From: a virus | Strand: one strand, 5' to 3' | Virus record (IMG/VR): IMGVR_UViG_3300043469_000941 | Span: 1-30,946 of that record | Length of the DNA stretch: 30,946 nucleotides | Shown here: positions 1 through 30,946 of the stretch, one piece after another | How positions within the stretch are numbered: the stretch's first letter is position 1 | How the letters are laid out: the number at the start of each line of letters is the position of its first letter | Notes under the pieces: model-generated | Databases searched by the model: none | What the model was told of the DNA's origin: nothing | The model's input: only the letters and a program-made list of their open reading frames with translations | Translations under genes and position numbers: made by a program

Positions 1-127
1 CTCGTTCCCAAATACGGCGAGAGGTGTTTATCCTGAGCCAAATAAATGGAGGGGTAAAGTAGGTTAGGGTCAACCGCCCCATTTATATTGGTGTACTTTT
101 TAATATACACATCGGAAATCAAAAGTA
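1..127. repeat. Terminal direct repeat, left copy (circular closure)
   Basis: The first 127 bases are identical to the last 127 (30820-30946). The repeat lies inside a gene and has the odd length of a typical maximum assembly k-mer, so it most likely marks overlap of a circular assembly rather than a biological terminal repeat. The non-redundant genome is then 30,819 bp. Confidence 0.95.
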
Positions 128-137
128 TTTCAGCCAT
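1..137 (-). CDS. Head-tail connector-like protein, N-terminal part (gene spans the circular junction)
   Basis: This is the 5' end of the gene that continues at 30819 and stops at 30390. The ATG at 135-137 reads MAEILLISDVYIKKYTNI; the full protein is 188 aa after joining. It starts 4 nt downstream of the portal stop codon, as expected for a connector gene translated right after the portal gene. The TTG-initiated start seen if only the right end is read is an artefact of cutting the circle. The role as connector/adaptor is inferred from position and from resemblance to a Bacteroidota phage family of about 180 aa. Confidence 0.75.
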   Translation of the reverse strand, partial: MAEILLISDVYIKKYTNINGAVDPNLLYPSIYLAQDKHLSPYLGT

Positions 138-141
138 TGTT

Positions 142-1944
142 TTATCGTCTATAATTTTTGCCCTCTATTCCATAAACGGGGTTAGTCGGTAAAAACCCGT
201 TATAATCCATGTCGATTGGAAGCAATGCCACCAGTTCATCGTTTTTCACGCGGTAACCCATCTTAGCCGCTTTTGCTACTGCGATACGCTGGGCATCGTT
301 AGCGAGTGGGTTTATTCCTTTGGCATTAATGAACGTTTCCTTTCGCCATGCATGGTTGCAATTTCCTCCGCCCTTATAAAGCCATATCGAATAATAATCG
401 GTTCCATTTGGCCCCCATTTTGGGTTTACCGCTTTATTTTCCATGGCCTCGATATCCTCTTTTCGGTAAAGTTTATCGGCCGCCAGCATTTTAGCGCAAA
501 ATGGGCGATTACTCGAAGATCTTCCAAAGTAGCGGTAGCGAGTCATAAAGGTAACGCCCGCGTAATTGGTTTCGTCTTGATCGCTTGGCGCCATCGCTTT
601 TGCCGAACCTGTGGAAACCGCCAGTTCGTGCGCCTCGATTTTCAATAATTCCTCGTTTTCGAGATCGTCATTCTCGTAGTCTACCTCGTAACTATCGATT
701 AAGATATAACCCTCGGGCGCATCCTCACCGAGGGCGATTAATTCCTCGGCAACCTCCGAACTCAATTCGACATTTTCCCCCTCAGCGGAGCAACAATCCT
801 TTTTTTTTTCAGCCTCAAATTGGGCGGCGAGCGCTGGCGTTACCGCCGTGGCCACTTGCATTTTTAGAGGGGTGTTTGGTACCACGGTTATTTTGATGCC
901 GGGCATTTCAAATGACAAAACCTCTTCAAACGCTTTTGATATTTTGCGTTGAGCGGGCTCGATAACCTGATTAGTGAAAATCTCAAGGCCAACCGCCATT
1001 TCGTCTTTATTCGAACCGAATCCCGTAGCGACATCGCGAATTCCAAAAAGTAAAGGAGTGGTTACGCGGTGCGCTACCATTATAAGCGAGGTCGATTCGG
1101 TGCTCAAAAATTGGTATTGCTTATCGGCATCAGAAAGCGGAAAGGTTATTATATCGGGTTTCGGCGTATCCCTCTCGTTGAAAGTCATTATAAACTTACC
1201 CGCGTTTTTTGCCCCTGTTAACTCACGCTCCCAATCGCGTTTGATGTCGTTTTGCTGGTCGGGGTCGGGCGCACCCTGAAACATCGAAACAATAAAGGAA
1301 GGCATTAAGCCATTGACGATATTGTTGATGTGATAAACGCTGATTTCCTTTGCGAGTTCAATCGAATTAATCGCCGAGTAATAATCGGGGCGCGGGTAAA
1401 ATTGACCGCTGGTGTAATTGAAACAGTAATAAATTTGGCGAGGTTCCTCGCTCTTTTTCGCCACGTTGTAAAGCGGGATAAATTCAGGCTTATTCCTTTT
1501 GCGCTTTGGAGCCGCCCAATCATTCGAATGCCATACGCCCGTAATTTCTTCATCTTCCCCACTCACTCCGAGTCTACATTCCTCGAATGGAATATGGCGC
1601 AACCTCGCCACGCTCTCGCGGTCGTAGGTGTATATAACCTCCATGTAAAAGCCGCCGTATTTTTTGTAGTCATGGGCGCAACCATAAAAAACCTCGTAAG
1701 CATCGAGCTCGGTTAAGCGGCGGTTGTAAACGCCAGCCTCGAGCGATTTGCCCGCTATCATATCGCCAATGGAAATACAAAGCGAGCCATGTACCGCGCC
1801 CGTTTGCGCGAGCTCTCGGAGGTACTGGGGGAAAAGATTGTTTACCCCGAAATTCACCCACCCGCCGCGATCGGTTTTCTCGGCTGAACTTATAACCGTG
1901 TAATCGGCGAGCTTCACACTTACCGAGCTTTTGTATTTATCCAT
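142..1944 (-). CDS. Portal protein with C-terminal MuF-like domain
   Basis: The 600-aa product looks like a portal protein: it forms the dodecameric ring at the capsid vertex through which DNA is packaged. Residues about 1-390 resemble portal proteins of Bacteroidota phages, including a region near 300-345 rich in conserved-looking residues (STSLIMVAHRV..PLLFGI). An acidic linker (about 390-460) leads to an extra domain from about residue 465: RYRYFG, an F-C pair (C483), YRKEDI, Y-SIWLYKGGGNC-H-W (C529, H531). That pattern matches the C-terminal module of Mu gpF-like head morphogenesis proteins, which usually sits in a separate protein. The start overlaps the upstream gene by 8 nt. Portal identity is recognised by similarity; the domain assignment is less certain. 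Confidence 0.8.
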   Translation of the reverse strand: MDKYKSSVSVKLADYTVISSAEKTDRGGWVNFGVNNLFPQYLRELAQTGAVHGSLCISIGDMIAGKSLEAGVYNRRLTELDAYEVFYGCAHDYKKYGGFYMEVIYTYDRESVARLRHIPFEECRLGVSGEDEEITGVWHSNDWAAPKRKRNKPEFIPLYNVAKKSEEPRQIYYCFNYTSGQFYPRPDYYSAINSIELAKEISVYHINNIVNGLMPSFIVSMFQGAPDPDQQNDIKRDWERELTGAKNAGKFIMTFNERDTPKPDIITFPLSDADKQYQFLSTESTSLIMVAHRVTTPLLFGIRDVATGFGSNKDEMAVGLEIFTNQVIEPAQRKISKAFEEVLSFEMPGIKITVVPNTPLKMQVATAVTPALAAQFEAEKKKDCCSAEGENVELSSEVAEELIALGEDAPEGYILIDSYEVDYENDDLENEELLKIEAHELAVSTGSAKAMAPSDQDETNYAGVTFMTRYRYFGRSSSNRPFCAKMLAADKLYRKEDIEAMENKAVNPKWGPNGTDYYSIWLYKGGGNCNHAWRKETFINAKGINPLANDAQRIAVAKAAKMGYRVKNDELVALLPIDMDYNGFLPTNPVYGIEGKNYRR

Positions 1945-2326
1945 TGTAAATAATATCGTCGTTTATTATAATAGTGGGCACATCGTAGAACGTGGCGTTA
2001 TCAGTCATGTCGAGCCAACCAATGCGACATAAACCCACAACCGATGCATCCAACGGGTTCAAATTTACGGCTGAATTTTGGCCATAAACCTCATACCTGT
2101 AACGCCCCGAAAGGTCGAGAGGCACGGTTGTAATGATTAGCGTTGTGATGCGCTGATTTTCGTTAAAAATAGTGGCCACCTGAGCGAGGTCGGTTCCCGT
2201 TGTGGAATTTTCCTCATGGGTTAAAATTAGCAAATAATGAGTGAACGCGGTTGCGAAATATTGGCGGCTCTCATTAAGTGAAAGTCGCAGTATTTGACCC
2301 GCTTGATTGGTTGCTAAATAGTTCAT
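1937..2326 (-). CDS. Conserved structural-module protein of unknown function
   Basis: I choose the ATG at 2326 (MNYLATNQAGQILRLSLNES), giving 129 aa; a start nine codons upstream (2353) would lie inside a terminator stem. The sequence resembles small proteins found beside portal and tail genes in Bacteroidota phages, with a pattern of beta-rich segments, TLIITTVPLDLSGRYRYEVY followed by VVGLCRIGWL. No catalytic motif is visible. It sits between the tail tube and portal genes and overlaps the portal start by 8 nt, so the two are probably translationally coupled. A virion or assembly role is inferred from this context only. Confidence 0.65.
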   Translation of the reverse strand: MNYLATNQAGQILRLSLNESRQYFATAFTHYLLILTHEENSTTGTDLAQVATIFNENQRITTLIITTVPLDLSGRYRYEVYGQNSAVNLNPLDASVVGLCRIGWLDMTDNATFYDVPTIIINDDIIYNG

Positions 2327-2332
2327 CTTTAC

Positions 2333-2360
2333 AAAAAAGGGGCGGGCAAACACCCACCCC
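2333..2360 (-). terminator. Intrinsic terminator/attenuator after the tail tube gene
   Basis: On the minus strand an 8-bp GC-rich stem (GGGGTGGG with CCCGCCCC, one G-T wobble, loop TGTTTG) is followed directly by six T residues at 2338-2333. It ends 7 nt before the ATG of the next gene, so portal and lysis genes must be reached by readthrough or from another promoter. It would lower expression of the downstream genes relative to capsid and tail tube. Confidence 0.75.
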
Positions 2361-2387
2361 GTTTTAAAGTTAACCCAAAATCGATTC

Positions 2388-2939
2388 TTATGAATTCACA
2401 ACGGTAATCCCTGTGAAGTTGTCGAAAGGCACCGAGGTATACGCCTCGAGGAAATCGGGTTGTCCCGGCTCCTGAGCGTTCAACGTAAACTGGTAACCGT
2501 TCAAATCGCCCTTAGCCTTACCCGATTGGTATGAACCAGTCGTGAGGAAAGCGCCATCGGTACGACCAACGCAAACGATTTGATCGTCGTAAAGTTGAAC
2601 GAACACAATCAATTTCGCCTTGCTCATATTCTCGAGCTCTTTCTTTTTTGTGTTCGACAATTTGCCGAGAGTTACCTCGACTGATTGGTCGTAATAAAGC
2701 GTTCCGTTTTCAAGGTTCGCAGTCGGTACAATTGTAACCGCTCCCGTATTTCTATTTGGTTGGTATTGGAAAACATCAACGCTTCCAGCGGTGCCCGGTA
2801 AGCCGTCAATTAATCCTGTCGCTGGGTCGATTGTAACACCGCTTGAGAAAAACTCCCAATTGGCGATATACACGTTTTTAACCCCGCCGACCCCCTCGTT
2901 ACATTCGAGCAAAAAGCCTCTTTCAAGCAAACAAGCCAT
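2388..2939 (-). CDS. Major tail tube protein
   Basis: The 183-aa product resembles the major tail protein family of Bacteroidota siphoviruses: N-terminal LLECNEGVGGVKNVYIANW, a central NGTLYYDQSVEVTLGKL with KKELENM, then a DGAFLTTGSYQSGKAKGDL-GY segment near the C terminus. Such proteins polymerise around the tape measure to form the tail tube. It follows the major capsid gene, separated only by a short hairpin-bearing gap, and is followed by a strong terminator, consistent with the high expression needed for a multi-copy virion protein. Identity comes from remembered family resemblance, not a search. Confidence 0.72.
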   Translation of the reverse strand: MACLLERGFLLECNEGVGGVKNVYIANWEFFSSGVTIDPATGLIDGLPGTAGSVDVFQYQPNRNTGAVTIVPTANLENGTLYYDQSVEVTLGKLSNTKKKELENMSKAKLIVFVQLYDDQIVCVGRTDGAFLTTGSYQSGKAKGDLNGYQFTLNAQEPGQPDFLEAYTSVPFDNFTGITVVNS

Positions 2940-2957
2940 GTGATTATTTTTTTAAAT

Positions 2958-2975
2958 GGGGGCTTTTACACCCCC
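2958..2975 (-). other. GC hairpin between capsid and tail tube genes
   Basis: Minus strand GGGGG, loop TGTAAAAG, CCCCC, then ATTTAAAAAAA. The stem is perfect but no T tract follows on the minus strand, so it is more likely a weak terminator, pause site or mRNA end-stabilising hairpin for the capsid message than a full terminator. Confidence 0.4.
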
Positions 2976-2986
2976 GTTATTTTTAA

Positions 2987-3886
2987 TTAGAACCATGTTC
3001 CGTAAGCGGCAATTTCGTTGCCGATTCCGAACTGAGCACCAGCGAAAAACTTAGCTGAGAAACGAACGTTGTCCTCGGCAAATTGGCCCATGTCCACAAC
3101 CTGAATGTTATTCCAGTCGCTGAGGATGTTTGTACCGAACCAAAGGTTACTCTTCTGAGCCATTACGATGGTGTCATCGGGCATACCCGGGCAAATTGCC
3201 AACTGATAACCGAGGTAGCTCTTAGGCATCTCAGGGCCACCATAAGTATACCAGCCATTACCAGCCGCCGCGCTCGCTTGCATGAATGCCTCCCAAACGT
3301 TTTGAGCGATGTAAATAACAGGCTTCTCAGTTGAACGTTTCACCGCCGTTGGTGAGGTTGCAACGGTAGCCGCTATTTTCGCGATTACGTTTGTTGAGTC
3401 GATAGCAACTGGGGTTGAAACAAACAATACGCCCGAACCGCCCGCGTTCATCAATGTCAAAAGACCATCGTATTCGCCAGCGGTTGCGTTTGCACCAGTC
3501 CACAAAATTTCCTCGTTTTTCGCGGCCATGCCCTCGAGCATGTTAGCGATCAACGTTTCAGCCAATGCTGGCTCGAGCTCGCCGTTTTGAACGTAGTTAG
3601 CGCCCCAATCAGCGAGGAAAGTGTTCTTGCACAAGTTGCGCTGAACTTGGAATTTCTCAAGTGTCAAAACGCGCTCGGTAATAGTCACGGTGCCAAGTGG
3701 CGTGAAGTCGCATGTAGGCGCTTCAAACGTGATATTGTCAACAAGCTTTTTTACGATTTGCTTGTAATCGATGTTCTCTTTTACGGTAACGTGTTGCAGA
3801 GATTCGTTCGCGAGGAACGCCGCCTTAATATACTCACCAGCATATTTTCCAGCGTAAGTTGTAGTTAACGAAGTAGTCGTAGCCAT
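2987..3886 (-). CDS. Major capsid protein (HK97 fold)
   Basis: The 299-aa product looks like an HK97-type major capsid protein of the short kind without a long pro-domain. The order of features fits: N-terminal helix region (YAGEYIKAAFLANESL), an ITERVLTLEKFQVQRNLCKNTF segment, an extended helix NGELEPALAETLIANMLEGMA with NEEILWTGAN, a central A-domain region, and a C-terminal VRFSAKFFAGAQFGIGNEIA strand. It builds the icosahedral shell. It lies 9 nt downstream of the scaffold-like gene, the usual arrangement, and close to the protease gene. No separate delta domain is visible; the adjacent coiled-coil protein presumably supplies scaffolding. Confidence 0.85.
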   Translation of the reverse strand: MATTTSLTTTYAGKYAGEYIKAAFLANESLQHVTVKENIDYKQIVKKLVDNITFEAPTCDFTPLGTVTITERVLTLEKFQVQRNLCKNTFLADWGANYVQNGELEPALAETLIANMLEGMAAKNEEILWTGANATAGEYDGLLTLMNAGGSGVLFVSTPVAIDSTNVIAKIAATVATSPTAVKRSTEKPVIYIAQNVWEAFMQASAAAGNGWYTYGGPEMPKSYLGYQLAICPGMPDDTIVMAQKSNLWFGTNILSDWNNIQVVDMGQFAEDNVRFSAKFFAGAQFGIGNEIAAYGTWF

Positions 3887-3895
3887 AGCTAATTT

Positions 3896-4495
3896 TTATT
3901 TAATGTTTTCGATATTTTTGATGATGCGCTCGCGAAGAGTCATTTGAGAAAAAGGCTTTTCCTTTTCGGTGCTCAAAGCCACGCGAGTTTTGTTTTCCTT
4001 TACTGAAGGTGCGGCGGGTTGTTTTCTGAGCGCGCTGAGCTCGGCCTTAGTCGTGTTCAATTGCCCAGCAACTTTGTCTTTTTCAGATTTGATTGCGGCC
4101 AATTCAGCGGCGAGAGTTGTGTTCTCACCCTCAAGTGAAGAAACTCGCTCGGTGAGCTTTTCGATGGCGTTTAGAAGATCCACGGAAGACATTTCCTCTT
4201 CCATTTCAGGGATGCCCATTTCGGCAATTTGCCCCAATTCATTTACATCAATGAATTCGCCCGTTTCGAGCTCGTAACGACCCTGAGCCGCTGGCACGTT
4301 ATTACCCTCGGAATCTTTGGTGTAGACATCAACGCCGATGGCAAATGATTCGGCGCTCGTATAAATAGGAGTGCCATCTTTCAATTTACCTTCGGTTTCC
4401 AATGCCACCTCAGTTTCGAGGTTAATACCATATGCCTTAGGGTCAACGGCGAACTTTTGGAAAATCGCCTTAATTGATTCTTTCAAATTTGACAT
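3896..4495 (-). CDS. Capsid scaffold-like coiled-coil protein
   Basis: From the ATG at 4495 (MSNLKESIKAIFQKFAVD) the protein is 199 aa; an in-frame ATG at 4528 would add 11 poorly structured residues (MIPFFQQNNIL) and is less likely. An N-terminal globular part (about 1-95) is followed by an acidic stretch (EMEEEMSS) and a clear coiled coil (about residues 105-160: LLNAIEKLTERVSSLEGENTTL continuing through KSEKDKVAGQL), then a basic C-terminal tail. Position directly before the capsid gene and this composition are typical of phage scaffolding proteins, which template procapsid assembly and are later removed. Preceded by a terminator, so it probably begins a transcription unit. Confidence 0.7.
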   Translation of the reverse strand: MSNLKESIKAIFQKFAVDPKAYGINLETEVALETEGKLKDGTPIYTSAESFAIGVDVYTKDSEGNNVPAAQGRYELETGEFIDVNELGQIAEMGIPEMEEEMSSVDLLNAIEKLTERVSSLEGENTTLAAELAAIKSEKDKVAGQLNTTKAELSALRKQPAAPSVKENKTRVALSTEKEKPFSQMTLRERIIKNIENIK

Positions 4496-4597
4496 TAGTA
4501 TATTATTTTGTTGAAAAAACGGAATCAAAACCGTTTTCCCTTTTTCGTACTATTGTCAACGATTCGAAAGATGTGTGGTAAGTGATGTTTATTGTGC

Positions 4598-4624
4598 AAA
4601 AAAGCCCCCTCGTTTGGGGGCTTT
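4598..4624 (-). terminator. Intrinsic terminator after the protease-like gene
   Basis: A 9-bp perfect stem (AAAGCCCCC with GGGGGCTTT, loop of 6) is followed on the minus strand by a run of six T residues (4603-4598). It lies 30 nt downstream of the protease-like stop codon and about 100 nt before the scaffold start, separating the tail module from the capsid module. The plus strand has a broken T tract too, so it could act weakly in both directions. The remaining gap 4529-4597 holds no clear gene; a promoter for the capsid unit is expected here but I could not identify a good TAnnTTTG. Confidence 0.8.
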
Positions 4625-4653
4625 CTTGTTTACCACTAAACTCTATACTTAAA

Positions 4654-5241
4654 TTAATCGAAAAGCCCAGCAACCAAAGCGCTTATCTCGCGCAAAATTT
4701 CAGCCTCTAAATCGACTGCATGCATTTGCACCGCGAGCTCGTTAAAATGCCCCTCAATTGAAAAGCCTTTGAACGTGCCCTCTTTTACCTCATTCCAAAT
4801 TTCATCGTCCGTAATGCTTACCCCCACAATCCATGAACCAACGGGAGCCGTTAGCCCGAAATGGTAGGCTTTATCCTTTTCCCCCTCGATAAGCCAGCTC
4901 TCAACAACTGGGCAACCCATAACCGAAAATTCGTGCTCGAGCGTGGTGTTATGCTGGAGGTTTTTCTTCAGGTACAAATGCGCGCATTTGGCGATCGTGG
5001 CGGCATCGAAATAAATGTAATAATCCTCGCCCGTATTTTTGTCGATTCGCAAAATGTACTTATTCGGAATCAGCGCGGGGCCGTAGAGCATGCGCCTTTC
5101 GTTATTCACGCTGGCGAGTTTCACCGCGTTGAGTGCAATGAAATTTTCTTCGATGGCTGGAAATTCTACGAGGGATATTGCACCCACGCCGAGTTTACCG
5201 CCTTCATCAATAACGCACTTTACTATTTTCTTTTTATCCAT
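4654..5241 (-). CDS. XkdF-like putative prohead serine protease
   Basis: The 195-aa protein resembles the XkdF family of putative phage serine proteases. It begins with KCVIDEGGKLGVGAISLVEFPAI, then RRMLYGPALIPNKYILRID, YIYFDAATI, TTLEHEFSV with a VVESWLIEG motif, and PVGSWIVGVSITDDEIW, EGTFKGFSIEG. The H in LEHE and the S in ESWLI/GFSIEG are likely active-site candidates. Such proteases process scaffold and capsid subunits during maturation. Here the gene ends the tail segment and precedes the terminator and the scaffold and capsid genes. The C-terminal MuF-like tail that some XkdF proteins carry is absent here and a similar domain is on the portal. Confidence 0.72.
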   Translation of the reverse strand: MDKKKIVKCVIDEGGKLGVGAISLVEFPAIEENFIALNAVKLASVNNERRMLYGPALIPNKYILRIDKNTGEDYYIYFDAATIAKCAHLYLKKNLQHNTTLEHEFSVMGCPVVESWLIEGEKDKAYHFGLTAPVGSWIVGVSITDDEIWNEVKEGTFKGFSIEGHFNELAVQMHAVDLEAEILREISALVAGLFD

Positions 5242-5259
5242 TTGTTTTTTATATTAGCC

Positions 5260-5319
5260 TCGAAAATTTTCCATTTTCGATTAATTTTAGTCATTAAGCC
5301 CTTACAACGGTGGGGGCTT
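5260..5319 (-). promoter_or_regulatory. Inverted repeats between tape measure and protease genes
   Basis: The 84-bp gap holds a perfect 8-bp inverted repeat, TCGAAAAT and ATTTTCGA with 5-nt spacer (5260-5280), and a 6-bp stem AAGCCC/GGGCTT (5296-5301 with 5314-5319). Neither has a T tract on the minus strand. They could be an operator, a processing hairpin or a weak terminator of the tape-measure message. Confidence 0.35.
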
Positions 5320-5325
5320 TTTGAT

Positions 5326-7638
5326 TTATAAACGGCTCAAGTCCTCAACTTTCGAACGGGCTTCCATGCTCGATGCAATATCGGAGGCCAAAACGTAAGC
5401 GGGTTGGATTTGCCCCGGTTGGTTGTCAATGCCTAAGTTTCCAAGTGGGTTAAATTGCGGAACGCCACTCGATGCAACGCCAACTGAAGCCAAATCCCCA
5501 CCGCCCCCGAGGCCGCCTGTTGAGGTGTTATTTCCACCGCTCGGAGCTGGACTCGAGAAAGTGGTGGCCTTAATCTTTGCAATGTTCGCCAAACCCGCCG
5601 CGATGGCCGCCGCCGCCGCGATTGCCCCGCGCACTACCGAGGTAGGGTCACCGGGAATAACCTGTGAGGCGTAAGCGCTCGTAGCACTTTGATAAGTGTT
5701 AACCGATGTTTGCGCGATTTGGAGCGCCTTATTACGTTGGAACGCTTTCTTTTGGCTCGCTTCACTTTTACCCGAAAACGCTTCATTCAAAGATAGGAGC
5801 GTTGAAATGCCATCGGCCGCCGATTTGGAAACCATGTCGCTGGTTTTCATAAAGGCATCGAGTTTATCTTGTTGCGCTTTGTCATCAGCGGCCTTTTCGG
5901 CATCGCGATACTCCTTGTTTATTCGCTCGATTTCCTCGTTTCGTTCGGTTGTGAGTTGAGCGGTTAGCGTGGCGTTACCCTGAGCGATTAATAATTTCGC
6001 ATCGTACTCAGCCGTTAAATCTTGCAACTCTTTCGCCTTCCTCGCTTCATTTGCCGAAAGGTTACGAATGCGAATTTCCTCCGAGAGCGCGAATTGTTGA
6101 TCCTCGAGTTTAATTCGTTCCTCGTTGGCCTTTGCCGCGGCGGCCGCGTTATCCTCGGCGAGCTTTGCATCGGCCGCCTCCTGAGCCGCTATTTCATCAG
6201 CCGTGTATTTATCGCGTATGGCTTGGCGGTCGAGGAATTGTTGCTCTTCGAGTTGAGTAATGAGCTCGGTATTTTTACCCGCTTTCTCAACTAATTGCTG
6301 GTACTTTAACTCAACCTGTCGCAATTCGCGATCCTCAGCGCTGAGAGTATTTTGAAAACGGGTTTCCTCGGCTTGCTTTATCGCATCAGTTACCTCGGCC
6401 TCGCGAGCCTTTCGAGCCTCGGCCGCTTGCTTTGCCTTTTCACGCGCTTTCTCAGCCGCTTGCTCGGCTTTCTCGAGCCTCTTTTCTTCCTCTTTTGCCG
6501 CATCCTCGCGCGTTTTTTGAACGGCGGCGGCTTCCTCTTCAGCCGCCTTAATTGCGGTTTCGGTGTTTTGGTCGATTAACTTTTTTCTCGCCGCGATTTG
6601 GTCGGCGGTTAGCTTCACGCCCTTTTTTTCGAGCGCGTTTATATCAGCGATTAGCTTGTTATTATCGGCGATCTCTTTTTGACGATACTCAGCGTTTACG
6701 GCCGCGACATCGCCACCCGTTTTTTGAGCGTTGGCAACCGCCAAACGGCGAGCGTTGTCGAGAGTCTTTTGTTTGTCCTCAAGATTACCAATCGCCCCAT
6801 CTACTGCATCAGCGGCGGCCACGGCGGTTAAGCCGATGGCATCGGTAAAACCTGTTATTGCATCCTTTACCGCACCGATTACCGCACCGATTACCTCGAA
6901 TGCAATCCCGAGGGCGGGCACCACGTTGGCGAGTTTATCAAAGTTGGTAATGAGTAACGCCAGCACCGAGCCAATCAAAAAAATCGGGTTCGTTAAGAGA
7001 GCCTTACCGAGTCCAACAATCGATTTACCAAAATCCCCCGCGCCCTCGCTGGCGCCTTTAAAATTCAGGCCTTTAATATTTTTGCTCAGGCCATTAATGC
7101 TATCGGCGGCACCGCTAAAATCGAGTTGGCCGAGGCGGCTCGTTAAATTCCCGAGGTTGTTACCGAGGCCCTGTAATGCTGGCCCCGCGTTGGCAGTTAT
7201 ATTCTCGTTAAAATCAGCCTGTGCGTCTTTCGCTTGCTCGAGCCGATTAACAAGCGCTCGGTATTCGTCCGATGTCTTATCGAGCCGCGTGGTTTGGAGT
7301 TCATTCGTGAGCTCCTTAATTTGCTGGCGAAAATTCTTAACAGGCTCGCTTGGAATCGCACTACCAACGCCAGCCGATTGGGCTTTTAATTCCTCGAATG
7401 ATTGGCTCACAACTTTAGCCGAACCTCCGAGCTCTTTGTACTGAATCGCCAAATCAGCCCATTCAGCCGATTTCGGGTCGAGTTGGCCGAGCTGAGTCTT
7501 TAATTCACCCAGTTGTTTAATCCAACTTTTGGAAGCATCGCCCGCCGTGTTTATCTCATTACCTAACTTGTTTATTTTGGTAATCGCCCCCGAGTCATCG
7601 GCGGTAACGGTAATAATTATGTTCGAACTTTCAGCCAT
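5326..7638 (-). CDS. Tail tape measure protein
   Basis: The 770-aa product is the longest alpha-helical protein of the genome and has the tape measure layout: N-terminal coiled-coil-like region (GNEINTAGDASKSWIKQLGE), a central hydrophobic segment (about residues 205-275, NPIFLIGSVLALLITNF and IGAVIGAVKDAITGF) that is likely to insert into the host membrane, a long charged helix rich in A, E and K (about 285-590), and an Ala/Gly-rich C-terminal part. It sets tail length and leads DNA ejection. At about 1.5 angstrom per residue it predicts a tail of roughly 110 nm. It lies after the small 59-aa gene, overlapping it by 8 nt. No lysozyme or peptidase domain is seen. Confidence 0.85.
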   Translation of the reverse strand: MAESSNIIITVTADDSGAITKINKLGNEINTAGDASKSWIKQLGELKTQLGQLDPKSAEWADLAIQYKELGGSAKVVSQSFEELKAQSAGVGSAIPSEPVKNFRQQIKELTNELQTTRLDKTSDEYRALVNRLEQAKDAQADFNENITANAGPALQGLGNNLGNLTSRLGQLDFSGAADSINGLSKNIKGLNFKGASEGAGDFGKSIVGLGKALLTNPIFLIGSVLALLITNFDKLANVVPALGIAFEVIGAVIGAVKDAITGFTDAIGLTAVAAADAVDGAIGNLEDKQKTLDNARRLAVANAQKTGGDVAAVNAEYRQKEIADNNKLIADINALEKKGVKLTADQIAARKKLIDQNTETAIKAAEEEAAAVQKTREDAAKEEEKRLEKAEQAAEKAREKAKQAAEARKAREAEVTDAIKQAEETRFQNTLSAEDRELRQVELKYQQLVEKAGKNTELITQLEEQQFLDRQAIRDKYTADEIAAQEAADAKLAEDNAAAAAKANEERIKLEDQQFALSEEIRIRNLSANEARKAKELQDLTAEYDAKLLIAQGNATLTAQLTTERNEEIERINKEYRDAEKAADDKAQQDKLDAFMKTSDMVSKSAADGISTLLSLNEAFSGKSEASQKKAFQRNKALQIAQTSVNTYQSATSAYASQVIPGDPTSVVRGAIAAAAAIAAGLANIAKIKATTFSSPAPSGGNNTSTGGLGGGGDLASVGVASSGVPQFNPLGNLGIDNQPGQIQPAYVLASDIASSMEARSKVEDLSRL

Positions 7639-7810
7639 TAAACCAACTAAATATTAGGTAAGCAACAAATCCCCACCACAAAGCAAACGAGCCCCATTTG
7701 GCCGCTAAATAGAGGTATTTGCGGCTACCATATAAACGGAACGAGGGTTGGTTTGCGCGAATACCATGTTTCAGGAGTGAAAGGGCGGGGCTGATAGTGT
7801 TTAATTTCAT
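7631..7810 (-). CDS. Small protein with C-terminal membrane segment, upstream of tape measure
   Basis: A 59-aa reading frame begins MKLNTISPALSLLKHGIR and ends in a hydrophobic, Trp/Phe-rich segment (GSFALWWGFVAYLIFSWF). Its ATG overlaps the stop of the large tail protein (ATGA at 7807-7810) and its own stop overlaps the tape measure start by 8 nt, so it fills the only gap in this operon and is very probably translated. A basic N-terminal half and one membrane helix suggest an inner-membrane or tail-tip peptide, perhaps working with the tape measure during DNA entry; this is inference. I do not recognise the family. Confidence 0.7.
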   Translation of the reverse strand: MKLNTISPALSLLKHGIRANQPSFRLYGSRKYLYLAAKWGSFALWWGFVAYLIFSWFNG

Positions 7811-10800
7811 CGAATTTGGGTATAGTATAGGGTTAAATTACAATTGACATCCTGAGGAAATCCCGAGCCGCCCGAGGTAATTTTAAACCTGTGTTGCGCG
7901 GTATCGGTTGCCGTGTCGATTGTAAAGGTAAGTGTAACCGCTGAGCCCGAATCGTCCGAACTGATAACTACGGGAGTACTCGCGCTGGTTACACCGCCGA
8001 TTTTTTCCAAATAAAATGAACCCGTTTCGTAAATGAAAAACCCGCTCACATCGCTCGCGTGCAAAATGTAGAAACAAACCCACGTTGTTTTATTGGGAAT
8101 GGACAAACGGGTTAAAATTTCATTGGGCGGGAATAGCTCAAGGGTTTGACCCGAGGCCGTAAATGCGAATCCATTCGTGAACACCGTTACCCCCGTTTGA
8201 CTCGCGCCCTCGTCCTCCGAGAGTGTGCGATCGCCAGCGCCCAAGTGAACGCCCCAAACGTTCGCGTAAGCATTGCGCCCGAGCAATGAACTGGCGCGAT
8301 TCTCGCCCTCCATTTTCAAACGCTCACCAACTGCGAGCGTGTTTTGGTTGCCCTTTTCCACGCTGATGTTTTCCCCAACAAAAACGCTGAAAGTGTTATC
8401 GGGGCTGATGTTTGTATTACTCGTTATCGCCACCACGTTCGATGGCATTCCATTTTGGCCAGCATTCATCATTCGGAAATCAGAACCGCCCCCGGGGTCG
8501 GTTACGATAGGGGTACCATACGCCAAACATTGGTTTAAACTTTCCTCCCAAGTGTACCCGTACCGAATGCAACAAGCGGCGGTGGCTGGTTGTGGCTCGC
8601 CCTCGAAATCGGTGAATTCAATCGATTGTGTCATGTCCTCATTAATAACTACCGTTGTCGGAATCAGCTCGCAATCGGGAGCGGGCTCAACGAGTTTGAT
8701 TAACTTAACTTTTGTCGACTCATTCAACCCAACTTTGTAGTCCGAAATTTCAATTATGCGCCAATACGAATCCTTTATAAAAATTCGATCGTTATACTGA
8801 AAGGTCAAAATATCACTCAACTCCAAAGCGAAATAAGCCTCGAGGATTCGAGCCTCAGGATTGTACAACCCATTCAGATACTCGCGCCAGTATTCGTTGA
8901 AAAGGTTTCGAAATGGATTCGTAGTGATGGCATGCAACGGCGTTTCAGGATTAAAATTCAAATCGTAATCCCCCACGCTGGCGTTAACGCTCGAGTAATG
9001 GTTGAAAATGTTTACATCGCCCGTGCTCACATCATTAATCGCATCGTCATAAATCGGAAGGCTCGCGATATCGGCGAGGAATAAAAAGCGCAAATTTGGC
9101 GCAACGAATTCGTCTTTATCATTTATGAACTTTGGAATTGGTATGTTACTACCATTCACATAAGCGGCGGGCGTGGATTCGGCGGTTAGTTTCACATTAA
9201 GCGCCCCTGTTACAAACTCATTGACTGGCGCGCCCTCAGCTACCGAATAGCCGTTGAGTATTTTGTACTCGCCGTATGTTCGCCCGTTGTCGGTGAATAG
9301 TTTTGAAAACCTATCGCCGCCATTTTTATAACTCCAAAGGAAATTTCTCTTTTGAATGTCGGTAGTTGGGCTCAAGGTCAAATCCTTTTCGATGTCCATT
9401 TTTTGAGTCCAATTGAGCGTATCGCCTGTGGCCAAATAATCGGCAATCGGGAAAATGGTAACCTCGTTAGGCACCGAGCGCGAAGGGATTAACACGGCGG
9501 CGTGCATCGCGAGAATATCCTTCACGAAATCCACCTGTTTAATATTTGGCGAGTTGGCTGGGCCATCGAATCTATCGCCCCAGTTCCGATAGTAACTGAA
9601 GAGCTCCCAACCCGTGCCCTCAAGTGGGTTGTTACTCGCATCGCCCAAAAAGGTAGGCGTTCCCGTGAATTCACTATACGGCTTTATTCGTTGCCCCGCC
9701 AGCATGTAAATCGGAGTTGTGGTGAATAAGATTCTTTGGCGAATCCCGTTGTTTTGGTCGAATCCCGAAACGGCCACCTCGTAGTTAACGACAATCGTAC
9801 CCGTTAACGGCAAAGAGCCTGTGAACAAATAAAACTTAATCCCCCCAGTTGATGGGCCGAACGTTCCCACGGGTAAAAGATTCGCCCAAAATCGAAATGA
9901 ATAAAAGCCCTCAACGGGAGCTTCAAAGTAACCCGCCAACCCATACGCCCCGCCGTTGTCAACTACTACGGGAAAAGTAAAAAAGTTGTCATCGGTAACG
10001 CTGGTGTTGGTGGCGAAGCCCGCACTAAAATAATAGTTGGCCACGGTTTCAAGTGTGATGACATTTTTCGAATTAATCCACGGGCACCAATACCCCGAGA
10101 GGATTGTTTCGAGTGGCGTTGGCGAAAGGGTAAAACCCGCCTCGGTTATTATCTTGCTGAAGATTGTCCACGCGTTAATAAAGGGCGTTAAATCAGCTGG
10201 AAAGATTGGTTGCTCACTATTGGTAATCGGCCGCCCGCCGCCCATGTTATCCCACTTTTGGCCGCGTTCAACTAATCCCCAAAGCAACTCGGTTGGAGTG
10301 GGTGGGTTAATCGTGTTCTCGTAGGTAATGGCATCGTAAAAATTACCTTCACTTAGGTAGCTCAAATTCGCGAGTAACTTATCGCCAATGGCTCGGAATA
10401 AATCGGGAGCCTCGCCGTAAAAACTCAGCTGGATATCGCCGAGTAAATCGTTTTTCTTGAATGTCTTAATTACCCGCAAATGGCCGCGCATTATCGGCAA
10501 CGTATTAACTCGAATCTCGGCGGGTATCTTAGTGCCATATACGTTGGCCGAATCGCTAAACGTGAACGAATCCAATAACCCGAAAATCTCGGTGTTGCGA
10601 TCGCTCGCGGGAACCCTAAACTCGCGGGTGAAATCCCCGAGCGGGGCGAACGTTCCGACATCCTGAAAGTTGAAATTTTGGCTAATGGATTCGAGAGGGT
10701 ATAAATCAACGTAATACTCTTTTTCATCGCCCCAAATAAAAAACCCACCCGCCGTTAAGCCGAAATCGAAAGTAAATGCCGCGGTAAAATTCACGCGAGT

Positions 10801-11028
10801 TAAGCCGGGTGATGGCGTATCAGGTAACACTCCATTACAAAGCCGTATGTTAGTTTCGCCAGCGGCGTTAATCAGCGTTACAAGTGTGCCAACGATAGTG
10901 TCTTGATTAATGAAAGCGGGAACGATGATGCGTTGAGAGCCAACCGCCCCAAGTGTTGGCGCATCGCTTTGGCTTAGTACGTTCGTGTTACTACCACGGC
11001 GCACAATTAATTGAACCTCGTTTTCCAT
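7807..11028 (-). CDS. Large tail/baseplate protein with C-terminal adhesin-like region
   Basis: The 1073-aa product resembles large tail-tip proteins encoded next to the tape measure in Bacteroidota phages. The N-terminal part has a pattern YYVDLYPLESISQNFNFQDV followed by REFRVPASDRNTEIF, and an RGHLRVIKTF segment; these recall hub/baseplate beta-sandwich domains. A second unit runs to about residue 790. The C-terminal about 230 residues contain short repetitive beta motifs (NTFSVFVGENISVEKGNQNT, ALLGRNAYANVWGVHLG-like pattern), like trimeric autotransporter or tail-spike heads, then a beta-rich end. It probably forms the tail tip and contacts the host. One-base overlap with the upstream gene. 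Confidence 0.65.
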   Translation of the reverse strand: MENEVQLIVRRGSNTNVLSQSDAPTLGAVGSQRIIVPAFINQDTIVGTLVTLINAAGETNIRLCNGVLPDTPSPGLTRVNFTAAFTFDFGLTAGGFFIWGDEKEYYVDLYPLESISQNFNFQDVGTFAPLGDFTREFRVPASDRNTEIFGLLDSFTFSDSANVYGTKIPAEIRVNTLPIMRGHLRVIKTFKKNDLLGDIQLSFYGEAPDLFRAIGDKLLANLSYLSEGNFYDAITYENTINPPTPTELLWGLVERGQKWDNMGGGRPITNSEQPIFPADLTPFINAWTIFSKIITEAGFTLSPTPLETILSGYWCPWINSKNVITLETVANYYFSAGFATNTSVTDDNFFTFPVVVDNGGAYGLAGYFEAPVEGFYSFRFWANLLPVGTFGPSTGGIKFYLFTGSLPLTGTIVVNYEVAVSGFDQNNGIRQRILFTTTPIYMLAGQRIKPYSEFTGTPTFLGDASNNPLEGTGWELFSYYRNWGDRFDGPANSPNIKQVDFVKDILAMHAAVLIPSRSVPNEVTIFPIADYLATGDTLNWTQKMDIEKDLTLSPTTDIQKRNFLWSYKNGGDRFSKLFTDNGRTYGEYKILNGYSVAEGAPVNEFVTGALNVKLTAESTPAAYVNGSNIPIPKFINDKDEFVAPNLRFLFLADIASLPIYDDAINDVSTGDVNIFNHYSSVNASVGDYDLNFNPETPLHAITTNPFRNLFNEYWREYLNGLYNPEARILEAYFALELSDILTFQYNDRIFIKDSYWRIIEISDYKVGLNESTKVKLIKLVEPAPDCELIPTTVVINEDMTQSIEFTDFEGEPQPATAACCIRYGYTWEESLNQCLAYGTPIVTDPGGGSDFRMMNAGQNGMPSNVVAITSNTNISPDNTFSVFVGENISVEKGNQNTLAVGERLKMEGENRASSLLGRNAYANVWGVHLGAGDRTLSEDEGASQTGVTVFTNGFAFTASGQTLELFPPNEILTRLSIPNKTTWVCFYILHASDVSGFFIYETGSFYLEKIGGVTSASTPVVISSDDSGSAVTLTFTIDTATDTAQHRFKITSGGSGFPQDVNCNLTLYYTQIR

Positions 11029-12308
11029 TAATTTGAATAATCTTGAGAGTAACCCACTTTCAGGGTCACGTTGTATAACTTGCCGTTGCGTTCCTTTCGC
11101 TCAAGGAAGGTGCTTTCTTCAACGCTAACGGGTATGTGAGTGCCATCGGTACCAACGAGGTGAACTTGATTGGAAACCATGAGCGAGCGCAAGAATTCGA
11201 ACTCGTTTTCTTGCACCCAATCAGAAGCAAGAGAAAGCGTTTGCGTTACGATGTTTTGTCGGTCGTATTGCTGGCGGTCGTAACGGCTGAAAATTGTCGA
11301 TGTGCCATTGAATAGCACGCGCTTGTATTGCTTACGCTCGATGTTATTGGTTACCTCGTTTTTCTTTATAAAATTGAAGTAATCCCAACCGCCTCGAGAG
11401 TTTGTCCACGCTAAACGTTTGTATTCATAACGACAATCGTATTGCCCGAAATTCTCGGTATTGAAAAAAATGTATTGCTTGCTCACTCGGCTACCGCCGT
11501 TATACGCCGAAATGATGTAGTACTCCCAACCTGATGAAATGGGGTCGGGTACTAATGGATCAAGTGAGTTTTTGAGATTCTGAGGGTAGCAAGGAATTCC
11601 AATTTGAGGTCTCGCCGTGAATGGTATGAAGGCCGATGCTGGCGAGGTACCGAATATTTCCACGCGGTAACTATCGATTGTCGTTGGGCTACAAAATTCG
11701 TCTGAGCCCGTAACGAATAATAAACCCCAGTCGCTTTCATGCGCTGGAATAAACACGGTATTCGACCCGGGCGTTATGCCCAAACTTTCAGCCAGCGCAA
11801 AAGTGAACGTATCAAAGCGGCGGTCGCTTTGCATGTAATCCGAATTCGCGTTATTGGCGATTTTAACCTCTTTATTCGAGCTCGCGAATACATTCGGGCG
11901 GTAACCTTCGATGGGTTGCAAATAACCGTTATAAACGGCCGTGGTTGCATCAGCGCTCGCCCCATCATTTTGGGTTAGTACGCCACCAACCAACCACCAC
12001 TCGGTAAATGTGAGCGCGTAGCTTTTCCATGAACTGCCATCGGGCTCGGTGTGTACGGTATCCGTGGTGCCGTGTATGGCGGTGTCCTCCTTATTGAGTA
12101 AAGAAACCAGCGGGTTCAAATCAAAATAGGCATGGCCATCGGGTGAAGGGTCGAAAAAAAAGTTGTACGTTTTACCGATTGCGATATCGTCTACCTGAAT
12201 ACCAAATTTAAACCCAGTATTGCCCGAATTCGTAGAGGTCAAATCGTAAATTAATTTTTGCCCTCGCGGTGTCCATGTATAGGGCTGGTCGTTTATTGTA
12301 ATCGCCAT
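11028..12308 (-). CDS. Distal tail/baseplate-like protein
   Basis: The 426-aa protein has a beta-rich composition and the segment LAWTNSRGGWDYFNFIKKNE with a later cluster of Tyr/Arg (RYDRQQYDRQN), a pattern I associate with Bacteroidota phage tail-tip proteins adjacent to the large hub protein. No enzymatic motif is evident. It shares its last base with the start of the 1073-aa gene and follows the tail-completion genes by 3 nt, so it is part of the same translationally coupled tail cluster. Its assignment as a distal tail or baseplate component rests on this position and on composition; an exact family was not established. Confidence 0.6.
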   Translation of the reverse strand: MAITINDQPYTWTPRGQKLIYDLTSTNSGNTGFKFGIQVDDIAIGKTYNFFFDPSPDGHAYFDLNPLVSLLNKEDTAIHGTTDTVHTEPDGSSWKSYALTFTEWWLVGGVLTQNDGASADATTAVYNGYLQPIEGYRPNVFASSNKEVKIANNANSDYMQSDRRFDTFTFALAESLGITPGSNTVFIPAHESDWGLLFVTGSDEFCSPTTIDSYRVEIFGTSPASAFIPFTARPQIGIPCYPQNLKNSLDPLVPDPISSGWEYYIISAYNGGSRVSKQYIFFNTENFGQYDCRYEYKRLAWTNSRGGWDYFNFIKKNEVTNNIERKQYKRVLFNGTSTIFSRYDRQQYDRQNIVTQTLSLASDWVQENEFEFLRSLMVSNQVHLVGTDGTHIPVSVEESTFLERKERNGKLYNVTLKVGYSQDYSN

Positions 12309-12311
12309 TTT

Positions 12312-12845
12312 TTATTTGATATACTTATCGGCCTTGAGCCTCAATTGTTGTAAAATTTCCCTCCGATAAAACTCGCGAAACTCAGCGCCTGATTTACGAA
12401 ACTCGGTTTGAAATGCATCCCTCATATAATAAACGCCAACGATGCCTCGTTTACCGATACTTTTCGCCATCGCGTAAGCCTCAGCACTTTTATTCCCCTC
12501 AGCCTCGGCCTCCTTGCTGAATAATCCCTTGCGTTCCATCCAAGCCATTATCGGGCCTACTGGTGGCCATGTCATCGGGTCTTTATTCGGGGTGCGCCCT
12601 TTCTCAATTACATCGGCGTAATTGCGAGTGGCGGTGTCATTGGCTGGCACCCCAAACCATTGAATGATTTTCGGGCCTCGTTTGAAATAATTGTAAGTCA
12701 GTTTATCCCTGAGGTTCCCGGTATCGATTCGGTTCACCGAACGGCCTCGAATTTGGCGTTTCTTTCTCAGGTTAGCCCGCGCCGTTTTAATAACGCGATC
12801 GCCAAACGCATCGAGAATCTTCCTATTTTCCGCAAGTGAGGCCAT
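12312..12845 (-). CDS. HK97 gp10-like tail component
   Basis: The 177-aa protein is basic and resembles the HK97 gp10-like / tail completion group: an early RANLRKKRQIRGR segment, RIDTGNLRDKLTY (the typical DTG-LR-S/K motif), then ARNYADVIEKGR-like text (TRNYADVIEKGRTP) and RDAFQTEF near the C terminus. Proteins of this group join head and tail or form the tail terminator. It is immediately followed by the 426-aa gene (3-nt gap) and abuts the preceding 86-aa gene. The motif order is clear, so I am fairly sure of the family but not of which joining role it plays. Confidence 0.72.
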   Translation of the reverse strand: MASLAENRKILDAFGDRVIKTARANLRKKRQIRGRSVNRIDTGNLRDKLTYNYFKRGPKIIQWFGVPANDTATRNYADVIEKGRTPNKDPMTWPPVGPIMAWMERKGLFSKEAEAEGNKSAEAYAMAKSIGKRGIVGVYYMRDAFQTEFRKSGAEFREFYRREILQQLRLKADKYIK

Positions 12846-13106
12846 TTATATCTCGGTTAAAAATATCGTGTATGCGGTCGATGGGTTAGCGATTAGGAGC
12901 TCGGCAAATCGCATCGCTTTTGTTGGATCAATAAGCGCCTCGCTCACGCGGTTACGATTAACCTGAGCGGTATCGTCAATGGTTGGCCACGTTAACGAAC
13001 CGTCCTCGTTTTCGGTTGGCTCAACGTAATCGGAGCCCAATTTGAAAACGATTACTTGCCCGTTATTATTGACCCAAAAATTATTTGCATCTATTGTGTA
13101 TGTCAT
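12846..13106 (-). CDS. Small tail-module protein of unknown function
   Basis: The 86-aa protein begins MTYTIDANNFWVNNNGQVIVF and ends in SEALIDPTKAMRFAELLIA followed by AYTIFLTEI. It is acidic, has no cysteine or membrane segment, and starts with an ATGA overlap on the stop of the large chimeric tail protein. It abuts the gp10-like gene. I do not recognise the family; the tight coupling to tail genes suggests a minor tail or joining role. Confidence 0.55.
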   Translation of the reverse strand: MTYTIDANNFWVNNNGQVIVFKLGSDYVEPTENEDGSLTWPTIDDTAQVNRNRVSEALIDPTKAMRFAELLIANPSTAYTIFLTEI

Positions 13107-15619
13107 ATTGTTAGTAATACTTGGTTATTTAAAATCGCGGCGCTATTGGTGCTCGCATTATTTACGAATTTCACCCCCATTAAATCGCCAACCGCAACGC
13201 TCACCGAGTTAACCAAATCCGTAAACACACCAGCGGCCGAACCAGCCGCAATAGTTATGGTCAACGCTTGGTCGACACTATTTTTTCGAAGCGTGCAAAC
13301 GAGCGAGCCCGTGGCTGGTTGCGCCGTGTTGGTCATCACATAAAAACGGCTTAGCGTGCCAGCGGTTACCATTGGCGTACGGCGTGCCGCATCGGAGGCG
13401 GCGTGGTTAACTGATCCAGCGAATAGAGATCCGAATCGGGTAACTCCAGCAGGCACAATATCGCCGTTTGTGAATTGTCCTAAAATCGAAACCGAACCCG
13501 TTCCAAGTCCTAAATCCGTTACCATCTCGGCGGCCGTGCGAGCGGTAACCGAGTTATCGGCGTTCACTCGAAGGAACGTTATTGCGTTTGGATTGGTAAG
13601 CGTGGCGAGCGCATTGCCCACCGTGGTTAAACCGATGGCGTTTTGTTTTGCGTTAAACGCGAGCCAATCGGTTGTTGAAAGTAAGCCCCGATTTGCCGCC
13701 GAGGCCGTGGGTAAATTGAACGTGTGCGTTGAACCCACCGAGCTAATACCGAAATCGGTTCCCGCCGTGCCTACTGCGAGGTTTTGAACCTGAGCCGTTA
13801 AGCCATTAATCGCATTTACCCCCGTGCTCAGCGTGGTAATAACTTGCGATAAATGAGAATCCTCCGTGTGTAGTTTAAGCGTGCGACCTGAGGTCGTAAC
13901 GAACACCCGCAAAGCCAATCTATCAGTTAATGCCATTGTGGTTGGCGGTACCGCCAGCGCCGTAAAATATGCATCGATAACCGTGCCTTGAGTAATACCC
14001 TCGGGCGTTGCGACATCGGTAGCCAGTAGCGTGAAAGCGGCCCCATCGTACTTATACAACTCAACGTAAAACGAGGGCGAACCGCCACTTGAGGACGCGC
14101 TGAAATAAAGCTCCAAATTGAAATTACCGCCCGGTATTAATAAAACATTCGGGTCGTTTGCATCAGTAATAAATTGAGCGATTAATCCATTACCCGCCGC
14201 GTTGGTTCGCGTGAAATCGGTTCCCGCGCCAAAGACGGCCGTTTTGCTCATTTGATAGTAAGTCGAACCGCCAATGGTACCTTGATTAATTGAGCCATTG
14301 AGATAGTAGCTAACTGATGAGCCGCCGCCGCCTGTCGTTGGAAAGTTGGCGAGTTGGCCATCCCCCCGAACGTATTGAGTGGCGAGCCCCGCCGCGCTTA
14401 CTGCGAGCGTTCCCGCACTCGTAACAGGTGAGCCCGCCACCGAGAAAGCGGGGGGCATGCTTAACCCCACCGAGGTAACACCGCCCGGCGCTGGCGTACT
14501 ATTAACCCAAGCCGTGCCGTTCCACGTTAACACTTGGCCGTTAGTTGGTGAGGGTGCGTTTACATCGGTGAGGCTATCGAGTGTAGTGGGTATAGTTGGT
14601 TTATTCAGTATTTGAGCCAAACCGCTTGAAGCGTTCCAATCACTATTCACTTGCGCGGCTGGAATCGTTGGTTTGTTTAAAATCTCAGCGAGTCCACTCG
14701 ATGCATTCCAATCCGAATTCACTTGAGCCGCTGGTATTGTGGGCTTATTCAAAATTTGGAAATCGCCGCTTGTTGCGTTCCAATCAACGGGCGTTTGCCG
14801 TAACCTGAAGCCAGCGCCAACGAGTGACCAGTAAAGAGCATTTGTTGGGAGTAACGCATCGTTATTCGCAATGCACTCGTATACATTACCGAGGTACCAA
14901 ACGCGATCGCCAATTACATACTGGTTACCCGTGGCCGTGGTGTGGTTAACGTTAAACTCGGTTGCGACATCATCGCCGCCACCGCCACCGCCCGTTGAGC
15001 TAATTGTGATTTCGCCAAAGCCGTTATCGACAATCGTAATGTTCGCGCCCTGTTGAAGATTCAATAAAGTTTGATCGCCGTTAAGCACTCCATTGGTTTC
15101 GAGAATGACCCCAGTTCCACCCGCGCCCGTTCCTCCCGAACCTGAGCCACCAACCGACCAATCGGCTGGGATATCACAGGCCGACCAATCCCACGGCACC
15201 GATAACGTGAGAGCCAAATTAACGCCTGTTAAGGTTTGGGAATATTCCTGAATAAAAACCTCAATCGATGGCGAGCCCTCGAGCTCCACGGTTGGCCCGA
15301 ATAGGACGAGGCCGTTTTGAATCTCGGCTATTAAGTCCTCGGCGAGTTTAATGCAGTCGCTGATAACCTCGCGTTCGTATTCGGCTGGCGTTTCTTTGTC
15401 ACGCGGCAAATCGGCGAAAGTGATAATGAACGTGTAAAGCCGCGTGCCCTGTCGCGGTTCAACCTCAACGGGGAAAACGTGCATCCATGGAAAGGTTAAC
15501 CCCTTTTCGATGTCGATATTGGAAGGGTGCCCGTGAGTGAATCCCTTAATCAAAAAGTGACCCTCGGCAAAAGCCTTGAATCTTTCGATTAGTACGTTAT
15601 AACTTATCTGAGTAATCAT
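13103..15619 (-). CDS. Chimeric tail protein: tail-completion-like N terminus fused to fibre
   Basis: The 838-aa protein seems to be a fusion. Residues about 1-155 resemble a small globular tail-completion family of Bacteroidota phages (FAEGHFLIKGFTHGHPSNID, then RLYTFIITFADLPRDKETPA and EREVISDCIKLAEDLI). A Gly/Ser linker (GGSGSGGTGAGGTG) leads to a fibre: a chitin-binding-like short segment (VIGDRVWYLGNVYECIANN), three 24-aa repeats centred on NKPTIP (from residues 279, 303 and 327), a region typical of fibre shafts (QVLTWNGTAWVNSTP, AAGLATQYVRGDGQL) and a beta-rich C terminus that may bind the receptor. Its ATG overlaps the stop of the frameshifted chaperone product. Confidence 0.68.
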   Translation of the reverse strand: MITQISYNVLIERFKAFAEGHFLIKGFTHGHPSNIDIEKGLTFPWMHVFPVEVEPRQGTRLYTFIITFADLPRDKETPAEYEREVISDCIKLAEDLIAEIQNGLVLFGPTVELEGSPSIEVFIQEYSQTLTGVNLALTLSVPWDWSACDIPADWSVGGSGSGGTGAGGTGVILETNGVLNGDQTLLNLQQGANITIVDNGFGEITISSTGGGGGGDDVATEFNVNHTTATGNQYVIGDRVWYLGNVYECIANNDALLPTNALYWSLVGAGFRLRQTPVDWNATSGDFQILNKPTIPAAQVNSDWNASSGLAEILNKPTIPAAQVNSDWNASSGLAQILNKPTIPTTLDSLTDVNAPSPTNGQVLTWNGTAWVNSTPAPGGVTSVGLSMPPAFSVAGSPVTSAGTLAVSAAGLATQYVRGDGQLANFPTTGGGGSSVSYYLNGSINQGTIGGSTYYQMSKTAVFGAGTDFTRTNAAGNGLIAQFITDANDPNVLLIPGGNFNLELYFSASSSGGSPSFYVELYKYDGAAFTLLATDVATPEGITQGTVIDAYFTALAVPPTTMALTDRLALRVFVTTSGRTLKLHTEDSHLSQVITTLSTGVNAINGLTAQVQNLAVGTAGTDFGISSVGSTHTFNLPTASAANRGLLSTTDWLAFNAKQNAIGLTTVGNALATLTNPNAITFLRVNADNSVTARTAAEMVTDLGLGTGSVSILGQFTNGDIVPAGVTRFGSLFAGSVNHAASDAARRTPMVTAGTLSRFYVMTNTAQPATGSLVCTLRKNSVDQALTITIAAGSAAGVFTDLVNSVSVAVGDLMGVKFVNNASTNSAAILNNQVLLTI
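14582..14785 (-). repeat. Three 72-bp coding repeats in the tail fibre (NKPTIP repeats)
   Basis: Units start at 14785, 14713 and 14641 (minus strand), exactly 72 bp apart, encoding DWNATSGDFQILNKPTIP, DWNASSGLAEILNKPTIP and DWNASSGLAQILNKPTIP, the first two followed by AAQVNS. The third unit is partial. At the DNA level most synonymous positions differ between units 2 and 3. Confidence 0.85.
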
Positions 15620-16376
15620 TTCAACTTATATGCGTTTTTCATTATTCGTGCTTGCTCGCTATGGTAATCCCTCATATAACTGAGGTGAGTGAATACCGAG
15701 CTCGCGGCCTTATCTAAAACCAATTCGTGTTTGGTGAGGTCGTTACCGCTCACCGATTCGAGGATGTGAAACCAGCCCCACCGCCCGAGGCCTGAGGGGG
15801 TATAATCGTGCTCATTTCCTTCTTGAGAATCGAGTCCAAATAAACCAGCGAATTGTTTGCTAATTCCGCGCCGATACTCGAAAAAAAAACCAACGCCCCG
15901 TTCACGCGATCTAAGGTAAGAGCCATAATCTCGGGCATGTACCGCGCCGTTTTATCGAGGTCGTATTTTTCAATATTGTAATAATCCCCCACTTGCTCGG
16001 TGACAGGTCGAAACATCACGGCCATCAGTCGCGGTAACTCGGTATAGTCGCACGGCTTACCCTCGCGCCAAATCGTTTGGGCGAGCTGGTCAAGGTCAAC
16101 GTGTTCGCGAAAGGTCATTGAGTTAATATCAGGAAGGAAGCCGAGGCGTTTACCGTTCACGTTAATAATGCGCTCGAATTGACCCGCACTCGAATCGATT
16201 ACCTCTTCGAATAAAGTGATAATCGTTTGCACCGAATCGGCTTTTAAGAGCTCGCAGTATTCGCGGCTTTTGTTTATGATTACCATGACCCGCTCGACAT
16301 CGTCCTCGGCGGTGTGGTAAGCCATGAACTGGCTGAGCGTTATTTGCGAGCATTCGCCCGGTACCTTCAATTTCAT
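15616..16376 (-). CDS. Tail assembly chaperone, long form made by -1 frameshift (GT-like)
   Basis: After slipping one base back in the T9 run at 15889-15881, the frame continues 88 codons beyond F165 and ends at 15616, giving a 253-aa product. Its extension contains GLGRWGWFHILESVSGNDLT followed by KHELVLDKAASSVFTHLSYM, a pattern (W-G-W-F-x-I-L, then a helical L-S-Y-x-R-D segment) that recalls C-terminal domains of tail chaperones in Bacteroidota phages. Its TGA overlaps the ATG of the next gene (ATGA at 15616-15619), which fits a translated frame. In lambda, G and GT recruit tail tube subunits to the tape measure. The T9 is the best slip site, but the frameshift is inferred, and an indel error in the homopolymer cannot be excluded. 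Confidence 0.72.
15750..16376 (-). CDS. Tail assembly chaperone, short form (G-like)
   Basis: The zero-frame product is 208 aa and starts with an ATGA overlap on the small terminase gene. N-terminal text ITLSQFMAYHTAEDDVERVM, a later GKRLGFLPDINSMTFREHVDL and a helical DKTARYMPEIMALTLDRVNG recall tail chaperones placed before tail structural genes. After V163-F164-F165 the zero frame reads SSIGAELANNSLVYLDSILKKE and ends in a low-complexity ASGGGAGFTSSNR tail. No catalytic motif is present. A shared N terminus with two C termini matches the G/GT scheme. The gene lies far from the tape measure, with tail genes between, which is less usual. Confidence 0.7.
   Translation of the reverse strand: MKLKVPGECSQITLSQFMAYHTAEDDVERVMVIINKSREYCELLKADSVQTIITLFEEVIDSSAGQFERIINVNGKRLGFLPDINSMTFREHVDLDQLAQTIWREGKPCDYTELPRLMAVMFRPVTEQVGDYYNIEKYDLDKTARYMPEIMALTLDRVNGALVFFSSIGAELANNSLVYLDSILKKEMSTIIPPQASGGGAGFTSSNR
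15881..15889 (-). promoter_or_regulatory. Candidate -1 ribosomal slippery site (T9)
   Basis: On the coding strand codons 163-166 are GTT TTT TTT TCG, which contains the canonical heptamer T TTT TTT in the right phase for a -1 slip. The -1 frame is open from here to a stop at 15616. A second, poorer candidate is the C5 run at 15800-15796 near the zero-frame end. Confidence 0.6.
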
Positions 16377-16726
16377 AGGTTCGAACTGATTGTGATTATT
16401 GGCTGGTTATCCGCTCCCGTGATTTCTTGGCGTTCAACGTAACCGCGCTTTTTGCCTTTGGTCTTCATGTAAAAGATTGTGGCCGCCGTATCGCCCTTAT
16501 CGATTAACCCGTGCAACTTGCCCTCGGCGAAATCCAAAACCATATCCTCAACGCTCTCAACCGCCGCTTTGTACTCAGGGTCGTTTTTCAACCAGTAGTA
16601 ATGAATGTCACGGCTGAGCCCGATGGCGGCGGCCGCTTTGGTTACGATACCGAGGTTAGCCGCGAGTGATTCGAGGAAAGCCTTTTTTTTGATGTTGAAT
16701 TGTGCGTATCTATCCTCCATGCTCAT
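16373..16726 (-). CDS. Terminase small subunit (putative)
   Basis: The 117-aa protein has an N-terminal helix-turn-helix (about residues 20-45: ANLGIVTKAAAAIGLSRDIH, then YYWLKNDPEYK) followed by a helical segment EDMVLDFAEGKLHGLIDKGD, and FYMKTKGKKRGYVERQEIT. This layout matches small terminase subunits, which bind the packaging site and load the large subunit. It lies on the strand opposite the large terminase gene and about 3.6 kb away, between tiny genes and the tail chaperone. The ATG is preceded by the ATGA overlap with the 34-aa membrane gene. It could also be a transcriptional HTH protein. Confidence 0.7.
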   Translation of the reverse strand: MSMEDRYAQFNIKKKAFLESLAANLGIVTKAAAAIGLSRDIHYYWLKNDPEYKAAVESVEDMVLDFAEGKLHGLIDKGDTAATIFYMKTKGKKRGYVERQEITGADNQPIITISSNL

Positions 16727-16827
16727 TTATTGTTTTTCACCTGTTTAATAGCATCGATTGTGCCCCAAAATCCAAAAATGATGGCGGCAACTGCGAGAAT
16801 GTAGCCGATTATTTCGCTTATATCCAT
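16723..16827 (-). CDS. Tiny single-pass membrane protein
   Basis: A 34-aa frame, MDISEIIGYILAVAAIIFGF followed by WGTIDAIKQVKNNK, consists of one membrane helix and a short basic C-terminal tail. An AAGGA sequence lies 8 nt before the ATG, and its TGA overlaps the start of the small terminase gene (ATGA). It fills the gap between two genes in the late operon. Function unknown; the start, coupling and composition make translation likely. Confidence 0.6.
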   Translation of the reverse strand: MDISEIIGYILAVAAIIFGFWGTIDAIKQVKNNK

Positions 16828-16848
16828 TTTCGTTCCTTTTTTATCGTG

Positions 16849-16926
16849 TTAATAACTCGTTTTTCCCGTAAACATTGGTATTTCATCGGTGGCCAAATCG
16901 CACTTGTTAACATTTATTTCGTCCAT
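16849..16926 (-). CDS. Possible 25-aa peptide (MDEINVNKCDLATDEIPMF...)
   Basis: A short frame starts inside the end of the preceding 45-aa gene, overlaps it by 13 nt and stops at 16849. It fills most of the remaining space before the membrane peptide. The sequence is acidic with one cysteine. Length makes it uncertain; support is only position and a coding-like composition. Confidence 0.35.
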   Translation of the reverse strand: MDEINVNKCDLATDEIPMFTGKTSY

Positions 16927-17051
16927 TGCGCTTGGCAAACGGCGAACCGCTGGGGTGCGCTTGGGTATTCCTCGAGGGTTTTGGCATCAGCCATGCACCG
17001 TGCAATGAATTCGGGCTTTGTTTCGTTTTCTTTTTTCGTTGGTAAAGGCAT
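16914..17051 (-). CDS. Small conserved protein with CM...QR-AVC motif
   Basis: A 45-aa protein starting MPLPTKKENETKPEFIARCM and ending PSAPQRFAVCQAQWTK. The motif F-x-x-x-C-M, then P-x-x-x-Q-R-x-A-V-C-x-x-x-W is familiar from small phage-encoded segments near head-maturation genes, where two cysteines may bind metal. It is 6 nt downstream of the HAD phosphatase gene. A longer frame in another phase over the same bases is not credible. Role unknown. Confidence 0.6.
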   Translation of the reverse strand: MPLPTKKENETKPEFIARCMADAKTLEEYPSAPQRFAVCQAQWTK

Positions 17052-17057
17052 TGCAGT

Positions 17058-17387
17058 CTATTTATGGAATTCGATTCCTTTGGTTTGTGTCTTTTCGTTA
17101 ATCTTAGTGATTTGCTCGAGGTTATCGTCATAATGGGCACCGATTCGGTATTGATCCATTACATGCCACTTGTCGCGGTTATTCGTGAAGATTACCCGCT
17201 CTTTTTTTATCCCCAAAATCTCGGCAATCGCGTAAACCTCCTCGCTATCCTTTCGCATCCTCGCGGTAATGATGTAAACGGTTGCACCGCCCCCAATGAT
17301 TAACCGCGCGAGCTTTCGCCCCCTCGGGGTACTCAATACCCCATCGTAGTCAAATGAGATGCGTGAAGCGAGTAAGTTGAGTTTCAT
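17058..17387 (-). CDS. HAD-superfamily phosphatase-like protein
   Basis: The 109-aa protein has the HAD signature: motif I FDYDGVLST (D13 nucleophile, D15), motif II Thr in YIITAR, a conserved region RVIFTNNRDKWHV, and motif IV GAHYDDN near residue 86. Such small phage HAD proteins hydrolyse phosphate esters, for example nucleotide or 3'/5' nucleic-acid phosphates; the substrate cannot be read from the sequence. It is short, without a cap domain, as usual in phages. Neighbours are the zinc-binding protein upstream and small genes downstream. Motif placement makes family confident. Confidence 0.75.
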   Translation of the reverse strand: MKLNLLASRISFDYDGVLSTPRGRKLARLIIGGGATVYIITARMRKDSEEVYAIAEILGIKKERVIFTNNRDKWHVMDQYRIGAHYDDNLEQITKINEKTQTKGIEFHK

Positions 17388-17411
17388 GTTTATAAAACGG
17401 AAGGTTTTAGT

Positions 17412-17882
17412 TTATTGCCCCAATTCGTCCACATCGGCCACTTTCACGGAATCTTTGAGAAAGTCAAATATAACCCGTGCATTGCAAGTTGAACACCCGT
17501 AGCGTTGGCCTGTCATCTTAGTGAACCAATTCACCGCCTCTTTTATCATGGTAGCCGTGTAAACGCCCTGAGTTGGCAACCCCGAAACGAAAGTTTGTAA
17601 CGCTTCGGTTTCCTCATCATTGAGTTTGTACCGCCCCCACTTGTTTATCGGGCAACGTGCCAGCGCGTATTTGGTTTTTACAGGCATCTTGCAACCGCAC
17701 AACCTGAGTTTCTTTCGGTAGTGGGTTATTTCATTCGATGCCTCAGCCTCGGCCAAATCCTCAGGCGAGAGTTTATTCCCGAAAAGGAAGGTACCGCAAC
17801 TATGTGTTTCGGGTTTGTAGTGTTTGCACTTACTGCAAATCGTTAGCCTTTCGGCCGCGATCGATGGGGGTACTTTGAACAT
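17412..17882 (-). CDS. Cysteine-rich zinc-binding protein
   Basis: The 156-aa protein has cysteines in metal-binding spacing: C16-x2-C19 with C29, then CGC (C62, C64) in LCGCKMPVKTK, C77 in ARCPINKW, and a second pair C129-x2-C132 near the end. The CGCxMxxKT...CPxxKW pattern is one I associate with phage proteins of unknown function in Bacteroidota viruses. It overlaps the 3' end of the sigma-like gene by 53 nt, unusually long, and the cysteine motif cannot be reached from a later start. A nucleic-acid-binding or regulatory role is plausible; function is not known. Confidence 0.65.
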   Translation of the reverse strand: MFKVPPSIAAERLTICSKCKHYKPETHSCGTFLFGNKLSPEDLAEAEASNEITHYRKKLRLCGCKMPVKTKYALARCPINKWGRYKLNDEETEALQTFVSGLPTQGVYTATMIKEAVNWFTKMTGQRYGCSTCNARVIFDFLKDSVKVADVDELGQ

Positions 17883-18408
17883 TCTTTTTTATTTTGGTAA
17901 TTGCGTTTTCCACAAGTTTGTAAAGTTGTTTTACCGGGATGCCCGTTGCCTTGCTGGCATCCTTATAACTGAAATCGTCCAGCATGTATAACCTCAAAAT
18001 CACGGCATCGAGCTGGGGCATTAGCTGGATGTAAGCATCGAGGTACTCGTTATCTAACCGACTCCCGAGCCACGGGGTAACAGGTTCGGCCAAGTGCTTT
18101 TCACTGAGGGTTTCCCAATTGCGGGAAAACTTACCATATTTCACCCCAAAACGACCCGAGGGGTCGATGTGCATGAGGTACAAAGCACGGTTAACGTAGT
18201 AAAATAGTTTTCCCTCAGCCGCCAGCGCCTCGGCCTTTTCGCGTTGATTTTCGAGAATCTTTAAAAGCGTTTCGGCGAGCAAATCGTCACCCTTCACGGT
18301 GTCACGCGTTAAGCCGCGAGCGAATCGCCGCCACGTTGGGTAATGCTTTTCCAGTTCTATGTCTAAAACTTTTTTCACCCTCGTTTCAATGTAGCAAAAA
18401 ACAAACAT
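17830..18408 (-). CDS. Sigma-70-like regulator (first gene of leftward operon)
   Basis: The 192-aa protein resembles small sigma-70 family proteins: N-terminal helical part LEKHYPTWRRFARGLTRDTV, DLLAETLLKILENQREKAE (region 2-like), and a C-terminal helix-turn-helix FSYKDASKATGIPVKQLYKL (region 4-like). It is the first gene of the leftward block and could direct late transcription. Start is uncertain: the ATG at 18408 overlaps the predicted -7 element of its own promoter, so if that promoter is used, translation would begin later, for instance at the GTG at 18378 (VKKVLDIEL). It overlaps the next gene by 53 nt. Confidence 0.65.
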   Translation of the reverse strand: MFVFCYIETRVKKVLDIELEKHYPTWRRFARGLTRDTVKGDDLLAETLLKILENQREKAEALAAEGKLFYYVNRALYLMHIDPSGRFGVKYGKFSRNWETLSEKHLAEPVTPWLGSRLDNEYLDAYIQLMPQLDAVILRLYMLDDFSYKDASKATGIPVKQLYKLVENAITKIKKNVQSTPIDRGRKANDLQ

Positions 18409-18415
18409 ATCTTTG
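18384..18415 (+). promoter_or_regulatory. Rightward promoter, Bacteroidota type, with TGTAGCAA element
   Basis: TTTC (18384-18387), 20-nt spacer, then TATCTTTG (18408-18415), matching the TAnnTTTG -7 consensus and one base off the TTTG -33 consensus. The spacer has TGTAGCAA (18390-18397), starting 18 nt before the -7, exactly as at the second rightward promoter (21707). The first gene starts at 18443. Confidence 0.55.
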
Positions 18416-18431
18416 TCGGTACTAATTTAAA
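18402..18431 (-). promoter_or_regulatory. Leftward promoter overlapping the rightward one
   Basis: On the minus strand TATGTTTG (18409-18402) fits TAnnTTTG, with TTTA 18 nt upstream (18431-18428). The two -7 elements share bases 18408-18409, so RNA polymerase probably cannot occupy both promoters at once. This would drive the sigma-like gene and late block. Confidence 0.5.
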
Positions 18432-18442
18432 CCCCTATTCCA

Positions 18443-18814
18443 ATGGAAATCGATTCAGTTATTAACGAGGCAAAGCCTCCCGTGTTAACTCCCGTGAATG
18501 AGTTTCTGAGCATCATTCAAAAAAAGTATAATTCGAGCCCCAATTCGTTGGCCGCTGGAGGATATCGCGAGGTATTGAAAATGGCCGAGCAATTCATTAA
18601 CGCCGAATTGGCTTTTGCTAATGCCGCGTATACGGCGGGTTACGAAAAAGCCATTACCGATATTCGCGAGGCTCAAAAGGTAAAACCCGAAAACGAAGGG
18701 GGTGAGCCTAATTGTGGGCCTATGGATAAAAATATAAAGAGCATTACAATAATTGATCCCGTAACAGGTAAAAAATACACACCCGAAAACGAAAAGGAGG
18801 CCGGTAATGTTTAA
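18443..18814 (+). CDS. Hypothetical protein, first gene of rightward block
   Basis: The 123-aa protein begins MEIDSVINEAKPPVLTPVNEF and has a helical middle (YREVLKMAEQFINAELAFAN) and a hydrophilic C terminus. No known motif is visible. Its ATG is about 28 nt downstream of the -7 element, without a Shine-Dalgarno site, as normal for this kind of host. It ends in an 8-nt overlap with the next gene, whose own start is preceded by AAAAGGAGG embedded in this gene's end. Likely an early host-takeover or accessory protein. Confidence 0.6.
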   Translation: MEIDSVINEAKPPVLTPVNEFLSIIQKKYNSSPNSLAAGGYREVLKMAEQFINAELAFANAAYTAGYEKAITDIREAQKVKPENEGGEPNCGPMDKNIKSITIIDPVTGKKYTPENEKEAGNV

Positions 18815-19022
18815 TTTATTCGAGAAAAAAACAAAGTGGGTTGTATTAATAGCATACAATCAAAGTGGAACGGATTACATCGTATTTGTTCGCAAAGGAT
18901 TAAAAAGTGGAATGATTTACTTTAAAACAAAGGCTGTTACACCGAAGTTTGTTTGTAGCTACAATTTCAATTCCACTTTGTTTGATATAAAGAAAGGTTT
19001 TGATGATGTGTTGTCGGCTTAA
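18807..19022 (+). CDS. Small hypothetical protein, AT-rich
   Basis: The 71-aa protein (MFNLFEKKTKWVVLIAYNQS) has beta-like hydrophobic strands WVVLIAYN, TDYIVFVRKG and a basic C-terminal half. A Shine-Dalgarno-like AAAAGGAGG lies 7-8 nt before the ATG. Base composition drops in this gene and the next two, unlike the GC-rich neighbours, suggesting recent acquisition. No family recognised. Confidence 0.55.
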   Translation: MFNLFEKKTKWVVLIAYNQSGTDYIVFVRKGLKSGMIYFKTKAVTPKFVCSYNFNSTLFDIKKGFDDVLSA

Positions 19023-19078
19023 TTGCCTATAACTCAGGAATAACCGAAACAATTAAAACCAAACAAAGGAGGTGACAA

Positions 19079-19318
19079 ATGAAAACTTATAGAAAAACGG
19101 CAACGGTTCAAGCTAAGTTATTTCAAAAAGGTGACGAGGATGGAATGATAGAATGGAATGGTAGGATAAGACCATATATAGAAACACTTGAAAATGAAAA
19201 GCACTTGGGCATATTTGGATGTCATTACCTGTGCGTTGGTATTAAGGGGGAAAGATGGCTTGTTGAAAAAGAAATCTTTGAAACAACCTATGAAGAGGTA
19301 AAAGGAGGTGACAAATGA
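19079..19318 (+). CDS. PGDYG-like small phage protein
   Basis: The 79-aa protein (MKTYRKTATVQAKLFQKGDE) has text similar to small phage proteins of the PGDYG-type family: VQAKLFQKGDED, ETLENEKHLGIFGCHYLC, then VGIKGERWLVEKEIFETTYEEV. In that family a GD-x-I-x-x-G-x-x-G-E-x-W pattern precedes an IF-x-x-TYE end, matching here although the PGD is replaced by CHY. Function is unknown. It begins at repeat copy 1 and its end carries copy 2. Confidence 0.5.
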   Translation: MKTYRKTATVQAKLFQKGDEDGMIEWNGRIRPYIETLENEKHLGIFGCHYLCVGIKGERWLVEKEIFETTYEEVKGGDK

Positions 19319-19446
19319 CAACAGAAAGAATTAAGGAAATCCAAAAAGAAACGGCCTACCCAAATAGTATAAGTGTTCAACAGGCTTTATTGAAAGTGTG
19401 GAATGAGTGTGAACAGGAATACAAATACAAAGGAGGTGACAAATGA
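19315..19446 (+). CDS. Small phage protein (ETAYPNSISVQQALLKVWNEC motif)
   Basis: The 43-aa frame begins MTTERIKEIQKETAYPNSIS and continues VQQALLKVWNECEQEY; it recalls short phage proteins with the same ETAYPNS...QALLQVWNEC pattern. Its start lies in repeat copy 2, overlapping the previous stop (ATGA), and copy 3 is in its own end. The strong ribosome binding site and coupling support translation. Role unknown. Confidence 0.65.
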   Translation: MTTERIKEIQKETAYPNSISVQQALLKVWNECEQEYKYKGGDK

Positions 19447-19628
19447 CAACCGACAAGCTCGATGAAATAATTACCCAGCACTTTGGCACCAAAGCCCTTT
19501 TCTCGGCTCGCATGAAAGTGAGCCGCTTTACCGCTTATCGCTGGCTGAAAGAACCGCACCGAATGACCCTGAAAGACCTGAGCCGCCTGAGCGCAATAAC
19601 GAAAACCCCAATATGTGAACTTTTATGA
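19443..19628 (+). CDS. Small helix-turn-helix protein
   Basis: The 61-aa protein MTTDKLDEIITQHFGTKALF is followed by RMKVSRFTAYRWLKEPHRMT and LKDLSRLSAITKTPICELL, a compact helix-turn-helix with a W-R-W-like recognition helix (TAYRWLKE). It may be a Cro-like regulator of the promoters at 18.4 or 21.7 kb, which carry palindromic sites; this link is inference. Its start uses repeat copy 3, and its stop overlaps the start of the DnaA-like gene (ATGA). Confidence 0.6.
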   Translation: MTTDKLDEIITQHFGTKALFSARMKVSRFTAYRWLKEPHRMTLKDLSRLSAITKTPICELL

Positions 19629-20122
19629 CTGCAAACGAAACGCTAAAAACTGCAACGGCTCTTATCCCCCATCGATATCAAAAGAGGGTTATATCGCTTT
19701 TAATGCCCCATTTCAGCCCCGAAATGATGGCCGAGGCGGTAACGTACCTCGACACGTTAGAAGAGGCTCCATTGGCTCCCGAAGAGATTGTAGAGCATGT
19801 GTTTAAATTGGTAACCGAACTAACGGGCGTGGAAAACATCGCGCAAAGTACGAGCCGCAAACACAAAGAGGTTCTGAGCCGTCAAATGGTAATGCTTGCG
19901 CTTTATTTGGAGTTACCGGGGGCAACGTTTGAAAACATCGGTAAGCTATTCGAGCATAAATTCGACCACGCCTCAGTTATCCACGCCAAAAAATCGATGG
20001 AAACGCGTTACTCATGCGACCCTCATACGCGCAATAAACTGAACGAGCTCGCGAAATGCCTCAGCGATAAAAACCTGAAGGGGCTCGCGCACTTTTTACC
20101 CCAAATCGATATTTTAGCCTGA
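19625..20122 (+). CDS. DnaA domain IV-like DNA-binding protein
   Basis: The 165-aa protein carries in its second half (about residues 70-145) a DnaA C-terminal-like domain: AQSTSRKHKEVLSRQMVML, ALYLELPGATFENIGKLFEH, then DHASVIHAKKS (residues 114-124; the DnaA signature is DHSTVxHA). That domain binds DnaA boxes. The N-terminal half is helical without AAA+ motifs, so this is no full initiator. It lies one small gene before the large terminase, and the intergenic region after that terminase contains DnaA-box-like sequences. It could act in replication initiation, regulation, or packaging; the family call is good, the role is open. Confidence 0.7.
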   Translation: MTANETLKTATALIPHRYQKRVISLLMPHFSPEMMAEAVTYLDTLEEAPLAPEEIVEHVFKLVTELTGVENIAQSTSRKHKEVLSRQMVMLALYLELPGATFENIGKLFEHKFDHASVIHAKKSMETRYSCDPHTRNKLNELAKCLSDKNLKGLAHFLPQIDILA

Positions 20123-20323
20123 ATGGGAAAGCATCGGAAACGATTCGAGGAAATGACAACGGACGAGCTCAGAGGTGAGCGCTGGAGGCTTTACTTTTCC
20201 AACCCGAAAACGGAGGCGGCCATCTTTCAGAAGGGCAAAGATTTGGCGCGAATTAATACCGAACTATATCAACGAACGGGCAACGATGCCTATTTACTAT
20301 ACCGTGTAGGCGATGGCTATTGA
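20123..20323 (+). CDS. Small hypothetical protein before large terminase
   Basis: The 66-aa protein (MGKHRKRFEEMTTDELRGER) is basic, helical, and has no recognised motif. It begins directly after the DnaA-like stop and overlaps the large terminase start by 11 nt, so its translation is coupled to terminase. Nothing in it indicates enzymatic activity. Confidence 0.55.
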   Translation: MGKHRKRFEEMTTDELRGERWRLYFSNPKTEAAIFQKGKDLARINTELYQRTGNDAYLLYRVGDGY

Positions 20324-21611
20324 ATTCCTTCCCAAACAAAACGATGCGCTCGATGCGCTCGGACTCGATTCACCCGCCGAGGTAGTCCTCTTCGGAGGAG
20401 CCGCTGGCGGGGCGAAATCTTTTACAGGTTGCGCGTGGCAAATAATGAGGCGGCTGAAATACCCCGGCACTCGGGGGCTCATTGGACGATCGAAACTCGA
20501 TACCCTCAAAAAGACCACGCTCAAAACGTTTTTCGAGGTTGCGGGGTTGTTTGGACTCGTGGCAAATAAACACTATCAGTTTAACGCCCAATCGAACGTT
20601 ATTACTTTCTCGAATGGCTCGGAAATCATTTTAAAAGACCTGTTCGCTTACCCCTCCGACCCCTCTTTTGATTCCCTCGGCTCGCTCGAGATTACTGATT
20701 CATTTATTGACGAATGCTCTCAGGTGAGTAAAAAGGCAATCGACATCGTTCGAAGCCGTATCCGATACCGACTCACTCAATACAATCTAAGCCCGAAAAC
20801 CTTGCTCACTTGCAACCCATCGAAAGGCTGGCTTTATAACGAGTTTTTCGCCCCATTTCGTGCGAATCAATTGCCCCCTCATTTGGTATTCATTCAATCC
20901 CGCGTGGCTGATAACCCACACTTACCCCCTACCTATGCCGAGACATTGGCGAGGTTGCCCGAGGTGGATCGTAAACGATTATTAGAGGGCGATTGGGATT
21001 TCGATGAAACGTTGGACGCGCTATTTACCACGGACGATTTACTGAGGTGCTTTCGCCCAGCGAGCGAAACGGGCGAGTTATACATCACGGCCGATATTGC
21101 GCGCCTCGGAAAAGATAGAACCGTTATCGCCCTTTGGCGTGGCTTGTCGCTGATTCAAATAACCGAGCTCCGAAAAAAGAAAATAGACGAAACGGCGGCG
21201 GTAATTCGTGAGATGGCCGATTACCACAAAGTAAAACTCTCTAATGTTATTGCCGATGCTGATGGCTTAGGCGCGGGGCTCGTTGATGTGCTCAAGTGCC
21301 GCGAGTTTCGTAACGGCTCAAGAGCCACCAAGCCCGAAAGGTTCGTTAACCTGAAAGCCGAGTGCTTTTTTAAACTGGCCGAACTGGTGGAATTAAACCG
21401 AATCACACTACCAAACCAGCACCGCGACACAATCGTTAAGGAGCTCGATTTAATACGCCGAAAAAACCCCGAAGGCGATGGCAAACTCGCGGTTACGGGT
21501 AAAGAGGAAATAGCCCGCACACATGGAATGAGCCCCGATTACGCCGATGCCGTGGCAATGCGTATGTATTTCGAGCTCTTTCCCAATTACGGGCGTTATT
21601 CGTACGCCTAA
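20313..21611 (+). CDS. terL: Terminase large subunit
   Basis: The 432-aa protein is the DNA-packaging motor. Its ATPase domain has a Walker A-like FGGAAGGAKSFTG (residues 27-39, K35), a Walker B FIDE (131-134) with E as catalytic carboxylate, and a coupling-motif-like TCNPSKGWLY near 167-175. The C-terminal nuclease part has acidic residues typical of the RNase H fold: D261 in ITADIARLGKD, D315/D317 in IADADGLG, and SPDYADAVAMR near the end. It is encoded with early genes on the plus strand, away from the small subunit gene in the leftward late block. Length agrees with the family. Confidence 0.9.
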   Translation: MAIEFLPKQNDALDALGLDSPAEVVLFGGAAGGAKSFTGCAWQIMRRLKYPGTRGLIGRSKLDTLKKTTLKTFFEVAGLFGLVANKHYQFNAQSNVITFSNGSEIILKDLFAYPSDPSFDSLGSLEITDSFIDECSQVSKKAIDIVRSRIRYRLTQYNLSPKTLLTCNPSKGWLYNEFFAPFRANQLPPHLVFIQSRVADNPHLPPTYAETLARLPEVDRKRLLEGDWDFDETLDALFTTDDLLRCFRPASETGELYITADIARLGKDRTVIALWRGLSLIQITELRKKKIDETAAVIREMADYHKVKLSNVIADADGLGAGLVDVLKCREFRNGSRATKPERFVNLKAECFFKLAELVELNRITLPNQHRDTIVKELDLIRRKNPEGDGKLAVTGKEEIARTHGMSPDYADAVAMRMYFELFPNYGRYSYA

Positions 21612-21699
21612 CCTCGGGCATTTTTCCACAACGAAACCCGCGCCAATTGTGGTCTCGCTTGGGTTATCAACACAATTACCGAAAAAAAAGTTAACTTTA

Positions 21700-21732
21700 T
21701 TTGGTTTGTAGCAATTTTGCTACATATATTTG
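21700..21732 (+). promoter_or_regulatory. Second rightward promoter with palindromic operator
   Basis: TTTG (21700-21703), 21-nt spacer, TATATTTG (21725-21732), a full match to the Bacteroidota consensus. The spacer holds a perfect palindrome, TGTAGCAA TT TTGCTACA (21707-21724), ideally placed for a repressor. It shares a block with the 18.4 kb promoter and should drive the recombination and replication genes. Confidence 0.65.
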
Positions 21733-21736
21733 CCGA

Positions 21737-21752
21737 GTTATCAGCGGATAAC
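21737..21752. promoter_or_regulatory. Palindrome GTTATC-AGCG-GATAAC at predicted transcription start
   Basis: A perfect 6-bp inverted repeat with a 4-nt spacer lies immediately after the -7 element, over the predicted start of transcription. It could be an operator for a dimeric regulator, or part of an origin; the TTATC half resembles a DnaA box core. Confidence 0.5.
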
Positions 21753-21791
21753 ATTGGCGGCTCGCCAGTCAGAGCAAAAATTTTTTTTCTT

Positions 21792-21995
21792 ATGAAAACT
21801 CTTTCTTTACGTTCAATCGCGATTCAGATTCGTCAGTTTATTAAACTGAATAACATTCCTCACGCTATGGTGAGCGTGAAGGGCAATCTATTGATTATTG
21901 ATAATTTGGGTTATGATACGGCTCAGAACATCGCTCAAATAGTTACTGGGTTAGATTTTGTTTACTTAACCCCTTCAATGACTCGATTGAAGTAA
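21792..21995 (+). CDS. Small hypothetical protein, first gene of replication operon
   Basis: I take the ATG at 21792 (MKTLSLRSIAIQIRQFIKLN), giving 67 aa; an upstream in-frame ATG lies inside the promoter palindrome. The protein is basic at the N terminus with strand-like IVTGLDFVYLTP near the end. A perfect inverted repeat (CTTCAAT/ATTGAAG, 21973-21992) sits over its last codons. No family recognised. Confidence 0.55.
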   Translation: MKTLSLRSIAIQIRQFIKLNNIPHAMVSVKGNLLIIDNLGYDTAQNIAQIVTGLDFVYLTPSMTRLK

Positions 21996-22058
21996 TCAAA
22001 ACCTCAGGGGCGCGGCTGATTAACGCGCATTCACAAGAAACAATTTAAAATCACTTAT

Positions 22059-22250
22059 ATGTATTTCCTCACCATTTCAAACTACACCAGCGCGCAAACA
22101 TTCGAATTCTCGAACATCCGCGAAGCCCTGAACTCATTTATCGAGCGTTGCGATTCTTTCGGTTACGACTATGCCGAGGACAACGAGGGCAACTTTACCG
22201 CTGGCGGCTTTGGCCACTCTCATGAAATCACGTTAACATCAAATTTTTAA
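22059..22250 (+). CDS. Small hypothetical protein
   Basis: The 63-aa protein (MYFLTISNYTSAQTFEFSNI) has aromatic-rich segments with SFIERCDSFGYDYAEDNEG. No metal-binding or catalytic pattern is visible. The 63-bp gap before it has only a weak 5-bp GC hairpin. Expressed presumably from the 21.7 kb promoter. Confidence 0.5.
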   Translation: MYFLTISNYTSAQTFEFSNIREALNSFIERCDSFGYDYAEDNEGNFTAGGFGHSHEITLTSNF

Positions 22251-22272
22251 ACCCCAAAATCTAATTTTTAAG

Positions 22273-22551
22273 ATGGCACATTTAGAAATCCCCGTGAAAA
22301 TGGTTACTACCGTGGACACATTGAAAATCGAACTCCCTTACTACTGCTCTGATGGGTACACCTGTTGGGCAATCCTCGAGGAAAAAAAGATTATCAGCGT
22401 AAACGATTGGGTTCGTATCGAACAGGCGAACGTTTGGCTACTTAACGAAGTGCCAATGGCGGCCACTCAGCCAGTCGTTAAGCCTATCACTCGAGAGGAA
22501 TTCATGGAAGTGTATAACCGCGTAATTGAGCGCATAAACACGGCCCTATGA
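22273..22551 (+). CDS. Small hypothetical protein
   Basis: The 92-aa protein (MAHLEIPVKMVTTVDTLKIE) contains two close cysteines (YYCSDGYTCW), hydrophobic strands and a helical C terminus (REEFMEVYNRVIERINTA). It is coupled by ATGA to the 25-aa membrane peptide. No family recognised; it lies just before the annealing protein. Confidence 0.55.
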   Translation: MAHLEIPVKMVTTVDTLKIELPYYCSDGYTCWAILEEKKIISVNDWVRIEQANVWLLNEVPMAATQPVVKPITREEFMEVYNRVIERINTAL

Positions 22552-22625
22552 ACGATATCCGAACCGAACTCCGAATCCTTTTAGTAATCAATCTTATCAC
22601 ACTTATATGCTTACTTACCCATTAA
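22548..22625 (+). CDS. Possible 25-aa membrane peptide
   Basis: MNDIRTELRILLVINLITLI continues CLLTH. It is one hydrophobic helix following a charged start, begins in an ATGA overlap with the previous gene and overlaps the next start by 19 nt. It fills the only gap between two genes, so may be a small membrane protein or a translational coupler. Confidence 0.4.
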   Translation: MNDIRTELRILLVINLITLICLLTH

Positions 22626-23272
22626 ATCCCGAAACGCTGGACTCGCTCCAAAAGTTTCAAGCCCGGCTCAACTCAGCACCCAGCGAATTGGCCGTGGAAT
22701 CGACTCCCGATAGAAAAGCCCAAACCGTGGTTATTTCTCACATCGAAATGACATTGGACGAATTGTTTTTTGGCCAATGGAAAACCGAAAATTTCAAATG
22801 GAATGCAATTGCAAACGAGGTGCAAGGTTCAATTGAACTTGTGGCCGTGCATCCAGTAACAGGTTTCGAAATACGCCGAACTGGTGCCGCTTCCATTGTC
22901 ATCATGGTAGACCGTGCACCCGAAAACATCGCTGGGCAAGAGCGCAACCAATGGGCGCTTAACCCATCGAACAAAAAGCCCAACGCTCTCGATATGGCTT
23001 TCCCCAAACTGAAGTCTGAATGTTTGAAAAACGCCGCGCAATCCCTCGGCAAGATATTCGGGCGGGATTTGAACCGCAAGAATGTCGACCAATACCAGCC
23101 CTATAAATTACAGGTTGGCGAACTACCTCAAGCGGTAATCAATAAACTCGAAATCGGGATTATGAACCGCGACCCTCTCGCTATCGCCGCCATCGGCTCA
23201 CTTGAAAACGTTATGAGCCCAACCCAAAAAACCCATTTACACCAATTAATCGAAAAGCACAATGAGCAATGA
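22607..23272 (+). CDS. Rad52/Erf-like single-strand annealing protein
   Basis: The 221-aa protein resembles Rad52-family phage annealing proteins of Bacteroidota: ELFFGQWKTENFKWNAIANE, VQGSIELVAVHPVTGFEIRR, TGAASIVIMVDRAP, and PKLKSECLKNAAQSLGKIFG followed by RDLNRK. Such proteins anneal complementary ssDNA at the ends made by an exonuclease. The next genes but one include a YqaJ-like exonuclease, completing a two-component recombination system like lambda Red. The family identification is by recalled motif. The ring-forming core spans about residues 40-165. Confidence 0.78.
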   Translation: MLTYPLNPETLDSLQKFQARLNSAPSELAVESTPDRKAQTVVISHIEMTLDELFFGQWKTENFKWNAIANEVQGSIELVAVHPVTGFEIRRTGAASIVIMVDRAPENIAGQERNQWALNPSNKKPNALDMAFPKLKSECLKNAAQSLGKIFGRDLNRKNVDQYQPYKLQVGELPQAVINKLEIGIMNRDPLAIAAIGSLENVMSPTQKTHLHQLIEKHNEQ

Positions 23273-23447
23273 AATTATAACTTTCATAATAGTTGCCGCC
23301 TTCGGTGTGCTCGGGTTTTATGGGGTAATCGTTATGATTCGAATCGATAACGGTTACACCGACTTAATAAACGAGGTAGGCCGTGAGCTCGATCGCCAAA
23401 ACAAAGAATTAAACCAATCAGAAAAAGAAAAGCAAAATGGAAAATAA
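23262..23447 (+). CDS. Small membrane protein
   Basis: The 61-aa protein begins MSNEIITFIIVAAFGVLGFY and continues GVIVMIRIDNG, i.e. an N-terminal membrane helix followed by a charged, helical tail (REL-DRQNKELNQSEKEKQNGK-like). It overlaps both neighbours by 11 nt, between the annealing protein and the exonuclease. Role unknown; such membrane proteins may tether the replication complex, which is inference. Confidence 0.55.
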   Translation: MSNEIITFIIVAAFGVLGFYGVIVMIRIDNGYTDLINEVGRELDRQNKELNQSEKEKQNGK

Positions 23448-24141
23448 CCCCTATTTAACCGAATACATGGCGAGCGTGGCGCAAAATACCAGCGCGTGGG
23501 ATAAATTACGCCTCGGGCGATTCACAGGCTCAGGAATCAGCGCCCTAATGACTAACCCCAAAACCAAGGCCGCCATCGAAGCGGGCGAATTGAGCGAAAC
23601 CGCTAAAAAATACATCTACGAGAAAGCGATGGAAACCGTAACGGGGCAATCGGCTAACGAGGCAACGAGCCGAGCCATCGACTGGGGTAACGAGTGGGAG
23701 GAACATGCCCTTCGACAATTGCAAATCGCGCTTAACTCACCCGAGGAAAGCACCGAACTCAAGCCATCATTTAAGTTATTCAATGACTATTTCGGTTGCA
23801 GTCCTGATGCCTTTATGATTCACCCCGAATTCGGCCCTGTTGGATGCGAAATAAAGTGCCCGTGGAATTCGGTTAATCACTACATCCACTCTCAGGTCGA
23901 AAGTGGCGAGGATTTGAAGCGCGTTAACTCCGACTATTACTGGCAAATTATGGGTAACATGCTCACGTTTAACTTGCCCGCTTGGGTGTTTGCCTCTTAC
24001 GATCCACGCCAGCCCGAAAACCGCCGCTTGCATCACACCGTAATTATGGCCAACCCTGAAGATATGGCCGCCATGTGCGAGGCAATGGAGCGAGCTCACT
24101 CATTTAAGGCTACCATTTTACACAACTGGTATAAATTTTAA
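23437..24141 (+). CDS. YqaJ-like 5'-3' exonuclease
   Basis: The 234-aa protein has the YqaJ/lambda-exonuclease (PD-(D/E)XK) layout: LGRFTGSGISALM near 27-38, WGNEWEEHA with acidic residues near 83-90, YFGCSPDAFM (D124), GCEIKCPW (E138, K140), then YYWQIMGNML (Q170). Metal-dependent digestion of one DNA strand gives the ssDNA tails bound by the annealing protein upstream. Gene order, adjacent to the Rad52-like gene, supports a paired recombination module. Confidence 0.82.
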   Translation: MENNPYLTEYMASVAQNTSAWDKLRLGRFTGSGISALMTNPKTKAAIEAGELSETAKKYIYEKAMETVTGQSANEATSRAIDWGNEWEEHALRQLQIALNSPEESTELKPSFKLFNDYFGCSPDAFMIHPEFGPVGCEIKCPWNSVNHYIHSQVESGEDLKRVNSDYYWQIMGNMLTFNLPAWVFASYDPRQPENRRLHHTVIMANPEDMAAMCEAMERAHSFKATILHNWYKF

Positions 24142-24174
24142 ACTCCCAACTCACCCAAAAAGGACAATTAAGAC

Positions 24175-24220
24175 ACTTTCAAAACTTTCTCAACTTTCAC
24201 ATTTAGAAAGTTCGGAAAGT
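24175..24220. repeat. ACTTTC/GAAAGT array with 9-bp period
   Basis: ACTTTC occurs at 24175, 24184 and 24193, and its complement GAAAGT at 24206 and 24215, each 9 bp from its neighbour in orientation. The inner pairs form a dyad. It lies in the 104-bp gap before the HTH-like gene, and is suited to binding a multimeric protein. Confidence 0.7.
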
Positions 24221-24245
24221 TTACAAACCCTAAAACCCTATAAAA

Positions 24246-24692
24246 ATGAATAGAGAATTAATTGAATTGATTACCGACACGGTTTCAAAAAGAGCCGAGG
24301 TTGAAACGGCAACCATTTACAACGCATGTGAGGCGCGTGGTTTCGTTCGCGGTACATACACCAGCTACATTTCAATGATGAAAAAAGCCGGGTATTTGCG
24401 CCGCGTTAAACCGCAAGTGTACGCCATCGGCCGCCCAGCAAGCGCCCAAACGATCGCGCTCAACTTGCAACGTTTACAATTGCACAAAAAGGGCGTACTC
24501 CCCCGAAATGCCCCTGTTGAAAATGAGCAAGTTGAAAGAAAAAAACCTTCCGAGTCGTTACTTAAAAAACCGCATTTACCTTTTAAAACCGAACCCGAAG
24601 TGGTGGAGCCATTTAAACCAGCTCACGAAAGAATGATGGACGCTATTCGCGTGTTGAAATCTTTTGACCTGAAAGTAACAATTGAGTTTTAA
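24246..24692 (+). CDS. Putative winged-helix DNA-binding protein
   Basis: The 148-aa protein begins MNRELIELITDTVSKRAEVE, ATIYNACEARGFVRGTYTSY, then MMKKAGYLRRVKPQVYAIGR, which reads like a winged helix domain (helix, helix, recognition helix with R, strand). A basic Pro-rich linker (KKPSESLLKKPHLPF) leads to a short helical C terminus. It follows the 9-bp repeat array, so autoregulation or origin binding is possible. No family name is recognised. The upstream gene is the exonuclease and the downstream gap carries the structured leader. Confidence 0.55.
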   Translation: MNRELIELITDTVSKRAEVETATIYNACEARGFVRGTYTSYISMMKKAGYLRRVKPQVYAIGRPASAQTIALNLQRLQLHKKGVLPRNAPVENEQVERKKPSESLLKKPHLPFKTEPEVVEPFKPAHERMMDAIRVLKSFDLKVTIEF

Positions 24693-24730
24693 GGCTCGCT
24701 ATTATTGCAACGCATACTCATAATGAAATT

Positions 24731-24808
24731 TAAAAAATCCCCCTTTCGTTCATTGCCAGTCAGCCGTTAGGCAATGGGTATGCCTTTGAGCGTTGGGGGG
24801 TATTTTTA
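24731..24808 (+). promoter_or_regulatory. Structured leader with alternative hairpins before DUF6291 gene
   Basis: An outer inverted repeat (TAAAAAATCCCCC at 24731-24743 with GGGGGGTATTTTTA at 24795-24808, one bulge) encloses a perfect 7-bp stem (CATTGCC 24751, GGCAATG 24770). A competing stem, AGGCA (24769) with TGCCT (24781), shares bases with the first. The region ends just before the ATG at 24811. It could regulate translation or be a DNA cruciform. Confidence 0.5.
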
Positions 24809-24810
24809 AA

Positions 24811-25461
24811 ATGAAAAAATCCTTTATTCTTTACGTTGACTCGCTCAATATCCTGAGTGAACTCAACACCCAGCAAGCGGGCGAATTATTTAAGGCTATT
24901 TACAACTATCATTTAAGCGGTGAAATGCCAACCGAGTTTTGGATTAAAATGGCGCTGGCTTCATTCATAAACCAATGGGAGCGCGATGCCGAGAAATGGG
25001 AGCGCGTTAAGCAAGTGCGAAAAGAGGCGGGGCAAAAAGGAGGTTTAAGCAAAGCTAAGCAAATGGTAGCAAATGCTAAAGATGCTAAGCAAACCATAGC
25101 AAATCTACCTGTTAATGTAAATGTTAATGGTAATGTAAATGGTAATGTAAATGTTACTAAAGAAAAAAAATCTATAAAAAAAGAATTCGAACCACCAACC
25201 CTCGCCGAGGTGCAAGCATGGTTCACCGAGCAAGGTTCAACGCCTGAGCAAGGGGCGAAGGCTTGGCAGTATTACACCGATGGGAATTGGTGCGATGCGA
25301 AAGGTTCACCCGTTAAAAACTGGAGGCAAAAGATGAGAGGCGGGCGGTGGCTCGAAGCGCCAGCAACCCCCCGAAATGAAGGCCGACAATATGAAAATTT
25401 AACTCACACACACACTTACACCCAACTCGATGAACTTAACGACATTTTTACCGCCGAATGA
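24811..25461 (+). CDS. DUF6291-like replication protein
   Basis: I choose the ATG at 24811 (MKKSFILYVDSLNILSELNT), 216 aa, because the earlier in-frame ATG falls in the structured leader. The N-terminal 75 residues match the DUF6291 family (LNTQQAGELFKAIYNYHLSG), often found before replicative helicase genes. The middle is low complexity: KAKQMVANAKDAKQTIANL, then NVNVNGNVNGNVNV, encoded by repeats. The C-terminal part (APT-like, WQYYTDGNWCDAKGSPVKNW) resembles replication proteins that load helicase. It overlaps dnaB by 32 nt. I infer an initiator or loader role. Confidence 0.65.
   Translation: MKKSFILYVDSLNILSELNTQQAGELFKAIYNYHLSGEMPTEFWIKMALASFINQWERDAEKWERVKQVRKEAGQKGGLSKAKQMVANAKDAKQTIANLPVNVNVNGNVNGNVNVTKEKKSIKKEFEPPTLAEVQAWFTEQGSTPEQGAKAWQYYTDGNWCDAKGSPVKNWRQKMRGGRWLEAPATPRNEGRQYENLTHTHTYTQLDELNDIFTAE
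25044..25103 (+). repeat. Ten-bp-phased AGCAAA iterons inside the DUF6291 gene
   Basis: AGCAAA starts at 25048, 25058, 25068, 25088 and 25098; a degenerate unit (AAAGAT) occupies 25078. Because 10 is not a multiple of 3 the copies fall in all three codon phases, so the repeat is a DNA feature. It is followed by a TAATGT/AAATGT repeat (25111-25156) and A8 and A7 tracts (25163-25186). Confidence 0.75.
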
Positions 25462-26770
25462 CACCGAGCTCGAAAAAATCATCTTAGGAGCTATTTTGCT
25501 CGATTTTAACGCACTCAAACGTGTTGAGGGTATACTTACCTCAGAAAAGTTTTTTGACCCGCGTAATGGGCTTGTAATGGAATCGGTGCTAAAACTCAAA
25601 AATGAGAATCAGCCAATTGATATTTTAACCGTAACCCAAACGCTAAGAAAGGGAAAACAACTCACCAGCGCCGGGGGGCCCGCCTATGTGGCCGAGCTAA
25701 CCAACCGCGTTAGCTCAACGGCCAACCTTGAAACGTGGGCGCTCACACTTACCGAAATGTATTTGAAAAGAGAGCTCGCCAAAAGCGCCGCCCGTGTGGC
25801 TGAGCTCGCACTTTCGCCCGAAACCGACCCGTTCGAACTTTACAACCAATTCAGCACCGAGCTCACCGACCTCATTCGCAACAACCTCAAAGGCCAAAGC
25901 TCGCACGTTTCCACTATTACCCCCGAAACCTCGGAAAGCATCGAAGCGAGGGAAAAAACGGGCGTGGCGGGATTGCCAACGGGAATTCGAGCAATCGATG
26001 GGGTGCTCGGTGGGCATCAGAAGAGCGATTTGGTTTACATAGCCGCTCGCCCCGGCATGGGTAAAACATCATTCGCCATATCAGTTATGCTAAACATGGC
26101 GCAAAGCGGAAAGCCAGTCGCATTTTTTAGCCTCGAAATGTCGCGCGTTCAAATCGTTTTCCGAATGGCTTCGATTCTGAGCGGGTTGAACGCCGAGCAA
26201 CTCGCTAAACACCGACTCGATCGCGATGCGAAAATAAAATACTATCAGACCGTTGACCAATTAAACGCCCTTCCGATTTACATAGACGATAACGCGGCGC
26301 TGAATGTTTACGACATCAAAACGAGGGTTCGAACGCTGAGAGAAAAGCATAAAATTGAGGCGGTTTTTATCGATTACGTTCAATTGATAGCGGCGGCCAA
26401 GTCTAAAACCGCGAACCGAGAGCAAGAGGTTTCGGCAATTTCGCGAGGTTTAAAGTTAATCGCCAAGGAAAACGACCTTCCAGTTATCGCGCTGGCGCAA
26501 TTATCTCGCTCACTTGAAACTCGGAGCGATAAGAGGCCAATGTTATCCGATTTGCGCGACTCAGGAAGCCTCGAACAGGATGCCGATGTCGTTTCCTTCC
26601 TTTACCGACAGGATTATTACGATAAGAATTCGGGTATTAACACCGCCGAGTTCATAATCGCCAAACACCGAAACGGCCGAACTGGTTTCGTGAACATAAA
26701 TTTCACGCCTGAAACTATGCATTACACCGACACCCAGCGAATCGAACCTGAAAACTACTTTGAACTATGA
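25430..26770 (+). CDS. dnaB: Replicative DNA helicase (DnaB family)
   Basis: The 446-aa protein is a DnaB-type hexameric helicase. The N-terminal domain (LPPNDTELEKIILGAILLDF) is followed by the RecA-like core with GLPTGIRAIDGVLGGHQKSD, Walker A ARPGMGKTS (206-214), FFSLEMSRVQ, Walker B VFIDYVQLI (312-320), and LSDLRDSGSLEQDADVVSFL. It unwinds DNA ahead of the replication fork. Length matches bacterial DnaB. It overlaps the DUF6291 gene start region, an arrangement like lambda O and P. The following methyltransferase overlaps its stop (ATGA). Confidence 0.92.
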   Translation: MNLTTFLPPNDTELEKIILGAILLDFNALKRVEGILTSEKFFDPRNGLVMESVLKLKNENQPIDILTVTQTLRKGKQLTSAGGPAYVAELTNRVSSTANLETWALTLTEMYLKRELAKSAARVAELALSPETDPFELYNQFSTELTDLIRNNLKGQSSHVSTITPETSESIEAREKTGVAGLPTGIRAIDGVLGGHQKSDLVYIAARPGMGKTSFAISVMLNMAQSGKPVAFFSLEMSRVQIVFRMASILSGLNAEQLAKHRLDRDAKIKYYQTVDQLNALPIYIDDNAALNVYDIKTRVRTLREKHKIEAVFIDYVQLIAAAKSKTANREQEVSAISRGLKLIAKENDLPVIALAQLSRSLETRSDKRPMLSDLRDSGSLEQDADVVSFLYRQDYYDKNSGINTAEFIIAKHRNGRTGFVNINFTPETMHYTDTQRIEPENYFEL

Positions 26771-27750
26771 GGCACGGCTCATTATTTTCGGGAATCGGAG
26801 GTTTTGACCTCGCGGCCGAGTGGATGGGATGGGAAAATGTTTTCCATTGTGAATGGAACCCATTCGGGCAACGTGTCCTAAAACATTACTGGCCTAATGC
26901 AGAATTATTTACTGATATAACCAAAAGTGATTTTACAAAATATGCAAACACAATTGATATTCTCACAGGGGGATTCCCATGCCAACCATACTCAAGCGCA
27001 GGAAAGCGACTTGGAAAAGAAGACGAACGCCATTTATGGCCCGAAATGCTTAGAGTCATTAGAGAGGTTGCCCCGCGTTACGTTGTGGGCGAAAACGTTC
27101 GCGGGCTTACTAATTGGAATGGAGGGTTGGTATTCAACGAGGTGTGTACTGACTTGGAAAATCTTGGGTATCAAGTCGCGCCCTTTATTATACCTGCGAG
27201 CGCGGTCAATGCCCCGCACCAACGAGAGCGAGTTTGGTTTGTTGCCTACGCCCGATGCATCAATCCGAGGTGCGCGAACAAATCAAAATGGGCATCAAAT
27301 AACGCTACAGGATGCAGTTGCGATGAAAACACCAGAAGCTCAAAAATTAATGATGGGGATGCTACCAACGCCAACGGCAATGGACTCAACCAACGCGACT
27401 GCGAACATGAAAAGCACCCAAGTGAAACCGGGTTCGATGCATTCAATGACATTAACGAGAATGCTATGCACACCGACAACGAGAGATTACAAGGGCGCGC
27501 GCACGAAGGAAACGCTGGAGAAAAAGGGGAGGGAAAAAAACAATTCACTACCCGACCAATTCGCCCAAACTGGGACATCTTCCCAACTCAATCCCCGATT
27601 TGTGGGGGAGATGATGGGCTTCCCACCGAATTGGACGGAATTACCTTTTCAAAGTGGCGAAATGAATCTATAAAAGCGTATGGCAACGCAATCGTTCCTC
27701 AAGTGGTTTATGAAATATTTAAAGCAATTGAAAAATATGAGAATCTTTAA
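26767..27750 (+). CDS. C5 cytosine DNA methyltransferase
   Basis: The 327-aa protein has the motifs of the Dcm family: motif I LFSGIGGFDLAA (6-17), motif IV GGFPCQPYSSAG (catalytic C72), motif VI GENVRG (E109), motif VIII HQRERVWFVA (QRERVW 152-157), and C-terminal motif X-like AYGNAIVPQVVYEIFKAIE. The segment between motif VIII and motif X (about 162-300) is low-complexity, rich in N and G, and is where the second frame shows its own repetitive motifs. It could protect phage DNA from host restriction. No partner endonuclease is visible, so it is an orphan methyltransferase. Its composition is more AT-rich than neighbours. Confidence 0.85.
   Translation: MRHGSLFSGIGGFDLAAEWMGWENVFHCEWNPFGQRVLKHYWPNAELFTDITKSDFTKYANTIDILTGGFPCQPYSSAGKRLGKEDERHLWPEMLRVIREVAPRYVVGENVRGLTNWNGGLVFNEVCTDLENLGYQVAPFIIPASAVNAPHQRERVWFVAYARCINPRCANKSKWASNNATGCSCDENTRSSKINDGDATNANGNGLNQRDCEHEKHPSETGFDAFNDINENAMHTDNERLQGRAHEGNAGEKGEGKKQFTTRPIRPNWDIFPTQSPICGGDDGLPTELDGITFSKWRNESIKAYGNAIVPQVVYEIFKAIEKYENL
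26927..27673 (+). CDS. Overlapping +1 frame ORF in methyltransferase gene
   Basis: A 248-aa frame lies wholly inside the methyltransferase gene in the +1 phase. It contains WYSTRCVLTWKI, LLPTPDAS, MLPTPTAMD, LCTPTTRDYKGAR, and ends LNPRFVGEMMGFPPNWTELP. I remember such LPTPT and NP-FVEEMMGFP-W motifs from proteins annotated next to or within phage methyltransferases. It could be overprinted, or fused by frameshift. Its ATG has no clear ribosome binding site. Conservation would have to be tested; the translation is unproven. Confidence 0.4.
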   Translation: MILQNMQTQLIFSQGDSHANHTQAQESDLEKKTNAIYGPKCLESLERLPRVTLWAKTFAGLLIGMEGWYSTRCVLTWKILGIKSRPLLYLRARSMPRTNESEFGLLPTPDASIRGARTNQNGHQITLQDAVAMKTPEAQKLMMGMLPTPTAMDSTNATANMKSTQVKPGSMHSMTLTRMLCTPTTRDYKGARTKETLEKKGREKNNSLPDQFAQTGTSSQLNPRFVGEMMGFPPNWTELPFQSGEMNL

Positions 27751-27931
27751 AAACTCCGATGGCTCTTTTGACATCGTAAACACTAACCGCGTTTTGTTCC
27801 ACGCGAAAAATGGAACGTGTAAAGTAATCGGGCGAGTAAACGATCGCTGGCGTACCGCCAGTAAACAAGTGAACTCGCTCCCGGTAAGTATTCACAGGTT
27901 CAAAGCATTAATCGAGAAAGCCGTAATATGA
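27737..27931 (+). CDS. Small hypothetical protein
   Basis: I choose the ATG at 27737 (MRIFKNSDGSFDIVNTNRVL), 64 aa; the upstream in-frame start falls inside the methyltransferase and is less fitting. The protein is basic with a beta-rich N-terminal half and a helical C terminus (IHRFKALIEKAVI). It overlaps the methyltransferase by 14 nt and NinG by 4 nt. Function unknown. Confidence 0.55.
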   Translation: MRIFKNSDGSFDIVNTNRVLFHAKNGTCKVIGRVNDRWRTASKQVNSLPVSIHRFKALIEKAVI

Positions 27932-28461
27932 AACGTTGCAAGGTTTGTAAAACACCGTTCACCCCAACTTATTCGAGCCTTCAAGCCACTTGCGTAAAAC
28001 CTCAATGCCTAATCGAATGGGGGCGAATGGCTGAGAGAAAAAAAGCAAAGCGGGAAATACGCCAAATGCGCGAGAATATAAAAAGCGTGAGCGCGTACCG
28101 CCGAGAGTTGCAAAAGGTGTTTAATGAATTCATTCGCCTCAGAGATTCAAAAGAGCCGTGTATTTCATGTGGAAAACCGCTCCCCGTGAAATACGATGCT
28201 GGGCACTTTTACTCGGTTGGTAGTTACCCCAACTTGAGGTTTAACGAGGACAACGTTCACGCACAATGCGTGGAATGTAACCAGCATAAACACGGCAACT
28301 TGCTCGAATACGCCCCGCGACTAACCGAGCGAATCGGTTTTGAGCGGGCGAGTAAGTTAATGGTGCTGAGAAACGAGCCGTTGAGGCTTTCACTTGAGGA
28401 AATCAAACAACTAATTGAGCAGTATAAATGGAAAGTGAAGACCCTAAAATCACAATCTTAA
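27928..28461 (+). CDS. ninG: NinG/Rap-like recombination protein
   Basis: The 177-aa protein resembles lambda NinG: N-terminal zinc cysteines (MKRCKVCKTPFTPTY, C4 and C7, later a CVKPQCLIEW pair), a coiled helical middle (KREIRQMRENIKSVSAYRRE), CISCGKPLP (second cysteine pair) and YDAGHFYSVGSYPNLRFNE, then HAQCVECNQHKHGNLLEYAP. NinG is a recombination endonuclease that cuts branched DNA structures. The H and N/H residues fit an HNH-like site. It lies after the methyltransferase and small gene in the replication block. Confidence 0.82.
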   Translation: MKRCKVCKTPFTPTYSSLQATCVKPQCLIEWGRMAERKKAKREIRQMRENIKSVSAYRRELQKVFNEFIRLRDSKEPCISCGKPLPVKYDAGHFYSVGSYPNLRFNEDNVHAQCVECNQHKHGNLLEYAPRLTERIGFERASKLMVLRNEPLRLSLEEIKQLIEQYKWKVKTLKSQS

Positions 28462-28595
28462 AGCGCGAGTTGTGGATTCTCACCGTTCACCGCTCCTTGC
28501 GCCCATGCGTGAAGGATAACGCTCGAATGTGGGAAATAATGGCCGAACTTTACGAGCTCACAAACGACCCAATGTATAATTTAAAACCCAAATAA
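28428..28595 (+). CDS. Small hypothetical protein overlapping NinG
   Basis: A 55-aa frame, MESEDPKITILKRELWILTV, continues HRSLRPCVKDNARMWEIMAE. It starts inside the end of NinG (34-nt overlap) and ends 1 nt before the next gene. The coding-like composition and tight fit support it; function unknown. Confidence 0.55.
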   Translation: MESEDPKITILKRELWILTVHRSLRPCVKDNARMWEIMAELYELTNDPMYNLKPK

Positions 28596-28596
28596 A

Positions 28597-28854
28597 ATGA
28601 GTAATTTCGAACAAAAAGAGGGGCAAGGTAGCCTCTTCAAAAACGAGAAAAAAACCGCACCGAATCAGCCCGATTACCGTGGTGAGTTGAAATGGCATAA
28701 CCAACTATTGAAAGTTGCTGGCTGGATTAAAGAGTCCAAAACGGGAAAAAAATTCCTGAGCCTTAAAGTGGAGGCAATCGACACAACGAGCGCGAGTTTT
28801 AAGCCCGAGGGAATAATTGAGAAGCCGCGAAATAATGACGATTTACCCTTTTAA
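28597..28854 (+). CDS. DUF736-like protein with SSB-type acidic tail
   Basis: The 85-aa protein has the text GQGSLFKNEKKTAPNQPDYR, GELKWHNQLLKVAGWIKESK, TGKKFLSLKVEA, similar to DUF736-family small OB-like proteins. Its C terminus ends NDDLPF, close to the conserved SSB tip (DDIPF) that recruits repair and replication proteins. It might bind ssDNA or mimic SSB to recruit those proteins. Located with replication and recombination genes. The DUF736 link is from memory. Confidence 0.6.
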   Translation: MSNFEQKEGQGSLFKNEKKTAPNQPDYRGELKWHNQLLKVAGWIKESKTGKKFLSLKVEAIDTTSASFKPEGIIEKPRNNDDLPF

Positions 28855-28856
28855 AA

Positions 28857-29024
28857 ATGAAACCGAGAATGTACGATTTCGCCACCGTGGCAAAAATTAT
28901 GAAGTTGAGAAAAGAGCGCCATGAGTTATTGTGGTCGAGTAACGCCAACGATATTCGCCAGCACAAAAGGATTAGCGGCGAACTTTTCCAACTCACAGGA
29001 AATGAAATTTACCTCAGGTTTTAA
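28857..29024 (+). CDS. Small basic protein, last rightward gene
   Basis: A 55-aa protein (MKPRMYDFATVAKIMKLRKE) with a basic helical middle, RHELLWSSNANDIRQHKRIS. It begins 2 nt after the SSB-tail protein. Its TAA overlaps that of the convergent endolysin gene (shared TTAA at 29021-29024). Too short for family assignment; DNA-binding is possible from its charge. Confidence 0.5.
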   Translation: MKPRMYDFATVAKIMKLRKERHELLWSSNANDIRQHKRISGELFQLTGNEIYLRF

Positions 29025-29407
29025 ACCTCGAAGTGAGGCAAATCGCGGAAGGATTTCCAATTGCCGCCCCATTTCACAACTCCATTGAAATTGGCTTTCA
29101 CAATAGCCGCAAATTTCTCGAATAATTCGGGGCTCCAATCGAGGGCCCCGTTTTCGTTTTTAAATGCAATGTCGAACGCCTGTGCTGGTGTGCGGTTATG
29201 CTTGCCGTTGGCTTGAATGTTTGTGACTATTTTACCCGGAGCGGTTCGGCCTTTCGCATAAAGAGCCATTTGTTCCTCGTTACTCCTAAAAGTGCACGTT
29301 AAAAATGGCTGGGGGTCGCTGGGGTATTGCAAACGAAACTCGCGAGCGGCCAAAGTGTACGCCCGTTGCAGTCGGTAATCGCAATCTTTCAGGTTACGGC
29401 TTGGCAT
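29021..29407 (-). CDS. Endolysin, peptidase M15 family
   Basis: The 128-aa protein resembles M15 (VanY/endolysin) peptidases that cut the peptide cross-bridge of peptidoglycan. Visible: R41 in CTFRSNEEQMALYAKG, H70 in KHNRTPAQAFDIAF with D79 (the SxHxxGxAxD-like zinc site), and H126 in DLPHFE at the end. No signal peptide, so a holin is needed for access. It is the last gene of the leftward transcript after holin-like genes. Convergent with the rightward operon, overlapping its last stop codon. Confidence 0.8.
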   Translation of the reverse strand: MPSRNLKDCDYRLQRAYTLAAREFRLQYPSDPQPFLTCTFRSNEEQMALYAKGRTAPGKIVTNIQANGKHNRTPAQAFDIAFKNENGALDWSPELFEKFAAIVKANFNGVVKWGGNWKSFRDLPHFEV

Positions 29408-29969
29408 TGTGCAATAATTTATCTTTCATGGCTGAGCCTCTTGAGCTCCCAACGTAGTAAGCAAAAATCGAGGTACCAATTGAGAGCACCGAGCCAAAAG
29501 TCATATCGGCAAGGCGTTGATTCTCGATGGGTATAACGACAAAGATTAACGAGAGCACCACGCCAACGGTTAAAGTGAGGCCAACAATGACCACGGCACC
29601 CATTAACCAGTCGCGTTTACCCGTTGCATTTAAAAAAGCGGCCTCGCGTACCCGCGCCGAATCGCGATCGGCAACCTCGGCTTTATAATACTCGAGCTCG
29701 GTTTGCATATCGAGCCTCGTCATCTCGAGCTCAAAGTTTAAACGCATCTTTTCGAACTCCAATGCTAACGCGTTATGCTCATCACTTTTATGCTTTTGGC
29801 CGTTGAGGTACGCGCCCACCGTTTCCAGCGCCTGAATGCCTGTAATATCGCCCGCTATTTCGAGAATATCGCCCGCGACAGGCTTTACCTTATCCCGAAT
29901 AAATACGCCGAATTTTGAGCCCTTAATGCGCTCGCCAATGGGTTTTTTATCAGGGTTCTTCTTGCTCAT
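29394..29969 (-). CDS. Membrane protein, 3TM-holin-like
   Basis: The 191-aa protein has a charged N-terminal half with a coiled-coil-like segment (EFEKMRLNFELEMTRLDMQT), then two strong membrane helices (GAVVIVGLTLTVGVVLSLIF and FGSVLSIGTSIFAYYV) and a C-terminal GSSRGSAMKDK. The last motif matches phage holin-type proteins (PF11351-like) where GSS-GS-xKD follows the last helix. It overlaps the endolysin start by 14 nt. It could act as holin or spanin-like lysis protein; the family seems clear, the role is likely. Confidence 0.65.
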   Translation of the reverse strand: MSKKNPDKKPIGERIKGSKFGVFIRDKVKPVAGDILEIAGDITGIQALETVGAYLNGQKHKSDEHNALALEFEKMRLNFELEMTRLDMQTELEYYKAEVADRDSARVREAAFLNATGKRDWLMGAVVIVGLTLTVGVVLSLIFVVIPIENQRLADMTFGSVLSIGTSIFAYYVGSSRGSAMKDKLLHNAKP

Positions 29970-30292
29970 TTTTTGGGCATGAAAAACGAGAGAATTCCCG
30001 TGAAAATTCTTTTGTAATTACTCATAACGTAAATGAACATTTTCTCGCCCATTAACGTAGCCATTGGCACCGCCCAAGTGGATTCGGATTCGTGCCCGTG
30101 CAACTGGCAATAAATCGCAGTTTGATAACCGCAAAAAACCGAGAGGCCGATAACGGCCACCCATTGCATTACTGAGAGCGCTCTTTTCATGTATATTTCA
30201 TAACTGATTTTGCCGAGTATACCGATTATAATCCCCATAACCCAACTCGCCGAATCGCTCACTATTTCGGAAAGATATTCGAAAAAACTCAT
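29966..30292 (-). CDS. Putative holin
   Basis: The 108-aa protein has two or three hydrophobic stretches: SASWVMGIIIGILGKIS, VMQWVAVIGLSVFCGYQTAI and YKRIFTGILSFFMP, with short charged ends. That topology and its position, right before a second membrane protein and the endolysin, are typical of holins, which form membrane pores at lysis. It has an ATGA overlap with the small upstream gene and a 4-nt overlap downstream. No exact family is claimed. Confidence 0.65.
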   Translation of the reverse strand: MSFFEYLSEIVSDSASWVMGIIIGILGKISYEIYMKRALSVMQWVAVIGLSVFCGYQTAIYCQLHGHESESTWAVPMATLMGEKMFIYVMSNYKRIFTGILSFFMPKK

Positions 30293-30390
30293 TTGGTTTT
30301 TTTGGTTTTAGATAGCAATTGTTTTTCGTAGCGTTGCAACGCTTCGAGGTATAAACGGCGTTTTGAGGCGCTTTTACTTTCGGCTTTCAT
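30289..30390 (-). CDS. Tiny basic protein before holin
   Basis: A 33-aa protein, MKAESKSASKRRLYLEALQR followed by YEKQLLSKTKKTK, starts at the connector stop (TAATG) and stops over the holin start (ATGA). It is strongly basic. The coupling on both sides supports translation. It may regulate lysis timing or be a by-product. Confidence 0.5.
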   Translation of the reverse strand: MKAESKSASKRRLYLEALQRYEKQLLSKTKKTK

Positions 30391-30946
30391 TAAGGAATCT
30401 GATTAATTGAGTTGTAACGAGGCCCCGTTCGCGAGCTCGCAGTATTGCCCGAACTGAAAATGTAACTCGCCGAACCCTTACGCCAGCCGAGCGGGGCACG
30501 TTGAGGCCATTGGTTATTCGAATACTCGGGCAATAAACTCGAATTCGCGCACAACCAATCTACCATTAGGCTGGTGTAATACTCGGCGTTTTGTTGCCAG
30601 CGCGCGAGTTGATCCTTAAAAATCACATCGCCAACGGGAGTTGAATCCTCCGAGGTTCTTTGTACCATGGTACCGTTATCAACTTTGTAAGTCAAAGTAG
30701 GCGCGGCCTCAACCATTGTCCACCACAACACAACTCGGCGGGCATAATCCTCCACTAACGTTTGGTATGCCCCCGCGAGCGTGTTATTTTCAATGTCGGT
30801 TTTAATCTTTTCGTAAAGGCTCGTTCCCAAATACGGCGAGAGGTGTTTATCCTGAGCCAAATAAATGGAGGGGTAAAGTAGGTTAGGGTCAACCGCCCCA
30901 TTTATATTGGTGTACTTTTTAATATACACATCGGAAATCAAAAGTA
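30390..30946 (-). CDS. Head-tail connector-like protein, C-terminal part (gene spans the circular junction)
   Basis: This is the main part of the 188-aa connector-like protein; the true ATG is at 137 of the left end. Residues shown here contain DPNLLYPSIYLAQDKHLSPY, LVEDYARRVVLWWTMVEAAP, and DWLCANSSLLPEYSNNQW. The helical, aromatic-rich pattern matches a family of about 180-200 aa in Bacteroidota phages placed after the portal. A head completion/adaptor role is inferred. It is the last structural gene before the lysis genes. Confidence 0.7.
   Translation of the reverse strand, partial: LLISDVYIKKYTNINGAVDPNLLYPSIYLAQDKHLSPYLGTSLYEKIKTDIENNTLAGAYQTLVEDYARRVVLWWTMVEAAPTLTYKVDNGTMVQRTSEDSTPVGDVIFKDQLARWQQNAEYYTSLMVDWLCANSSLLPEYSNNQWPQRAPLGWRKGSASYIFSSGNTASSRTGPRYNSINQIP
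30820..30946. repeat. Terminal direct repeat, right copy
   Basis: Identical to bases 1-127. Joining 30819 to 1 restores the connector gene (30390 to 137) as one open frame, which supports real circularity of the assembled molecule. Confidence 0.95.

Follow-up and report, generated by a model that had tools for sequence, protein, structure and literature searches.

The minus-strand gene at 15750-16376 of this viral sequence raises the question of whether a run of nine T residues within it is a programmed slip site, at which the reading frame is shifted by -1 to give a second, longer protein. The window analysed here (30,946 nucleotides) is the whole of IMG/VR virus record IMGVR_UViG_3300043469_000941. 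Frameshifts in tail-chaperone genes are well known, and an initial annotation had proposed that this gene encodes such a chaperone. We have asked whether the T run is functional, what moves the reading frame there, and what the two products are likely to do.

The zero-frame open reading frame is a 208-codon gene (208 residues in the short product). Its codons 163-166 read GTT TTT TTT TCG, within which the T run (T9; 15881-15889, minus strand) places the heptamer U_UUU_UUU in frame across codons 163-165. The -1 frame read from the run (FEYRRGISKQ...GRWGWFHILESVSGND...KLK) is open for 88 codons, starting with TTC and closed by a TGA (15616-15882, minus strand). This TGA, at 15618-15616, overlaps the ATG of the next gene at 15619-15617 in the sequence ATGA. 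In most relatives, too, the next gene begins close by, its ATG lying between -14 and +3 relative to the -1 stop, an arrangement consistent with the -1 frame being translated in full. The predicted long product after the slip would thus contain 165 + 88 = 253 residues, with 43 zero-frame residues swapped out. The positions of the run, the extension and its stop are as the initial annotation had described them, and its remark on the unusual distance between slip site and zero-frame stop is also borne out, this being about 130 nt in the window and a median of 172 nt, up to 271 nt, across relatives. A run of nine T residues is in itself unremarkable in the window, where three are found against 6.4 expected in shuffled sequence, and the case for recoding therefore rests on conservation.

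To collect relatives, we queried viral contigs with the zero-frame protein and an alignment of it, with several extensions and with the P12024S protein; one contig from a genome collection was added. The search patterns were back-translated and codon-degenerate and never required the T run, so the relatives found were not selected for T runs. This gave 378 loci in total, of which 373 showed both domains in six-frame profile searches, and 221 are distinct. Clustering at 60% amino-acid identity divides the 221 into 22 groups, and at 50% into 11. Scans of GTDB genomes returned no contig with the gene in the first scan and a single one in the second. The gene, with T9, also occurs on contig PAPR01000049.1, which has been assigned to a Pseudooceanicola MAG; this host assignment could reflect faulty binning.

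In every one of the 221 distinct relatives the -1 frame, as counted from the first part, carries the extension. None of the 221 carries the first part and the extension in one open reading frame, and no single-frame relative is present among the 378 loci. The run is T9 in 219 of the 221 and T10 in the other two. The initial annotation had suggested looking for relatives in which a T8 or T10 run accompanies one continuous frame; we sought these and found none, the frames of the only T10 relatives (L363 and L090) still being split by -1 and still needing a shift. All 220 sequences aligned at the run have T at each of its positions, including three synonymous third positions, while the third positions 5' of the run vary. 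A change of the eighth T to C would be silent in both frames in 151 of the 220, yet this T too is invariant. The relatives include the cultured Nonlabens phages P12024S and P12024L (~26% identical), in which the extension again follows T9 in the -1 frame (read directly in P12024S) and the two parts are annotated as two genes, 38 and 39. The annotated gene P12024S_39 (JQ823122, 23663-23830) is actually the -1 extension of P12024S_38. One relative, L355, has a TAA inside the zero frame ~110 nt 5' of the run, and is either an error or a defective copy.

The pattern of substitution changes at the run. In the window's own group the third codon position of the zero frame varies most 5' of the run, this periodicity is mostly lost in the overlap, and beyond the zero-frame stop it is the third position of the -1 frame that varies most. 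We also applied a two-frame substitution test to 87 independent close pairs from across the family. Where either frame stands alone, its synonymous changes occur at ~60-64 per 1000 weighted sites. In the 24 codons 3' of the run, the class of change that is synonymous in the -1 frame but not in the zero frame drops to 13, and the reverse class to 19; since both classes are reduced, both frames are under selection there. The zero-frame nonsynonymous/synonymous ratio is 0.10-0.16 upstream of the run, where the test detects no -1 frame constraint. Both frames are constrained from +10 to +82, and in all six windows past +82 the -1 ratio is 0.07-0.22 and the zero frame is not clearly constrained. 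Avoidance of zero-frame stops in the far tail was set aside as evidence because pairs had been grouped by equal stop position. These comparisons indicate selection on the zero frame as far as the run, then on both frames over ~25 codons (15807-15880 in the window, minus strand), and thereafter on the -1 frame alone. The zero-frame tail (15750-15806, minus strand) is weakly constrained or unconstrained in its own frame. As zero-frame constraint fades past the dual-coded stretch, the last 15-19 zero-frame residues in the window are probably free of it.

From this comparative evidence we conclude that the T9 site is functional. The extension is universally in the -1 frame, most relatives have no usable internal start, and the C5 run at 15796-15800, which the initial annotation had offered as a weaker alternative slip site, is not conserved; recoding at T9 is thus very likely. 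The C5 candidate can be rejected, many relatives being without it: zero-frame ends such as IIRPQ, ITHPQ and ILPQAD lack C5, and the -1 frame is already selected between T9 and C5. It is very improbable that the extension is instead a separate gene translated from its own internal start without any shift. P12024S does have an in-frame ATG there and is annotated with two genes, but no start codon for the extension is conserved among 114 sequences. In 75 of the 114, the window included, neither ATG, GTG nor TTG occurs in the -1 segment examined, which ran to codon +45, and selection on the -1 frame begins at the run rather than at a start codon. Homopolymers are prone to errors, but it is scarcely credible that faulty sequencing or assembly, or a broken gene, is the explanation when 221 distinct, independently assembled sequences and cultured phages share the run and its frame relation, with selection seen on both frames. 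The proposal of programmed -1 recoding at T9 is therefore well supported by the conserved run, the fixed frame relation and the switch in selection at the run.

Slipping by the ribosome and by RNA polymerase would yield the same protein, so the sequence cannot decide between them. We somewhat favour the ribosome, because the well-studied tail-chaperone frameshifts are ribosomal (PMC5009743). A heptamer of the X_XXY_YYZ type, T_TTT_TTT, is present in frame and conserved in the zero-frame phase. In other genes of these phages T_TTT_TTT is depleted more strongly in frame (observed/expected 0.62) than in the other phases (0.85); such phase-dependent avoidance is as expected if ribosomes slip there, and leans towards the ribosome. 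Counting against the ribosome, U_UUU_UUU is reported to slip far less readily than A_AAA_AAG in E. coli (PMC5009743), and pseudoknot-free folding gives no energy z-score signal for a downstream RNA stem (mean z ~0, three windows, n=45), a stimulatory feature that is frequent at ribosomal sites but not indispensable. Alternatively, RNA polymerase may slip on T9 (programmed transcriptional realignment), giving transcripts with one U more or two fewer that would be read into the -1 frame. We regard this as a credible explanation, if a less probable one. Nine is the length of A or T run at which slippage is avoided in many bacterial genomes (PMC1088944), and every one of the 221 distinct relatives has T9 or T10, in line with the approximately nine or more A or T residues that characterise transcriptional realignment. 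All nine T residues are invariant, including the position at which C would often be silent in both frames, although seven suffice for ribosomal slipping, and this leans towards the polymerase. An RNA structure would not be needed, in keeping with the lack of stem signal, and long A/T runs are increasingly avoided in the other genes of these phages (observed/expected 0.51 for A9 and 0.31 for A10). Against this, the outer two T residues can be explained by coding (a hydrophobic codon before, and F or L in the -1 frame after), the avoidance of T7 varies with reading phase, and the window's own portal gene (142-1944, minus strand) has an A10 run in its coding strand, at 800-809. The fuller proposition that a large unannotated phage family makes a chaperone-like pair by polymerase slipping on an invariant T9, with ~25 dual-frame codons, we hold only tentatively.

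Our preferred reading, which we consider on balance probable, is programmed -1 recoding, most likely ribosomal, that yields a gpG/gpGT-like pair. On this reading the 208-residue zero-frame protein would be the main product. Most likely the ribosome moves back one base on U_UUU_UUU, where Phe-tRNA would re-pair in both sites, and a minority 253-residue protein would result, carrying the 88-residue helical extension in place of the last 43 residues. By analogy with lambda gpG/gpGT, the short form would coat the tape-measure protein and the long form would recruit the tail-tube subunit. We infer the slipping agent, the product ratio and the chaperone role from the comparisons presented here.

The zero-frame protein is modelled by AlphaFold2 with a pLDDT of 77, and the T run encodes part of its last long helix (residues 155-191), so both products would continue this helix with different sequence. 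The extension, a WGWxH domain, is predicted to be helical at low confidence; its model, with a pLDDT of 59, was excluded from the fold search. The zero-frame protein belongs to phrog_32199 and the extension of related members matches phrog_38404, both of unknown function; for the family of either part we found no Pfam match and no named PHROG that was matched consistently. A fold search of the PDB with the zero-frame model returned no match. Against viral models, the best Foldseek matches are mostly unnamed phage proteins, with weak matches to annotated tail assembly chaperones of Kitkat (E 0.044) and ctCpR1 (E 0.074). Another weak fold match, gp10 of Flavobacterium phage 6H (L378, 10047-10927), carries T_TTT_TTC close to its stop, and 305 nt of unannotated sequence follow the gene, but its -1 frame runs straight into a TAG.

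The gene lies between small-terminase-like and tail genes, all on the minus strand. The preceding small-terminase-like gene (16373-16726; phrog_4044, E 1.3e-6) overlaps the start of the recoded gene in an ATGA, and the next gene (13103-15619) encodes a tail-fibre-like protein of 838 residues with near-repeats (NKPTIPAAQVNSDWNASSG) and glycine-rich linkers. From there the order on this strand continues with genes for an 86-residue protein, a neck/tail-completion-like protein, proteins of 426 and 1073 residues, the tape-measure protein (5326-7638; phrog_1538, E 3.1e-14), a protease, head genes and the portal. The tape-measure gene is therefore not adjacent, lying ~8 kb downstream with five genes between, and it is far from the recoded gene in P12024S too. 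The order in that phage (terminase, recoded gene, neck-like, a relative of the 426-residue protein, phrog_38559, tape-measure-like) is broadly the same. In the window the large terminase gene (20313-21611) is on the strand opposite to the portal, capsid-region and tail genes.

Judged by its position at the front of the tail genes and by the weak fold matches, a gpG/gpGT-like tail-chaperone pair is our best functional guess, made with moderate confidence. It is possible, though we think it rather unlikely, that the recoding is real and the pair is some other structural or assembly protein, for instance a packaging or tail-end factor, a question that cuts across that of ribosome or polymerase. 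The gene adjoins terminase genes in the window and in P12024S, the tape-measure gene is distant, and we did not find a confident chaperone fold or family match. A gene that opens a tail cluster and gives a two-frame product with a helical extension is, however, typical of tail chaperones, and such fold matches as there are include annotated ones. Of the initial annotation's proposal, then, the recoding is supported, whereas the chaperone identity is putative. Since the gene is apart from the tape-measure gene and its fold matches are weak, we liken it to gpG/gpGT, with moderate confidence that it works in the same manner, and do not file it as a member of that family.

We did not find a published account of this recoded family in the literature searched, which left subscription papers largely out of scope. 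As far as that literature shows, the family is new, as are its invariant T9, its dual-coded stretch and the great distance of the slip site from the zero-frame stop. The result unites two PHROG families of unknown function in one gene with a likely role, and phage genomes, including those of the cultured P12024S and P12024L, are seen to carry one recoded gene annotated as two. The nearest cultured relatives of these phages infect a flavobacterium. The prediction tool PRFect, which according to its authors gives preference to sites close to the zero-frame stop, would tend to miss sites such as this one. More than 200 natural sequences kept at nine T residues provide a test set for ribosomal versus polymerase slipping.

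The families phrog_32199 and phrog_38404, and genes 38 and 39 of P12024S/L, correspond to the first and second parts of the same family, annotated as separate genes with the shift unnoted. The lambda-type gpG/gpGT chaperones are made with a -1 frameshift (Xu et al. 2004, as cited in PMC3711429 and PMC10885494). Like them, the present gene specifies a short protein and a -1 extended form overlapping its end, with a slippery heptamer in phase, and is retained in the tail gene cluster across very divergent phages. It differs from them in its U-only T9 site, in the ~25 dual-coded codons, in lying away from the tape-measure gene, in that we found no sequence similarity to known chaperone families, and in the distance from slip site to zero-frame stop, which averages 26 and 36 nt in two published collections (PMC10885494) as against ~130 nt here. 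The exact length of nine and the dispensability of RNA structure recall the programmed transcriptional realignment of Thermus dnaX and IS elements (PMC1088944). Unlike in those systems, the fixed phase of the run here also forms a ribosomal heptamer, and the gene belongs to a phage structural module.
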